Assembly (NCBI GenBank): GCA_024235615.1
Contig: JACKMB010000001.1
Coordinates: 310,001-374,000 of the forward strand
Direction: 5' to 3'
Origin: Thauera sp.
Lineage (GTDB): Bacteria; Pseudomonadota; Gammaproteobacteria; Burkholderiales; Rhodocyclaceae
Length of the DNA stretch: 64,000 nucleotides
A program made the translations under genes and the position numbers. The number at the start of each line of letters is the position of its first letter. The stretch's first letter is position 1. Shown here one piece after another: positions 1 to 64,000 of this stretch. Under the pieces are notes generated by a model that had not been told where the DNA came from, did not search any database, and was given only the letters and a program-made list of their open reading frames with translations.

Positions 1-473
1 AAATGATGGAAGCCGTGCAGACGCCGCTTCGCCTCCAGCCAGTCGCCAAGCGGTTGGGTGTCGTGCAGGCGGTGGTGCACCGACTCCTGCAGGAGGTTGC
101 CGAGCAACATGCCCGCCGACAAGGGCGCGGCGAACGCACTCCCGCCCGAGATCAGCGCAGGCAGGCCGATCACCGTCGCCGCAAGCAGCAGGCTGAACAG
201 CACCGGCACGCGGATCGGCAGCGCCGCATTGTGATGATGGACACGATGCCAAGACCGGAACGGCTCCACCCCGTGCAGCATCCAGCGGTGGAGGACGTAC
301 TCGGTCAGCGTCCACGCCGCCACGCCGGCAAGGCCGACTGAAAAAGAGGCGAGGCCCTGATCCCCAAGCACCTCCACCGGCCAGTTCATCGCCAGCACCA
401 CCAGGCCGGCGCAAGGCACCGCCAGCGAGGCCGGATAGGCGAGCGCGACGCGCAGCATCCAGGGCTCAGCCAT
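1..473 (-). CDS. Fatty acid hydroxylase / sterol desaturase-like membrane protein (3' end outside window)
   Basis: The first 157 residues are visible; the gene runs off the left edge. Hydrophobic stretches alternate with the histidine clusters of the fatty acid hydroxylase superfamily: H62/H67, H76/H79-H81, H133/H134/H137 and H153/H156/H157. In that family the histidines hold a di-iron centre that hydroxylates or desaturates lipids in the membrane. The ATG at 473 overlaps the end of the upstream small gene by 8 bases, which suggests translational coupling. The substrate (fatty acid, sterol-like lipid or carotenoid) cannot be told from this fragment. Confidence 0.75.
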   Translation of the reverse strand, partial: MAEPWMLRVALAYPASLAVPCAGLVVLAMNWPVEVLGDQGLASFSVGLAGVAAWTLTEYVLHRWMLHGVEPFRSWHRVHHHNAALPIRVPVLFSLLLAATVIGLPALISGGSAFAAPLSAGMLLGNLLQESVHHRLHDTQPLGDWLEAKRRLHGFHH

Positions 474-651
474 CGTCGGCGCGCTCCACGATCTCCCAGG
501 CGTACATCAGGCTCGCATCGGAGAAGCCGAACCCGGTCTCCTCGTCCAGCCACCAGCCGAATCCGCGCACATCCACGCCCTCGAAGCGCCACCTCCGCAG
601 CTCGCCGCTGCACAGGCGGATGACATAGCTGCAGCCGCTGACGGGTTCCAT
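466..651 (-). CDS. Small protein of unknown function (61 aa)
   Basis: A 61-residue product with an acidic, aromatic-rich C-terminal half (WWLDEETGFGF, YAWEIVERADDG) and two cysteines near the start. I do not recognise the family. Reading from the ATG at 651 avoids an N-terminal extension that runs back towards the REP array. The stop overlaps the start of the hydroxylase-like gene by 8 bases, so the two are probably co-transcribed and coupled. The ordinary amino-acid composition and the tight overlap support a real gene. Confidence 0.55.
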   Translation of the reverse strand: MEPVSGCSYVIRLCSGELRRWRFEGVDVRGFGWWLDEETGFGFSDASLMYAWEIVERADDG

Positions 652-753
652 GTCGTTCAAATCCTCTAGATCGTTGGCCCGGCGCCGATCGGACGCTCTG
701 ATCGAATCATAGCCGCGGCGCTGCGTCATGGCGGCGCCAATTCCAAACACCGC

Positions 754-1189
754 ATTCGCGGCTGCCGCCGCTCCTACAGCCCCCCCGAACCGCATCGGTT
801 TTATGTAGGAGCGCCGGCAGGCGCGAATGCGTCGGTACAGACCCCTACACCCACCGAGCCCACGCCGCCAGATTCGCGGCTGCCGCCGCTCCTACAGCCC
901 CCCCGAACCGCGTCGGTTTTATGTAGGAGCGCCGGCAGGCGCGAATGCGGCGGTACAGACCCGCACCGCCACCGAGCCCCCGCAGCCAGATTCGCGGCTG
1001 CCGCCGCTCCTACAGCCCCCCCGAACCGCGTCGGTTTTATGTAGGAGATTCGCGCCTGCCGGCGCTCCTACAGCCCACCCGAACCGCATCGGTTTTATGT
1101 AGGAGCGCCGGCAGGCGCGAATGCGGCGGTACAGACCCCGACACCCACCGAGCCCACGCCGCCAGATTCGCGGCTGCCGGCGCTCCTAC
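754..1189. repeat. REP array, 118-bp period, in the 652-1314 intergenic region
   Basis: Seven full and one truncated copy of a ~24-bp palindromic REP element. Forward copies begin GTAGGAGCGCCGGCAGGCGC at 805, 923 and 1099; reverse copies end in CTCCTAC at 754-777, 872-895, 990-1013, 1048-1071 and 1166-1189. Forward and reverse copies alternate, as in BIMEs, with a 118-bp period (754, 872, 990; 805, 923, 1041). At 1041-1047 only GTAGGAG remains and is joined directly to the next inverted copy, which shortens one unit to 58 bp. No gene is evident between 652 and 1314; short reading frames here are repeats of the array. Confidence 0.9.
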
Positions 1190-1262
1190 AGCCCACCCGA
1201 AGCACGTCGGTTTCATGCAGGCGCTGCCGGAAAGTCGCAGATGCTCCGCGGCTTGACTATAC

Positions 1263-1279
1263 AGTACCGTTTTGGTACT
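1263..1279 (+). promoter_or_regulatory. Palindromic operator and promoter of the SUF regulator operon
   Basis: AGTACC-N5-GGTACT is a perfect inverted repeat. It lies 5 bases downstream of a -35-like TTGACT (1253-1258) and covers the expected -10 area (TACTTT at 1276-1281, 17-bp spacing). A site there would block RNA polymerase, as expected if the adjacent Rrf2-family regulator represses its own operon. The assignment to that regulator is inferred from position. Confidence 0.6.
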
Positions 1280-1314
1280 TTTAATCCCGAACCCACCCCC
1301 GCGAGCACATTGCC

Positions 1315-1827
1315 ATGCTGCGCATCAGCAAACTCACCGACTACGGCACCCTGATCCTGACCCACATGGCCGGGCATCCCGATCGCGTGCACAGCGCGAC
1401 CGGCCTTGCCGAGGCGCTCGGCCTGGGCCTGCCCACGGTCAGCAAGGTGCTCAAGACCCTCGGCCGCCACGAGCTGGTGACCAGCCAGCGCGGTGCGCAT
1501 GGCGGCTACACGCTCGCCCGCCCGCCGAACCGCATCACCGTGGCGGACGTAATCGACGCCCTCGAGGAGCAGGCCTTCGGGCTCACCGAGTGCAGCTCGA
1601 ACAGCGGCGTGTGTGCGATCGAATCCGACTGCCGCATCCGCGAGAACTGGATGCGGATCAACACCGTGGTGCGCCAGGCACTGCAGGCGGTCAACATCGC
1701 CGACATGGTCCACCCCGGCCCCGGCGCCGCCTTTCCGCCCCCGCACACCACCGAACACCGCATCCACGGCCCCGCGCGCAGCGCCGCCTGCCTCCCGACC
1801 GCGCGTGCAGAAGAACAGGAGATCTGA
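1315..1827 (+). CDS. Rrf2-family (IscR-like) SUF operon regulator
   Basis: A 170-aa transcription factor heading the suf operon. The N-terminal winged helix begins [15 protein letters not shown] and carries the family's recognition-helix region ([21 protein letters not shown]). Three cysteines follow (TEC, GVC, SDC within about residues 92-107), the usual arrangement for a [2Fe-2S] ligand set in Rrf2 sensors. The C-terminal tail from about residue 140 is proline/alanine-rich and looks unstructured. The family adjusts Fe-S assembly to cluster demand. The sufB start follows after only 2 bases, so the regulator is the first gene of the operon and a palindrome overlaps its promoter. Confidence 0.88.
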
Positions 1828-1829
1828 AG

Positions 1830-3311
<1,482 letters not shown>

Positions 3312-3331
3312 GGACCCACAGGAGAATCGAG

Positions 3332-4113
<782 letters not shown>

Positions 4114-4117
<4 letters not shown>

Positions 4118-5526
4118 GCGCGATCGACTTCTGGCTCGGACGCCATCGCGACACCGCCGCCGGGCTACCCGGCGCCGACCTGCCCTGGCTCGTCCGCCTG
4201 CGCGAAGACGCGATCGACCGCTTCGCCGACGAAGGCTGGCCGACGACGCGGCGCGAGAACTGGCGCCACACCTCGCTCGCCTTCATGGCGCAGCAGGCGC
4301 TGGCGGTGCGCGAGGCGGTTGCCCCCGAGACGGTCGTGGCGGCGCTGCGCGCACGCTACCAGGCGGCACGTGGCGCCGCGCAAGACGCCGCGCAGCAGGG
4401 CGCGAAGTCGGCCCCGCAATCGGCACCGGGATCGGCCCCGGAATTGGCCCCGGAATTGGCCCATAACGACGGCCACTGGGTGGTCTTCGTGGATGGGCAC
4501 TTCGCCCCCGCGCTGTCCGCCATCGGCGGGCTTCCCGGCGGCGTGCGCATCGGCAGCCTCGCGGACGCGCTCGCCCAGACCCCCGAAAAGGTCGAGGCCG
4601 CCTTCGGCCAGGCCGGCGACGGCGAGGCACCCGCCGCGCTCAACGCCGCGCTGGCCGCCGACGGCGCCTGGATCCGCCTGGCGCGCGGCAGCATGGTCGA
4701 AGCACCGATCCACCTCGTCTTCATCGCCGCGACCGCCGCCGACCAGCACCTGCGCAACCTCGTCGTCGCCGATGCCGGCGCGCAGGCGACGATCGTCGAG
4801 CACTACCCGGCCGGCGCCGCCGGCAGCACGCTGACCACCGCCGTCACCCGCGTGCTCGCCGCGCAGGACAGCCATGTCACGCACCTCAAGCTGCAACAGG
4901 AGGCCCCCGAGGCCATCCACCTGGCGACGATCGAGGCCGAGCAGGCGCGCGGCGCGGTGTTCACCTCGCACTCGCTGTCCTTCGGCGCGCGCCTGGCACG
5001 CAACGACATCCGCACCCGGCTCGCCGGCGAGGGCGCCGAGGCGCTATTGAACGGCCTCTATCACGCCGACGGCCGCCGCCATGTCGACCACCACACCCGC
5101 ATCGACCACGCCCGCCCGCAGGGCACGAGCCGCGAGTTCTACCGCGGCCTGCTCGACGGCAGCGCGCGCGGCGTGTTTACCGGCCGCATCCTGGTCGCCC
5201 AGGACGCCCAGCGCACCGACGCCATGCAGCGCTGCGACAACCTGCTGCTGTCCCGCCTGGCCGAGGCCGACGCCCGCCCCGAGCTCGAGATCTACGCCGA
5301 CGACGTCAAGTGCGCGCACGGCGCCACCGTGGGCCAGCTCGACGAGGACGCCCTCTTCTACCTGCGCAGCCGCGGCGTCGATGCGGTGCACGCCCGCCAG
5401 CTGCTGACCTACGCCTTCGCCGCCGAGGTGCTCGAGCGCATCGCCCACGCGCCGCTGCGCGCGCTCGGCCGCGCCGCGCTGCTCGAACGCCTGCCCGAAG
5501 GCGCCCGACTGGAGGAACTGCTGTGA
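4114..5526 (+). CDS. sufD: Fe-S cluster assembly protein SufD
   Basis: A 470-aa SufD, partner of SufB in the SufBC2D scaffold. The C-terminal beta-helix region carries family blocks such as the DGRRHVDHHTRIDHA segment and the end region YADDVKCAHGATVGQLDEDALFYLRSRG. Near residues 97-116 there is a low-complexity Ser/Ala/Pro/Glu/Leu stretch encoded by ~12-bp tandem repeats (4405-4463); it looks like a repeat-expanded loop in the less conserved N-terminal domain. The stop overlaps the sufS GTG by 4 bases. Confidence 0.96.
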
Positions 5527-6778
5527 ACGCTCCGCGCGATCCCGGCGCGCAGACGCCCATCCTGGACCTCGCCGCCGACTTCCCCATCCTGGCGCGACCG
5601 GTGCATGGCCGCCGCCTGGCCTACCTCGACAACGGCGCCACCACACAGAAGCCGGCGGCGGTGATCGAGGCCGAGGCGCGCTTCTACCGCGAGTCCAACG
5701 CCAACATCCACCGCGGCGTGCACTGGCTGTCGCAGCACGCCACCGAGCTCTACGACGGCGCACGCGCCACGGTGCAGCGCTTCCTCAACGCCGCGCGCGC
5801 CGACGAGATCGTGTTCACCCGCGGCACCACCGAGGCGATCAACCTGGTGGCGCAGAGCTGGGGCCGACCGCGCCTGGCCGCAGGCGACGAGATCCTGCTC
5901 AGCACCATGGAGCACCACTCCAACATCGTGCCCTGGCAGCTCGTGTGCGAGCAGACCGGCGCGGTGCTCAAGGTGATCCCGGTGCAGGACAACGGCGAGC
6001 TCGACATGGAAGCCTTCGAGGGCCTGCTCGGCGAGCGCACCCGGCTGCTGGCCATCACCCACGTGTCGAACGCGCTCGGCACGGTCAACCCGGTGGCCGA
6101 GATGACCCGGCGCGCGCACGAGCTCGGCGCGCTCGTGCTGGTCGATGGCGCCCAGGCGGTGGCCCACCAGGCGGTGGACGTGCAGGCGATTGGCTGCGAC
6201 TTCTACGCCTTCTCGGGCCACAAGCTCTACGGCCCCACCGGCATCGGCGCGCTCTACGGTCGCGCCGAGCTGCTGCGCCACATGCCGCCGTGGCAGGGTG
6301 GCGGCGACATGATCCGCACCGTCGCCTTCGACAACACCACCTTCGCCCCACCGCCGCAGCGCTTCGAGGCCGGCACGCCCAACATCGCCGGCGCGATCGC
6401 CCTGGCCGCGGCGATCGACTACATGCAGGGCGTCGGCCTGGCGCGCATCCATGCCCACGAGCAGGCGCTGCTGGAGTACGGCACGCGCGCGCTGCAGGAC
6501 ATTCCCGGCGTGCGCCTGGTCGGCACCGCGCGCGAGAAGGCGGGCATCCTTTCCTTCCTGGTCGACGGCATTCACCCGCACGATCTCGGCACCATCCTAG
6601 ACTCGGAGGGCGTGGCGATCCGCGCCGGCCACCACTGCGCGATGCCGCTGATGACGCGCTTCGGCATCCCCGGCACCGCACGCGCCTCGCTCGGCCTGTA
6701 CAACGGACTCGCCGACCTCGACGCGCTGGTCGCGGCGATCCACAAGGCGCAGGCGCTGTTCGGCACGCGGAGGCAAGC

Positions 6779-6782
<4 letters not shown>
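5523..6782 (+). CDS. sufS: Cysteine desulfurase SufS
   Basis: A 419-aa group II cysteine desulfurase that transfers sulfur from L-cysteine as an enzyme persulfide. Evidence: DNGATTQKP near the N-terminus, EHHSNIVPW, the PLP lysine in SGHKLYGPTG, and the persulfide cysteine in AIRAGHHCAMP. The GTG at 5523 is the best start because it overlaps the sufD stop (GTGA) and gives the family's normal N-terminus. It ends in an ATGA overlap with sufU, its likely sulfur acceptor. Confidence 0.96.
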
Positions 6783-7243
<461 letters not shown>

Positions 7244-7264
7244 GACCTCGAGGAGCACGACATC

Positions 7265-7834
7265 ATGGGCGACCACTACGGCGAAACCGATTCCCGCGTG
7301 CTGCAGCGCGACTGCGCGGCGGTGAGCGTGCCCTGGGGCAAGGCGGAGACGCTCCCCGAGGGCGCCTACGCGCTGGTGACCCAGCGCCTGGGCGGCTCGA
7401 TCACGGTGATGTGCGGGGGCAACCTGTACCGCATCGACGAGCGCAACGCCGACGCGCTCGGCCTGGAGCCGCAGCTCGCCGCCACCCCGCCGGTCGCCGC
7501 GGACGGCGAGCAGACCGCAGAAAGCGTCGAGCAGGCCGCGTGGGCGCAGCTCGCCACCTGCTACGACCCCGAGATCCCGATCGACATCGTCAATCTCGGC
7601 TTGGTCTACGCCTGCACCGCGGAGGCGCTGCCCGACGGCAGGTTCCACATCGCCGCCGCGATGACCCTCACCGCGCCCGGCTGCGGCATGGGCACCCTGA
7701 TCGCCGACGAGGCGCGTGACAAGCTGCTGCAGATCCCCGGCGTCGCCGAGGCCGAGGTGAAGCTGGTGTGGGACCCGCCGTGGAGCCGCGAGATGATGAG
7801 CGAGGCCGCGCGGCTGGAGATGGGGATGTTCTGA
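7265..7834 (+). CDS. sufT: Putative Fe-S cluster assembly/maturation protein SufT
   Basis: A 189-aa protein with a C-terminal MIP18/DUF59 domain: CYDPEIPIDIVNLGLVY and TAPGCGMG carry the family's two key cysteines. The ~85-residue N-terminal extension (including QRLGGSITVMCGGNLYRI) is the mark of SufT rather than short DUF59 proteins. SufT helps deliver or mature Fe-S clusters under high demand; the mechanism is not settled. It is the last gene of the suf operon, 21 bp after sufU and just before a REP pair. Confidence 0.92.
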   Translation: MGDHYGETDSRVLQRDCAAVSVPWGKAETLPEGAYALVTQRLGGSITVMCGGNLYRIDERNADALGLEPQLAATPPVAADGEQTAESVEQAAWAQLATCYDPEIPIDIVNLGLVYACTAEALPDGRFHIAAAMTLTAPGCGMGTLIADEARDKLLQIPGVAEAEVKLVWDPPWSREMMSEAARLEMGMF

Positions 7835-7883
7835 GGGTCGCACGTGGCCGCCCCACCGACGCCAATCGCCACCGCAACGCCCC

Positions 7884-8037
7884 ATTCGCGCCTGCCGGCG
7901 CTCCTACAGGGGCCGCGAGCGCGGCGGGCCACGTACCCACGCCGAAGCGCGACGGTGCATGTACGAACGCCTAAGCAGACGATCGTCGTACCAACGCCGA
8001 AGCACGATGGTTCATGTTGGAGCGCCGGCAGGCGCGA
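7884..8037. repeat. Convergent-gene REP pair
   Basis: A reverse REP copy (7884-7907) and a diverged forward copy (8016-8037, beginning GTTGGAGCGCC) sit between the 3' ends of the convergent genes sufT and the DUF748 gene. Between them is a short imperfect direct repeat around CGCCGAAGCGCGACGG / CGCCGAAGCACGATGG. This is the usual REP location, and the paired hairpins may act at mRNA 3' ends. Confidence 0.8.
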
Positions 8038-8050
8038 GGGCCGCCGGCGT

Positions 8051-11000
8051 TCAGCGCAGCGAGAACTGCACCTCGCCGCCCTCGCCCAAGGCCTCGACCT
8101 TGGGCTCGAGCACGAAGATGCGCTCGCCGGGCACGCCACCCTCTCCCGCCAGCCAATCCCGCACGGCCTGCGCGCGCGCGCGGGCGAGCGCAAGCAAGTC
8201 GTCGTCGCCGACCTGCGCGTTGGCGCGCAGCAGCGCCTCCATCTCGGGCACGGGGATGTCCTTGACCATGCCGATCATGTTGCGCTCCTTCTTGAAGTCC
8301 GCGGCACGGTAGGCCTTCTTCAGCAGCTCGGCATACTCCGCCTCACCCACCTCGACCTCCTCGAGCGAGGGCGCGGCCTGGCCCTTGGCGATCATCGCCT
8401 TGAGCTTCTGCGCGCGCACCGCGTTAATCAGCGCGGCCTGGCGCAGGCCGTCGAGGTCGGTGGCGGGGTCGGCGCGACCGACGATGTCCAGGCGCAGCGC
8501 CGGACGATCGACCAGCGCCTGCGCGAGCGTCTTCAGCTTGCCCTGCTCCGCCTCGCCGACCGCCGCGGTGCCCGCGGCGAGGTCGAGCTGCGAGAGCTCC
8601 TCGCCGCCGCCGAGCGCCGAGCCGAGCAGCGCGAACGGCGAGGTGATCGCCTTGCCGATCAGGTTGAACAGCATCTTCATCACCAGGCCGAAGACGCTGA
8701 ACTGCGGGTCATCGAGCGTGCCCGTCACCGGCAGGCGCAGGTCGATCTCGCCGCGGCTGTTCTTGAGCAAGGACACCGCCAGCTGCACGGGCAGGTTCAC
8801 CGCATCCGGGCTGTCCACCTTGTCGCCGAAGGTGAGCTGGTCGAGGAAGATGCGGTTGGTCGCGGTGAGCTGGCGCTCGATGATCTTGTAGTTGAGCTCG
8901 GCCGACAGCTTGCCCTTGGCGATGCCGTAGCCGACGTACTTGCCCGAGTAGCTCGACAGCCCGGTGAGCTCGAAGTCCTTCACCGAGGCGAGGATGTCGA
9001 GGTGGGCGTCCTGGCGGAAGGGGTTGAGCTCGCCGGTGATCGACAGCGGCGCGCTCTTGTCCACCTTGCCGGAGATGTCCACCTTGGCGAGCTTGTCCGA
9101 GGTGGTCGAAAAGCCGGTGATCGTGCCGGCGAGCCCGGTCAGGTTGGCGTCGTAGTTGGGGCGGATGAAGCGGTCGCTGAAGGCCACGTTGCCGCGCTTG
9201 AGCTCGATGCGGTCGATGCGCACCGGCGGAGGCGGCGGCCCCGGGGGGGCGACCGGGGCGGTGCGCTGGCCCTCGGCGCGCTGCTCGGCCTGCACCCCGC
9301 CCTCGTCGAGCTCCGTCGTCCGGGCCACCGCGGCGGCCGGCTTCGCGGCCGGCTCGGGCTCGCCCTTGACCCCGCCGATCTCGCGCAGGTTCAGGCGGCC
9401 CTGGTTGTCCAGGATCAGGCGGGTGTAGAAATCATCCAGTGCGATGCGTTTGACGCCGAGCGAGAACGGCTCCAGGCGCGCGTCGATGCCGCCGATCGCG
9501 AGCGTACGCCAGCGCAGGAAGTCGGTCGCGTTCAAGCGGTCGACCGAGGCGAAGTTCGCCACCCCGACGTCGCCGTTGAAGCTCGCAAGCAGCTTGCCGC
9601 GGCGGTCGGTGTCGAGCTTGAGGCGGCCCTTGGTGGTGAGGTTGCCGCGCGAGATCGCGATCTTGGTCTGCTCGAGCACGTAGGGCTGCAACGGCAGCAG
9701 GTCGACGCTGCGCAGATCGAGCGCGAGATCGGCCTTGAGCGGCGCGATCGTCAGCGGACCCGAGGCTGCAACCTTGCCGCGCTTGTTCAGCCTGGAGTCG
9801 AGCTTGAACTGGATGGAGTCTCCCTTCTCCGTGGAGAAGCCGTCGAGCTCGAAGTCGATGCCCTCGAGCGTGGTCACCACCGGCCGCGCCACGCTGCGAT
9901 CATCCAGGCGCACTGAGGCGCCGCGCAGCGCGAGCTTATCCACCGCGACCACCCAGTCGGGTTCGGCCTTGACCTTCGCCGCAGGTGCCGCGGGCTTGTC
10001 GGCCTTGCCCGGCGGCGGCACGAGCGCCTTCACCAGGTCGAACTCGCCGTCCTTGGCGCGCACCGCCGACACCGCCGCGCCCTTGAGCTCGACGCCGCCG
10101 ATGCGCACGCTGCGCCCGGCGAGGTCGACCGTGGCGCTGCGCACGTCGAGTGCCGGCAGGCTCAGGGCGGGGGTCTTCGCGCCCTTGAGCACTAGCGCGA
10201 AGTCGCGCAGCGCGAGCGCCTCGGAACTCACCTCGACCGCCGGCGCACCGTCCTTGCCGAGAGTCACGCGGTACTGCGCGCCACCACTCAAGCTGCCCTC
10301 GCCGATCGAGGCGCCGGGCATCGCCGCCGCAAGGTAGGGCGCATAGCGCGGCAGGCGGATCGACTCGAACTGCAGGCTGCCGGAATACTGGAAAGGCGAC
10401 AGGCGCAGCACGTCCTCGTGGGTGAACTTCTCGCCGGCGTCGCTGACGTAATCGAGGCGGATCTCGGCCGGCAATTCGCCCTCGGTGGCGAGGTCGCGCA
10501 TGTCGAGGTTGATCGCCTCGATGCGCGCGCGGAAGGGCTCGGCCAGGCTGCGGTCCTCGAAGCGCAGCACGCCGTCGCGGATACGCATCAGCGCGAGCAG
10601 GAAGTCAGGCCCGGCCGGGGTGGCCGGGGCAGCCGGAGCCGCGGCGCTCGCATCGGCCACCGTCTTTCCGTCCGCCGACACGGCCGGCGGCGTCCCCGCC
10701 CGCGCGGCGGCCACGGCCGGCTCGACGGGCTCCTTCGCCACCGGCGCGGCAGCCTTGTCCACGGTCGCACTCGCGGCCTTGCCCTTCTTCCTCGCGCCCT
10801 CGGCGGCCGGCGGCGGGATCAGCCCAAGCACGTTGAGGCCACCGTCCTTCAGGCGGACCAGATCGATCTCCGGACGCGCCAGGCGCAGCCGGGTGAAGTG
10901 CCAGCGCCCGATCATGGGCTGCACGTCGGCGAACTCGAGCTCGACCTCGTCCGCGCTGGCGACCGGCGCGCCGTCGCGATCCTGCAGCACGAGCCTGTCG

Positions 11001-11863
11001 ACCTGCAGGGGGCCGCGCAGCGACAGCACCGGCGCGCCATCGGCCTGCTGGCTGAAGGAGAGCTCGACATTGGTCGTCAGCAGTGCCGAGGGCAGGCGGA
11101 AGCGCGGCTCGATCGGCAGGTAGGCGACCCAGGGCGTGAGGTCGAACTCCTTCAGCGCGACATCGAGGATGGTCTCCTGCGATTCGGCGAAGGGCTTGGT
11201 GCGCGCGTTGAGCAGCAGCGCGTCGCCATTGAGCTTGGCCGACAGCGAAGGCTGCACGAAGACATCCACCCGCACCGGCAGGTTGGACACGAAGGGCACG
11301 CCGACGCCCAGCTCGGAGAGCTCGTGGGTGATGCCGCGCACGCGGTCGTCGACGCGGACGAGGCCGTCGCTGATGCGGATGTTGCCGATCGAGAACAGCG
11401 TCGGCGGCACGTCCTCTGCAGGCTCCTCGCCGCCGAGCGCGGCGATGCGTTCGAGCACGTCCGTCCAGTTGTGGCGGCCGTCGGCCTCGAGCGCGAGGTG
11501 TACGCGCGGCTTGTCGAGCGCGAGCTCGTGCAGGACGATGCCCTTGCGCAGCACCGACTCGAGCTCGAGGTTGGCGCGCAGCGATTCGAAGCCCAGCGCC
11601 TCGGTGCTGCCGTCGGCCTCCATGATGCGCAGCCCGCCCACCTCGGCGGTGAGGCGGAAGGGGTTGATGAGCACGCGCTCGACGACGACCTCGCGACCGA
11701 GCGTCTCGCCGAGCAGCTTCTGCGTGTAGTGCCGCGCCACCGGCGGTACGGCGAGATAGGCGGCGGCCGACAGCGCGAGCAGGATCGCGACCGTCCACAA
11801 CGTCCGACGCATCCCCTTGCGCCGGGGCGGCTGCACGGTCGAGTCGGTCGTGGGTTCAGGCAT
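8051..11863 (-). CDS. DUF748 / AsmA-like large periplasmic protein
   Basis: A ~1270-aa protein with one N-terminal membrane anchor (about residues 20-40, after a basic MRR) and a long beta-rich body of repeated DUF748 units (recurrent segments such as RISDGLVRVDDR and RIDRIELKRGNVAFSDR). The C-terminal ~150 residues resemble the OmpA-like tail region of DUF748 proteins (LRLDIVGRADPATDLDGLRQAAL). Such proteins are inner-membrane anchored and, by analogy with AsmA/YhdP/TamB, may help move lipids across the periplasm; that role is inferred. The ATG at 11863 is chosen over 11875 because GGAG sits 6 bases before it. Ala/Pro-rich linkers occur around residues 360-420. Confidence 0.85.
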   Translation of the reverse strand: MPEPTTDSTVQPPRRKGMRRTLWTVAILLALSAAAYLAVPPVARHYTQKLLGETLGREVVVERVLINPFRLTAEVGGLRIMEADGSTEALGFESLRANLELESVLRKGIVLHELALDKPRVHLALEADGRHNWTDVLERIAALGGEEPAEDVPPTLFSIGNIRISDGLVRVDDRVRGITHELSELGVGVPFVSNLPVRVDVFVQPSLSAKLNGDALLLNARTKPFAESQETILDVALKEFDLTPWVAYLPIEPRFRLPSALLTTNVELSFSQQADGAPVLSLRGPLQVDRLVLQDRDGAPVASADEVELEFADVQPMIGRWHFTRLRLARPEIDLVRLKDGGLNVLGLIPPPAAEGARKKGKAASATVDKAAAPVAKEPVEPAVAAARAGTPPAVSADGKTVADASAAAPAAPATPAGPDFLLALMRIRDGVLRFEDRSLAEPFRARIEAINLDMRDLATEGELPAEIRLDYVSDAGEKFTHEDVLRLSPFQYSGSLQFESIRLPRYAPYLAAAMPGASIGEGSLSGGAQYRVTLGKDGAPAVEVSSEALALRDFALVLKGAKTPALSLPALDVRSATVDLAGRSVRIGGVELKGAAVSAVRAKDGEFDLVKALVPPPGKADKPAAPAAKVKAEPDWVVAVDKLALRGASVRLDDRSVARPVVTTLEGIDFELDGFSTEKGDSIQFKLDSRLNKRGKVAASGPLTIAPLKADLALDLRSVDLLPLQPYVLEQTKIAISRGNLTTKGRLKLDTDRRGKLLASFNGDVGVANFASVDRLNATDFLRWRTLAIGGIDARLEPFSLGVKRIALDDFYTRLILDNQGRLNLREIGGVKGEPEPAAKPAAAVARTTELDEGGVQAEQRAEGQRTAPVAPPGPPPPPVRIDRIELKRGNVAFSDRFIRPNYDANLTGLAGTITGFSTTSDKLAKVDISGKVDKSAPLSITGELNPFRQDAHLDILASVKDFELTGLSSYSGKYVGYGIAKGKLSAELNYKIIERQLTATNRIFLDQLTFGDKVDSPDAVNLPVQLAVSLLKNSRGEIDLRLPVTGTLDDPQFSVFGLVMKMLFNLIGKAITSPFALLGSALGGGEELSQLDLAAGTAAVGEAEQGKLKTLAQALVDRPALRLDIVGRADPATDLDGLRQAALINAVRAQKLKAMIAKGQAAPSLEEVEVGEAEYAELLKKAYRAADFKKERNMIGMVKDIPVPEMEALLRANAQVGDDDLLALARARAQAVRDWLAGEGGVPGERIFVLEPKVEALGEGGEVQFSLR

Positions 11864-12032
11864 GGGAAGCTCCATCAGGATGAATTCGTCGCTGGAACTG
11901 CCCGCACATCATGCGGCAGGAGCCCGCATGGCATGCGCAGGAAGGCGGCAGGCCGCTATTTTGCGCCGCTTTGCGACGCTCGGGTAAGGAAGGTGTGCAC
12001 ACGCAACATCGCGAAACGCACCGCGCACGCGC

Positions 12033-13328
12033 TCACGCATCGCCCTCGCGCCGATGCGCCGCCACGTGCCCGAGCAGCGGCATGTAGGCGAACAGCTGCA
12101 GGACGAGCAGACCGCCGAAGCCGAAGGCGAGCGCGCGCGTCAGCTCCACGCCCCCGTCGCGCATGAAATCAAGGCCGATACCGAAGCCCCACTGCACGGC
12201 GAAGGCGCCGGCGAAGGCCATCAGGTTGAGCGCGGTGCTGACGCGGCCGAACAGCGCGGGCGGAAAGGCACGCGCCGCCGACAGGTAGATCTGCGAGTTG
12301 GCCGCGGTGAGCAGGCCGAAGAGCGTCCACAGCAGCAGCACCGGCAAGCCCGACCACAGGATCAGCCCCTGCACCACCAGCATCGCCCCGTAGCCAGCAC
12401 GCAGCAGGCTCACCGGCTCGACGCCGGCGCGCGCCAGGCGCACGCCGAAGAACCCGACCGAGAGCTGGCCGGCAAGGTTGCCGAGGTTGAGGGCGACCAG
12501 CACCGTCGCCGCCCCGGCGAGGTCGAAACCATTCACGTTCATCACCCAGGGCACCACCCACAGGCTCTGCAGCGCCATGAAGCCGCCGACGAAGAACACC
12601 GAGGCCGCGGCATGGCGCAGGAAGGCGGGGGCGGCGAAGATGCCCGCCACCACGCGCAGCGCCGCCGCCAGCGAGGGCTCGCCCGCCGCGGCGGGCGAAT
12701 CGGGCAAGGCGCGCAGCACGAGCACCGCCGCCAACAGGCACACCGCGGCGATGATCCAGAACGCACCGCGCCAGCCCAGCACCGGCAGCACCGCCTCGAG
12801 CGGCACGCTGGCGGTGAGCGCGCCGAGCGAACCTGCGGCCATGATGAATCCGATCATGGAGCTCTGGCGCTCGGGCGGATACCACAGCGCGAATCCCTTC
12901 AGCGCCGCCATCAGGCAGGCCGATACGCCCAGGCCTACCAGCGCGCGCGCCCCCGCGAGCGCGCCGAGCGAATCGGCGGTCGCGAACAGCGCGCTGCCGA
13001 GCGCGGCGAGCAGCAGCAGCGCGGCCTCCACCCGGCGCGGGCCGAAGCGGTCGAGCGCGATCCCGACCGGTATCTGCGCCGCCCCGAAGGCAAGAAAATA
13101 CGCGCTGGTCAACAACCCCAGGCTGGCCGCCGACAGGCCGAGCTCGTCGGTGAGCCGCGGCGAGATCACCGCATTGACCGTGCGCAGCAGGTAGGACAGG
13201 TAGTAGCCGAGCGCGAACGGCAGGAACACGCGCACCCAGCCACTCGTGCAGGCGCGCGTCCGGCCATGTTCCGCCCCGCCCCACCGCCTCTCGTCTACCA
13301 CCCGCGCCCCCGGCAAAAAAGCCCGCAT
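12033..13328 (-). CDS. MFS transporter
   Basis: A ~431-aa transporter with about 12 membrane segments. The first helix region (VRVFLPFALGYYLSYLLRTVNAVISP) and the loop-2 motif (GIALDRFGPRRVEAALL) are MFS hallmarks. The substrate is unknown. In-frame ATGs exist at 13400, 13367 and 13328; the shortest is given because homologous MFS proteins usually begin just before the first helix, but the start is uncertain. An FNR-like box lies upstream at 13413-13426. If it drives this gene too, a start at 13328 or 13367 fits better than 13400. Confidence 0.82.
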   Translation of the reverse strand: MRAFLPGARVVDERRWGGAEHGRTRACTSGWVRVFLPFALGYYLSYLLRTVNAVISPRLTDELGLSAASLGLLTSAYFLAFGAAQIPVGIALDRFGPRRVEAALLLLAALGSALFATADSLGALAGARALVGLGVSACLMAALKGFALWYPPERQSSMIGFIMAAGSLGALTASVPLEAVLPVLGWRGAFWIIAAVCLLAAVLVLRALPDSPAAAGEPSLAAALRVVAGIFAAPAFLRHAAASVFFVGGFMALQSLWVVPWVMNVNGFDLAGAATVLVALNLGNLAGQLSVGFFGVRLARAGVEPVSLLRAGYGAMLVVQGLILWSGLPVLLLWTLFGLLTAANSQIYLSAARAFPPALFGRVSTALNLMAFAGAFAVQWGFGIGLDFMRDGGVELTRALAFGFGGLLVLQLFAYMPLLGHVAAHRREGDA

Positions 13329-13412
13329 TGTGCCTGCAAGCGTCACCGCACCCAAGCGTAGACGCATCTGCTGCAGGACAAATTGTTGCAGTTCCAACAT
13401 ATCGGAATGCCC

Positions 13413-13426
13413 TTGACTTGCATCAA
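13413..13426 (+). promoter_or_regulatory. FNR/DNR-like box upstream of the hemerythrin operon
   Basis: TTGACTTGCATCAA matches the FNR/DNR consensus TTGAT-N4-ATCAA at 9 of 10 defined positions. Its centre is about 63 bases before the hemerythrin start, compatible with a class II (-41.5) site and a ~20-base leader. A box upstream of nirC shows the same TTGAC/ATCAA form. It lies in a divergent region and could also affect the MFS gene. Confidence 0.7.
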
Positions 13427-13482
13427 TGCCGTTTGTCGCCCCCTGCGGAGAATTCGGAACACCCGCCAGAGAGGAGACTCCG

Positions 13483-13941
13483 ATGAATACCATTTCCGAA
13501 CTCATGACCCACGACCACCGCGACTGTGACGGCATCTTCGCCCGCGCCGAGGAGCTCGCCTCCGACGGCGACTGGGCCGACGCGGCCGCCGCGCTGAAGA
13601 AATTCGCGGATGCGCTCAACGCCCACTTCGACGCCGAGGAGAGCACCCTCTTCCCGGCCTTCGAGCAGGCCACGGGCATGACCCAGGGCCCCACCATGGT
13701 GATGCGCCACGAACACCAGAACATGCGCGACACCCTGGCCGCCCTCCAGTACGCCCTCGACAAGCAGGACGCCGACGACTTCGCCGGCGAGGCCGAGACC
13801 CTGCTGATCATGATGCAGCAGCACAACATGAAGGAAGAAAGCGTGATCTACCCGATGCTCGACAGCCGCCTGCCCGGCGACGAGCAGGAGCGCCTGTCGG
13901 CCTCGGTGGGCAAGCACCTCGTGGAGGCCCGCGCAGCATGA
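13483..13941 (+). CDS. Hemerythrin-like di-iron protein
   Basis: A 152-aa HHE-type four-helix protein. Likely iron ligands: H10/H12 (THDHRD), H48 and E52 (HFDAEE), H76/H78 (RHEHQN), H114 and E118 (QQHNMKEE). It has no signal peptide, so it is cytoplasmic. Bacterial hemerythrins bind O2 or NO, and relatives help repair nitrosylated iron centres. GAGGAG lies about 8 bases before the ATG. With the FNR-like box upstream and two downstream genes overlapping by 4 bases each, it heads a three-gene anaerobic or nitrosative-stress operon. Confidence 0.88.
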   Translation: MNTISELMTHDHRDCDGIFARAEELASDGDWADAAAALKKFADALNAHFDAEESTLFPAFEQATGMTQGPTMVMRHEHQNMRDTLAALQYALDKQDADDFAGEAETLLIMMQQHNMKEESVIYPMLDSRLPGDEQERLSASVGKHLVEARAA

Positions 13942-14156
13942 GCGGACGTGTCGTCGATGCCCGCGGCCTGGAGCCGCCCGAGCCCTTCGAGCGCGCCATG
14001 GAAGGACTGATGGCCCTCGCCAAGGACGAGGAGATGCTGCTCATCCTCGATCGCATGCCGCACCCGCTGCTGCGCATCCTCGATCGCGACGGCTACGGCC
14101 ACACCGAAGCCTTCCGCGACGACGGCGCGGTCGAGATCCGGATTCGCCAGCGATGA
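13938..14156 (+). CDS. DUF2249 domain protein
   Basis: A 72-aa protein consisting of one DUF2249 domain: VVDARGLEPPEPFERAM and the PHPLLRILDRDGY block are typical. DUF2249 has a TusA/SirA-like fold and often occurs next to hemerythrins and denitrification genes; its biochemical role is not established. It lacks the TusA active cysteine. It overlaps both neighbours by ATGA, so all three products are probably made in step. Confidence 0.85.
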   Translation: MSGRVVDARGLEPPEPFERAMEGLMALAKDEEMLLILDRMPHPLLRILDRDGYGHTEAFRDDGAVEIRIRQR

Positions 14157-15451
14157 TGGGGCCGGGCCTCTCCTACGACGACACCCCGCCGTTCTCCGCT
14201 CCGGTCCGCTTCTTCCTCACCGCCCCGCTGTTCGGGGTGGTGGCAGGGCTGACGCTGCTCTTCGGCGGAGAGATCCTCGTCTCGCGGTGGACGCCCGGCG
14301 CGCTCGCCATCACGCACCTCTTCGCCGCCGGCTTCATGCTGCAGGTGATGCTCGGCGCGCTGCTGCAGGTCATGCCGGTGGTGGCGGGCGCGAGCATGCC
14401 CGCGCCGCTGCGCATTGCCGGCGTCACCCACGTGGCGATGACGCTCGGCACCGCCGGGCTCGCCTACGGGCTGGGTGCCGGCGCGCCCGATGTCCTGCTC
14501 GGCGGCGCCGTACTCCTCGTGGGCGGACTCTTCGTCTTCCTCTCCGCCGCTGCGCTCGGCCTCAGCCGCGGCGCACGCACCGGCAACAACACCCGCACCC
14601 CGCGCGACCTGCGCATGGCATTCGCCGGCCTCGTCGTCACCGCCGCGCTCGGCTTCAGCCTGGTGCTCGTGCTCACCCGCGGCCTCGCGCTGCCGGTGCC
14701 ACTGCCGACCGTGGTCAACCTGCACGCCGGCTGGGGCTGGATGGGCTGGGCCGCGGTACTGCTCGCCGCCGCGAGCTGGGTCGTGGTGCCGATGTTCCAG
14801 ATCACCGCGGCCTATCCGCAACGCTTCACCACGCTGTGGGCGCCGGCGGTCACCGCCACGCTCGTGTTGTGGACCCTCGCCGAATACTTCGCGATCGACA
14901 CCGCGCGCTTCATCGCCATCATCGCGCTCGGCCTGCTCGGCGCCGGCTACGCGGGCACCACGCTGTACCTGCAGGCGCACTCGCGCCGCAGCAAGCCCGA
15001 CACGCCCTTCCTCGCCTTCCGCGAGGCCATGTACGCGGCGCTCGCCGGCGTCCTCGTGCTGGTGATCTCGCTGTGGTCCGACGCCGACTGGTGGCCGATC
15101 CTCGCTGGCGTGCTGATCCTGCACGGCGGCTTCGGCGGCACCATCACCGCGATGCTCTACAAGATCGTGCCCTTCCTCGCCTGGCTGCACCTCACCCAGG
15201 CCGGGCTCAAGGCGCCGAACATGAAGAAGCTGCTGCCCGACACCCCGATCCGCCGCCAGCTCCGCGTGCGCAGCGCCAGCCTCGCCACGCTCTGCCTCGC
15301 GGTCTTCGTGCCGATCCTCGCCCCGGTTGCCGGCATCGTGCTGGCGGTCGAATTCGGCTGGCTCTTCGCCAACCTGCTGCGCGTGGTGCGTGCCCGCCGC
15401 GACGCAGCGAAGGCCGCCGTACCGCGCCCCGGAAGCCACGCCAGCACGTGA
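14153..15451 (+). CDS. Polytopic membrane protein of unknown function (NnrS / heme-copper oxidase subunit I-like layout)
   Basis: A 432-aa protein with roughly 12 predicted membrane helices. Histidines lie inside or at the ends of helices (ITHLFAAGFMLQVM, VTHVAMTLG, NLHAGWGWMGW, LHGGFGG, AWLHL), which suggests heme or metal binding, as in NnrS and heme-copper oxidase subunit I. It is not NnrS itself; a clear nnrS lies at 53170. It is the third gene of the hemerythrin-DUF2249 operon under an FNR-like box, so a role in NO or low-oxygen metabolism is inferred. Confidence 0.7.
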   Translation: MMGPGLSYDDTPPFSAPVRFFLTAPLFGVVAGLTLLFGGEILVSRWTPGALAITHLFAAGFMLQVMLGALLQVMPVVAGASMPAPLRIAGVTHVAMTLGTAGLAYGLGAGAPDVLLGGAVLLVGGLFVFLSAAALGLSRGARTGNNTRTPRDLRMAFAGLVVTAALGFSLVLVLTRGLALPVPLPTVVNLHAGWGWMGWAAVLLAAASWVVVPMFQITAAYPQRFTTLWAPAVTATLVLWTLAEYFAIDTARFIAIIALGLLGAGYAGTTLYLQAHSRRSKPDTPFLAFREAMYAALAGVLVLVISLWSDADWWPILAGVLILHGGFGGTITAMLYKIVPFLAWLHLTQAGLKAPNMKKLLPDTPIRRQLRVRSASLATLCLAVFVPILAPVAGIVLAVEFGWLFANLLRVVRARRDAAKAAVPRPGSHAST

Positions 15452-15484
15452 TTCCAGGGTTTTTTCGCAGCGCGCAAATTTTGT

Positions 15485-15513
15485 TTGACGAAGCAAAAAG
15501 GCATCTGTATAGT
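15485..15513 (+). promoter_or_regulatory. Sigma-70 promoter of the tRNA operon
   Basis: TTGACG (15485-15490), 17-bp spacer, TATAGT (15508-15513). The first tRNA base is 11 bases further on, so transcription starts at or just before the mature tRNA-Pro 5' end. Confidence 0.85.
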
Positions 15514-15523
15514 TCGCGGCTCT

Positions 15524-15600
15524 CGGGGTGTAGCGCAGTCCGGTAGCGCGCTTGCTTTGGGAGCAAGATGTCGGGGGTTCGAATCCCTCCACCCCGACCA
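15524..15600 (+). tRNA. tRNA-Pro (TGG)
   Basis: A 77-nt cloverleaf with acceptor stem CGGGGTG/CACCCCG, anticodon stem CTTGC/GCAAG enclosing TTTGGGA (anticodon TGG), T-loop GGTTCGAATCC and an encoded 3' CCA. First of three co-transcribed tRNAs. Confidence 0.97.
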
Positions 15601-15627
15601 GCTCACATCCCGACTGCCCGTCGGAAG

Positions 15628-15704
15628 CTGCCCGTAGCTCAATTGGATAGAGCACCGGCCTTCTAAGCCGGCGGTTGCAGGTTCGATCCCTGCCGGGCAG
15701 GCCA
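15628..15704 (+). tRNA. tRNA-Arg (TCT)
   Basis: A 77-nt cloverleaf with acceptor stem CTGCCCG/CGGGCAG, anticodon stem CCGGC/GCCGG with loop CTTCTAA (anticodon TCT), T-loop GGTTCGATCC and an encoded CCA. It lies 27 bases after tRNA-Pro. Confidence 0.96.
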
Positions 15705-15746
15705 GGAAAGGTTTATCGGAATTCCGGTTCTCCGGGGTTCCACAGT

Positions 15747-15823
15747 GGCGGCATTAGCTCAGTTGGTAGAGCACTGGATTGTGGCTCCAGGTGTCACCGG
15801 TTCGATTCCGGTATGTCGCCCCA
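15747..15823 (+). tRNA. tRNA-His (GTG)
   Basis: A 77-nt tRNA with the histidine-specific extra 5' G (G-1) paired to C73, giving an 8-bp acceptor stem (GGCGGCAT/ATGTCGCC, one G-T pair). Anticodon GTG, loop TTGTGGC; encoded CCA. Last tRNA of the operon. Confidence 0.96.
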
Positions 15824-15831
15824 AGTACAGC

Positions 15832-15863
15832 AAGGCCCCTGTGGAGTGATCCACAGGGGCCTT
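15832..15863 (+). terminator. Rho-independent terminator of the tRNA operon
   Basis: A perfect 14-bp stem (AAGGCCCCTGTGGA / TCCACAGGGGCCTT) with a GTGA loop, followed by TTGTT. It starts 9 bases after the tRNA-His CCA. Confidence 0.92.
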
Positions 15864-15865
15864 TG

Positions 15866-16202
15866 TTCTACAAAATCCACCCCGTCCTACAATTCGTCGT
15901 CTGCCACCCGCTTGCATGATCTGGATCTGCGTCGGGTACTGCCTCCCTGCGGTCCCTATCCATTCGGGGCTGCCACGCGTTTCCTTAGGGGCTTCTATCG
16001 TGAGCGGGCCGAGGTCCTCTTTCCGCCCCGGCCACCCGGGCCTCGCGCTTGCGGGCCGCCTAAAGGTGGCCCGCGATCTTGTCCTCGCGCCCGAACGATC
16101 CCGCCCTAAAGCACACGGCCCCGCTCGTGGAAGCGGATCGGCTTCATCGCAGCTTAATGCCCACATGCCATCCTGCCGCGTTGCCTCGTACGCGGAACCA
16201 GC
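15866..16202. other. Intergenic region without a recognisable gene
   Basis: 337 bases between the tRNA terminator and the EAL-GGDEF gene. Reading frames here have no protein-like composition or start signals. It presumably carries the promoter of the downstream gene, but I see no convincing -35/-10 pair. Confidence 0.5.
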
Positions 16203-17999
16203 ATGTTGTACAACGCCGGACTTACCCTGAAGCTGCGCCAGATTCTCGACCAGGACAAGCTGCGCTTCGTCTTTCAGCCGATCGTCGACATCGCCCGATC
16301 GACCGTGCTCGGCTACGAGGCCTTGATGCGCGGGCCTGCAGGTACGCCGCTGGAGCGCCCCGACGAGTTGCTGCGGATGGCGAAGGCGTGCAATCTCGGC
16401 CTGGAACTCGAGGCCGTAGCCTGCAAGGGTGCGATCCAGGCCTTCGCCGGCCTTCATCTCGCGGGCAAGCTCTTTCTCAACCTCAGCGCATCGTCGATTG
16501 CGGCCTTTGGTCGCGAAGGCGGCGGCGCCTTGTTGCGCTGCGCGGTCGACACGGGCCTGCCGCCCTCCCGGCTCATCCTCGAGCTGACCGAACACGAGCG
16601 CGTGGACGATGCCGACGCCTTGCGCGCGGCATTCGCAACCCTTTCCGGTCAGGGGGTGGGCCTGGCGCTGGACGATTTCGGCGACGGTCGCTCGAGCCTG
16701 CGCCTGTGGGCGGAACTCAAGCCCCAGATCGTCAAGCTCGACAAGTTCTTCGTTCGGGGCATCCACCTCGACAGCCGCAAGGTCCAGGTCGTGCGGGCGA
16801 TCCTGGACCTGTGCACCACCTTCGGCACGCCGCTGGTGGCAGAGGGGGTGGAGGTCGCCGAAGAGCTGGCCGTCCTGCGCGATCTAGGCTGCCACTTCGG
16901 GCAAGGCTATCTTTTTGCCCGACCGACGGCCTCGCCCGCTGCAGAGATCGGCAAGGAGGCGCGTGCCGTGCTGAGCTCGTCGAAGATCTCGGTGCTGCCG
17001 AACTCCTCTCCCCGCCCGGATATTGCCGACACCATCGGACGCCTCAAGGTGCCCGCACCGACGGTCTGCTCCAGCATGTCCAACGCAGACCTGATGCAGT
17101 TGTTCACGAACCATTCCGAGCTGCATGCGGTCGCGGTGGTCGACAAGCACTACCCGGTCGGCCTGGTGAACCGCCGCAGCTTCGTCGACAAGTTCGCCCA
17201 ACCCTATTCGCGCGAGCTCTATGGTCGCCGTCCTTGCACCCTGTTCATGAACGCCACCCCGCTGCGCGTCGAGGCGACGGCTACGATCGACTCACTGATC
17301 CCGGTGCTGTCGGGTGACGACCAGCGTTATCTGTACGAAGGCTTCATCATCACCGAAGACGGCCGCTACGCCGGGCTCGCCACCGGCGAGAGCCTGGTGC
17401 GCGCGGTGACGGAGCGCCGGATCGAGGCGGCGCGCCACGCCAACCCGCTCACCTTCCTGCCCGGCAACATTCCGATCACGGAGCACATTCGCCGCCTGCT
17501 CGACTCGCAGGTCCCCTTTGCCGCAGCGTACTTCGACTTGAACAACTTCAAGCCCTACAACGACCTGTACGGCTACTGGCGAGGAGACGAGATGATCAAG
17601 CTCGCAGCCCAGGTCATCGTGAAGAATGCCGATCTGTCGCAGGACTTCGTCGGCCACGTCGGCGGCGACGATTTCGTGGCGCTGTTCCAGAGCGAGAATT
17701 GGCGCGAGCGCTGCAAGGCCGCCGTGCAGGACTTCAATCTGCGCGCGCGCGCGCTCTTCGATGGCCCCGAACTCGCCAGCAACGGTTTCGAGAGCGAGGA
17801 CCGCCGCGGCTTCAAGACCTTCTTCCCGCTCACCACGATTGCCGCCGGCATCGTGGAGATCACCGACGGCCAGTTCATGAGTCCGGAAGAGGTCGCCTCG
17901 GCCGCTGCCGTTGCCAAGAAGGCCGCCAAGGAATCGGGCAGCGGCATCCACGTGGGCACCCAGCCGCGACTGAGAGTACTCGCTTCAACGGCGAGCTGA
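16203..17999 (+). CDS. EAL-CBS-GGDEF cyclic-di-GMP signalling protein
   Basis: A 598-aa cytoplasmic protein. Residues ~10-250 form an EAL phosphodiesterase domain with catalytic signatures: YEALMRG (E39), NLSA, ELTEHE, LDDFGDG, VKLDKFF and AEGVE. Residues ~275-405 form a CBS pair. Residues ~430-590 form a GGDEF domain (YFDLNNFKPYNDLYG). The cyclase motif is GGDDF (about 487-491), a variant that could be active or serve only as a GTP-binding site, so phosphodiesterase activity is the safer prediction. The CBS pair may sense a nucleotide. It is transcribed alone and ends facing the dioxygenase gene. Confidence 0.93.
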   Translation: MLYNAGLTLKLRQILDQDKLRFVFQPIVDIARSTVLGYEALMRGPAGTPLERPDELLRMAKACNLGLELEAVACKGAIQAFAGLHLAGKLFLNLSASSIAAFGREGGGALLRCAVDTGLPPSRLILELTEHERVDDADALRAAFATLSGQGVGLALDDFGDGRSSLRLWAELKPQIVKLDKFFVRGIHLDSRKVQVVRAILDLCTTFGTPLVAEGVEVAEELAVLRDLGCHFGQGYLFARPTASPAAEIGKEARAVLSSSKISVLPNSSPRPDIADTIGRLKVPAPTVCSSMSNADLMQLFTNHSELHAVAVVDKHYPVGLVNRRSFVDKFAQPYSRELYGRRPCTLFMNATPLRVEATATIDSLIPVLSGDDQRYLYEGFIITEDGRYAGLATGESLVRAVTERRIEAARHANPLTFLPGNIPITEHIRRLLDSQVPFAAAYFDLNNFKPYNDLYGYWRGDEMIKLAAQVIVKNADLSQDFVGHVGGDDFVALFQSENWRERCKAAVQDFNLRARALFDGPELASNGFESEDRRGFKTFFPLTTIAAGIVEITDGQFMSPEEVASAAAVAKKAAKESGSGIHVGTQPRLRVLASTAS

Positions 18000-18115
18000 A
18001 GCGGGCACTGTCAAGGGCGGCCGACTCGGGCGGCCAAGGCCTTCACACGACCGGCCACGCGTGCATCCGCATCCTGCCCCAGATCCGGGAGGACCTCGGC
18101 GATGATGGTCGGGCC

Positions 18116-18943
18116 TCAGTGGGGCAATGCCTTGTTCGCGTCGGCACCCTGCATCAAGCGGAGGTCGCTACCGAACAGGAAGGAATCCATCGACAGCACG
18201 CCATGCACGATGCCCCCTTCGATGACGCTCGCGGGCAGGGCCTGCGCGGCCGCACCGGCGGCCACCAGCAGCGGCAGGTAATGCTCGGCGGTGGGATGCG
18301 CGCGGCGGGCATGCGGTGCGATCGCGAGCGCCTGGCGCAGGCGCGCGTGGTCGCCCGCCAGCACCGCGTCGCACACCCAGTGCGCGAACTCCGCCGCATA
18401 GGCCTCTGCGCGCGGATCACCGAGGCGGAACTCGTACAGGTTGTGGGTCAGGCTGCCCGAGCCCACGATCAGCACGCCCTCGTCCGCCAGCGGCGCGAGC
18501 GCGCGCCCGTAGCCGTAGGCGCCATCGGCATCGAGCCACTCCGGCAGCGACACCTGGAACACCGGGATGTCGGCCTCGGGGTACAGGTGCATCAGCGGCA
18601 CCCAGGCACCGTGATCGAGGCCGCGATCGGCATTCGGGGTGGCGGGAAGCCCTGCCGCCTGCAGCAGCTCGAGCGCGCGGCGTGCGGCGAGGTGGGCGCC
18701 TTCGGCCGGGTACTGCAGCGTGTAGAGGGCCGGATCGAAGCCGCCGAAATCGTGGATGGTCTCGGGCCGAAGCGACAGCGTAGCCTGCGCCTGGCGCGTC
18801 ATCCAGTGCGGCGACACGACCAGCACCGCCTGAGGGCGCGGTAGCCGACGGCCGAGCGCGGCGAGATTGGCGCCGGCGAGGCCGGGTTCGAGCGCGAAGG
18901 TGGGCGCGCCGTGCGAGACGAACAGGGTGGGCAGTGCTTGCAT
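18116..18943 (-). CDS. LigB-family extradiol dioxygenase (DODA/YgiD type)
   Basis: A 275-aa protein of the class III extradiol dioxygenase superfamily. Metal-binding residues are suggested by H11 (FVSHGAPT), H46 (VVSPHWM) and the DHGAWVPL motif; GSGSLTHNL is another family block. Members such as YgiD and plant DODA cleave catecholic rings like L-DOPA, with zinc or iron. The true substrate here is unknown, and the neighbours (a c-di-GMP protein and a chemoreceptor) give no pathway clue. Confidence 0.88.
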   Translation of the reverse strand: MQALPTLFVSHGAPTFALEPGLAGANLAALGRRLPRPQAVLVVSPHWMTRQAQATLSLRPETIHDFGGFDPALYTLQYPAEGAHLAARRALELLQAAGLPATPNADRGLDHGAWVPLMHLYPEADIPVFQVSLPEWLDADGAYGYGRALAPLADEGVLIVGSGSLTHNLYEFRLGDPRAEAYAAEFAHWVCDAVLAGDHARLRQALAIAPHARRAHPTAEHYLPLLVAAGAAAQALPASVIEGGIVHGVLSMDSFLFGSDLRLMQGADANKALPH

Positions 18944-19228
18944 CAGGGTTCTCCAGTTGCGCGGCCATGGCTCTGGCTCGCCGGCCGGCCGGCATCGATC
19001 CGGGTCCGCATCGGGCCCGCCGCTGCAAGCCGGTGTGCGACCATGGACAGCACTTTACGGCGCCGCCGGAGTGGGATAAACCATCATCCAGACGAAACAC
19101 TGTTCCGGATTTCGAGACAATGGCCAGGACTCGGGTTTGCGGCATTGCCTCGGCGCGGACCGCGCCGCAGGCTTCGCCGCCGAGACCGGGCGGCACGGTG
19201 GGTCGCCGCCGAGGCTGGCCGGAGCGGA

Positions 19229-20869
19229 TCAACCCGCTGCGGACCCAGACGGCTGCTCGATCCGGAAGCGCGCGACGATCGTGGCCAGGTCGCGGGAAAT
19301 CCCGCGTATGTGGTCGGCCGCAAGCTTGGTGTGCGCGGCCGCCTGCTGCGCCCGGTCCAGCAACACGTCGATCGTGCCGACCTGCGCGACGATCTCCCCG
19401 CCCGAGCGCTGACCGATCTGCACCAGGCGAATGATCTCGCCCACCACGTCGATCACCCTCGTCGCCGACTGCTCGATCGATTCGATGGCCTCGCCCGCCG
19501 AGCGCGCCAGGCTCGTGCTCTGCTCCATCTCGACACCGACCCGCTGCATCAGTCCGGTGCAGTCGTGCGAGGCACGGCGTATGCCACCGATGCGCTGGTT
19601 GATGAGCTCGGTCGCGGCAGCCGAGCGTTCCGCCAGTTTGCGCACTTCGTCGGCGACCACGGCGAAGCCGCGCCCCGTCTCCCCCGCCCGCGCGGCCTCG
19701 ATCGCGGCGTTGAGCGCCAGCAGATTGGTCTGGTCGGCGATCTGGCGAATCTCGGTGACCACGCTCTCGATCTCGCCCACCTCACCGGCGAGCGCGAACA
19801 CCTGCGCCGAGGCGGCGTCGATATGGGCGGCCAGTGCATCGATCCGGTTGGCCGTCTCGCGGATCACCGCGCTGCGCGAGGAAGCCTCCTGGCTCGACGC
19901 CTCGGTGATCCGGCCGGCCTGCCGCGACTCCCGGTCGATCTCGAGGATATGCTGCTCGATCGACTGGACGGCGTGCTGGATGCGCTTCGACGCATCGCCG
20001 CCCTCCGCGGCGATGTCCGCCACGACCAGCGCCGACTGGTGCATCTCGGCCGTCGCGCTCTCGTTGCTGCGGATGATGCCGACGATGGCGCCCAGGCTGT
20101 GCTGGAGGGTGTCGAGCAAGGAGTTGAAGGCACGCACGGACTGCCCGATCTCGTCGTTCCGGCTCACGGCGACGCGCCGGGTGAAATCCAGGGACACGGC
20201 GATGTCCGTCATCGTGGCCTCCATCGCACGCAGCGGTCGCACGATACTGCGGTGCAGGCGGGAGACCAGTGCGACCAGGATCAGCAGCGTGACGCCGCCG
20301 GCCCAGCCCAGCACGCGCATCGTGCGCGCAAGCTCTTCCCGCACCGCGACCACCGACGCGTCCTTGCTGCGGCCCTTCTCGACGCGGAGGTCGCCGAGCA
20401 CCTGCTGGAGTTCGTCCTTGTAGCCGGCCACGTTGGCGTACAGGCTCGCTTCCGCCAACACACGCTGCCCCGCTCGAGCATAGGCAAGCACCTCGTCGGT
20501 GGCGGCCCGGTAATCTGCAAGCCGCTGCCGTGCATGTTCGAGCAGGCCGCTCTCCTTGGCCGTCGAGGGCAGCCGTTCCAGCGTATCCAGATTCGCGGAC
20601 ACCCGTTCCTGCTGGATGCGCAGCCGTTCCTGCGCCTTCGCGGCGATGTCCGGATCCGGTGCAAAGACGAGTTCGATCAGGTCGAGTTCGGCCTGCTTGA
20701 GATCGGCGACGAGGTCGGCCGCGACCAGCGCCCCCGGGATCGCATTGTCGGTGAGGGTCCGGGTCATCTCGTCATGGCGCAGGAACTGAGTCTTGCCGAT
20801 CACGCCGATGGACAGCAGCAAGGTCGCCGTGATGACGATGAGGACAACGAGGTTTTGTCGGATGCTCAT
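19229..20869 (-). CDS. Methyl-accepting chemotaxis protein
   Basis: A 546-aa chemoreceptor. An N-terminal transmembrane helix ([19 protein letters not shown]) is followed by a ~165-residue helical periplasmic domain of the four-helix-bundle type, a second transmembrane helix ([20 protein letters not shown]), a HAMP domain and a cytoplasmic signalling coiled coil. The hairpin tip is conserved: [41 protein letters not shown]. The start MSIRQN at 20869 has GGAAG about 8 bases upstream; a longer in-frame extension reads as non-coding. The ligand is not predictable. Confidence 0.94.
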
Positions 20870-21189
20870 GAAACGCTTCCACGATTCGGTGCGGACAGAA
20901 GCCGCGAGGTCTGCCGAAGCCGCACGCGCAGGGACGACGTCGGTACTGCAACGAGCGACCGTCAGCTTCTGAATGAACCCGCCATTGTCCGCCTCGAATG
21001 TGACGGCCATTCCAGTCGACGACTGCCGTCGCGGGGCGGGCGCCCGGCGCGATCCGCATGCCGTGCCAGGACCCCGTCCGTCGCAAGCGCCGCTCCGGAA
21101 CCGCGCGGCTCGAACCTCCGCAAACTGTCTTATCCTTGTCCGACGCGTGTTGTTCAATGGCTTCGTGCACTTCTCCCGAGGTAGGCGAG
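20870..21189. other. Divergent intergenic region
   Basis: 320 bases between the divergent chemoreceptor and CHAD genes. It must hold promoters for both, but I could not pick a convincing -35/-10 pair or operator. Reading frames crossing it are composition artefacts. Confidence 0.5.
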
Positions 21190-22134
21190 ATGGTTCAGGA
21201 CCAGGACCGAGGCATCCCCGAAGCAGGCCAGCCGCAGCCTCTGCATGCGGAAACCTCTCCTCTGCAGCGCGGGCTGACGGTCGAGGAAGCCTTCGTCGCC
21301 CTGGCCCGATCGTGCGTCCGCCAGTGGCAGGGCAATGTCGCCGGCGCGTCGCACGCCGAGGCGGACCAGGCGGCGGAATTCATCCATCAGATCCGGGTTG
21401 CGCTGAGACGGCTGCGGTCCGCAATGAAGGTCTTTGCGCCTGCATTGCCCAGCGCCTTCACCGAGACGTGGCCGCAGCGCCTTCGCGACAACGCCGACCG
21501 TTTCGGGCCGGCGCGGGATCTCGATGTCCTCCGCACCGAGCTGCTCGACGCCATCGCACCGGAATGGCTGATCGGCACGGTCGCGTTTCGCGATCTGGTC
21601 GACGTCGTAGATCGGGAACGACACACCGCGAACGAAGCGGCGAAGCGCGCCCTGGATCCCGAAGAGCAGGCACGCATTGCCCTCGCGTTCAATGCCGACC
21701 TGCTCCAACTGCCACGACGCGGGCCCGCCCCAGGTCTCGAGCTGACCGAATTCGCCCGGGAACGGCTGGTTCGCGCGCGGCGACGCGCGCGCGAGCGCTT
21801 CAATGCCGCGTCGAGTCTCGAGCCCGCACAGTTGCACCGGCTGCGCATCGGCCTGAAGGATCTGCGCTACGCGGTCGAGTTCTTCGCGCCCCTGCTGGGT
21901 CGCAAGACGGTGCGTTCCTACCTGGAGCGGCTCACCCAGGCGCAGACCACGCTCGGTTTCCTGCAGGACCTGGAGGTGGCGCGCGGCCGCCTGGAGATCT
22001 GGGCACACGCGGCCCCCTCGCTGTCGCTGGCCGCCGGCTTCGTGCTCGGGTGGCATGGCCCGCGCTATTCGGGCCTGCGCAGCCGCGTGCTGGAAGAGAC
22101 GAGGCCCGTGCTTTGGGGGCGCACTCCCTGGTAG
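21190..22134 (+). CDS. CHAD domain protein
   Basis: A 314-aa helical protein with two CHAD repeats: [18 protein letters not shown] and [18 protein letters not shown] both show the conserved His and Arg/Lys pattern. CHAD domains bind polyphosphate through these basic residues. No CYTH domain is fused to it. The ATG at 21190 is preceded by GAGGTAGGCGAG. A PPK2 polyphosphate kinase is encoded 18 kb away in the same window; a link is possible but only inferred. Confidence 0.88.
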
Positions 22135-22204
22135 CTCGGCCTGCCCTGCTCGCGGGCAGCTCGCGTCGAGCATCGCGAGCGGCGACAGCCGCTCGCCGGC
22201 CGAT

Positions 22205-22831
22205 TCAGCGTCGCCTGACCAGCCAGTCGAGCAGCGGCCTCCAGTGAAGCTGATCGACGGGATCGATCCGATTGCCATCGAATAGCGTCACCCCGGTCTC
22301 GACCGCCTGAACGTAGCGCTGCGACTGTCGTATGCAGGCGATCAGGGGCAGGTCGAACTGCTGCAGATACTCCACGAGCAGGCGTGAGGCGTTCGTGCGC
22401 GGATCGACCCGCATGCCGACGATCGCGATGTCCACCCGGTCCTTGCGCACCGCCTTCGTCTCGGCGAGCTCTTCGAAGAAGTCGCGGCTGGCGAGCATGT
22501 CGAAGCGCGACGGCGAAACGGGCACCACGATCCTGTCCATCGCGCTCAAGGCCAGCTTCAGGCGTTTGCCATGCAGACCCGCCGGCGTGTCGAGGATCGC
22601 CACCGTGCAGTCCTTGGGTGGCGCATCGAACTCGTCGCCCGCGATGTCCCAGTGGCGGATGGGCGCGAGGCTGCGCGGCCGTCCGGCCAGCCATCGAGCG
22701 GTCGACTGCTGCCGATCGAGGTCGCCGAGATAGACGAGCTCGTCGTTCCTCGCAAACCAGCTCGCCAGATGCACGGCCAGCGTCGACTTGCCGCTGCCCC
22801 CTTTCGGATTGGCCACCATGATCCTGCGCAT
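22205..22831 (-). CDS. ParA-family ATPase
   Basis: A 208-aa ParA/MinD-type ATPase with a deviant Walker A (NPKGGSGKST), Walker A' (DLDRQQSTARW) and Walker B-like AILDTPAGL. The short length and lack of an N-terminal helix-turn-helix are typical of small (type Ib) ParA proteins that position cargo or small plasmids over the nucleoid. It is divergent from a DNA-binding-like protein 78 bases away, which may be its partner. No parB/parC-like neighbour or replication gene is present. Confidence 0.9.
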   Translation of the reverse strand: MRRIMVANPKGGSGKSTLAVHLASWFARNDELVYLGDLDRQQSTARWLAGRPRSLAPIRHWDIAGDEFDAPPKDCTVAILDTPAGLHGKRLKLALSAMDRIVVPVSPSRFDMLASRDFFEELAETKAVRKDRVDIAIVGMRVDPRTNASRLLVEYLQQFDLPLIACIRQSQRYVQAVETGVTLFDGNRIDPVDQLHWRPLLDWLVRRR

Positions 22832-22857
22832 TTCGATTGCTCTCGGGACGCTAAAGT

Positions 22858-22872
22858 TATAAATTGTTTATA
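22858..22872. promoter_or_regulatory. AT-rich palindrome between the parA-like and basic-protein genes
   Basis: TATAAA-TTG-TTTATA, a perfect 15-bp inverted repeat in an AT-rich 78-bp divergent region of otherwise GC-rich DNA. It overlaps the likely promoter area for both genes, and could be an operator for the adjacent DNA-binding-like protein. This is inferred from position. Confidence 0.4.
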
Positions 22873-22909
22873 CAGTTTATCCCTTTTTAAACCTGCTCGG
22901 GAGAGCGAC

Positions 22910-23440
22910 GTGAACGAAGAAATCCAGGCAACGCCCAAGACGGACGAGGCGCCCGCGACGGCCGCCGCCCCGGCTGCGGTCCCCCCGCAGACCGAAGCGC
23001 CGGTGCCGGCCACCCCGAAAAGCCCGGCGAAGCCCGCTGCGAAGGCAAAGCCGCGAAAGGCGCCGGCTCCCGTTGCAAGCGCCGCGCCGGACGCCTCGAA
23101 GCCCGCTCCCGCAAGGAAGCGGGCTGCACCGCCGGTCAAGAATGCCGCTGCGGTCGACGCCCCGGCCCCCGCAGAACCACCCAAGGCCACCAAGGCCACC
23201 AAGGCGAAAAAGCATGCGCCTGCAAAGCCCAAGCTCGTTCGCGACAGCTTCACCCTGCCAGAGAACGACTACGCCCTCTTCGCCAGCCTGAAGCAGCGTG
23301 CCCTCAAAAGCGGCGCCGAGGTCAAGAAGAGCGAGCTGCTGCGCGCCGGGCTGGCCATGCTGGCGCTCGCCGATGACGCGGCATTCCTCGAGGCGGTCGG
23401 CCGCATCGAGCGCATCAAGACCGGGCGACCGAAGAAGTAG
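22910..23440 (+). CDS. Histone H1-like basic protein with C-terminal ribbon-helix-helix-like domain
   Basis: A 176-aa protein. Residues 1-105 are Ala/Pro/Lys-rich, low-complexity and probably disordered, as in bacterial H1-like proteins. The C-terminal ~70 residues (VRDSFTLPENDYALFASLKQ, then a segment with KKSELLRAGLAML) look like a short ribbon-helix-helix-type DNA-binding domain. It starts at GTG 22910, preceded by GGGAGAG. Divergence from a ParA-like ATPase suggests it may be the DNA-binding partner of a two-component positioning module. Confidence 0.7.
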   Translation: MNEEIQATPKTDEAPATAAAPAAVPPQTEAPVPATPKSPAKPAAKAKPRKAPAPVASAAPDASKPAPARKRAAPPVKNAAAVDAPAPAEPPKATKATKAKKHAPAKPKLVRDSFTLPENDYALFASLKQRALKSGAEVKKSELLRAGLAMLALADDAAFLEAVGRIERIKTGRPKK

Positions 23441-23494
23441 GCCGTCCTGTCGGTCAGCCCGCTTGCGCTGCGGGCGGGGGGCCGGCCCTGGATC

Positions 23495-26371
23495 TCAATG
23501 TGCGTCCGGCGGCTGCATCGCCGAGGCCGCCGTTGCCGCTTCGCCTCCCGCAGCCGCATCGTCCCGCCATGCGCCACAGGCCACGAAGAGCTCGAACAGA
23601 TCGGGGTCGATCACCCGACGGGCACACAGGGTGCGCATGATGGCGAGCGCCTCGTCGGCGCTGTGCGCGGTCTTGTACGGACGATCGTGTGCAGTCAGCG
23701 CCTCGAAGATGTCCGCGATCGCGATGATGCGCGCCTCGACGCTCAGGGCCGCTGCGCACAGGCCGCGCGGATAGCCTCGCCCGTCCATCGTCTCGTGGTG
23801 CCCGGCCGCGATTTCCGCAACGCTGGCGAGGTCTGGCGGAAACGGCAGGCGCTCGAGCATCAGGATGGTCTCGACGATGTGTTCGTTGATCTTGAAGCGC
23901 TCCTCGGCAGTCAAGGTCCCGCGCGCGACGGTGAGGTTGTGCAGCTCGCCGCGATCGTAGAGTGCAGCGGGCGGCCGCATCGAGAACCCCCACGGGTTCC
24001 CGGGCGCAAAGCGCGTGCTGTCCTGACGCGGAACGATATGCTCGGGGCGATCCGCGAGCAGCGCCTCCTCGGCCGGAGGCGGGCGCTCCGGCAGGTGCGC
24101 GCGGCGCTCCAGCTCGGCGGTGGACAGGCCGAGGCCGTCGTCCAGGGTCCGCATCCAGCGTCGCCGGGCGATCTGCCGCAGGCGTTCGGCGTCCGCCTCC
24201 GTCATCGCCTCTCCCCCCACGTTGCAGCGCGCGACGAACGCGAACTCCTCGTCGAGCACTTGCCAGGCCGTGTCGCGTCGCTGCCGCAGCGTCCCCTCAT
24301 CGAGCCCCTGCGCCACGCCTTTCCAATAGGCGACCTCGGCGTCGCGCTTGAGCACCTCGAAGCGGGTACGGATCTCGTGGATTCGATTGTGCAGGGTCTC
24401 GAGCTTGGTGGCCTTGTCGATCACGTAGTCGGGCGTCGTGAGCTTGCCGCAGTCGTGCATCCACGCCCCCATCTGCAGCGCCTCCCAGCCCGAGGCATCG
24501 AGCCGGTAGGCCGCCAGCGGCCCCCTGTCGAAATCATGCGCCGCGCGCGCCAGTCGGGTTGCGATCTGCGGTACGCGCCGGCAATGGCCGCCCGTGAACG
24601 GCGACTTGGCATCGATCGCCTCGGCGATGAGGCGCATCACGCCGTGCAACAGATCCTTGCGACCGTCGAGGAGACGCTGGTTCTCCAGCGCGATCGCCGC
24701 GGAACCGGCAAGCGCGGCCAGGAAGCCGACGACCTCGCTGCGTTGCAGGCTGCTGGCGGCTGCGGCGCGGTCGGTGAGGACCAGGGTACCGAGTCGCTGA
24801 CCATTGCCGATCTGCAGCGGAATCAGCAACACCTGCCAGGCGGCGCCGGCCGATGCCGGAATCCGGACGCTGAACGGTCCGTCGCCCGCGGCCTGCGGAT
24901 CCGGAAGGCGGGACCAATCGAGCTCCTCCGGAAGGGAGTCGCTGCCATCACTGGCATCGAGCCAGCCGGCGCCACTGCGATGCAGGGCGAACACGTGCAC
25001 CGCGCACCACGGCACCTGGGCCACCTCACGCGCGCCGGCGCGCACCTCCAGCAAGAGGCTGCGCACATCCCGGGCCGTGCCGAGGTCGCGCCCCAGCTCG
25101 ATGAAGCGCGCGATCGTGGCCTGCATCATCGCGATCGCCCCCGCCAGGCGGTCGACCTCCAGGATGATCGAGTGGGTTTCCGCCCCGGAGCGGAACTGCA
25201 ACGCCGAGACCGCATGCGCCACGCCCGACAGTCGGTGCAGGGGTTTCGTCAGCAGGCGGGACAGGCCCCATGCGAGCGGAAGGCTGAGCAGCACGGCGAC
25301 GATCGTGAAGAGAATCGAGCGCTCGCGCTGGCGGAGGGCCTCGGCGAAGATCTCATCGTCCGGGACGGCCACGGCCAGGGTCCAGCCGTCGTCGCCGAGA
25401 CCGGCGAGCGGCGCCAACGAAACGTGCCAGCTCCGTCCGGCCGCATCCTCGAGGACGCGTGTCGATGACCCATCGCCCGCGGGCGCGTCCAGGGCTCGGG
25501 TAATCAGGACGTCACCCTCCGGAGCCCCTGCGCCAGCCGGCGCAGTGTGTCCCGCGATGACGCTGCGGTCCCTCGCCAGAAGGCGCACCAGCGTCGAGGG
25601 TATGGCCGACTCCCGGGACATCGCCAGGGACAGTGCGGCAAAATCGACGTTGATACCGACCACGGCCGCACCGTTGCGCTGGGCGAAAGTGAGTCCGCGC
25701 GAGCCCGAGTGCCGCAATGCGTAGGGTGGCGACACGATCAGCGCGTTGCTCGCCGCCGCGCGGCGATACCAGTCGGTCAGGCGCGGCTCGGAGGGTGCCG
25801 CCGACGCCGGTGAGGAGCCGAGGAAACGCAGGTCCCGGTCGAAGCGGTACTCGAGCGGCACTGGCGGAGCGTCGTGCTGCTCGGACCTGCCGGCGTCGAG
25901 CAGCGTCCACACCGCCTCACCCCGCCCTGTCTGGCTTGCGCTGGCGCGGGTCAGAAGGAAGAAGCCGCCGTCGCCGTACCCGACCATGACCGAGTCGATC
26001 AGCGGGTCGGCCGCCATGAGTCCGGTGAGCTCCGGCAGGAACCGGAGGCGTTCTGCGAAGCCCGCCGCGTCCGCGAGCGGCGAGGTCGAGAGCAGGATGA
26101 ATGCGCGTCGAACCGAACGCTCGACGTCCTCGAGGGCCGCACGGACATCTTCGGCAAGCGCCCGGAACAGACGCTGGTTTGCCGCCTCGAGGAGTGCGCT
26201 GGTTTCGCGGAAATGATGAAGCGAGATCGTCGCGCCCACCCCGAGGATCAGCAGCGAGAACAGCACGGCCACCGGAATGTGCAGGGGCAGCCGCAGCGGT
26301 GTCGAGCGGACGGGGCTCGAACGCTGCGGGATCCGGCCGGAGTGCCCCGGCATGTCTGCATTCGGTCTCAT
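23495..26371 (-). CDS. Membrane sensor HD-GYP phosphodiesterase with Cache, HAMP and GAF regions
   Basis: A ~958-aa c-di-GMP phosphodiesterase-like protein. Order: N-terminal transmembrane helix (HIPVAVLFSLLILGVGATI), a ~290-residue periplasmic Cache-like sensor, a second transmembrane helix (ILFTIVAVLLSLPLAWGL), HAMP, GAF-like, then HD-GYP. The metal motif HDCGKL is near residue 637 and HHETMDGRGYP near 856. These are normally about 70 residues apart, so an insertion of about 150 residues sits inside the domain. In-frame starts at 26371 and 26353 are both possible. Confidence 0.88.
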   Translation of the reverse strand: MRPNADMPGHSGRIPQRSSPVRSTPLRLPLHIPVAVLFSLLILGVGATISLHHFRETSALLEAANQRLFRALAEDVRAALEDVERSVRRAFILLSTSPLADAAGFAERLRFLPELTGLMAADPLIDSVMVGYGDGGFFLLTRASASQTGRGEAVWTLLDAGRSEQHDAPPVPLEYRFDRDLRFLGSSPASAAPSEPRLTDWYRRAAASNALIVSPPYALRHSGSRGLTFAQRNGAAVVGINVDFAALSLAMSRESAIPSTLVRLLARDRSVIAGHTAPAGAGAPEGDVLITRALDAPAGDGSSTRVLEDAAGRSWHVSLAPLAGLGDDGWTLAVAVPDDEIFAEALRQRERSILFTIVAVLLSLPLAWGLSRLLTKPLHRLSGVAHAVSALQFRSGAETHSIILEVDRLAGAIAMMQATIARFIELGRDLGTARDVRSLLLEVRAGAREVAQVPWCAVHVFALHRSGAGWLDASDGSDSLPEELDWSRLPDPQAAGDGPFSVRIPASAGAAWQVLLIPLQIGNGQRLGTLVLTDRAAAASSLQRSEVVGFLAALAGSAAIALENQRLLDGRKDLLHGVMRLIAEAIDAKSPFTGGHCRRVPQIATRLARAAHDFDRGPLAAYRLDASGWEALQMGAWMHDCGKLTTPDYVIDKATKLETLHNRIHEIRTRFEVLKRDAEVAYWKGVAQGLDEGTLRQRRDTAWQVLDEEFAFVARCNVGGEAMTEADAERLRQIARRRWMRTLDDGLGLSTAELERRAHLPERPPPAEEALLADRPEHIVPRQDSTRFAPGNPWGFSMRPPAALYDRGELHNLTVARGTLTAEERFKINEHIVETILMLERLPFPPDLASVAEIAAGHHETMDGRGYPRGLCAAALSVEARIIAIADIFEALTAHDRPYKTAHSADEALAIMRTLCARRVIDPDLFELFVACGAWRDDAAAGGEAATAASAMQPPDAH

Positions 26372-26648
26372 CGGCGCGCTGCTCGTCCAGATCGCGGAGC
26401 ACGGCAACTGGCCATGCCACCACCCACACTCTGACAGGGGCGGATGACGGCCTGATGATCCTGGTCATCCAGGGCTCGCTGAAATGGGGCATCTGCGGCA
26501 CCGGGGCCGGCACCGTCACAAAAACGTAACCGGAAGATCGGATCCTCGGGCGGAGAATCTCCTGCGAGCCGAACCATCCGCCGTGTTCGGGCAGACGCAC
26601 AAGCGACCGATGCGGGAGTTTCCAGAGCAATTGACAGGAGGGATACAC

Positions 26649-26852
26649 ATGCAGCGCACACTTGATCCGCTCGACCAGGCCGCCGCAAACTCGCACCGCT
26701 TCATCACGGGCGACGCGCACCGATCAACGCTCCACTACCAGGGGGCGCGCGCACTCCCGAAGCCGCGCATCGCAGATCTGATCGACGACGGCGACGCGCT
26801 GACGGAATGGCACCGGAACATGGCCAAGCTGCGGGAGCGACACAAGGTCTAG
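26649..26852 (+). CDS. Small protein of unknown function (67 aa)
   Basis: A 67-residue soluble, charged protein (HRSTLHYQGARALPKP near the middle, EWHRNMAKLRERHKV at the end). I do not recognise it. A strong ribosome site (ACAGGAGGG) lies 7-8 bases before the ATG, better than most in the window, which supports translation. It stands alone between the divergent HD-GYP gene and the convergent phnX. No membrane segment or cysteine motif is visible. Confidence 0.6.
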   Translation: MQRTLDPLDQAAANSHRFITGDAHRSTLHYQGARALPKPRIADLIDDGDALTEWHRNMAKLRERHKV

Positions 26853-26954
26853 GCCGGCTGACACCTGGATGGGCGGAGCCATGCCGTGGGCATCGTAGCC
26901 CCCGGCTGCCCCGACGACGTGGATCGAAGCGCTGCACTCAGGCGGGTGAGCACT

Positions 26955-27767
26955 TCACGGGCGCTCCCCTCTTCCAAGCCGCGCCTCGATCTCGTCCAGC
27001 ACCGGGACCAGTTCGGCGATCGTGTCGATGACGAAATGAGCGCCGGCTTCGACGAAGGCCGGGGTGACGCGCTCGCGCACCGCGCGGCGTTCCTCGGCCG
27101 ATGCCGTCTCGTACTCGGCCAGCGTCAAGCCCGCCGGGCTGCCCGAGAGCGCCAGGCCGACGGTCCACATCCCCGCATGGATCCCCTCCGCGATCCCGGG
27201 CAGCGTGTCGTCCACCTTCACACAGCGGGCCACGCTGCCGATGCCGAGATCCAGCACGCACTGCAGGGCCATCCACGGGCCGGGGCGGGCCCCCGCCTCG
27301 AGATCGTCGGCGCATACGGTGCAGTCGGGGGCATAGCCCTTCGCCTCCGCCGCTGCCATCAGCCGCTCCATCACCTGGCGAGGGTAGCCGGTCGTGGAGC
27401 CGATCTTCATGCCCCGCCCACGAATCGCCGCAATCGTCTCCAGCGTCCCGGGGATCAGGTCCGCGTGGGCGGCGACGCGCTCGACCTGCAAGGGTAGAAA
27501 GGTCCGGTAGATGTGGTCGATGTCGGCATGGCTCATCGGGCGGCCGAAGCGGGCCTGCCAGCGCGCGCCGACGACGGGGTCCGCACCGAGCGCTTCGATG
27601 TGCTGCCACTTGCCGAGGCCCATCGGCCCGCGTGCCTCGGCGAGCGAAAGCTCGAAATCGAAGGCCTGCCTGAAGGCGTCCACGAAGATCTGGGTGGGAG
27701 CGAAGGAGCCGAAATCGACGGTCGTGCCGGCCCAATCGAAGATCACTGCTTCGAGTCGATGCTGCAT
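26955..27767 (-). CDS. phnX: Phosphonoacetaldehyde hydrolase (phosphonatase) PhnX
   Basis: A 270-aa HAD-family enzyme that splits phosphonoacetaldehyde into acetaldehyde and phosphate. Motif I is FDWAGTTVD (nucleophile Asp, with the Ala-Gly-Thr typical of phosphonatase), the Schiff-base lysine is in [10 protein letters not shown], motif II is GSTTGYP, and motif III/IV is [10 protein letters not shown]. The ATG at 27767 has AGGA upstream. It is the last gene of the minus-strand transport and catabolism operon and acts on the product of PhnW. Confidence 0.96.
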
Positions 27768-27802
27768 GGTGGTGTATTCCTGTCTTGGGAAGTGGTGATC
27801 GC

Positions 27803-29041
27803 TCACCCGGACGCCTTGCCCGCGCGCGTCGCCGCACAGCGGGCGAGGAATGCGGGCGCATAGGGGTCGAAGGGGGCATGCCGCGCCGGGTCGAAGCGCG
27901 CGGACGAGATGAACGGCGACACGTGCAGGACGAGTTCCGCGAGGAGCCTGCCGACACCGCCGGAGAAGGTGATCCCCGAGCCGTTACAGCCGGAGGCGAC
28001 GAACAGCCCATCGATGCGGCGCGAGGCGCCGAGGATGAGCTGAGCGTCATCGGTGTAGTTGCTCGGCCCGGTCACGTAATGCGCGATGCGGAGCGACCGC
28101 ACTGCGGGGAAGAAACCCTCGAGCGGATCGGCCCCCTCGGCCAGGCTCTCCCAGCCATCCGCATCGGCCGGATCGAACACGAATCCGCTCAGGTCCGCCG
28201 GAAGCTTGCGCGCATCGACCACCGCGGGGGAGCGCTCGCGGATGCCGAACAGGAGGCCGCCGACTTCGGGGCGGGCGTAGGCGCGGATCTCGGGCATGAA
28301 CACGATCGCGCCATTGCGCGGAAAGATCGGCGCTTGCTCGGTGATCCAGTAGTGGCTGCGCACGGGCGCCATCGGCAGGGGAAGGCCCAGTTCGACGCTG
28401 AGCAGGTTCGCCCAGGCACCGGCCGCATTGATGACGACGCGCGCTTCAAGGCGCCGCCCGTCGCTCAACTCGACCCCGGTCACCCGCGCGTCGGCATGCA
28501 GCACGTGGCGGACGTCGGCGTCCCGCATCAAGCGCACCCCGCCGCGAACGCCAGCCTTCAGGTAGGCCGAGGCGAGCAGGTAGGGGTCGACGTAGCAGTC
28601 CTCCGGGAAGAACACGGCGCAGTCGCCGGCCTGCCGTCGCAACCAGGGCGCACGCGCCTGCACCTCGGCACGGCTCGGTCGCTCGCTGCGGATCCCGAGG
28701 GCGGCTGCGGCCTCGGCGCGCTGCGACAAGGCCTCGGCCCCCTGCCGGGACACTACATGAAGCGCACCGGCGTGGTGACGCCCGAGATGCTCGCCTTCCG
28801 CCTCGAGCGCCTGCATGGCGAGGAAGGTTTCCCGGGCGAGCGCGACGAGCACCGGGTCGTCGCGGATCTGCGTCACCAGCGCCGCCGCTCGACTGGTCGC
28901 TCCGCCTGCAGGGTGTCCACGCTCCAGAATCGTCACCCGATGCCCCTGCCCCTGGCGGGCGAGCGACCAGGCGATGGCCGCACCGAAGATGCCGGCGCCG
29001 ATGATCAGGATGTCGCGCGCGCGGTCCAGGTCGGCACTCAT
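27803..29041 (-). CDS. FAD-dependent amine oxidase-like protein of the phosphonate cluster
   Basis: A 412-aa DAO-family flavoprotein: dinucleotide motif [20 protein letters not shown] at residues ~11-30, ATSRAAALV after it, and a C-terminal FAD block [20 protein letters not shown]. Relatives include glycine oxidase and sarcosine oxidase. Family members in phn clusters have been proposed to oxidise aminoethylphosphonate or its N-methyl form to phosphonoacetaldehyde; that role is inferred here from its place between phnW and phnX. It overlaps the phnW stop by 4 bases. Confidence 0.85.
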
Positions 29042-30159
29042 CCTGCCCCCAGCACGATGCCCGCTTCGCGCAGCGTCTCGCCGACCGCCGCCACCACCTT
29101 CTCGATGTCTGCGCCACCCAGCGCGCCGATGCAGCCCACGCGGAAGGTCTCGACCCGGGTCAGCTTGCCTGGATAGAGGATGAAGCCGCGCTCGCGCACC
29201 CGCTCGTAGAACGCCTTGAAGTCGTAGGCCGGATGTGCGGGCGCATGGAAGGTGACGATGATCGGCGCCTGCACTTCGGGGGCGAGGAAGGGTCGCAGGC
29301 CCAGCCCGCGCATGCCCTCGATCAGCGCGACGCAGTTGCGCGCGTAGCGTGCCCCGCGCACGGCCAGCCCGCCCTCCTCGCGGTACTGGGCGAGCGCCTC
29401 GTGCAACGCGGCCACCACGTGGGTGGGCGGCGTGAAGCGCCACTGGGTGGTCTTCTGCATGTAGGCCCACTGGTCGTGCAGGTCCAGCGCCAGCGAATGG
29501 CAGTTCCCCGCAGCGGCCTCCAGCGCAGCCCGGCGCACGATCACGAAGCCCATGCCGGGGACGCCCTCGAGGCACTTGCCCGAGGCCGCGACCACCGCAT
29601 CGATCGCGAGCGAACGCAGATCGATGTCGATGGCGCCGAAGGAGCTCATCGCATCGACGATCAGGCCGCGCCCCTGGCGTGCGACCACGGCGGCGATCCC
29701 GGCGAGGGGATTGAGGATGCCGGTCCCGGTCTCGCAATGCACCTGCGCCACGTGCGTGATCGCCGGGTCGGCGAGCAAGGCCGCCTCGATGGCTGCAGGG
29801 TCGGCCGGACAATCCTCGGGAAATGGCAGTTCGACCGCCTCGCGGCCCAGGTAGCCGAGGATGCGGACGATGCGCGCGCAATACGCGCCGTTGTTGGGCA
29901 CCAGCACCTTGCCGTGGCGGGGCACCAGGGTCCCCAGCGCGGCCTCGACCGAGAAGGTGCCCGAGCCTTGCAGGGGCACGCAGACGTGCGTGTCGGCGCC
30001 ATGGACGATGTCCACGAGCTGCCGGCACAGCTCGCCGGTGACGCGGTTGAAGGCGGCATCCCATGAGCCCCAGTCGTGCAGCATGGCCTGCTTGGTACGC
30101 AGCGAGGTCGTCAGCGGCCCGGGGGTCAGCAGCAGGGGATCGCGATCGGTCGAGTACAT
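29038..30159 (-). CDS. phnW: 2-Aminoethylphosphonate--pyruvate transaminase PhnW
   Basis: A 373-aa class V PLP aminotransferase that converts 2-aminoethylphosphonate and pyruvate to phosphonoacetaldehyde and alanine. Evidence: N-terminal [33 protein letters not shown] and the PLP lysine in [15 protein letters not shown]. Length matches the family (~365-375). The start lies 15 bases from the permease stop, and the 3' end overlaps the FAD oxidase, so it is an operon member. Confidence 0.96.
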
Positions 30160-30174
30160 GGATTCTCCGGGTTC

Positions 30175-31878
30175 CTATCGGTTCGGGTTCCGCCACGCCT
30201 GCTGGCGACGGAACAGGAAGTGCGTGAGCAGCGAATACAGGAGGCTGACCAGCGCACAGGTGAGCACGATCAGCGTGGCCATCGCGGCGGCCGGCCCGAG
30301 CTCGCCCGCCTCGTCCAGGTTCAGGATCGAGACCGAGGCTGGCAGGGTCTCGGGCGAGTACAGGAAGACCAGCGCGGACACGGTGGTCATCGCGTTGATG
30401 AAGAGGTAGCGCGCGATCTCGAGCACGGCCGGCAGGCACACCGGCAGCGTCACCCGCCACAGGGTCACGAACTGCGACACCTTCAGCGAGGCCGACACCG
30501 CCTCGAACTCGCGGTCGATGCTCTTCAGCGAGGTCAGCGCCGTGAGGTGGCAGGAGGTGTATTAATGCACCACGTTGGCGATCACCATGATCGCCAACGT
30601 GTGGTAGAGGCCGTTCAAGGGGTTCGACGGGTGGTTGAAGAACAGGATGTAGCCGATGCCCAGCACCAGCCCCGGCACGCCCATCGGCAGCGCCGCCGCA
30701 CCCTGGACCAGCGGGCGCAGCCACGCCGGGCCGGAGCGGTTCTTCTCCACCAGATAGGCCACCAGGAAGATGAAGGGCGTGCCGACCAGCGTGGTCAGGC
30801 CGGCGATCTTCAAGCTGTTGAGGTAGGCATCGAGCACGCCCGCCTCGGCCAGGCCGTAGCGGTAATGGGTGAGTGAGAGTTCGAGGTTGTACGGCCAGAA
30901 CTTGACCAAGGATGTGTAGGCCGCCATGCCCAGCACGCCCAGCATCGCCACGCTCACCAGCACGCAGTAGGCAAGCAGGGGCAGATCCCGCCGCCAGTCG
31001 GGGCGCGGCACATAGGGCACGGCGCGCGCGGTGAGGCTGGCCTGCTGCTTGCGCTGGATGCGCCAGTCGACGAGAAAGGCCAGCAGCACCGGAAACAGCA
31101 GCAGCAAGGCGACCACCGCGCCCCGACCGAAGTTGTGCATGCCGACGACCTGCACATAGACCTCGACCGCGAGCACCGGGAAATTGCCGCCGATCACCTT
31201 GGGGATGCCGAACTCGCTGACCGAGTACGAGAACACCACCAGCGCCGCGCTGATCAGCCCGTAGCGCGCACTCGGCAGCGTCACGGTGACGAACTTGCGC
31301 CAGCGCGAGGCCGACAGCGCCTCGGCGGCCTCGAACAGGCGCGCATCGGCGGTGGCAAGGGCCACGACCAGGATCATCAATGCATGCGGGAAGCTCGCAT
31401 AGACCGTCGAGATGATGATGCCGATCGGTCCGTACACCGAGTGCTCGCCCAGCCAGCTCTTGAGCACCCCCTGGGTGCCGAACCACTGGATGAAGGAGAT
31501 CGCGCCGACCAGCGAGGGCCCGAGCAAGGCCGAGAGCCCGACGATCCGCCACACCCCGCGCAGCGGCAGGCAGGCGCGCTGGATGGCGTAGGCGTAGAGG
31601 AAGGCCAGCGGCACGGTGAGCACCGTGACCACCACCGCGACCCAGATCGTGTTCCAGACCGCACGGCCCATCCCGGGTGTCGAGGCGAATTCGGCAAAGC
31701 GCACAAGGCTGAGCTCGCCCGCTTCGTCGAACAGGCTCCCCAACAGCAGCACCCCGAGCGGCAGGATCAGGAAGGCGCACAGCAGCAGCGCGGCGCCCAC
31801 CAGCAAGCCGGTGCCGAGGCGCTCGCTCGTCGACCGGCCCTCGCCGAGCCGTGGGAGCGACCATGCGAGTCGTGTCAT
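30175..31878 (-). pseudogene. phnU: Aminophosphonate ABC transporter permease, split by an in-frame TAA
   Basis: A fused two-domain permease that would be 567 aa. The 31878 start reads 438 codons and meets TAA at 30562-30564; the same frame then continues without a shift for 128 codons to the stop at 30175. The sequence on either side is normal permease: before the stop ...TLAIMVIANVVH, after it YTSCHLTALTSLKSIDREFE and the EAA-type loop of the second half. The stop replaces one codon, most simply a Tyr codon (TAT/TAC to TAA). About 12 membrane segments are split by it. Either a recent nonsense mutation or a sequencing error. Starts by ATGA overlap with the ATPase gene. Confidence 0.85.
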
Positions 31879-32954
31879 GCCGGCTCCGGCATCGGGCGCA
31901 GATGCTCGGGCGGGATGCCGATGCGCAGCGTGGCCCCCGCTGCGATCGGCCGTCCCGCCAGGTAGTTGCTGGAGAACTGCGCCACCAGCGGCTGCTCCGC
32001 CAGGTCGTGCGCATGCAAGGTCACCAGCGAGTAGGCACCGAGGAATTCATGCTTCTGCACCTGCGCGTAGAAGCTGTTCTCGCACCGATCGAGGGTGTCG
32101 TACAGGCAGATGTCCTCGGGGCGCACGTAGAACCGGTGCGAGCGACCGGGCGCCAAGGGCTCGGCACAACGCAGGGTCAGATTCCGCATGCGGACATGGC
32201 GCGCCCCGGCGGCTGCGCCCTCGATCAGGTTGCCGCGCCCGATGAAGTCGGCGACGAAGTCGTTGGCCGGTGCGCGGTAGATGTCCCGGGGAGCGCCGAC
32301 CTGCTGGATGCGACCGCTCTTCATCACCACGATGCGATCGGCCATCGCCAGCGCCTCTTCCTGGTCGTGCGTCACCATGATCGTGGTCACGCCCAACTGG
32401 GTCTGCAACTGGCGAACCTCGGATCGCAGCCGTACGCGTTCGATCGCATCGAGCGCAGACAGGGGCTCGTCGAGCAGCAGCAGGTCGGGCGCCGTCGCCA
32501 GCGCACGCGCCAGCGCGACACGCTGTTGCTGGCCACCCGAAAGCTGCGCCGGGTACTTGTGCTCGATGCCGGGCAGGCCGACCAGATCGAGCATCTCGGC
32601 GACGCGCCGGCGCACACCGTCCCGGCCCACACCCCGATCGGCCTTGCGGCTCTTCAGTCCGTAGGCCACGTTGTCGGCGACGGTCAGGTTCGGAAACAGC
32701 GCATAGGACTGGAAGACGATGCCGAAATCACGCAGCGCGGGGGATCGCTGCGAGATCTCGTCGCCCCCATGGAAGATCTCGCCGGCATCCTGCCGCTCCA
32801 GTCCTGCGATCGCGCGCAGGAGTGTCGTCTTGCCACACCCGGACGGTCCGAGCAGCACGAGGAACTCCCCGCGAGCGACAGCCAGATCGACCTGGTCGAG
32901 CGCGACGAAGGCGCCGAAGCGCTTGGTCAGGTTGCGGATTTCGAGGTGTTCCAT
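31875..32954 (-). CDS. phnT: Aminophosphonate ABC transporter ATP-binding protein
   Basis: A 359-aa ABC ATPase: Walker [11 protein letters not shown]-loop FQSYALF, signature LSGGQQQRV, Walker [13 protein letters not shown], switch His VTHDQEEAL. The C-terminal third is a TOBE-type regulatory domain ([10 protein letters not shown]). It energises import through the downstream permease with the upstream binding protein. The operon's catabolic genes point to 2-aminoethylphosphonate as substrate. It overlaps the permease start by 4 bases. Confidence 0.93.
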
Positions 32955-32980
32955 GCGTGATCCCGGAAAAGACGAGCGTC

Positions 32981-33005
32981 GCCCCGGCCGGACGAGTGCC
33001 GGGGC
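32981..33005 (-). other. Intercistronic hairpin between the binding-protein and ATPase genes
   Basis: GCCCCGGC / GCCGGGGC, an 8-bp perfect stem with a 9-base loop in the 69-base gap. No immediate T-run follows on the transcribed strand, so it is more like an mRNA-stabilising stem, which often follows abundant binding-protein messages, than a terminator. Confidence 0.5.
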
Positions 33006-33023
33006 AACGTGAGCGCCGAAGTC

Positions 33024-34055
33024 TTACTTCTTCGCTTCGGACTTGTTGGCGTAGCGCTGCTGCCACTCGGCGAGGATCGCGTCGCGGTTCTGCGCCATCC
33101 AGGCGAAGTCGTTCTTCACCAGGCGCTGCTCGTAGTCATTGGGAACGTGCTTGAGGCGGGTGGCGATCCCCGGGATGGCGACCACGGCGAAGTTCTTCGC
33201 GTAGAGCTCGTTGGCCTCGCGGGTCGACGCCCAGTCGGCGAGCTTGCGGGCCGCCTCGAGGCGCGGGGTGTCCCTGACGATCGCGATCGCCTCGACGTCC
33301 CAGCCCAGGCCTTCGCTCGGGAAGATCACGTCGATCGGCGCGCCCTTCTCGCGCACGGTGTTGGCGCGGTACTCGAAGGAGATGCCGACCGGAAACTCCC
33401 CCGCCCCCGCCATCACGCAGGGCTTGGAGCCCGAGTGCGTATACACGGCGACGTTGTCGTGCAGCTTGTCCATGTATTCCCAACCGCCCTTCTCGCCGAA
33501 CATCTGCAGCCAGGCGGTCACGTCGAGAAAGCCGGTACCCGACGAGTTCGGGTTGGGCATCACCACCTTGCCCTTGAACTCGGGCTTGAGCAGATCCTTC
33601 CAGCTCTCGATGCGCGGCAGGCCCTGCTTCTGCATCTCGGCCACGTTGTAGCAGACGGCCGCACCCCATACGTCCATGCCCACCCATTTCGGCGGGTTGG
33701 CCGCATCGCGGAACTTCGGGTTGATCTCCTTCAGGTTCTGCGGCGCGTAGGGCTGCAGCATGTTCTCGCGGTCGAACACCACCATGCTCGAGGCGGCGAC
33801 CCCCATGATGACGTCGGCCACCGGCTTGCCCTTCTCGGCGAGCAGCTTGGCGGTGATGATGCCGGTCGAGTCGCGGGTCCACTTGATCTCGATGTCGGGA
33901 TACTGCTTGTTGAAGGCTTCCTGATAGGCCTTCAACTGGTCGGTCTCGAGCGCGGTATAGACGTTGAGCACCGACTTGTCGGCGTGGGCGGGCAGCGCCA
34001 CCGAGAGGGCGAGGCCAAGGGCGGCGAGGCTTTGGGCGAGGCGTTTCAGCGTCAT
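33024..34055 (-). CDS. phnS: Aminophosphonate ABC transporter substrate-binding protein
   Basis: A 343-aa periplasmic binding protein of the extracellular solute-binding type 1/iron-type fold. A Sec signal peptide (MTLKRLAQSLAALGLALSVALPAHA) is followed by the mature start DKSVLNVYTALETDQ. The start 34055 is chosen because it begins the signal peptide; the longer frame adds non-signal residues. First gene of the minus-strand operon, divergent from the GntR regulator. Confidence 0.92.
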   Translation of the reverse strand: MTLKRLAQSLAALGLALSVALPAHADKSVLNVYTALETDQLKAYQEAFNKQYPDIEIKWTRDSTGIITAKLLAEKGKPVADVIMGVAASSMVVFDRENMLQPYAPQNLKEINPKFRDAANPPKWVGMDVWGAAVCYNVAEMQKQGLPRIESWKDLLKPEFKGKVVMPNPNSSGTGFLDVTAWLQMFGEKGGWEYMDKLHDNVAVYTHSGSKPCVMAGAGEFPVGISFEYRANTVREKGAPIDVIFPSEGLGWDVEAIAIVRDTPRLEAARKLADWASTREANELYAKNFAVVAIPGIATRLKHVPNDYEQRLVKNDFAWMAQNRDAILAEWQQRYANKSEAKK

Positions 34056-34163
34056 GCGGGGTCTCCGGGAGGAAAGGGGCGAAGCGGATGCCGGGCCTGC
34101 TCCTGTCACGCGAAGGTCAAGGAGCCGGACTAGACTGCCAACAGCTTAGAGGGGGCAGATTGC

Positions 34164-34179
34164 AGATTGTTGACAATCT
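34164..34179. promoter_or_regulatory. Palindromic operator in the phosphonate divergent promoter region
   Basis: AGATTGT-TG-ACAATCT, a perfect inverted repeat of the TTGT-N2-ACAA kind bound by many FadR/VanR-type GntR regulators. It lies 55 bases before the GntR gene and 109 bases before the binding-protein gene, so one site could control both directions. A TTGACA-like -35 (34170-34175) overlaps it. Confidence 0.6.
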
Positions 34180-34234
34180 ACAAAACGGAAAATCAGCTAC
34201 ACTGCCGATTCCAACCCGTCTCCTGCCGCTCGAA

Positions 34235-34942
34235 ATGCCCGCCCTGCTCACCGACCCGACCGACACCGCCCTGACCCTGGTGCAGAGCACCTCGCTCACC
34301 CGACTGGTTGCCGAGTCGGTCGAAAAATCGATCCTCTCGGGCGAGCTCGCGCCCGGTGCCAAGCTCAACGAAGTGGCGCTGGCCGAGCGCCTCGGCGTCT
34401 CGCGCGGTCCGCTGCGCGAGGCGTTCCGGATGCTCGAGGAGTCCGGGCTGATCCGCCAGGAGAAGAACCGGGGCGCCTTCGTGCGCGAGATCGCGCTCGA
34501 CGAGGCCGCCGACATCTACGAGGTGCGGGCCGGCCTCGATGCGATGGCCGGCCGGCTGCTGGCGAGCCGGATCACCCCGGTACAGCTCGCGGCGCTGCGG
34601 AGCATGACCGACCGCATGCAGGCGGCTGCGGCCACCGAGGACATCGACGGGTTCCATGTGCTCAATCTGCGGTTTCACGACCAGATCGTGGAGATGACCG
34701 GCAACCGTTCCCTGCTCGACATCTATCGCAAGCTCGTCAAGCAACTCACCCTCTTCCGCCGCCGCAACCTGTTCGCACCGATGGCGATCCCCCATTTCGC
34801 CGACGAACACAGCGCGATCGTCGATCTGCTGGCCAGCGGAGATGGCGAACGCTGCGCGCAGGCCCTCCTCACCCACGCCCAAGGCGGGCGCCAGCGCATG
34901 CTGCGCGACGGCGCCTACACGGAAGCCCACCATGCGCGCTGA
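34235..34942 (+). CDS. GntR-family (FCD) regulator of aminophosphonate genes
   Basis: A 235-aa regulator. The N-terminal winged helix (AERLGVSRGPLREAFRMLEESGL) and a C-terminal helical FCD domain (DEAADIYEVRAGLDAMAGRL; HDQIVEMTGNRSLLDIY) define the FadR/VanR-type subfamily. It sits between the divergent uptake/catabolism genes and pbfA, above which it has an 11-base overlap with pbfA. It presumably responds to an aminophosphonate or breakdown product; effector is inferred only. Confidence 0.92.
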   Translation: MPALLTDPTDTALTLVQSTSLTRLVAESVEKSILSGELAPGAKLNEVALAERLGVSRGPLREAFRMLEESGLIRQEKNRGAFVREIALDEAADIYEVRAGLDAMAGRLLASRITPVQLAALRSMTDRMQAAAATEDIDGFHVLNLRFHDQIVEMTGNRSLLDIYRKLVKQLTLFRRRNLFAPMAIPHFADEHSAIVDLLASGDGERCAQALLTHAQGGRQRMLRDGAYTEAHHAR

Positions 34943-36275
34943 GTTCGACCGATCCGAAGGCGACGTCAATCTCAGCGATCGCCGGACGGCGTGGCAGTCG
35001 ACGCATATCGACGGCGAGACCCGCGCATTGCTGGACGAGGACGCGCGCTGGTTCCTGCACCAGTCGATGAGCACCCCCTGCCTCAACGTCCTCGAAGCCG
35101 CGCAGGGGGCATGGCTGACCGACACCGCAGGGCGCCGCATCCTCGATTTCCACGGCAACAGCCTCCACCAGGTCGGCCATGGCCACCCGCGGGTGATGGC
35201 GGCCATGCGCGAGACGCTGGAAGCGCTGCCCTTCAGCCCGCGCCGCTACACCAATCGCCACGCCATCGAGCTCGCACGCCGACTGTGTATAGCGGCCCCG
35301 ATGGAGGAGGCGAAGCTCCTGTTCGCCCCGGGCGGCACGGCCGCCATCGGCATGGCGCTCAAGCTCGCGCGCCTGGTCACCGGCCGCTTCAAGACCCTGT
35401 CGATGTGGGACGCATTCCACGGCGCCTCGCTCGACGCCATCTCGCTCGGCGGCGAGGCCGTGTTCCGCCGGGGTATCGGCCCCCTGCTCCCCGGCACCGA
35501 GCACGTTCCTCCCTGCGACCCGGCGGAATGCGTCTTCGGCTGCGGCGGCACCTGCGCCCTGCGCTGTGTCGACTACATCGACTATTGCCTGCGCAAGGAG
35601 GGCGACGTCGCCGCCGTCGTGGTGGAGACGATCCGCTGCACCGACGTGCAGATTCCACCGCCCGACTACTACCGTCGCCTGCGCCGGATCTGCGACCGCC
35701 ACGGCGCCCTGCTGATTCTCGACGAGATTCCGATCGCACTCGGTCGCACCGGGCATCTCTTTGCAATCGAACGCTACGGCATCGAGCCGGACATGGTCGT
35801 CATCGGCAAGGGACTCGGTGGCGGATCGATGCCGCTGGCGGCCCTGATCGCAAGGTCGCGCTTCGATGTCGGCCAGCACATCTCGCTCGGACACTACACC
35901 CACGAGAAGAACCCGCTCGCCTGTGCGGCGGGACTCGCGGTGCTCGACGTCATCGAGGAAGAGCAACTGCTGGCGCGCAGCCTGCGCCTCGGCGAGGCCG
36001 TCATGGCTTACCTCGAACGCGCCAAGAACCAGGCCGTCGCCTCGATACGCTCGGCCGGCCTGCTGATCGGGATCGAGCTGAGGGACACGGCCACCCGCGG
36101 CGCACAGGACCTCGCGGAAGCCGTGCTGTACCGCTGCCTGTCGGACGGGATCTCCTTCAAGGTCGGCCAGGGCAAGGTCCTGGTGCTGGCGCCCCCGCTG
36201 AACATCGACGAGGCCGACCTGTGGTGGGCGCTCGAGCGCATCGTCGCAGCCCTGGACGCCGAGTCCCGGGCCTGA
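34932..36275 (+). CDS. pbfA: PbfA-type (R)-1-hydroxy-2-aminoethylphosphonate ammonia-lyase
   Basis: A 447-aa class III aminotransferase-fold PLP protein. PLP-binding features include FAPGGTAAIGMALKLAR, LILDEIPIALGRTG and the lysine in VIGKGLGGG. A cysteine-rich stretch (CDPAECVFGCGGTCALRC) is unusual for ordinary transaminases. In aminophosphonate clusters this family is PbfA, which eliminates ammonia from (R)-1-hydroxy-2-aminoethylphosphonate to give phosphonoacetaldehyde for PhnX. The assignment rests on context plus family resemblance. Confidence 0.8.
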   Translation: MRAEFDRSEGDVNLSDRRTAWQSTHIDGETRALLDEDARWFLHQSMSTPCLNVLEAAQGAWLTDTAGRRILDFHGNSLHQVGHGHPRVMAAMRETLEALPFSPRRYTNRHAIELARRLCIAAPMEEAKLLFAPGGTAAIGMALKLARLVTGRFKTLSMWDAFHGASLDAISLGGEAVFRRGIGPLLPGTEHVPPCDPAECVFGCGGTCALRCVDYIDYCLRKEGDVAAVVVETIRCTDVQIPPPDYYRRLRRICDRHGALLILDEIPIALGRTGHLFAIERYGIEPDMVVIGKGLGGGSMPLAALIARSRFDVGQHISLGHYTHEKNPLACAAGLAVLDVIEEEQLLARSLRLGEAVMAYLERAKNQAVASIRSAGLLIGIELRDTATRGAQDLAEAVLYRCLSDGISFKVGQGKVLVLAPPLNIDEADLWWALERIVAALDAESRA

Positions 36276-36276
36276 C

Positions 36277-37128
36277 ATGGGGCTGACGCCGGGCATCGCC
36301 CTCGCCGTCCTCGCGGCCGCCCTGCTGCACGCGAGCTGGAATGCGCTCATCCGGGGCGCGGGCGACAAACGCCTCTACACGCTGCTGCTGCATGCCTTCA
36401 GCGCGGCGCTCGGAGCAGCGGGCCTGCTCTTCACCGGCCTGCCCGCGCCCGCGAGCTGGCCCTACCTGGCGCTCTCGGCCGTCATCCACAGCGCCTACAT
36501 CATGCTGCTCATCAGGGCCTACGAGGGCGGGCAGCTCGCCACCAGCTACACCCTGATGCGCGGCCTGCCACCGCTGATCGTCGGCCTGCTCTCCGGCCCC
36601 GTGCTCGGCGAGGCGCTCGGTCCGGAAGGCGCTGCCGGCATCGCCTTGATCAGCTGCGGGGTGATCGGCATCGGCTTCGCTTCCGGCCTGACACTCGCCC
36701 GCATCGCCACGCACCCGTCCACCCACGCCGCAGTGCTGAACGCGCTGGCCATCTCCACCTACACGCTGGTCGACGGCCAGGGTGCGCGCCTCGCGGGCAA
36801 CCCGCTGGCCTATGTGTTCTTCCTCAGCCTGCTCGAACCGATCGGCGTCCTGCTCGCGGGCTTGCGCCGCGACGCCAGCGCGCTGCGCCGCTACTCCCTC
36901 GACCACTGGCGGCTCGGGCTCGTCGGAGCGATGGCGGCCATGCTCGCCTACGCCACGGTGCTCTGGGCGATGACGCGGGCCCCGGTCGCCGTGGTGGCGG
37001 CGCTGCGCGAAAGTTCGGTCATCTTTGCGGTGCTGATCGGCGCGCTCTGGTTCAAGGAGGGTCGGCTCCAGAGCGGAATCCTCGCAGGCACCATCGTCAT
37101 GGCCGGGGTGTTTCTGCTGCGCCACTAG
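36277..37128 (+). CDS. EamA/DMT-family transporter
   Basis: A 283-aa membrane protein with about 10 helices in two repeats, typical of EamA/DMT permeases (LHASWNALIR at the start; the final helix AGTIVMAGVFLL). It begins 1 base after the pbfA stop, so it is co-transcribed with pbfA. It might move a phosphonate, amino acid or breakdown product; direction and substrate are unknown. With the ABC permease interrupted, it could matter more for this locus. Confidence 0.85.
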   Translation: MGLTPGIALAVLAAALLHASWNALIRGAGDKRLYTLLLHAFSAALGAAGLLFTGLPAPASWPYLALSAVIHSAYIMLLIRAYEGGQLATSYTLMRGLPPLIVGLLSGPVLGEALGPEGAAGIALISCGVIGIGFASGLTLARIATHPSTHAAVLNALAISTYTLVDGQGARLAGNPLAYVFFLSLLEPIGVLLAGLRRDASALRRYSLDHWRLGLVGAMAAMLAYATVLWAMTRAPVAVVAALRESSVIFAVLIGALWFKEGRLQSGILAGTIVMAGVFLLRH

Positions 37129-37256
37129 CAGCCCGCATGGACAGCTCATCCTTCGTCAAGTAGCTGAAATAAATTCGCCATATTTATATTATATAAACGC
37201 TTTATATTGTTGCCTGACCGTCTCCCGCTCGAATCCATAACGATCCTCTCGCGAAC

Positions 37257-37688
37257 ATGGCCAAGGAACGTCTCTCCTCCACACCGCCCCCGGGTGTCTG
37301 GGCAGTGATTCATTGCACGAAGACGGACACCTATCTCCTCGGTAAACGCTCCCAGGCCGTCAATAACGGTGGCGCCTGGAACCTGTTCGGCGGCCGGGTC
37401 GACCGTGGCGAGGCGCCTGCCCGGGCGCTGACACGAGAGCTCGCGGAGGAGGCCGGGCTGCGGATCAAGCGCAAGGCACTGAGGCGGATCTCGACCATCC
37501 GCCATCGCGATGCCGATGATCGCGAACTGCACTATTTCCTGCTCGAGGTCGAGCGCGAACTCGCCCCGCGCCTGAATCGCGAACACTCGCGCTACGGCTG
37601 GTTCAAACGCCGCCAGCTACCCTCCAGGTTCAACCTCCCGACCCACGTCGCCATCAAGCACGGGCTGCTCGAGAAGAGCAAGGCCTGA
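37257..37688 (+). CDS. NUDIX hydrolase
   Basis: A 143-aa protein with a full NUDIX box: GGRVDRGEAPARALTRELAEEAGL, matching GX5EX7REUXEEXGU. It cleaves a nucleoside diphosphate linked to some other group; the substrate is not predictable. The preceding 128 bases contain a very AT-rich run (37170-37215) likely to hold the promoter. Confidence 0.9.
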   Translation: MAKERLSSTPPPGVWAVIHCTKTDTYLLGKRSQAVNNGGAWNLFGGRVDRGEAPARALTRELAEEAGLRIKRKALRRISTIRHRDADDRELHYFLLEVERELAPRLNREHSRYGWFKRRQLPSRFNLPTHVAIKHGLLEKSKA

Positions 37689-37858
37689 CGCCAGACCCGC
37701 TCGCTGATCCGTCTGGCGAACCAGACAAGACGACGATCTCGACCGGAACGGATGCCGGGTGCGATCGGGGTGCCTTGGCGGCGCCGGCCGTTCGACCGTC
37801 GGGCGATACGTCACGCCGCCGTCACGAATCCGTCGCACGGCTGAGATAGCTTTCCGGC

Positions 37859-38629
37859 ATGACTGCTTATCGGAACCCCGACCGGCTGGTGATCTTCGAC
37901 GCCGATGGAACGACCATCGACGCCTTCCATGCCGTCGAGCAGAGCTTCCTGCGCCACGGCATGGCGATCGGCGATCTGCAGCGCTTCCAGAAGCGCCGCA
38001 GACTGTTCAAGTATCTCGGCGGGCTGCGCGAGTTTCCCAACAACCTGCGCAGGCAGTTCGGCAAGCAGAGCCGCAAACGGCTGCTGGCGACGCTGACCGG
38101 GTTCTATCGCGACGAAGCCCGGCTCTACCCTGGCATCGCGCCACTGCTGCAACAGCTGCTCGACGCCCCCGAAGTGCGCGTGGGCCTGGTGACGCGCAAC
38201 GTCACCGTGGAGCCCGCGGAAACCCTGCGCCAGCTCTTCCGCCGCCACGACATCGACCTCGACGCCTTCGATCACCTCGCCTGCCTTTCCCTGCGCGAGG
38301 ACAAGACGCCCCACTTCCGCCAGGCCCGCGATCGGCTCGGCATCCACCCCGCGCGCTGTTACGCGTGCGGCGACGAGTACAGCGATTACCTCGCCGCCCT
38401 GGGTGCGGGCATGTATCCCTTCATCGTCGCCTATGGCGCGGAGGACCGGCAGCGCCTGACCGACGCCTACGGCGTCCCGGACGCCTTCATCCACGCCTCC
38501 CCGGCCGAGTTCGCCGACAGCCTCCGGCATGCGCTGGGCTTCAATGCTGACGGTGACGACCAGGACGCCCGACCGATGGCCCCGATGACCGACACCACGC
38601 CTGCGCCCGCAGCCGGGAGCACGCCATGA
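37859..38629 (+). CDS. HAD-superfamily hydrolase
   Basis: A 256-aa HAD phosphatase with motif I FDADGTTID, motif II LVTRNV, lysine in REDKTPH and motif III ACGDEYSDY. The motif I context is that of phosphoglycolate phosphatase/beta-PGM type HADs. The last ~25 residues are Pro/Ala/Met-rich and dispensable-looking. It overlaps the next gene by 4 bases, so it likely works with the glycosyltransferase, perhaps on a sugar or lipid phosphate. Confidence 0.85.
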   Translation: MTAYRNPDRLVIFDADGTTIDAFHAVEQSFLRHGMAIGDLQRFQKRRRLFKYLGGLREFPNNLRRQFGKQSRKRLLATLTGFYRDEARLYPGIAPLLQQLLDAPEVRVGLVTRNVTVEPAETLRQLFRRHDIDLDAFDHLACLSLREDKTPHFRQARDRLGIHPARCYACGDEYSDYLAALGAGMYPFIVAYGAEDRQRLTDAYGVPDAFIHASPAEFADSLRHALGFNADGDDQDARPMAPMTDTTPAPAAGSTP

Positions 38630-39858
38630 GCACCACGACCGTCGATCTGATCTACTTCAACGCCGGCGGCGGCCACCGCGCCTCGGCGCTCGCGCTCGAG
38701 GCTGCCCTGCAGCGGCAGAGGCCTTCGTGGCGCGTGCGCACGGTCGATCTCTTCGCCGTCCTCGACCCTCAGGAACGCTTTCGCGCGCTCACCGGCAGCC
38801 GGCCGGAGGACTGGTACAACAAGCGTCTGGCGCGCGGCTGGACCCTGGGCATGACGCAGGAGCTGAAGCTGCTCCAGGCCGCGATCCGTCTCGGCCACCC
38901 CTTGCTGATGCGGTCCTTGCAGGAACACTGGCTGCGCACCGAGCCGGACTTGGTCGTCTCGCTGATCCCGAACTTCAACCGCGCGCTCTACGAGAGCCTG
39001 GCAGGTGCCCTGCCGGGCGTTCCCTACGCGACCCTGCTCACCGACCTGGCCGACCTGCCGCCGAACTTCTGGATCGAGGCCGGACAGCCCCAGCACTTCA
39101 TCTGCGGCACGCCGCGGGCGGTCGAGCAGGCGCTCGCGCTCGGCCACAACACGCAACGCGTGCATGCGACCTCGGGCATGATCCTGCGTCCCGAGTTCTA
39201 CGAGCCGCTCGCAATCGACCGCAGCGCGGAACGCGCGCGGCTCGGCCTCGACCCCCGGCGGCCCACCGGGCTGGTCCTGTTCGGCGGACACGGCTCGCGC
39301 GCGATGCTCGGCATCGCGCAGCGCCTGGCGGCGACGACACAGACCATCTTCCTGTGCGGACACAACAAGGCACTGGCGGCGAAGCTGCGCGCGCTCCCCA
39401 GCGCCGCGCCGCGCCTGGTGGTCGAGTTCACCTCCGACATTCCCTACTACATGCGCCTCGCTGACTTCTTCATCGGCAAGCCCGGCCCGGGCAGCATCAG
39501 CGAGGCCGTGCAGCAGGGGCTGCCGGTGATCGTCGTCGACAACGCGTGGACGATGCCCCAGGAGCGCTACAACGCGGAATGGATCCGCGAAAACGGGCTC
39601 GGCGTCGTGCATACCGGTTTCCGCACCATCGACCTGGCGGTCGCCCGCCTGCTCGATCGCCTCGAAGACTTCCAGGCCAGCGTCCGCCGCATCGACAACC
39701 AGGCGCTCTTCGAGGTCCCGGACATCCTCGACGCGATCCTCGCGCAGGCCTCCACGGTCACGCGCACGGACGGGTTCTCCTGCGCGGATCACCACGCGCC
39801 CGGTGCCACGCCGACGCCAGACCGGGCGCGCACCAGGATGCGAACCGGCCAGACCTAG
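38626..39858 (+). CDS. Glycosyltransferase, GT28/MGDG synthase-like
   Basis: A 410-aa GT-B enzyme. The N-terminal FNAGGGHRASALALEAAL loop and the C-terminal FIGKPGPGSISEAVQQGLPV donor-site motif match the MurG/MGDG-synthase (GT28) family, which transfers sugars from UDP- donors to lipids. It lacks a signal peptide and is probably a peripheral inner-membrane enzyme. Coupled to the HAD gene by a 4-base overlap; the product is unknown. Confidence 0.88.
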   Translation: MSTTTVDLIYFNAGGGHRASALALEAALQRQRPSWRVRTVDLFAVLDPQERFRALTGSRPEDWYNKRLARGWTLGMTQELKLLQAAIRLGHPLLMRSLQEHWLRTEPDLVVSLIPNFNRALYESLAGALPGVPYATLLTDLADLPPNFWIEAGQPQHFICGTPRAVEQALALGHNTQRVHATSGMILRPEFYEPLAIDRSAERARLGLDPRRPTGLVLFGGHGSRAMLGIAQRLAATTQTIFLCGHNKALAAKLRALPSAAPRLVVEFTSDIPYYMRLADFFIGKPGPGSISEAVQQGLPVIVVDNAWTMPQERYNAEWIRENGLGVVHTGFRTIDLAVARLLDRLEDFQASVRRIDNQALFEVPDILDAILAQASTVTRTDGFSCADHHAPGATPTPDRARTRMRTGQT

Positions 39859-39862
39859 GAAA

Positions 39863-40786
39863 TCAGCGGAACCACGCCGGCACGATCATGTCCGCCGGAA
39901 CCGGATGGCGGGTGTAGTCGGCGTTGCGCACGCGCGCGGGCAACTCGACCAGCGGCCGCTGCACCTCGGTGTAGGGCATCTGGCCGAGAAGATGGTGGAT
40001 GCAGTTCAGCCGCGCCGCCTTCTTGTCGTTCGCCTCGACGATCCACCACGGGGCCTCGGGGATGTGGGTACGCTCGAGCATGGTCTCCTTGGCGACCGTG
40101 TAGCGCTCCCAGCGCGCCCGCGACTCGAGGTCCATCGGGCTCAGCTTCCACTGCTTGAGCGGATCGTGGATGCGCGACATGAAGCGGAAATGCTGCTCCT
40201 CGTCGGTGATCGAGAACCAGTACTTGATGAGCTGGATCCCGGAGCGCACCAGCATGCGCTCGAACTCCGGGACGGAGCGGAAGAACTCCTCGTACTCCGC
40301 GTCGGTGCAGAAGCCCATCACGCGCTCGACGCCGGCGCGGTTGTACCAGCTGCGGTCGAACAGCACCATCTCGCCTGCCGCCGGAAGATGCGGCACGTAG
40401 CGCTGGAAATACCACTGCGTGCGCTCGCGGTCGTTGGGCGCAGGCAGCGCAACCACCCGGCACACGCGCGGGTTGAGGCGCTGGGTGATGCGCTTGATGA
40501 CCCCGCCCTTGCCCGCCGCGTCGCGGCCCTCGAAGAGAATCACCACCCGATGCCGGGTCGTGGCCACCCAGTCCTGCAGCTTCACCAGCTCGCCCTGCAG
40601 GCGCAGCAGCTCGGTGAAATAGCGCCGGCGCTTGGCACGCTCGTCCGCGCTCTCGGGCGGGGCCTCGCCCGAGCCGATCTCGTCGAAGCGCTGGTCGTCG
40701 AGCTCGAGCTCCAGCTCCTCGTCGTAGCTGTCCAGCAGTTCACGCTCGATCCTGCGGTGCAGGTCGGCGATTTCGCGATTGTCCAT
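39863..40786 (-). CDS. ppk2: Polyphosphate kinase 2 (PPK2)
   Basis: A 307-aa single-domain PPK2. Walker A-like FEGRDAAGKGG, FDRSWYNRAGVERVMGF (Walker B and lid), and the WKLSPMDLESRARWERY segment are diagnostic. PPK2 enzymes make GTP/ATP from polyphosphate, or phosphorylate NMPs. The N-terminal ~45 residues are acidic. The ATG at 40786 is chosen because the upstream in-frame residues are not PPK2-like. It converges on the glycosyltransferase gene with a 4-base gap. Confidence 0.95.
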   Translation of the reverse strand: MDNREIADLHRRIERELLDSYDEELELELDDQRFDEIGSGEAPPESADERAKRRRYFTELLRLQGELVKLQDWVATTRHRVVILFEGRDAAGKGGVIKRITQRLNPRVCRVVALPAPNDRERTQWYFQRYVPHLPAAGEMVLFDRSWYNRAGVERVMGFCTDAEYEEFFRSVPEFERMLVRSGIQLIKYWFSITDEEQHFRFMSRIHDPLKQWKLSPMDLESRARWERYTVAKETMLERTHIPEAPWWIVEANDKKAARLNCIHHLLGQMPYTEVQRPLVELPARVRNADYTRHPVPADMIVPAWFR

Positions 40787-40975
40787 GTGCGTTTCCCGAT
40801 CACGCGCCAAACCCGGCGCCCACCGCCATCGTCTTACGGCAGCGTGACAGCTCCGTGACAGGCACATGGAGCCTTCACCGGATTGAAACAATCGAAGCGG
40901 ACACTCTCGGGGTCAGCGCGTCGCCCCCCGGGCGGGGAAGCGACACCGGCTGGCAAGGACCGGGAGTCCGACAGC

Positions 40976-41455
40976 ATGGACATACTCTTCGTAGGCAAAG
41001 GCGGAGACTGCCGGCCGCTGCTCGCAGAGGCCATCTTCAACCATCTGGCGCCGTGCCACTGCAAGGCCCGCCGCGTCGCCTGCGACCGCGACGAGCCGCC
41101 CTCGCCGGCCGCGCTCGCGCTGCTCGAGCGCCAGGGCATCCGGCCCGGCCCGACCACAGCAGAAACGCCCAGCGCGGCGTTGCGCGCGGGAGACGTGCTC
41201 ATTTCCCTGTGCTCGATGCGCGCCGACCACGCCTGCCCGCATCGCGCCGACGCGCCGCTCCACGTCCGCTGGACGGTGCATGACCCGCTGCAGCGGCACC
41301 TCTTCGCCCGGCGCGCAGACGGCGAGCTGCTCGACGTCTATCACATCCTGCGCGCCCGCATCGAACGCCTGCTTCCGCTGTTGCAGCCCGGGGGTGCCCA
41401 GGATCAGGCGCGCCTCGCAAGCGAACTCGACCGCCTCGGCCGCTTCCTGCCCTGA
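40976..41455 (+). CDS. Degenerate low-MW phosphatase / arsenate reductase-like protein
   Basis: A 159-aa protein with the low-molecular-weight phosphatase fold start MDILFVGKGGDCRPLLAEAIF. In active family members the loop is C-X5-R; here the position of the nucleophile cysteine is Gly7 (FVGKGGDCR), leaving only C12, so normal ArsC/phosphatase chemistry seems lost. It may be a binding protein or pseudoenzyme. Reading from the ATG at 40976 gives this loop near the N-terminus, as expected. Divergent from PPK2. Confidence 0.7.
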   Translation: MDILFVGKGGDCRPLLAEAIFNHLAPCHCKARRVACDRDEPPSPAALALLERQGIRPGPTTAETPSAALRAGDVLISLCSMRADHACPHRADAPLHVRWTVHDPLQRHLFARRADGELLDVYHILRARIERLLPLLQPGGAQDQARLASELDRLGRFLP

Positions 41456-41578
41456 ACGTTCGGCGGGTTCCGGCGCAGCGCCGGAAGAGTCGGATGAAAG
41501 AGCTGCCCCATCCGGCCCTCATCCGGCCCTCACCGACCCTTGCCCCCCGCTCGCTCTACGTTTCGTTTCTTCCAATCT

Positions 41579-41607
41579 TTGTTTTTTTCGCAACGCATCG
41601 CTACACT
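41579..41607 (+). promoter_or_regulatory. Sigma-70-like promoter of the toxin-antitoxin pair
   Basis: TTGTTT (41579-41584), 17-bp spacer, TACACT (41602-41607). A leader of about 28 bases and GAGGAG lead to the antitoxin ATG. Confidence 0.55.
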
Positions 41608-41641
41608 CATCGTACCGACCACGCAAAACGAGGAGTGCGCC

Positions 41642-42037
41642 ATGGGTGCCATCGCCGAACGCGAAACCACTACATCACAAGACCGTGGCGCGCTGGCCAG
41701 GATGGTCATGACCCTGCTCGACCACTGGAAGCTGAGCACCGAAGATCAGGCCGCGCTGCTCGGGATCGCCGCCAGCAACCGCGCGGCGCTTGCGCGCTAC
41801 CGCAAGGGCGAAGCCATCGGCACCAGCCGCGACCAGTACGAGCGCGTCGGCCACTTGCTGGGCATCCACAAGAACCTGCGCCTGCTTTTCCCGCACAACC
41901 GGGACCTCGCCTACCGCTGGATGAGCACCCGCAACAAGGCCTTCGACAACCTCAGCCCGGTGGAGGTCGTCAAGGAATGGGGCTTTGCCGGGCTGCTGAT
42001 GGTGCGGAGTTATCTGGATCGCGCGCGCGGCGTCTGA
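41642..42037 (+). CDS. Xre/MbcA/ParS-type antitoxin
   Basis: A 131-aa protein with an N-terminal Xre-like helical domain ([31 protein letters not shown]) and a C-terminal MbcA/ParS/Xre toxin-binding domain ([39 protein letters not shown]). This is the usual antitoxin of RES-domain toxins. It lies just upstream of the toxin gene with a 12-base gap. Antitoxins of this group autoregulate, so the promoter before it is a likely target. Confidence 0.9.
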
Positions 42038-42049
42038 ACGGGGCGTCCG

Positions 42050-42766
42050 GTGAACTCCCTCTTTGCACGCCTGACGCTGGCCGACCTCCGCCGCGACGTC
42101 GCACGCAACATCGTCTCCCTGCGCGAGTCGCAGGACTTGTTCGACGACCTCACCGACAACCCGGCCGAGTGGTCGCTGGCCCAGCAGGTAGAGGACGCGG
42201 TCAAGCCGCCGCCGTATCGCTCGCACACGCCGGTCATCGACCGTCCCTTCGAGGACTCCGCCTGGTTCAACGCGATCGACTGGCCCTTCCGGCACTGGCA
42301 GGCGAGCCGCTTCTCGGATGGCAGCCATGGCGTCTGGTACGGATCGGAAACGATCGAGACCACGGTCTTCGAATCGGCCCATCACTGGTATCACGGCCTG
42401 CTGAGCGATGCCGGGTACGAACGCGAGGCGGTGGTCGCGGAACGTACGGTGTATTGGGTCGCCTGCGCGGCCGCGTTGCTGGATTTCCGCGGGGTTACCG
42501 GGGAGTACCCGGATCTCCTGCATCCAGCGGATTACGCCTTCAGCCAATCGGTCGGGGCGCGGATTCGTCACGAGGGCCACCCCGGCCTCCTCATCCAGTC
42601 CGTCCGCCGGCCCGCCGGCGACAATGTGGCGATCTTCAACCCGGCGGTCCTGTCCAACCCGAGGCTTGGCTGCCAGCTGACCTACCGGCTCGCGGGGGAG
42701 CGGATCGTGGTGGAGAAGTCGCCGGGGACGGCGTGGATGAGCGTCGCCTTGACCCCGCGCGGGTGA
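42050..42766 (+). CDS. RES-domain toxin
   Basis: A 238-aa RES-family protein. The name residues are present: R near [22 protein letters not shown] (Arg-Glu) and the later Ser in the [14 protein letters not shown] block. RES toxins of type II systems degrade NAD+ in cells. GTG start at 42050. Together with the Xre-like antitoxin it forms a complete type II toxin-antitoxin pair. Confidence 0.9.
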
Positions 42767-42920
42767 CGGACCGCCCGCGCGGGAGCGCCGCAAGGCGTGC
42801 CCTGCGGCGGTCGGTACTGGCCGGCCACGCCGACGGCCGAACCGTGTGCTCCGCCACCTGCGTCACACCAGGAACCGGCATGGCTGCGGGACGGGAGCGC
42901 GTGAATGGAGCGCACTGCCC

Positions 42921-45900
42921 TCACCCCAGCTCGCGCCGCTTCACCAGCGCATACAGCGCCGGGATCACCGCCAGCGTCAGCACGGTCGACGACACCATGC
43001 CGCCGACCATCGGGGCGGCGATGCGGCTCATGACCTCGCTGCCGGTGCCGCTACCCCACAGGATGGGGAGCAGGCCGGCCATGATGGTGACCACGGTCAT
43101 CATCTTGGGCCGGACGCGCTCGACCGCGCCCTCCATGATCGCGCGATGCAGCTCCGCCACCCCCGGCGCGCGGCCCTCGGCGCGGCAGCGCGCACGCATC
43201 TCCTGCCAGGCCTGGTCGAGGTAGATCAGCATGATCACGCCGGTCTCGGCCGCCACGCCGGCGAGCGCGATGAAGCCGACCGCCACCGCCACGCTCATCT
43301 GGTAGCCCAGCCACCACATCAGCCACACCCCGCCCACCAGCGCGAAGGGCACCGACAGCATCACGATCAGCGTCTCGGCCAGGCGGCCGAAGTTGAGGTA
43401 GAGCAGCACGAAGATCAGCGCCAGCGTGAAGGGCACGACGATCTTCATCTTCTCCTTGGCGCGCTCCATGTTCTCGAACTGGCCGCTCCAGGTGGCGTAG
43501 TAGCCCTGCGGGAAGGCGACCTCCGCCGCGACCGCGCGCTGCGCGCGCTCGACGAAGGCGCCGAGGTCGGCCTCGCGCGTGTCCACATACACATAGGCGG
43601 CCAGCAGCGCGTTCTCGGTGCGGATGGCGGGCGCGCCGCGCGTCAGCTTGACCTCGGCGAGCTGGCCGAGCGGGATCGGACCGTTCATCGTCGGCACGAA
43701 GACGTCGGTGGCGAGCCGCGCCGGGTCGTCGCGCAGGCCGCGCGCGTAGCGCACCGACACGGCGTAGCGCTCCAGGCCCTCGACCGTGGTCGTCACCGTC
43801 TCGCCGCCGAGCGCGGTGGCGATGACCTCCTGCAGCATGTCGATGCTGAGCCCGTGGCGCGCGAGCTGGTCGCGGCGCGGCTCGATGTCGATGTAGTAAC
43901 CGCCGGCCACGCGCTCGGCGTAGGCGCTGCTCGCGCCCGGCACCTTGCGCACGGCGGCCTCGACGGCCTGGGCGAGCCTCTCCAGGGTCTCCAGGTCCTT
44001 GCCGAAGACCTTCACCCCCACCGGGGTGCGGATGCCGGTGCTGAGCATGTCGATGCGCGCCTTGATCGGCATGGTCCACGAGTTGGCCAGGCCGGGAAAC
44101 TTCAGCGCGGCGTCCATCTCGGCGATCAGGCCGTCGGTCGTCATGCCCGGCCGCCACTGGTCCTTGGGCTTGAGGTTGATGACGGTCTCGAACATCTCCA
44201 GCGGCGCCGGGTCGGTGGCGGTGTTGGCGCGGCCGGCCTTGCCATACACGGACGCGACCTCGGGGAAGGTCTTGAGGATGCGGTTGGTGGTGGCGAGCAG
44301 CCGCCCGGCCTCGGTCACCGACATCCCCGGCAGCGCCGCCGGCATGTAGAACAGCGTGCCCTCGTCGAGCGTGGGCATGAACTCGGAGCCGAGCTGGCGC
44401 GCGGGCACGACGGTCGCCGCCATCGCCGCGACCGCCAGCGCCAGCGTCGCCCAGCGCCAGCGCAGCACGCCGCGGATCAGCGGGCGGTAGAGCGCGATCA
44501 GCAGCCGGTTCACCGGGTTGCGGGCCTCGGGCAGGATGCGCCCGCGCACGAAGAACAGCATCAGCACCGGCACCAGGGTCACCGACAGCAGCGCCGCGCC
44601 CGCCATGGCGAAGGTCTTGGTGAAGGCGAGCGGCGAGAACAGGCGCCCCTCCTGGCCTTCGAGCACGAACACCGGCAGGAAGGACACCGTGATCACCAGC
44701 AGCGAGAAGAACAGCGCCGGGCCGACCTCCTTGCAGGCGTGCACGATCGCCGCCGCGCGGGCGCCCTCGCCGGCGCCCGCGGGCAGGCGCTCGAGGCGCT
44801 TGTGGGCGTTCTCGATCATCACGATCGCCGCGTCCACCATGGCGCCGATGGCGATCGCGATGCCGCCCAGGCTCATGATGTTCGAGCCCAGCCCGAGCGC
44901 GCGCATGGCGATGAAGGCAAACAGGATGCCGAGCGGCAGGGTCACGATCGCCACCAGCGCGCTGCGCACGTGGAGCAGGAAGACCACGCACACCGCGGCG
45001 ACGATCAGGCTCTCTTCGAGCAGGGTCCACTGGAGGTTGGCGATGGCGCGCTCGATGAGCTCGGAGCGGTCGTACACCGGCACGATCTCGGCGCCCGCGG
45101 GCAGGCCGGGCGCGATCTCGGCGAGCCGGGCCTTGATGTGGCCGATGACCTCGAGCGCGTTCTCGCCGAAGCGCGCCATCACGATGCCCGAGGCGACCTC
45201 GCCCTCGCCGTTGAGTTCGGCGATGCCGCGGCGCTCGGCGGGCACCAGCTCGACGCGGGCGACGTCGCCCACCCGCACCGGGGTGCCGCGCTCGGCCTTC
45301 AGCACGATGCCGGCGATGTCCTCCACTCCGCGCAGGTAGCCGCGCCCGCGCACCATGTATTCCTTCTCGGCGAGCTCGACCACCCGGCCGCCGACGTCGC
45401 GGTTGGAGGCGCGGATCGCCTGGGTGACCTGGTCGAGCGTGATGCCGTAGCCCGCCAGGCGCAGCGGATCGACGCTGACCTGATATTCGCGCACGAAGCC
45501 GCCGATGCTGGCGACCTCGGCCACGCCATGGGCCTGGCTGAGCGGATAGCGCAGGTACCAGTCCTGCAGGCTGCGCGTCTCGGCGAGGCTCATGTCGCGG
45601 CCGAGCAGCGCGTACTGGTACACCCAGCCCACGCCGGTGGCGTCGGGGCCGATCTGCGGCGCCACGCCCTGCGGCAGGCGGCTGGCCGCGGTGCTCAGGT
45701 ACTCCAGCACGCGCGAGCGCGCCCAGTAGAGGTCGGTGCCGTCCTCGAAGATCACGTACACGTAGGACGCGCCGAACATCGAGAAGCCGCGCACCACCTT
45801 CGCGCGCGGCACCGCCAGCATCGAGGTGGTGAGCGGATAGGTGACCTGGTCCTCGACCACCTGCGGCGCCTGGCCGGGGAAGTCGGTGTAGACGATGACC

Positions 45901-46139
45901 TGCACGTCCGAGAGGTCGGGCAGCGCGTCGAGCGGCGTCTTGTGCACCGCGTAGAGGCCGCCGGCGACGAGGAAGAGCGTAGCGAGCAGCACCAGGAAGA
46001 CGTTGCGCGCCGACCAGTCGATCAGGCGGTCGAGCGCGCCGGGGCTGGCTACGCTGGGGTTGGCGGCGCCGGGGGTGGCGGCGCCGGCAGGCGGCGCGGG
46101 CGGGACGGCGGCGGCCGTGGAGGATTCGGAGGGCGCCAT
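42921..46139 (-). CDS. cusA: Heavy-metal efflux RND pump CusA
   Basis: A 1072-aa inner-membrane RND pump with two large periplasmic loops and about 12 helices. The proton-relay segment GGIAIAIGAMVDAAIVMIENAHKRLE and N-terminal PLDALPDLSDVQVIVYTDFPGQAPQVVEDQVTYPL mark the heavy-metal (HME) subfamily. The adjacent cusB, cusC, cusF and cusRS support copper/silver export. The ATG at 46139 is chosen over 46154 because GGAGG lies 8 bases before it. Its start is 1 base from the cusB stop. Confidence 0.95.
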   Translation of the reverse strand: MAPSESSTAAAVPPAPPAGAATPGAANPSVASPGALDRLIDWSARNVFLVLLATLFLVAGGLYAVHKTPLDALPDLSDVQVIVYTDFPGQAPQVVEDQVTYPLTTSMLAVPRAKVVRGFSMFGASYVYVIFEDGTDLYWARSRVLEYLSTAASRLPQGVAPQIGPDATGVGWVYQYALLGRDMSLAETRSLQDWYLRYPLSQAHGVAEVASIGGFVREYQVSVDPLRLAGYGITLDQVTQAIRASNRDVGGRVVELAEKEYMVRGRGYLRGVEDIAGIVLKAERGTPVRVGDVARVELVPAERRGIAELNGEGEVASGIVMARFGENALEVIGHIKARLAEIAPGLPAGAEIVPVYDRSELIERAIANLQWTLLEESLIVAAVCVVFLLHVRSALVAIVTLPLGILFAFIAMRALGLGSNIMSLGGIAIAIGAMVDAAIVMIENAHKRLERLPAGAGEGARAAAIVHACKEVGPALFFSLLVITVSFLPVFVLEGQEGRLFSPLAFTKTFAMAGAALLSVTLVPVLMLFFVRGRILPEARNPVNRLLIALYRPLIRGVLRWRWATLALAVAAMAATVVPARQLGSEFMPTLDEGTLFYMPAALPGMSVTEAGRLLATTNRILKTFPEVASVYGKAGRANTATDPAPLEMFETVINLKPKDQWRPGMTTDGLIAEMDAALKFPGLANSWTMPIKARIDMLSTGIRTPVGVKVFGKDLETLERLAQAVEAAVRKVPGASSAYAERVAGGYYIDIEPRRDQLARHGLSIDMLQEVIATALGGETVTTTVEGLERYAVSVRYARGLRDDPARLATDVFVPTMNGPIPLGQLAEVKLTRGAPAIRTENALLAAYVYVDTREADLGAFVERAQRAVAAEVAFPQGYYATWSGQFENMERAKEKMKIVVPFTLALIFVLLYLNFGRLAETLIVMLSVPFALVGGVWLMWWLGYQMSVAVAVGFIALAGVAAETGVIMLIYLDQAWQEMRARCRAEGRAPGVAELHRAIMEGAVERVRPKMMTVVTIMAGLLPILWGSGTGSEVMSRIAAPMVGGMVSSTVLTLAVIPALYALVKRRELG

Positions 46140-46140
46140 C

Positions 46141-47856
46141 TCAATGGCCTCCATGGGCGCCGGCGCCGCTCCCGCCGCCCGGCACCGCGCGGCCTGCCGC
46201 GTCGACGTCGCCGCCCGCGTCGGGCTGCGCCTGCGCGGCCTCGATGCGGGTGACGACGTACTCGCCCGGCTCGCCCACCTCGAAGCTGAAGCGCACCGCG
46301 CTGCCCGGTGCGACGCCCTGCACCAGCGCCGGGTCGGCGAGCTGGAAGTCCATGGTCATGCGCGGCCACCTCAGCTCGGGGATGGGCGCATGGCTCAGGG
46401 TCAGGCTGCGCGTCTCGAGATCGACCGCCTCCAGCCTGCCCGTGGTGTCGTAGCGCGGGCGCGCGGCGGGCGCGGCGGCGTTGGCGCTGGCGGCGGCATC
46501 GGCCTCGAGCGCCATCAGGTTGGCCAGCGCGGCCTTCAGCTGGCTCTCGGAGTCGATCAGGAAGTTGGCGGACACGACCACGCGCTCGCCCTCCTCCACG
46601 CCCTCGAGCACCTCGGCCCACTCGCGCCCGCGCTCGCCGAGCTTCACCGCCTGCGGCCTGAAGCGGCCCTCGCCGAGCGCGCGCAGCACCACGCGGCGCT
46701 CGCCGTCGTCGATGATCGCCGAGACTGGCACCACCGTCTTCGGGGTGGCGTCGCCGACCGCGAGCACGACCTGCGCGAACATCCCGGGGCGCACCAGGCC
46801 TTCGGCGTTGTCCAGTTCCAGGCGCACGCGGGTGCTGCGCGTGGCGGTGTCCAGCGTCGGGTACAGGTAGCCCACCCGCGCCGCAAAGCTGCGCCCCGGC
46901 CAGGCGTCGAGCACGACCTGCGCGCCCTGGCCGACCTGCACGCGGGCGAGGTCCTGCTCGTAGAGGTCGGCGATGATCCACACCCTGGACAGGTCGGCGA
47001 TGCGGAACAGCGCCTCGCCCGCCATGAAGCGCCCGCCCTCGACCGCCATCTTGTCGAGCACGACGCCGCTGGCCGGCGCATGGAAGACCTGGCGCGCGCC
47101 GGACTGGCCGGCGACCTGCAGGTTGCGCAGGCGCGCGCGCGTCGCCTCGGCGAGGCGGCGCGCCGATTCGCTCGCCAGCGGGTCGTGCGCCGCGCTGTCG
47201 CGGGCCAGGCGCTCGGCGATGCGCAGCTCCTCGCCGGCGGACTGCAGCTCGGGACTGTAGGCGGTGAACAGCGGCTGGCCCTTCTTCACCACGTCCCCCA
47301 CGGCGTTCACCTGCAGGCGCTCGATCCAGCCCTCGAAGCGCGGCGCCACCACCACCTGGCGGCGCTCGTCGATCTCGACGCGGCCGCTGGCGCGCACCGT
47401 GGCATCGACCGCGCGCCGCTCGACCACGGCGGTGCGGACGCCCAGGGTCTGGATGCGCGCCGGGCTGACCACCACCGCGCCGCGGTCGTCGGGCCGGTCG
47501 TCGGCGTAGACCGGGAGGTAGTCCATGCCCATCGAGTCCTTCTTCGGCACCGGCGAGGTGTCGGGCAGGCCCATCGGGTTGCGGTAGTAGAGGATCTGGC
47601 GTTCGCCGCCGCGGGAGTCGTCGGCAGGGCCCACGCCGGAGCCCTCGCGCGAGCCGCCGCGGGAACCCCTGCCGGAATCCTCGCCGGAGCCCCCGCCGGC
47701 TGCCTCGGCCGCGGCTCCCGCCACCGGCGCGGCGGCAGCGACCGCAACCGGCGTCGCGGGCGCCGCCCCGTGCTGCACGCGCGCGAGCCAGTAGCCCGCG
47801 CCCCCCGCGATCGCCAGCGCGACCGCCACCGTCGTCATGCGCAGCGCAAGGCTCAC
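46141..47856 (-). CDS. cusB: CusB membrane-fusion protein with C-terminal CusF-like domain
   Basis: A 571-aa adaptor. Residues ~8-26 anchor it; residues ~40-85 form a Gly/Ser-rich linker; residues ~88-118 are a heavy-metal-binding motif (YYRNPMGLP, DSMGMDYLPVY). The HlyD-type barrel and helical hairpin follow. From about residue 470 a CusF-like domain is fused (GRLEAVDLETRSLTLSHAPI, RWPRMTMDFQ), with the Trp/Met copper site. It links CusA and CusC and can pass Cu(I)/Ag(I). Overlaps cusC by 4 bases. Confidence 0.95.
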   Translation of the reverse strand: MSLALRMTTVAVALAIAGGAGYWLARVQHGAAPATPVAVAAAAPVAGAAAEAAGGGSGEDSGRGSRGGSREGSGVGPADDSRGGERQILYYRNPMGLPDTSPVPKKDSMGMDYLPVYADDRPDDRGAVVVSPARIQTLGVRTAVVERRAVDATVRASGRVEIDERRQVVVAPRFEGWIERLQVNAVGDVVKKGQPLFTAYSPELQSAGEELRIAERLARDSAAHDPLASESARRLAEATRARLRNLQVAGQSGARQVFHAPASGVVLDKMAVEGGRFMAGEALFRIADLSRVWIIADLYEQDLARVQVGQGAQVVLDAWPGRSFAARVGYLYPTLDTATRSTRVRLELDNAEGLVRPGMFAQVVLAVGDATPKTVVPVSAIIDDGERRVVLRALGEGRFRPQAVKLGERGREWAEVLEGVEEGERVVVSANFLIDSESQLKAALANLMALEADAAASANAAAPAARPRYDTTGRLEAVDLETRSLTLSHAPIPELRWPRMTMDFQLADPALVQGVAPGSAVRFSFEVGEPGEYVVTRIEAAQAQPDAGGDVDAAGRAVPGGGSGAGAHGGH

Positions 47857-49310
47857 TTGAACTCCCCGGTCAGTTTCTTGATCTCGGCCAGCGCCAGGCG
47901 GGTCTCGAGCTCGGTCTGCAGGCGCCGCACGCGGATGTCGATGAGCTGGCGCTCGGCCTCGATCACGCTGTCGAAGTCGACCGTGCCGCTGGCGAGCGCC
48001 GCACGGCTGGCGTCGCGGGTGGCCTGCGCCTGCGGCAGCAGCGTGTGATCGAGCAGGCGCAGGGTCTCGCGACCGCGCGCGTACATCGACGCGGCGCCGC
48101 CCAGCTCGCCGCTGGCGCGGGCGCGGGCGTCCTCGCGCCGGGCCTCGGCCGCCATCAGCAGGTACTCGGCCTCGCGCTCGCGCGCGCGGCGGCTGGACTG
48201 CTGCAGCGGGATCATCACCTCGAACATCACGTCCCAGGACGCCTTGCCTTCGTCGGGACGGTTGTTGGTCACACCGACGGCGAAGTCGGGCAGGCGGTCC
48301 TGGTAGGTGCGTTCGCGTTCGGCGCGGGCGCGGTCGATGCCGTTGGCCGCGACCTGCACTTCGGGGTTGGCGCTCGCCAGCGCATCGACCAGCGCGGCCG
48401 CCTCCAGGCGTTCGGGCAGCGGATCGGGATCGGCCGGGGCCGCCAGCGGCGCGTCGTGCGCGCGCCCGAGCAGGCCGTTGAGGCCCGCCGCCAGGCCCTG
48501 GCGGCGCTGCTCGATGTCGACCAATGCGAGGCGCTGCGCGGTGATCTCGCGCTGCATGCGCAGCACCGCCTGCTGCGGCAGCAGGCCGAGCTCGTAGCGG
48601 GCGAGGCCGAGCGCCTCCAGGCCCTGCAGCAGGGCGAGCGCATCACGGGCGAGGCCGCGCTCGCGGTCGGCCGCGTGGTAGCGCAGCCACAGCGCCTCGA
48701 TCCTCGCGGCCAGCTCCACCCAGGCGGCGTCGCGCATCGCCTCGGCCTGGCCCACCTGCGCCTGCGCGGCCTTCACCGCCAGCTCGCGCTTGCCCCAGCC
48801 CGGCAGCGGCTGGACGATGCGGTAGCGCGTCTCGCCCACGCGCCCTGGCAGCAGCGAGGCCGAGCGCCCGCTCATGGTGTTGGTGGCGTCCATCAGCTCG
48901 AGCTCGAAGCGCGGATCGGGCAGCGCCCCGGCGGGCGTCACGCGCTCGCGCGCCGCATCCACCTCCGCCCGCGCCGCGGCGAAGCCGGGATTGGTCCGGC
49001 GAGCCTGGTCGATCAGGCTGCGTGCGCTCGCGCCGAGGGGGGGCTCTCCCTTGGAGCGGGGGGAAAGCTCGCCCGTGGAGCCGGGAGGAAGCTCGCCGGT
49101 GTGGCGAGGAGGAAGCTCGCCCGTGGAGCCGGGAGGAAGCTCACCCGTGGAGCCGGGAGGAAGCTCGCCGGTGTGGCGAGGAAGAAGCTCGCCCGTGGCG
49201 CCAGGCGGCTGCGCGAGCGCGGCCGTGAGGCCGGGGCCCGTTGCGAGCGCGAGCATGCAGGCCCCGTGCAGCAGGGACCTCCGCGCAAGGGAGGAAAGAT
49301 CGTTTTTCAT
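47853..49310 (-). CDS. cusC: CusC outer-membrane efflux protein with expanded N-terminal repeats
   Basis: A 485-aa OEP-family channel. A signal peptide (ARRSLLHGACMLALATGPGLTAALA) precedes ~55 residues of 8-aa repeats, TGELPPGS/TGELPPRH (residues 38-92, DNA 49035-49199, 24-bp unit), then the typical paired OEP domains. No lipobox cysteine, so probably not lipidated, unlike E. coli CusC. The start at 49310 rather than 49331 is chosen because it begins the signal peptide. A REP array lies between this gene and cusF. Confidence 0.92.
   Translation of the reverse strand: MKNDLSSLARRSLLHGACMLALATGPGLTAALAQPPGATGELLPRHTGELPPGSTGELPPGSTGELPPRHTGELPPGSTGELSPRSKGEPPLGASARSLIDQARRTNPGFAAARAEVDAARERVTPAGALPDPRFELELMDATNTMSGRSASLLPGRVGETRYRIVQPLPGWGKRELAVKAAQAQVGQAEAMRDAAWVELAARIEALWLRYHAADRERGLARDALALLQGLEALGLARYELGLLPQQAVLRMQREITAQRLALVDIEQRRQGLAAGLNGLLGRAHDAPLAAPADPDPLPERLEAAALVDALASANPEVQVAANGIDRARAERERTYQDRLPDFAVGVTNNRPDEGKASWDVMFEVMIPLQQSSRRAREREAEYLLMAAEARREDARARASGELGGAASMYARGRETLRLLDHTLLPQAQATRDASRAALASGTVDFDSVIEAERQLIDIRVRRLQTELETRLALAEIKKLTGEFK
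49035..49199. repeat. 24-bp tandem repeat inside cusC
   Basis: Seven units of about 24 bp encode TGEL(P/S/L)P-XX repeats. Two alternating versions (PPGS and PPRH) recur in order. The repeat is in frame, so unit gain or loss changes the length of the N-terminal segment without disrupting the channel. Confidence 0.85.
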
Positions 49311-49347
49311 GATGAGCGAGAGGTCATCCATTCACCCAAGGCCGCAA

Positions 49348-50256
49348 TTCGCGCCTGCCGGCGCTCCTACATGAATCCCCGGCGCGATCGGGGGCGGCGG
49401 CATTCGCGCCTGCCGGCGCTCCTACATGAATCGGCGCGCACCCGACGCGTTCCCCGCCCCCCGACGCCCGACACGAACCGACATGCCCCTGTAGGAGCGG
49501 CGGCAGCCGCGAATGGGCAACGCAGCTGCGACGCCCGCTTTCGGTTACGGCGCGGCCGTCTTCGCGCCTGCCGGCGCTCCTACATGAACCGGCACGCACC
49601 CGACGCATTCCCCGCCCCCCGACGCCCGACACGAACCGACACGCCCCTGTAGGAGCGGCGGCAGCCGCGAACGGGCATTGCAGCTGCGACGCCCGCTTTC
49701 GGTTACGGCGCGGCCGTCTTCGCGCCTGCCGGCGCTCCTACATGAATCCCCGGCGCGATCGGGGGCGGCGGCATTCGCGCCTGCCGGCGCTCCTACATGA
49801 ATCGGCGCGCACCCGACGCGTTCCCCGCCCCCCGACGCCCGACACGAACCGACACGCCCCTGTAGGAGCGGCGGCAGCCGCGAATGGGCAACGCAGCTGC
49901 GACGCCCGCTTTCGGTTACGGCGCGGCCGTCTTCGCGCCTGCCGGCGCTCCTACATGAACCGGCACGCACCCGACGCATTCCCCGCCCCCCGACGCCCGA
50001 CACGAACCGACACGCCCCTGTAGGAGCGGCGGCAGCCGCGAATGGGCATTGCAGCTGCGACGCCCGCTTTCGGTTACGGCGCGGCCGTCTTCGCGCCTGC
50101 CGGCGCTCCTACATGAATCCCCGGCGCGATCGGGGGCGGCGGCATTCGCGCCTGCCGGCGCTCCTACATGAACCGGCGCGCACCCGACGCATTCCCCGCC
50201 CCCCGACGCCCGACACGAACCGACATGCCCCTGTAGGAGCGGCGGCAGCCGCGAAC
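49348..50256. repeat. REP array, 371-bp period, between cusC and cusF
   Basis: About 2.5 tandem units of 371 bp (unit starts at 49348, 49719 and 50090). Each unit carries three reverse REP copies (CTCCTAC-ended, e.g. 49348, 49403, ~49559) and two forward copies beginning GTAGGAGCGGCGGCAGCCGC (e.g. 49491, ~49647), with matching spacers that contain CGTTCCCCGCCCCCCGACG. The array has about 13 REP copies overall. Two forms of the palindrome core (GCCGGCAGGC in reverse copies, GGCGGCAGCC in forward ones) alternate. It fills the 990-bp gap between cusF and cusC; no protein is likely here, the long frames being repeat artefacts. Confidence 0.92.
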
Positions 50257-50300
50257 GGGCATTGCAGCTGCGACGCGCGTTACGCTCCGGTGCCGCCACA

Positions 50301-50657
50301 TCAGCGCGCCGCTTCCAGCTTGGTCACCACCAGCGCGCCGTCCTGCTCCGCGGCGGCGAAGCGGATGCGGTCGCCGACCTTGACCTGGTCGAGCATCGCC
50401 GGATCGGTGGCACGGAACATCATGGTCATCGGCGGCATCTCCAGCGCGGCGATCGGTCCGTGCGCGATGGTGATCCGGCCGGCCGCGCGGTCGATCTTCC
50501 GGACCGTGCCCTCGGCGAGCTCGGCCGCGGCCGGCGTGGCGACGGCCGTGCCGTGGTGCGCGGAATGGCCGCCCTGCGCGAGCGCGCTCACCGGCGCGGC
50601 AAAGCCGGACAGCGCGGCGAACGCGCAACAGACGGCGGAACGGAGCGGTTTCTTCAT
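50301..50657 (-). CDS. cusF: Periplasmic copper chaperone CusF
   Basis: A 118-aa protein. Signal peptide MKKPLRSAVCCAFAALSGFAAPVSALA, then HSAHH and a CusF OB-fold (EGTVRKIDRAAGRITIAHGPI, EMPPMTMMFRATDP). The Met pair matches the Cu(I)/Ag(I) site; the aromatic position seems to be occupied by other residues, so check against CusB's fused copy. It is the first minus-strand gene of the cus locus and is divergent from cusR. Confidence 0.92.
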   Translation of the reverse strand: MKKPLRSAVCCAFAALSGFAAPVSALAQGGHSAHHGTAVATPAAAELAEGTVRKIDRAAGRITIAHGPIAALEMPPMTMMFRATDPAMLDQVKVGDRIRFAAAEQDGALVVTKLEAAR

Positions 50658-50747
50658 GTCGCGAGCCTCTCGATGTCGGGCCGGGCGGGCTGCCCGGGAA
50701 CTCGCCGCCAGTATCGAAGCCGCTCCCCGACACCAGCCTGACGCGCC

Positions 50748-50765
50748 GATTACATTTCCGTAATC
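50748..50765. promoter_or_regulatory. Putative CusR binding palindrome
   Basis: GATTAC-N6-GTAATC, an inverted repeat in the 280-bp divergent region between cusF and cusR. It resembles the direct/inverted TTAC-containing boxes used by CopR/CusR-type regulators. It lies 91 bases before cusF and 173 before cusR. Confidence 0.6.
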
Positions 50766-50937
50766 CAACACCCTCCCCACCGCCCTCGGGCAAAATCCGC
50801 GCAGACGGAACCCGCGCGATCATTCCGCACCGGCACTCGGCGCTGGCATCAGCGGAATCGACGACCTCAACGGCATCAACCGCCTCAACGCCCCCAACCC
50901 ACTCCACCCAATCCACTCACCCCACGGAAACACCCGC

Positions 50938-51624
50938 ATGAAGATCCTGATCGTCGAGGACGAGGCCAAGACCGGCGACTACCTGCGCCAGGGCCTGAGC
51001 GAGGCCGGCTTCGTCGTCGACCTCGCGCGCGACGGGCTCGACGGCCTGCACCTGGCGCTCGAGGGCGGGCACGATCTGCTGGTGCTCGACGTGATGCTGC
51101 CCTCGCTCGACGGCTGGGGCATCCTGCAGACGCTGCGGCGCAGCGGGCGCACGATGCCGGTGCTCTTCCTCACCGCGCGCGACCAGGTCGAGGACCGCGT
51201 GCGCGGGCTGGAGCTGGGCGCCGATGACTACCTCGTCAAGCCCTTCGCCTTCGCCGAGCTGCTCGCGCGCGTGCGCACGCTGCTGCGGCGCGGGCGCAGC
51301 CCCGAGGCCGAGGTGCTGCGCGCGGCCGACCTCGAGCTCGATCTGCTGCGCCGCCGGGTGACGCGCGGCGGGCAGCGCATCGACCTCACCGCCAAGGAGT
51401 TCGCCCTGCTCGAGCTGCTGCTGCGCCGCCAGGGCGAGGTGCTGCCGCGCTCGCTGATCGCCTCGCAGGTGTGGGACATGAACTTCGACAGCGACACCAA
51501 CGTGATCGAGGTCGCCGTGCGCCGGCTGCGCGCCAAGGTGGACGACGCCTTCGAGCCCAAGCTGATCCGCACGGTGCGCGGCATGGGCTACGTGCTCGAG
51601 GCCGCCGAGCCCGCGCCGCGATGA
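50938..51624 (+). CDS. cusR: Response regulator CusR
   Basis: A 228-aa OmpR/PhoB-type regulator: acidic pocket VEDEAKTG, phospho-acceptor Asp in LVLDVMLPS, switch TARD and lysine in LVKPFAF, then a winged helix ([16 protein letters not shown]). The heavy-metal response regulator form (CusR/CopR/CzcR) is supported by [26 protein letters not shown]. It overlaps cusS by 4 bases and faces the cus efflux genes it should activate. Confidence 0.95.
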
Positions 51625-53018
51625 GCCACGGTATCTCGCTGACCGCGCGCCTGGCGGCGCTGTTCGCCGCGCTCACCGCGACCCTGCTGGTGCTGGCCGC
51701 GCTGCTGCACGGGCGCATGCTCGACGCGCACTTCCACGAGCTCGACCTGCACGAGCTGCACGGCAAGCTCGTGCTGATCCGCAACACGCTGCAGCAGGTG
51801 GACCACGCCACGCCGCTGCAGGCGCGCCTGGATGCGGTGGAGGCCGCGCTCGTCGGCCACGACAACGTGGGCGTGCGCGTGCGCGACGCCGACGGGCGCG
51901 TGCTGCGGCTGATCCATCCGGCGCACTTCAGCGCGGCGCAGCGTGCGGGGCAGGCGGTGACGAGCGAGGAGCCAGGCTGGGAGGTCGACGGCCACCCCTA
52001 CCTCGGGCTGCGGGGGACGGTCGCGCTCCCGGCGGCCGCAGCCGCGGCGGACGGCGGCCTCCAGCCCCAGCTGGAGATCCTCGTCGCCCTCGACCTCTCC
52101 CATCACACCCACTTCCTCGCCTCGGCGCAGCGTGCGACCTGGGCGGGCGTGGCGCTCGCCGCGCTGGTCGCGGCGGTGTTCGGCTGGTTCGCAGCGCATC
52201 GCGGGCTGGCGCCGCTGCGCCGGGTCACCGAGACCGCGCGCGAGCTCTCCGCCGAGCGTCTCGGCGAGCGCCTGGATGCGCGCGACGCGCCCGCCGAGGT
52301 GCGCGACCACGTCGAGGCGCTCAACGGCATGCTCGCCCGCCTGGAGACCGCCTTCCAGCGCCTGTCGGACTATTCGGCGGACATCGCCCACGAGCTGCGC
52401 ACGCCGATCTCCAACCTGATGACGCAGACCCAGGTGGCGCTGTCGCGGCCGCGCACGAGCGCCGAGTATCAGGACATCCTCGCCTCGAACCTGGAGGAGT
52501 ACGAGCGCATCGCGCGCACGCTGGGCGACATGCTGTTTCTCGCCAAGGCCGAGGAGAACACGCTCGCGCATGCCGGCGAGGTCGTCGACCTGGCGAGCGA
52601 GGTCGATGCGCTGATCGATTTCTACGAAGCGCTGGCCGAGGAACGCCGGGTCCGCATCCTGCGCCAGGGGCGGGCGAGCGTGCACGGGGATCGCCTGATG
52701 CTGCGGCGCGCCTTGTCGAACCTGATCTCCAACGCGCTGCGGCACACGCCGGACGGCGAGCGGATCACGATCGCGATCGAGGCGGACACCACCGCCATCC
52801 GCCTCGTCGTCTGCAATCCCGGCGCCCCCATCCCCGCCGACCAGATCGAGCGCATCTTCGAGCGCTTCCATCGCGCCAGCGCCCAGCGCGAGACTCGAGG
52901 CGAAGGCGCCGGACTCGGACTCGCGATCACGCGCTCCATCGTGCGCGCGCACGGGGGAGAGATCGCCGCGCGATCCGCGGAAGGCCTCACTCGCTTTACC
53001 ATGACCCTTCCGCGCTAG
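51621..53018 (+). CDS. cusS: Sensor histidine kinase CusS
   Basis: A 465-aa heavy-metal sensor kinase. Two membrane helices (about residues 8-30 and 170-190) flank a periplasmic sensor, followed by HAMP, the H-box [16 protein letters not shown] and a HATPase domain ([29 protein letters not shown]). It phosphorylates CusR on sensing periplasmic Cu(I)/Ag(I). Its start overlaps the cusR stop (ATGA). Confidence 0.95.
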
Positions 53019-53169
53019 GGCGAAAAAGTCTCCGGCGACGACACGCGATCGCGATCACGGAGCGCGCGGCGTCCGCAAGGGTGCGCCGGCGAAGAGACCC
53101 CCGGAGCGGCGAACATCGTCGCGACCCTCCGCATCGTCGACGCGCTCACCGCTCCGCCAGATCAGGCGT

Positions 53170-54357
53170 TCAGCCTTCCTTTCCGTCCACGCGGGCATAC
53201 CAGAGGTAGGGGGCGTAGCGCCACAGGTAGAGCAGGAACGCGATCGACCACAGCGTCGCCGCGGCATGCACGCCGCCCAACTGCGCAGCGGGGATGAAGG
53301 CCACGGTCAGCACCCGCACCAGCGCGGCCAGCAGCACCAGCGCGTAGGCGGCGGTCTCGATGCGCCCGGCGGTCAGCATGCGGCCGGTGTGGCCGAGCGC
53401 GGTGCGGGTGATCATGCCGATGATCAGCCCACCCGTGGCGCCGATGGCCAGCGCATGGATGCCGGCCGAGCGCGGCAGCACGCCGAACTGCGTCAGCGCG
53501 ACCAGCGCGAGGCCGAGCGGAATCCACAGGTAGGCCAGCTGCAGCACCCACAGGATGGGCTGGCTGCGCGTCGCCCACGGGTTCCAGCCGCCGAGCCGCA
53601 CCGCCTGCAGCGCCGCCGCGACCAACGACACCACGCCCGCCCAGGCGCCGGCGCCGAGCGCCCACAGCAGCAGCGCGATGCCGGTGGCGATCGCCGCCGC
53701 CCAGTCGAGCTTCACGTTGCGCCACTGCTTGACGCCGCGCACCGCGTTGAAGGTGAACATCGGGATGACGCGACCGCCGACGATGGTCTCGAGCACCACC
53801 ACCAGGCCGAGGGCCAGGTGCATCGCGGTCAGCGGGTCGGCCTCGATGACGCCGAGCACGGCGAGGTGGAAGAACAGGTTCGCGAGCGCCAGCATGGCGG
53901 GCAGCGCGCCGACGAAGTAGTTGCGCTTGCTCTTGGCCTTGATCAGCACCTTGAGCAGCATCCCCGCGGCCACCGGCAGGAAGGCGAGGTCCACGATCGC
54001 CACCCAGGCGCCGCTGCCGAAGGCCATCGCCAGGCGGCCGGCAAGCCAGACCGCGGCGAGCACCATCAGCGGCTTGTCCGTGGGCGTGTCGAGCCCGGTC
54101 CAGTTGCGCCCCGCGGTAAACAGGAAGCCGATGATCACCGCGATCGCGAAGCCGAAGATCATCTCGTGCGCATGCCACCAGATGCCCGGCATCGGCAGCT
54201 CGATCGCACCGGAGTAGGCCACCGCCCACACCGGCACGGCAATCGCGGCGAACAGCGCCGCGAGCAGGTAGAAGGGACGGAAGGCGAGCGCCCACAGCGA
54301 GAAGGTGTCGGGCGGGATGCGTTTGGTGGTCGGTTCGTCGAGGCGGATCAGCGCCAT
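53170..54357 (-). CDS. nnrS: NnrS family heme/copper membrane protein
   Basis: A 395-aa membrane protein with about 12 helices. Family blocks seen: FSLWALAFRPFYLLAALFA, WWHAHEMIFGFAIAVIIGFL, AGRNWTG, and GGRVIPMFTFNA. NnrS helps cells withstand nitric oxide during denitrification and may bind heme and copper. It follows nirN by 79 bases and is probably co-transcribed with the nir operon, though a separate promoter is possible. Convergent with cusS. Confidence 0.94.
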   Translation of the reverse strand: MALIRLDEPTTKRIPPDTFSLWALAFRPFYLLAALFAAIAVPVWAVAYSGAIELPMPGIWWHAHEMIFGFAIAVIIGFLFTAGRNWTGLDTPTDKPLMVLAAVWLAGRLAMAFGSGAWVAIVDLAFLPVAAGMLLKVLIKAKSKRNYFVGALPAMLALANLFFHLAVLGVIEADPLTAMHLALGLVVVLETIVGGRVIPMFTFNAVRGVKQWRNVKLDWAAAIATGIALLLWALGAGAWAGVVSLVAAALQAVRLGGWNPWATRSQPILWVLQLAYLWIPLGLALVALTQFGVLPRSAGIHALAIGATGGLIIGMITRTALGHTGRMLTAGRIETAAYALVLLAALVRVLTVAFIPAAQLGGVHAAATLWSIAFLLYLWRYAPYLWYARVDGKEG

Positions 54358-54436
54358 GTTCGGTTCTCTTTTGTGCTGAAGGGGTTGAAGACGGGTGAAG
54401 CTGCGCACGGCCGGACGCCTGCCCGGCCGCAAGGAA

Positions 54437-56092
54437 TCAGTGGCTGGTGCCTTCCTCGCGCGTGATCTTGTTCCAGACGTTGTACTTGCCCACGGGCTTG
54501 CGCATGGGCAGGCGCTTGACCTCTTCCAGGGTCTGCGCGTCGAGCACGATCACCGCGCCCTCGTCCTCCCACAGGCTGGCGAGCGCATGGCGGCCGTCGC
54601 GGGTGAACTCGATGTGGGCGAGCGTCTTGCCGGGCTCCCCGGTGATCTCCTTCACCACCTCGAGCGTGTGCTTGTCGATGACCTGCAGGATGTGCTTGGC
54701 CTCCGGGCTCATCATCGAGTCGACGAAGGCGTAGCGGCTGTTGCCGTGGCTGCGCAGGAAGAAGCCCGGGCCGCGCGTGGGGATGCGCTTGACGACCTCC
54801 CAGGTCTTCATGTCGATCACGGTGACCTCGCCGGCCTTGAGGTTGGTGCTCGCCATCACCGTACGCGGCTTGGCGTCCGGCCCGGCGGCGGGGTCCTTCC
54901 ATTCCCAGGTGATGCCCGAGCCCAGGTGCGGCATGCCGTCGAGCGGCAGGTCGGCGATCTTCTTGCGCACGTCGAGGTTCACCACCTGACCGACGCCCTC
55001 GCGCGAGGCGCCCATGAGCTCGGAGTAGTCCTGGGTGAAGAAGAAGTCGTCGAGCACCTCGGCGAGGATGGTGCGGCGCGGATTGAGGTAGCCGGGGATG
55101 AAGGTCCCTTCGCGCTGGGTGTAGTCGTGGATGTAGCTGACCGGGATGTCCTCGACCGCCTTGGTGTAGCTGATCTCCCACACCTCGCCGACGTCCTTGA
55201 GCGCGGCGATGAAGGACTGGCGCGGGGTGGCGTCGTACACCGCCGAGACCCGCGAGCTCTTCTTGCCGTCGCGGTCCTTGGCCTCGATGGTCTTCACCAG
55301 ATTGAGATCGCCGTCGAGCAGCACCAGGGTGTTGGGCAGATAGTTGGCCACCGCGACGTGGGTGCCATCGGGCGAGGCGGCGACGTTGCGCGTGTTGATG
55401 CCGGCGCGCACCTCGGCCACGACCTTCAGGTTCCACAGGTCGAACTTGGTGATCCAGCCGTCGCGCGAGGCGAAGAACACGTAGCGCCCCTCGGCGGCGA
55501 ACTTGGGCCCGCCGTGCAGGGCGAAGCGCGACTGGAAGCGGAAGATCGGCTCGAGCTTGTCGCCGTCGAGCACGCTGACGTGATGGTCGCCCGCCTCCAC
55601 CACCAGGAAGAGATTCATCGGGTCGGCGTCGAAGACCGGCTTGTCCGAGAGCGTCGCGGGGTCGACGTGGACGATGCGCGAGGCGCGGATGTCGTCGTCG
55701 GTCCAGCGCGGCGCGGGCACCACCGGGCTGTAGATCCATTCGGTGAGCGCGGCGATCTCTTCCTTGCTCATCTGCGCGGCGAACCCGGCCATCTGGGTCG
55801 CCGCGCGGCCCTCGGCGATCACCTTGGCCGCCTCGCTCTTGCGCAGGCGCCCGAGGTTGTCGGGCAGCAGCGCGGGCCCCATCGCGCCGAGGCGGTTGGG
55901 CGCATGGCAGGCCGCGCAGTGCTGCGCGTAGAGCGCGGGTACGTCGATGGCCGCGGGCGAAACAGCTGCGGCGGAGGCCGCCCCCGCGGCCGCCTTCTCC
56001 GCAGAGGCGGATGCAGGCAGGGCGACGAGCGCTGCGGAGAGTGCGCCGGCGAGCGCGAGCACGCTGCTCAGGGTCGTGGCGTGGCGCTTCAT
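54437..56092 (-). CDS. nirN: NirN, cytochrome cd1-like heme d1 biosynthesis dehydrogenase
   Basis: A 551-aa periplasmic protein. Signal peptide at the N-terminus, a c-type heme site C59-A-A-C-H63, then an eight-bladed beta-propeller of the d1 kind (e.g. FALHGGPKFAAEGRYVFFASRDG). NirN resembles nirS but catalyses the last dehydrogenation of dihydro-heme d1, not nitrite reduction. It overlaps the nirJ stop by 4 bases. Length is longer than the P. aeruginosa form because of an Ala-rich region after the signal. Confidence 0.94.
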   Translation of the reverse strand: MKRHATTLSSVLALAGALSAALVALPASASAEKAAAGAASAAAVSPAAIDVPALYAQHCAACHAPNRLGAMGPALLPDNLGRLRKSEAAKVIAEGRAATQMAGFAAQMSKEEIAALTEWIYSPVVPAPRWTDDDIRASRIVHVDPATLSDKPVFDADPMNLFLVVEAGDHHVSVLDGDKLEPIFRFQSRFALHGGPKFAAEGRYVFFASRDGWITKFDLWNLKVVAEVRAGINTRNVAASPDGTHVAVANYLPNTLVLLDGDLNLVKTIEAKDRDGKKSSRVSAVYDATPRQSFIAALKDVGEVWEISYTKAVEDIPVSYIHDYTQREGTFIPGYLNPRRTILAEVLDDFFFTQDYSELMGASREGVGQVVNLDVRKKIADLPLDGMPHLGSGITWEWKDPAAGPDAKPRTVMASTNLKAGEVTVIDMKTWEVVKRIPTRGPGFFLRSHGNSRYAFVDSMMSPEAKHILQVIDKHTLEVVKEITGEPGKTLAHIEFTRDGRHALASLWEDEGAVIVLDAQTLEEVKRLPMRKPVGKYNVWNKITREEGTSH

Positions 56093-57297
56093 GCGGAGAC
56101 CTTGTCGATGCGGGTCCAGGGCGTGGTGACGACGCGCTCGGCGCCGTAGTCCGCCGGAGTCACGCCGATCTCCTCGTCGAGAAGATAGCAGGCGGGGTCC
56201 TCCGCCCACGGGTTGCCGGTGACCTGCTCGGCGCGCACGCGCGAGCTGCCGTTGCAGATGTCCAGGTACTTGCACGCCCCGCAGCGCCCTTCGAGCTTGC
56301 GCGGATGCTGCTTGAGTCCGGCCAGCAGCGGGTTGGAGAGGTCGTTCCAGATCTCGCCGAAGGCGCGCTGGCGCACATTGCCCAGCGGCACATGCCACCA
56401 CATGGTGTCCGGGTGCACGATGCCGAGGTTGTCGATGTTGGAGACATTCACCCCGCTCGCGTTGCCGCCCCACTGGCGCAGCTTGGCCTCGATGTGCGCG
56501 GCCTTGTCGGGGAAGCGCCGTTGCACCCAGTGCAGCAGGAAGGGACCGTCGGCGTCGTTGTTGCCGGTGACGAAGTCCTTGTCGATGCCGCGCCGGTGCA
56601 GGTCCAGGCAGGTCTCGAAGAGCAGCTCCATGGCTTCGCGGGTGGTGCGATGGTGCGCGTCGCCGGCACGGTTCTTGTTGCCGCGGCCGGCGTAGTTGAG
56701 GTGCGAGAAGTAGAACTTGTCGATGTGCTCGTCCTCGACCAGCTTCAGCAGCGCCGGCAGGTCGTGGGCGTTGCCCTCGGTCATGGTGTAGCGCACGCCG
56801 ACCTTGATGCCGCGCTCGCGGCACAGGCGGATGCCATGCATCGAGGCCTCGAAGGCGCCCTCCTTGCGGCGGAAGTGGTCGTGTGTGGCGCCGATGCCGT
56901 CGAGGCTCACCCCCACGTAGTCGAAGCCGATGCCGTCGATGGCGTCGATGTTGGATTCGTCGATCAGGGTGCCGTTGGACGACAGGCCGACGTAGAAGCC
57001 CATGCCCTTGGCGCGGCGGGCGATGTCGAAGATGTCGGGGCGCAGCAGCGGCTCGCCGCCGGACAGGATCAGCACCGGCACGCGCGCGGCCTTGAGGTCG
57101 TCCATGACCTTGAACACCTCCTCGGTGTTCAGCTCGCCGGGGAAATCCTTGTCCGCCGAGATCGAGTAGCAGTGCTCGCAGGTGAGGTTGCAGCGCCGGA
57201 TCAGGTTCCAGATCACCACCGGGCCCGGCGGGTTGCGGCGCGGGCCGGCGGGCGTGGGGTGGTCGAGCTCGCGGATGAATTGGGAGATGCGGAACAT
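56089..57297 (-). CDS. nirJ: Heme d1 biosynthesis radical SAM protein NirJ
   Basis: A 402-aa radical SAM enzyme. C36-X3-C40-X2-C43 (RRCNLTCEHC) binds the SAM cluster; the C-terminal SPASM-type segment has GRCGACKYLDICNGSSR and a later Cys (DPACY) for an auxiliary cluster. NirJ removes propionate side chains of the heme d1 precursor. The ATG at 57297 has AGGAGG 6 bases upstream. Coupled to nirN by ATGA. Confidence 0.95.
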   Translation of the reverse strand: MFRISQFIRELDHPTPAGPRRNPPGPVVIWNLIRRCNLTCEHCYSISADKDFPGELNTEEVFKVMDDLKAARVPVLILSGGEPLLRPDIFDIARRAKGMGFYVGLSSNGTLIDESNIDAIDGIGFDYVGVSLDGIGATHDHFRRKEGAFEASMHGIRLCRERGIKVGVRYTMTEGNAHDLPALLKLVEDEHIDKFYFSHLNYAGRGNKNRAGDAHHRTTREAMELLFETCLDLHRRGIDKDFVTGNNDADGPFLLHWVQRRFPDKAAHIEAKLRQWGGNASGVNVSNIDNLGIVHPDTMWWHVPLGNVRQRAFGEIWNDLSNPLLAGLKQHPRKLEGRCGACKYLDICNGSSRVRAEQVTGNPWAEDPACYLLDEEIGVTPADYGAERVVTTPWTRIDKVSA

Positions 57298-57424
57298 GGG
57301 AGCCTCCTGAATGGAGGCCATTTCACCCGAGGCGCCCGCGAATGAAAATGATGCGCGTCAAGGGTGCCCGGCGCGGGCAGAAAGGCCTTGGGCGCATGCA
57401 GAAACACCGGCGCGCCGGATGTGC

Positions 57425-57994
57425 CTAGCCGCCGATCCGCAGCCCCGTCTTCTTGAGGATGCCGGACGAGAACAGCACGTCGCAGCCGCGGCAGGCACCG
57501 GGAAACTCCGCGGTGATCAGCGCCGCGATCTCTTCGACGCGTGCGAGCGCGGCCTCGCGGCTGGCGGCGTGCACCATGGCGAACAGGTTGTAGGGCCAGT
57601 CGGGCAGGTGGCGGGGGCGGCGGTAGCAGTGGGTGACGAAGTCGAGTCCGCCGACGCGCTCGCCGACCGCGTCGATCACGGCGGCATCGATGTCCCACAC
57701 GCTCATGCCGTTGGCGGTGTAGCCGATCGCGTAGTGGTTGGGCACCGCGCCGATGCGGCGGATGCGGCCGTCGGCGAGCATGGCGGCGAGGCGCTCGCGC
57801 ACCAGCCCCTCGGCTACGCCGAGCGTCTCGGCAACCGCGGCGTAGGGACGCGCCACCAGCGGCAGGCCGCCCTGGGTGGCGAGCACGATGCGGCGGTCGA
57901 GTTCGACGCGGGCAGCTTCATCGGCGCTCCTGGCCGCCTCGTCGCGGGCGTCGGCCCGCACGAGCGCTGCGTTATCCGGCATGTCTCTCGTCAT
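57425..57994 (-). CDS. nirH: Siroheme decarboxylase-family protein NirH
   Basis: A 189-aa Lrp/AsnC-like protein of the NirDLGH heme d1 family that decarboxylates siroheme to didecarboxysiroheme. It has a winged-helix start (AYAAVAETLGVAEGLVRERLAAM), the RRIGAVPNHYAIGY block, the HCYRRPRHLPDWPYNLFAMVH catalytic region and the tail GCDVLFSSGILKKTGLRI. Assigned NirH by order (nirDL-G-H). It overlaps nirG by 1 base (TGATG) and is separated from nirJ by 127 bases. Confidence 0.9.
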   Translation of the reverse strand: MTRDMPDNAALVRADARDEAARSADEAARVELDRRIVLATQGGLPLVARPYAAVAETLGVAEGLVRERLAAMLADGRIRRIGAVPNHYAIGYTANGMSVWDIDAAVIDAVGERVGGLDFVTHCYRRPRHLPDWPYNLFAMVHAASREAALARVEEIAALITAEFPGACRGCDVLFSSGILKKTGLRIGG

Positions 57995-58497
57995 CACGCC
58001 ACCAGCCTCATCTCGACGAAGTACTCGCGTTCCTTGGGGAACAGATGCACCACCAGCCCGGTCGCGGCCTCGATCCGGCGCGCGCAGTCGGCGATGCCTT
58101 CGGGCGTCTCGGTGGCGAGCACGAACCACATGTTGAGCGCATGCTCGCGGCGATAGTTGTGCGCCACCTCGGGGAAGGCGTTGACCGCCTCCACCGCGCT
58201 CGCCCACTGCGCCTCGGGCACCGCGATCGCGGCCAGGCAGAAGGCGCCGCCCATGCGCTCGATCTGGTACATCGGCCCGAAGCGCGTCAGCACGCGGTCG
58301 TCGAGAAGCGACTGCAGGCGCGCGATCACCTCGTCCTCGGACAGGCCGAGCGCGGCCCCGACCTCGGCAAAGGGGCGTTCCGAAAGCGGGAACTCGCCCT
58401 GGATGGCGTTGATCAGGCGGCGCTCGACCTCGTCGGGCGTACGCTTCGCGGCGACGCCGCGACGGCCGGCGACCGCGGCGGAATGGGCTTCAGACAT
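57994..58497 (-). CDS. nirG: Siroheme decarboxylase-family protein NirG
   Basis: A 167-aa member of the same Lrp-like family: winged-helix region (AEVGAALGLSEDEVIARLQSL), RFGPMYQIERMGG, the HNYRREHALNMWFVLAT motif, and the C-terminal HLFPKEREYFVEMRL. This C-terminus resembles NirD/NirG. The other three subunits are present as nirDL and nirH, so the full four-domain set is encoded. It overlaps nirDL by 8 bases and nirH by 1 base. Confidence 0.9.
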   Translation of the reverse strand: MSEAHSAAVAGRRGVAAKRTPDEVERRLINAIQGEFPLSERPFAEVGAALGLSEDEVIARLQSLLDDRVLTRFGPMYQIERMGGAFCLAAIAVPEAQWASAVEAVNAFPEVAHNYRREHALNMWFVLATETPEGIADCARRIEAATGLVVHLFPKEREYFVEMRLVA

Positions 58498-59539
58498 GGG
58501 CGAGGTCCTTGGCGCCGAGATAGCGTGCGCCGGTCTGCTTGAAGCGCCGGCAGCTGAACAGCACCGCATGCGGATGGCGGTCGAGGCCCAGACGCACGGC
58601 GAGGTCGTCGCGCGCGGCGAGCACCTCCTCGCGCGCGCTGCCGTGGATCATGCAGAACAGGTTGTAGGGCCAGTCGGGCAGCACGCGGCTGCGCCGGTAG
58701 CACAGCGTGACCGCGGCCTCCTGCGCGAGGCGGCGGCCGAGCGCGGAGACCTCGGCGTCGGGTACGTCCCACACGCACATCGCATTGGCCTCGAGGCCGA
58801 GCTCGTGGTGGCGCACGACCACGCCGAAGCGGCGGATCAGGCCTTCGTCCACCCAGCGCGCGATGCAGGAGATGACCGCATCCTCAGTGAGACCGACCCG
58901 CGCCGCCAGCGTGGCGAAGGGCCGCGCCTCCAGCGCCAGGCCACCCTGCAGCGCGCCGATCAACTGGCGTTCGACCGCCGGCAGCTCGCAGCCGCCGTCC
59001 GCGTTGCCGAGCGCGATCGGCTCGCCGGCGCGCGGGCCCGCGTGCGAGCGCCGCCCCGCCCCGCCCGCCTTGAGGTCGAAGCCGAGGTCGATGTGGAACT
59101 CTTCTTCCAGCGGCAGCACGATGACCGCGCAGCCGGTGTCGCGCTCGATGCCGGCGACCACCTCGTCGAGTTGCGCGCGCGAGGCCGCGGTGACCACGAA
59201 CCACAGGTTGTAGCGATGCTCGCGCTGGTAGTTGTGGTTGATCGCGGGTTCGCGCGTGACGCGCGCGGCGACCTCCTCCAGGCGCTCGGGCGGCGCGGCC
59301 AGCGCAGCCAGCGCGCTCGCGCCCAGGCGGCGCGGCGCGAACACCGCGCCCACCCGGCTCACCAGGCCTTGCGCGGCCAGGTCGCGGTAGGCCGCGATCA
59401 CGTCCTCCTCGGCGGCGCCCACCGCCTGCGCGATGCGCGCGAAGGGCCGCGGCTCGAGCGGGAAGTCGCGCTGCCACTCGTTGAGCAGGCGGAAGCCGGT
59501 GGCGTCGAGCGCCTCGGGCAGGATGGCCTGGCGCGGCAT
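58490..59539 (-). CDS. nirDL: Fused siroheme decarboxylase NirDL
   Basis: A 349-aa fusion of the NirD and NirL domains. N-terminal half: FARIAQAVGAAEEDVIAAYRDL, HNYQREHRYNLWFVVTA and VLPLEEEFHIDLGFDL (NirD-like). A linker (AGGAGRRSHAGPRAGEP) leads to the second half, with RFGVVVRHHELGLEANAMC, CYRRSRVLPDWPYNLFCMIH and the LFSCRRFKQTGARYLG tail (NirL-like). It decarboxylates siroheme in heme d1 synthesis. Stop-start TGATG with nirF. Confidence 0.93.
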   Translation of the reverse strand: MPRQAILPEALDATGFRLLNEWQRDFPLEPRPFARIAQAVGAAEEDVIAAYRDLAAQGLVSRVGAVFAPRRLGASALAALAAPPERLEEVAARVTREPAINHNYQREHRYNLWFVVTAASRAQLDEVVAGIERDTGCAVIVLPLEEEFHIDLGFDLKAGGAGRRSHAGPRAGEPIALGNADGGCELPAVERQLIGALQGGLALEARPFATLAARVGLTEDAVISCIARWVDEGLIRRFGVVVRHHELGLEANAMCVWDVPDAEVSALGRRLAQEAAVTLCYRRSRVLPDWPYNLFCMIHGSAREEVLAARDDLAVRLGLDRHPHAVLFSCRRFKQTGARYLGAKDLAHV

Positions 59540-60747
59540 CAGAAGCCCGTGCGCGCGGCGCGGGTGGTGAAGAAGATGCCGCTCGGGCTCGCCGAGTCGA
59601 AGCCGCCGATCTGCTGCTTGCTGGCGGTGTCGTAGATCACGACCTTGTTGTCGTCGCGCGCCGACAGCCAGATCTCGTGCCCCTTGGAGAGGAACTCCAT
59701 GTGCAGGATGCCGCGGCCCGGCTGCAGGGTGTCGGTGACCTTGCCGCTGACGGTGTCGATGACCTGCACCCAGCCATTGTCTGGGAAGGCGAAGTTCACC
59801 CAGATCTCGCGCCCGTCCGGACGCGCCATGGCGAACACCGGCTGGCTCTTGACCTTGATGCGATCGACCTCCTGCCAGGTGTCCGTGTCGACCACCAGCA
59901 CCTCGTGACGCCCGATCGCGGGCAGGTAGGCACGGTTTCCGGCGACCGACCAGCCGCGCAGGTGGGGCATCTTGAAGACCGGCAGGGGCTGCTCGCCGCG
60001 GCCGTAGCCGGAGAGGATCTTGCGGCTGCCCTTGTCGAGGTTCCACAGGTCGATCAGCGCCAGGCCATCTTCACCGAAGAGGCCGGCGATGTAGTAGCGG
60101 CCGTTGGGCGTGACCAGCGCGTCGTAAGGCTGCTTGCCGCCGGCGAAACGCTGGGTGACCGGCTTCCTGGGGTCGGAGAAGTCGGTGATGCGGATCTCGC
60201 CCGCCTCGAAGAGCGAGTAGATGAAGCGCTTGCCCGACAGGTCCGCCAGGCCCACCACCTTGGAGCGGGTGCCGTCCTCGGTGGTGGCGGGCACGTCGGC
60301 GACGAGTTCGAGCGTGTCGGCGTCGAAGGCCTTGATGCCGCCCGGCTCGTAGTTCTGCACCACCACCAGGCTGCCGTCGTGCGAGATCGAGCCGCCGATC
60401 GCGTTGCCCGCCTGCACCTTGCGGCCTACGATCCGACGCTCGAGCAGATCGACCTTGGTCAGCCCGCCGTCGCGGCCGAACACGAAGGCGTAGCGGCCAT
60501 CGCGCGAGAACACCACCGAGGCGTGGGAGAGATCGCCCAGGCCGGCCACCGTGGCGAGCACGCTGCGCCCGGTGGTCTCGATCACCTTCACCTTGCCGTC
60601 GGCGCGCTCGATCACCACGCCGAGGTCGCCGGTGCCGCGCAAGGCGGCAGGCGGCGTACTCGAACAGGCCGACAGCAGCACGACCATGGCGGAGAGGACC
60701 ACGCCCCACAGGGCGGGCGGTGCGAGTCGAACTTCACGGGAAGACAT
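59539..60747 (-). CDS. nirF: Heme d1 biosynthesis protein NirF, lipoprotein
   Basis: A 402-aa periplasmic d1-type beta-propeller. The N-terminus carries a lipoprotein signal with the lipobox LLSAC (Cys28), which fits membrane anchoring of NirF. Propeller blocks include VFSRDGRYAFVFGRDGGLTKVD and FKMPHLRGWSVAGNRAYLPAIGRHEVLVVD. NirF binds a heme d1 precursor and partners NirN. It overlaps nirDL by 1 base. Confidence 0.95.
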   Translation of the reverse strand: MSSREVRLAPPALWGVVLSAMVVLLSACSSTPPAALRGTGDLGVVIERADGKVKVIETTGRSVLATVAGLGDLSHASVVFSRDGRYAFVFGRDGGLTKVDLLERRIVGRKVQAGNAIGGSISHDGSLVVVQNYEPGGIKAFDADTLELVADVPATTEDGTRSKVVGLADLSGKRFIYSLFEAGEIRITDFSDPRKPVTQRFAGGKQPYDALVTPNGRYYIAGLFGEDGLALIDLWNLDKGSRKILSGYGRGEQPLPVFKMPHLRGWSVAGNRAYLPAIGRHEVLVVDTDTWQEVDRIKVKSQPVFAMARPDGREIWVNFAFPDNGWVQVIDTVSGKVTDTLQPGRGILHMEFLSKGHEIWLSARDDNKVVIYDTASKQQIGGFDSASPSGIFFTTRAARTGF

Positions 60748-60837
60748 GGAAACTCCGGGAGCTTGGGGTGGCGGGCCGCCACCGGGGAGACTGCCGTCCA
60801 CGCCCGCTCGAGTCGCTGGAGCACGGACGGCGATGGT

Positions 60838-61221
60838 TCAGTTGCGTGCGGCGGCCTGCGGCAGGCCGGCGTCGGCGGGGAAACCGCGCATCAGCCAGTA
60901 GACGATCCACTCGGCCTCGGCCTCGGACAGGATGGTCTGGAAGGGCGGCATCGGCGTGCCCGGGCGGCCGCCGACAATGGTGGCCACGAGCCCTTCGGCC
61001 GGCTTGTCGGCCAGGGCCTCGGCCGTCAGCGCGGGCCCGAGCCCGCCCTTGAAAGTCAGGCCGTGGCAGGAGCCACAGTCCTGGCGGACGATGTGGATCA
61101 GTTCGCGCGCGCGCGCCGGATCGGGTTCGACGGGTGCGCGCTCGGATGCCGCGGCATAGGCGGAGACGAGCGCAGCGCCGAGGAGGACCACGGCGTGGGC
61201 GAGGAGTGGCGGAATCTTCAT
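60838..61221 (-). CDS. nirC: Cytochrome c55X-type protein NirC
   Basis: A 127-aa small periplasmic monoheme cytochrome: signal peptide (LLAHAVVLLGAALVSAYAAA) and C49-G-S-C-H53 heme site, axial Met likely in GTPMPPF. NirC can donate electrons to NirS and helps in heme d1 maturation. It is the first gene of a second nir transcription unit: an FNR-like box lies 58 bases upstream. Confidence 0.93.
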   Translation of the reverse strand: MKIPPLLAHAVVLLGAALVSAYAAASERAPVEPDPARARELIHIVRQDCGSCHGLTFKGGLGPALTAEALADKPAEGLVATIVGGRPGTPMPPFQTILSEAEAEWIVYWLMRGFPADAGLPQAAARN

Positions 61222-61279
61222 GCTGGCATCCGGCGGTAAGGCTTCGGACGGAGCATGGCCTCTCGACCGTGTCGAAACC

Positions 61280-61293
61280 TTGACTCGAATCAA
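61280..61293 (-). promoter_or_regulatory. FNR/DNR-like box upstream of nirC
   Basis: Read on the plus strand TTGACTCGAATCAA (on the minus strand TTGATTCGAGTCAA), a 9-of-10 match to TTGAT-N4-ATCAA. Its centre lies 65 bases before the nirC start. A downstream transcription start at +41.5 would give a short leader, so nirC-F-DL-G-H-J-N is likely its own anaerobic operon. Confidence 0.72.
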
Positions 61294-61424
61294 CCTCGAC
61301 GGACACAGGGTCTTGCCCGCACCGCTGCGCCAGCTTTAGCGCCTCCGCCGGCCCCATCTGCCCGCCCTCCTCCGTCGCTTGCGCGAGCTGCGGCGGTGGC
61401 GGCGGGCGGGTGCGACGGCGCGAA

Positions 61425-61754
61425 TCAGTCCTCTACGATCACCACCCCGAGCATTTCCGGATGCGGGCCGCAGCGGTACTCGAAGCGCCCCGCTTCCGGG
61501 AAGGCGCGCGACCACTTCTCACCGGGAAAGAAGCGCTCGGACTCCTCGCTGCGCCCGATCATCAGCACCGAGTGGCTCACCCGCTTCTCGTTGTTCACCC
61601 AGGTCACGGTGTCGCCGCGCTTGATGCGCAACTCCATCGGTGCGAAGGCATACTTCTCCACGATGACCTGATGCTCTGCAGCCAAAGCAGGACTGCCGCC
61701 AGCGAACGAAAAGGCGGCGGCAAGCAGGCAGGCGGGGGCGAATCTCGCATTCAT
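61425..61754 (-). CDS. Amicyanin-like cupredoxin
   Basis: A 109-aa periplasmic type I copper protein. Signal peptide MNARFAPACLLAAAFSFAGGSPALA, then a single cupredoxin domain. Copper ligands: His in VSHSV, then C-G-P-H-P-E-M (Cys, His, Met with C-X2-H-X2-M spacing as in amicyanin). It sits between nirB and nirC and could shuttle electrons to nitrite or nitrous oxide reduction. GGAG lies 6 bases before ATG 61754. Confidence 0.85.
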   Translation of the reverse strand: MNARFAPACLLAAAFSFAGGSPALAAEHQVIVEKYAFAPMELRIKRGDTVTWVNNEKRVSHSVLMIGRSEESERFFPGEKWSRAFPEAGRFEYRCGPHPEMLGVVIVED

Positions 61755-61791
61755 CGACATCTCCGTTTCAGGCACAGGCGACCGCAAGGTC

Positions 61792-61852
61792 GCGATGGAT
61801 CCATCGCAAATGACAACGGCGGAAGCCCCGGGTTCGCCGGATGCTTCCGCCG
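61792..61852. other. Palindrome and long inverted repeat between nirB and the cupredoxin gene
   Basis: Two structures share the 139-base gap. GCGATGGATCCATCGC at 61792-61807 is a perfect 16-bp palindrome. A 10-bp stem CGGCGGAAGC / GCTTCCGCCG (61817-61826 and 61843-61852) follows, with a 16-base loop. No T-run follows on the transcribed minus strand, so termination is doubtful; RNA processing or protein binding is possible. Confidence 0.6.
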
Positions 61853-61893
61853 TATCGAACACCGCCCGGGAGCGCGGGCGGGATCAGGTCGGG

Positions 61894-62766
61894 TTACTGC
61901 TTGGCCGCCTTGATGTGGCCATCGGTGTCGAGGCCGAGCTTGTAGCCGAGCGAGACGTGGTGGAAACGGCCCGCCGCGTTGTCGTCGTGGATCGCGAAGC
62001 CGAAGTTGTAGGCCTTGCCCGACTCGAGCTTCACGTCGCCATCGCCGGCGGCGAGCTTGCGAGTGAACACCACCGACCAGCTGTCGCCGTCCTTCTTGCC
62101 TTCGGCGCTGACCAGGGCGTTGCCGCCTTCCATCACGCGCTTGTCGGCGACGTAGCCGTTGTAGCCCTTGTTCTCGCCGCTACGCCACTGGTAGAGATCG
62201 TAGAACTTGCCCTCGGCGAGCGAGCCGCCCTTGACGTACTTGGTCTTGGCCTCGTCCGCGCCCGGCATGGTGCGCGAATCAGTGTGGCAGGTCGCCCAGC
62301 AGCCGCTCTGGTCGGCGAGTTCGACCTTGCCGCCCGACTCGAGCATGAACGCGATCTTGACCGGGTTCTTGTCGTCCATCTTCGCGGCGCCCGAGGCAGC
62401 CGGCTGCTTCCAGGAGAAGCGGACGTAGAGGTTCTCGCCGTCGTGCGCGGCCTGCACCTTCACCGGGATGAAGGCGGCCTTGCCGGCGATCGGGGTGGGC
62501 TCGATCTTCTGGCCGCTGGCCATCTTCTTGCCCATGTCCGCCGCCTCGTCGCTATGGCAGTCGGCACAGGTCTCGCCCTTCTTGAGTGCGCGCGCGCCAC
62601 CGTGCTCGGTCCCCTTCTGGATCCACTCCATCGGCGAGACGCCGGGATAGAAGGCGGTGATGTCCTTGCCCTCCACCTTGCTCCAGTCGGGCGCAGCCGC
62701 GAGCGCGCTACCCGTACCGAGAGCCAGGAGAGCACCGACGGCGCCGGCAATCATCGTTTTTTTCAT
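61894..62766 (-). CDS. nirB: Diheme-type cytochrome c-552 NirB
   Basis: A 290-aa periplasmic protein with a signal peptide (MIAGAVGALLALGTGSALA). One clear heme c site, C67-A-D-C-H71, and a second possible one written C156-W-A-T-C-H161, a CX3CH form. The remainder resembles the ethylbenzene dehydrogenase gamma/cytochrome c-552 domain. In P. stutzeri nirB follows nirT in the same way. ATG 62766 is preferred over 62772 because GAGGAT is then 8 bases away. Confidence 0.85.
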   Translation of the reverse strand: MKKTMIAGAVGALLALGTGSALAAAPDWSKVEGKDITAFYPGVSPMEWIQKGTEHGGARALKKGETCADCHSDEAADMGKKMASGQKIEPTPIAGKAAFIPVKVQAAHDGENLYVRFSWKQPAASGAAKMDDKNPVKIAFMLESGGKVELADQSGCWATCHTDSRTMPGADEAKTKYVKGGSLAEGKFYDLYQWRSGENKGYNGYVADKRVMEGGNALVSAEGKKDGDSWSVVFTRKLAAGDGDVKLESGKAYNFGFAIHDDNAAGRFHHVSLGYKLGLDTDGHIKAAKQ

Positions 62767-62814
62767 CGTCATATCCTCGCTGTGCTTGGGTTGGCCTGTG
62801 ATGCACGAGGGATC

Positions 62815-63426
62815 TTACTCCTCGTCTTCCTCGGTCATGCCTTCCGGCTTGTGGTGGGCGATACCCTTGTGGCAGTCGATGCAGGTCATGTTGTCCTCGA
62901 GCGCCATCTCGTGCTGCTTGCGCGCGCGCTGCTTCTGCGAATCCTTGTTCATGCTTTCGAAGCTGTGGCAGTTGCGGCACTCGCGCGAGTCGGAGGCCTT
63001 CATGCGCTTCCACTCGTTGCGCGCCAGCTCCAGGCGCTTGGCCTCGAACTTCTCGCGCGTGTCGATGGTGCCCACCATCTTGCCCCACAGTTCCTTGGAC
63101 GCCTGAACCTTGCGGATCATCTTGTGCGTCCAGTCCTTGGGAACGTGGCAATCCGGGCAGGTCGCACGTACGCCCGTCCGGTTGTTGTAGTGAATGGTTT
63201 CCTTGTATTCCATGTACACGTTGTCATACATCTCGTGGCACGAAATACAGAACTTCTCGGTGTTCGTGGCTTCCAGCGCGGTGTTGAAACCACCCCAGAA
63301 CAGCACGCCCACCACGAATCCAACAGCCAACAGACCGCCCAGCGACTTACCGGAAGGACGGCGCAGGCGTGCCCACAGGCCGCCCGAATTTTCTTGTTTG
63401 GAGTTGTCGCTGTTTTGTTCAGACAT
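62815..63426 (-). CDS. nirT: NirT/NapC-family tetraheme cytochrome
   Basis: A 203-aa membrane-anchored tetraheme quinol dehydrogenase. One N-terminal helix (residues ~29-46) and four heme sites: C60-ISCH, C90-PDCH, C150-RNCH and C182-IDCH. It takes electrons from quinol to periplasmic carriers that feed NirS. Gene order nirS-nirT-nirB matches P. stutzeri. Not preceded by any nap catalytic gene, so it is assigned to nitrite rather than nitrate respiration. Confidence 0.94.
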
Positions 63427-63444
63427 GGAACTCTTCCCCTCGGT

Positions 63445-63467
63445 CCCCCGCGCCAGGGGCGCGGGGG
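63445..63467. other. Strong hairpin between nirS and nirT
   Basis: CCCCCGCGCC / GGCGCGGGGG, a perfect 10-bp GC stem with a 3-base loop in the 68-base gap. A T5 run (63468-63472) flanks it on the plus-strand side only; on the transcribed minus strand the run precedes the stem, so it cannot be a standard terminator there. It may protect the nirS message 3' end, or attenuate nirT. Confidence 0.7.
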
Positions 63468-63494
63468 TTTTTCAAAGCTTGACCGGAAGATCGA

Positions 63495-64000
63495 TCAATA
63501 GACGTCGTGCATCGTGTTGTAGACGTTGAACTTGCCGGTCGGCGTGACGATCGCCGGGTCGGTGATCACCTTCTTGACCTTCAGCGTCTTGTCGTCGTAG
63601 ATCACGATCGCGGACTGGTCGGTCTTGCCGCCCCACAGCGAGATCCACACTTCGTCGCCCGCTTCGTTGTACTCCGGCTGCACGGCACGGCGGATCGCCT
63701 TGCTCTCGGGCAGGCCCGAGTCCTTGGCGACGTCGAGACGGATCGGCTCCTTCTTCAGGTCGGCCTTGTCGAACACGAACACGGCTTCGGCGAGCTCACG
63801 CTCGGGGTTCATCGGCGCGTCGGCCCAGAAGTTCTTCGACTTCGGATGGGTCTTCACGAACAGGTTGCCGGCACCCGGCATCTTCAGCTCCTGCACGACC
63901 TTCCAGTTGTTCGCCTTGTACTTGGCGAACTTGGGATCGTCGGAAGCGGTGGAGATGAGCGAGACGACCGCGTCACCCAGGTGGCCGGTCGACCACACCG
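63495..64000 (-). CDS. nirS: Cytochrome cd1 nitrite reductase NirS (C-terminal part only)
   Basis: About 168 C-terminal residues, ending ...GKFNVYNTMHDVY; the start lies beyond the right edge. The blocks GAGNLFVKTHPKSKNFWADAPMNPERE, EVWISLWGGKTDQSAIVIYDDKTLKVKKVI and ITDPAIVTPTGKFNVYNT are diagnostic for the d1 propeller of NirS. It reduces nitrite to nitric oxide in the periplasm. First gene of this arm; nirT follows after a 68-base gap holding a strong hairpin. Confidence 0.96.
   Translation of the reverse strand, partial: VWSTGHLGDAVVSLISTASDDPKFAKYKANNWKVVQELKMPGAGNLFVKTHPKSKNFWADAPMNPERELAEAVFVFDKADLKKEPIRLDVAKDSGLPESKAIRRAVQPEYNEAGDEVWISLWGGKTDQSAIVIYDDKTLKVKKVITDPAIVTPTGKFNVYNTMHDVY

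Follow-up and report, generated by a model that had tools for sequence, protein, structure and literature searches.

What NnrS-like membrane proteins and DUF2249 proteins do is still poorly understood. The catalytic members of the heme-copper oxidase superfamily carry six metal-binding histidines, and the sulfur carriers of the TusA type have a catalytic cysteine in a CPxP motif. The HCOH proteins of Pei et al. 2014 are reportedly 12-helix oxidase homologues, NnrS among them, many of which have two conserved histidines and are linked to denitrification. This study is also cited in PMC10790758 and in PMC11218638; the latter links DUF2249 to the oxidase superfamily on the basis of that study, links it to hemerythrins as well, and describes its function as unknown. 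Thermus no longer grows on nitrate once DrpB and the DUF2249 protein DrpA have both been lost (PMC6282519), and haloarchaeal DUF2249 proteins are tied to nitrate respiration as well (PMC11218638). The regulation of NnrS is treated in PMC1274295 and PMC8175989, and in the second paper the Vibrio NnrS gene is NO-responsive and its product is called an NO detoxification protein. Among the proteins of the RIC type (RIC, YtfE, DnrN, NorA), the residues that bind the di-iron centre are given for YtfE in PMC9268430, and NorA is described as a putative NO-binding protein that acts beside the NO reductase NorB (PMC9045102).

Here, we consider a unit of three genes, P1-P2-P3, in a 64-kb stretch of DNA (the window, meaning the whole stretch analysed) from a 4.0-Mb genome. 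For this locus, the closest named record is Thauera phenylacetica B4P, in which the counterpart of P3 is 98% identical. The unit probably protects nitrite-respiring bacteria against NO, under the control of an FNR-type regulator. No description of the unit, its box or its linkage to norB and nirS was found in the literature searched (titles and the starts of abstracts). The terms “DUF2249” and “hemerythrin” were found together only in PMC11218638 and PMC6282519, and searches within PMC9765128, PMC13086519 and PMC6710368 returned no mention of hemerythrin. With three genes in a fixed arrangement behind a conserved regulatory box, often near norB and nirS, it provides a defined set of partners for study. 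It bears on how denitrifiers such as Thauera, Azoarcus, Dechloromonas and Accumulibacter, which are of importance in N2O release and in the treatment of wastewater, tolerate their own NO.

The unit, its upstream box and its neighbourhood

P1 is a hemerythrin-fold di-iron protein of 152 aa (13483-13941, + strand; PF01814, E 4e-25). P2 is a DUF2249 protein of 72 aa that is related to TusA and lacks the TusA cysteine (13938-14156, +; PF10006, E 3.5e-18), and P3 is a 432-aa, 12-helix membrane protein to which a heme-copper oxidase fold can be assigned by AlphaFold and Foldseek, and a remote relationship to NnrS by hhalign (14153-15451, +). The P1/P2 and P2/P3 junctions both read ATGA, with an overlap of 4 bases. 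An FNR/DNR-type box, TTGACTTGCATCAA (13413-13426, +), is centred 63 nt upstream of the P1 start, and no promoter-like site was found nearby in a sigma-70 scan around it. Three tRNA genes lie downstream of P3. The first-pass annotation had described a three-gene unit with 4-base overlaps at 13413-15451, headed by an FNR/DNR-type site of the same variant form as the nirC box. The coordinates agree with this layout, the site is an exact match that is kept upstream of P1 in relatives, and the form is indeed shared: exact matches to TTGAYNNNNRTCAA occur twice in the 64-kb window, compared with 0.03 expected from shuffles, and the other one stands before a nirC-like ORF. With one mismatch, five sites were counted and 1.47 were expected. 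The second exact site, the palindromic TTGACTCGAATCAA (61280-61293, +), which serves here for comparison, precedes by about 65 bases the likely start codon (ATG at 61221, read by eye) of an ORF on the minus strand that has a CGSCH heme motif and fits nirC. The nir cluster is about 38 kb from P1-P2-P3 and includes an NnrS gene (53170-54348, −; PF05940, E 4e-113), which adjoins a cytochrome-d1-domain gene. A second NnrS gene is found outside the window, in the same genome (C2:530162-531409).

The conservation of the unit was read from 149 loci that carry a P3 ORF. They comprise the window, 79 of 80 named loci and 69 others, and many are near-duplicates. With these included, 139 loci have P1 directly 5' of P3, and both P1 and P2 are upstream of P3 in 122 of the first 129. 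Of the ten loci that lack an upstream P1, three (L075, L086 and L116) lie near the end of a contig, and two (L183 and L184) have DUF2249 before P3 and a hemerythrin after it. In L174, L176 and L180, P1 adjoins P3 and no P2 was detected. In two others of the ten, a DUF2249 protein, with two domains by eye, directly follows P3 rather than preceding it (L185, 8304-8849; L186, 6382-6912); both genomes have a distant NorB match a few kb away. A small membrane protein of the SirB family is encoded 3' of P3 on the same strand in 41 loci (e.g., L087:11290-11664). In 25 of these 41, its domain starts 3 nt past the P3 stop, and this spacing suggests that the operon of other Rhodocyclaceae has a fourth gene, in the place that is taken by tRNA genes in the window. 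A tblastn search of a plasmid collection at E 1e-5 gave no plasmid-borne annotated homologues. An anti-phage defence role of the unit was ruled out, as PADLOC gave no match.

The box is conserved together with the genes. Upstream of P1, 97 of 124 loci have an exact box and 112 have a box that is exact or differs at a single base, compared with 3.5% and 6.5%, respectively, of random windows from the same loci, which may include true sites. When near-duplicates were removed by thinning to less than 60% P3 identity (n = 52), the box was exact in 30 loci and had at most one mismatch in 42, and 35 of these 42 were also 55-75 bases before P1. Shuffles gave 0.4% and 2.2%, respectively. The position about 63 bases before P1 is thus retained in distant relatives. 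The four central bases vary while the half-sites are kept, which is the pattern expected of a binding site. At the level of sequence, the unit has the conserved upstream site of an FNR/DNR regulon member. In Accumulibacter UW-LDO-IC, a gene called “hemerythrin” has been reported in clusters that carry FNR motifs and show increased transcript levels in the anaerobic stage; these clusters also hold nar, nos, nirS-1, cco, hemN and uspA (PMC6446978). Near the Accumulibacter units in our set, there are genes of the hemN type (L078, L089, L096, L099), of the usp type (L078, L089, L090, L099) and for P-type ATPases (L089, L096, L099). These neighbours suit a tentative identification of the published “hemerythrin” as P1.

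The same neighbourhood can be read differently, with the unit handling O2 under microoxic conditions: P1 would store or sense O2, and P3 would sense or relay it, in the service of the cbb3 oxidase at the oxic-anoxic switch. We regard this as unlikely. An FNR-type box is consistent with it, and so is the company of the unit, since in 100 clustered loci hemN was nearby in 22, a DsbD-like gene in 18, a P-type ATPase gene in 12 and Usp in 33. Two more types were present in 23 loci each, a metallo-lactamase of the ODP family and a protein whose weak MCP match is below the cut-off. Many loci of the Dechloromonas/Accumulibacter type have cco-assembly-like, hemN and ODP genes nearby. The proteins themselves and their linkage to denitrification genes, considered below, also bear on this reading. 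The ODP-family and MCP-match genes precede P1 on the same strand (e.g., L088:8480-9220 and L032:7817-8443).

Relationships of the three proteins

P1 shares its set of di-iron ligands with the RIC-type proteins. Among its relatives, H12 is found in 124 of 125 sequences, and H48, E52, H78, H114 and E118 are found in all 125 (the numbering of that alignment is higher by 19). P1 H48, E52, E77 and H78 align residue by residue with YtfE H129, E133, E159 and H160, so that the Glu before the third His is shared, and H12, H114 and E118 fit YtfE H84, H204 and E208 by spacing only. The four His and two bridging Glu of RIC are therefore present in P1, with three of the six matched by spacing only. In a profile search of the PDB, the best match was YtfE (E 8e-10), whereas the hemerythrin-like domain of DcrH reached only 0.01, which speaks against the handling of O2. 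On the other hand, P1 differs from described RIC proteins in several respects: it scores 34.6 bits with the RIC model TIGR03652, far below the NCBIfam cut-off of 204.7; the N-terminal ScdA domain is absent among its Pfam matches; and Ala occupies the position of the second-sphere Glu125. It is nevertheless the sole match to the RIC model in its own genome at E<=0.001. AlphaFold models P1 with high confidence as a bundle of helices (pLDDT 96.4). A fold search with this model gave no matches at E<=0.001 and YtfE was absent among the best 50 listed; the best rows were PF0695, FBXL5 and NMB1532. The presence of the FBXL5 hemerythrin domain among them would suit O2 handling. Since the fold search is undecided between hemerythrin types, the RIC assignment rests on sequence. 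There is no evident signal peptide, so P1 is probably cytoplasmic.

P2 belongs to DUF2249 (PF10006, 65.6 bits vs. a gathering score of 29.5) and also matches TusA (PF01206) at 29.4 bits, just above the cut-off of 28.6. In 120 of 122 P2 sequences, Pro stands at the position of the TusA cysteine, and no His or Cys is conserved at 90% in the P2 alignment. Sulfur transfer by P2 was ruled out, as the Cys is absent. The histidines also set P2 apart from DrpA and one of four Haloferax proteins, which conserve them according to PMC11218638. P2 further differs from DrpA and DrpB in that it travels with P1 and P3.

These two proteins raise the possibility that the unit is an assembly factor, which would deliver iron, heme or metal to nitrite and NO reductases instead of handling NO. 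The resemblance of P1 to RIC, for which iron donation has been proposed (PMC9268430), points in this direction, as do the TusA relationship of P2, the nitrate phenotype of Thermus after the loss of DrpA and DrpB (PMC6282519) and the proximity of some loci to nir and nor genes. We consider such a role quite improbable. P2 has no sulfur-carrier Cys; 14 genomes have nirS and no P3; and the unit is found within 10 kb of the heme-type nirS (10 genomes) and of the copper-type nirK (3 genomes) alike, so no single cofactor fits.

P3 has no match in Pfam or NCBIfam at E<=1. Its AlphaFold model has 12 long helices (pLDDT 94.6, pTM 0.93), and all 36 matches of this model in the PDB at E<=0.001 by Foldseek are oxidase or NO reductase entries. 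The predicted structure thus has the 12-helix catalytic-subunit fold of the heme-copper oxidase superfamily, shared with CcoN, CoxA and NorB. The best matches are cbb3 entries (TMq 0.67-0.72), which would be in keeping with a role in O2 handling. In contrast to the six metal-binding histidines of the catalytic members, only two are invariant in P3. Four columns of its alignment have His in at least 70% of the sequences: H55 (helix 2) and H191 (helix 6) in 129/129, H346 in 116/129 and H93 in 104/129. Too few His are conserved for P3 to be a genuine oxidase or NO reductase, and this reading was rejected. Profile similarity to CcoN, CoxA and NorB was not significant even with 129 P3 sequences. 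The same result with shallow profiles says little, since these also miss the relationship between NnrS and CcoN. Against solved structures, P3 as a single sequence gave three matches with E 0.4-1, none of them convincing, and its profile gave none. When the thirds of P3 were compared with each other, the alignments were weak (E 0.0007-0.006), and H55 aligned with H191 (first vs. second third). This suits a placement of the two histidines at equivalent positions in the thirds, and the alignment is not significant proof of it.

The relationship of P3 to NnrS is remote. The comparison of 129 P3 with 33 NnrS sequences by hhalign gave a probability of 89% and an E-value of 2.3e-6 over 250 columns, which indicates profile homology; with shallower profiles, E was only 0.027. 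P3 itself does not match the Pfam NnrS model (cut-off 28 bits) at E<=1, one weak match (E 0.0043) was obtained among 78 P3 homologues, and the P3 profile found nothing in the window's NnrS as a single sequence. The histidine patterns differ. In NnrS, H42 and H281 occur in 33/33 sequences, H281 being outside the 250 aligned columns and placed on helix 10 by eye. The P3 position matched to it by eye, H324, is His in only 36/129, so P3 has its own pair on helices 2 and 6 in place of the NnrS pair on helices 2 and 10. The first-pass annotation had described a protein of about 12 helices with intramembrane histidines and no named function, distinct from NnrS. The modelled helices, the invariant H55 and H191 and the database searches agree with the description. 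The distinctness from NnrS stands in the sense of a separate gene family with a different histidine pattern, and it has to be qualified by remote homology. The membrane-protein family of P3 is widespread; none of 78 members has a clear match in Pfam, and the window's P3 has none in NCBIfam. The family may already be among the HCOH families of Pei et al. 2014.

Linkage to denitrification and a possible mechanism

By sequence search, relatives of P3 were found in 78 of 121 near genomes, including 29/29 of the genus. A profile search of 200 genomes, sampled evenly across the order, found P3 in 57, one of which (G118) has only a 119-residue match. These 57 genomes and the 143 without P3 formed the sample for co-occurrence, which the first-pass annotation had set as a test of a denitrification-linked role. 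The gene nirS was found in 39/57 genomes with P3 vs. 14/143 without it, nirS or nirK in 46/57 vs. 30/143 (Fisher 7e-15), norB in 38/57 vs. 20/143 (7e-13) and NnrS in 54/57 vs. 52/143. No association was seen for nirK alone (7/57 vs. 16/143, p 0.81). In seven of the 57 genomes, G118 among them, nirS, nirK and norB were all absent at the thresholds used. The unrelated control nifH was also enriched (18/57 vs. 12/143, p 1e-4), so shared ancestry explains part of the co-occurrence of P3.

Physical linkage is harder than co-occurrence to explain by relatedness. Among the 57 genomes, P3 lies within 10 kb of norB in 17, nirS in 10, nirK in 3 and NnrS in 12; at least one of the four is this close in 29 and one of norB, nirS and nirK in 22. 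By our own arithmetic, four random markers in a genome of 3-4 Mb would give about 2-3%. The link to denitrification is therefore supported by the enrichment of nirS and norB, by the linkage within 10 kb and by the conserved box. The proposal of denitrification-linked NO or O2 handling is thus borne out in part: the link to denitrification holds, and the handling of either gas is putative. The same linkage, together with the distribution of nirS, argues against O2 handling. NO appears favoured over O2 by the proximity of norB and NnrS and by the RIC-type ligands predicted for P1.

If the unit protects against NO, as we think probable, its action might proceed as follows. When O2 is exhausted, an FNR/DNR-type activator would bind the box and turn on the unit together with the nir genes. 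P1, as a RIC-like protein, would take up NO and/or protect or refill iron centres damaged by NO, and it would replace the canonical RIC, which was not found in this genome. P3 probably holds one b-type heme on its two invariant His; at the membrane, it may capture or relay NO or electrons. P2, which has no conserved Cys or His, would be a probable docking adaptor between P1 and P3. A more specific proposal, which we put forward as doubtful, sees P3 as a separate branch of the oxidase superfamily that carries only one heme, placed between helices 2 and 6. With the soluble, RIC-like P1, it would make up an NO-handling complex in which P3 is the membrane-bound part, and this complex would take the place of the canonical RIC in bacteria that respire nitrite. 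If one heme is shared by H55 and H191, it would lie between these two helices, in the pore that holds no cofactor in oxidases and NO reductases. NorA beside NorB (PMC9045102) offers a precedent, in which a putative NO-binding protein of the RIC type acts together with an NO reductase.

The nir region of the window has further features. Between the nirC-like ORF and nirS, there is a small ORF (61425-61862, −) that is cupredoxin-like by eye and may encode an electron donor. Domains similar to those of the siroheme decarboxylase NirDL were also found, two in an ORF of 518 aa (58493-60046, −) and one in the neighbouring ORF (57428-58207, −).
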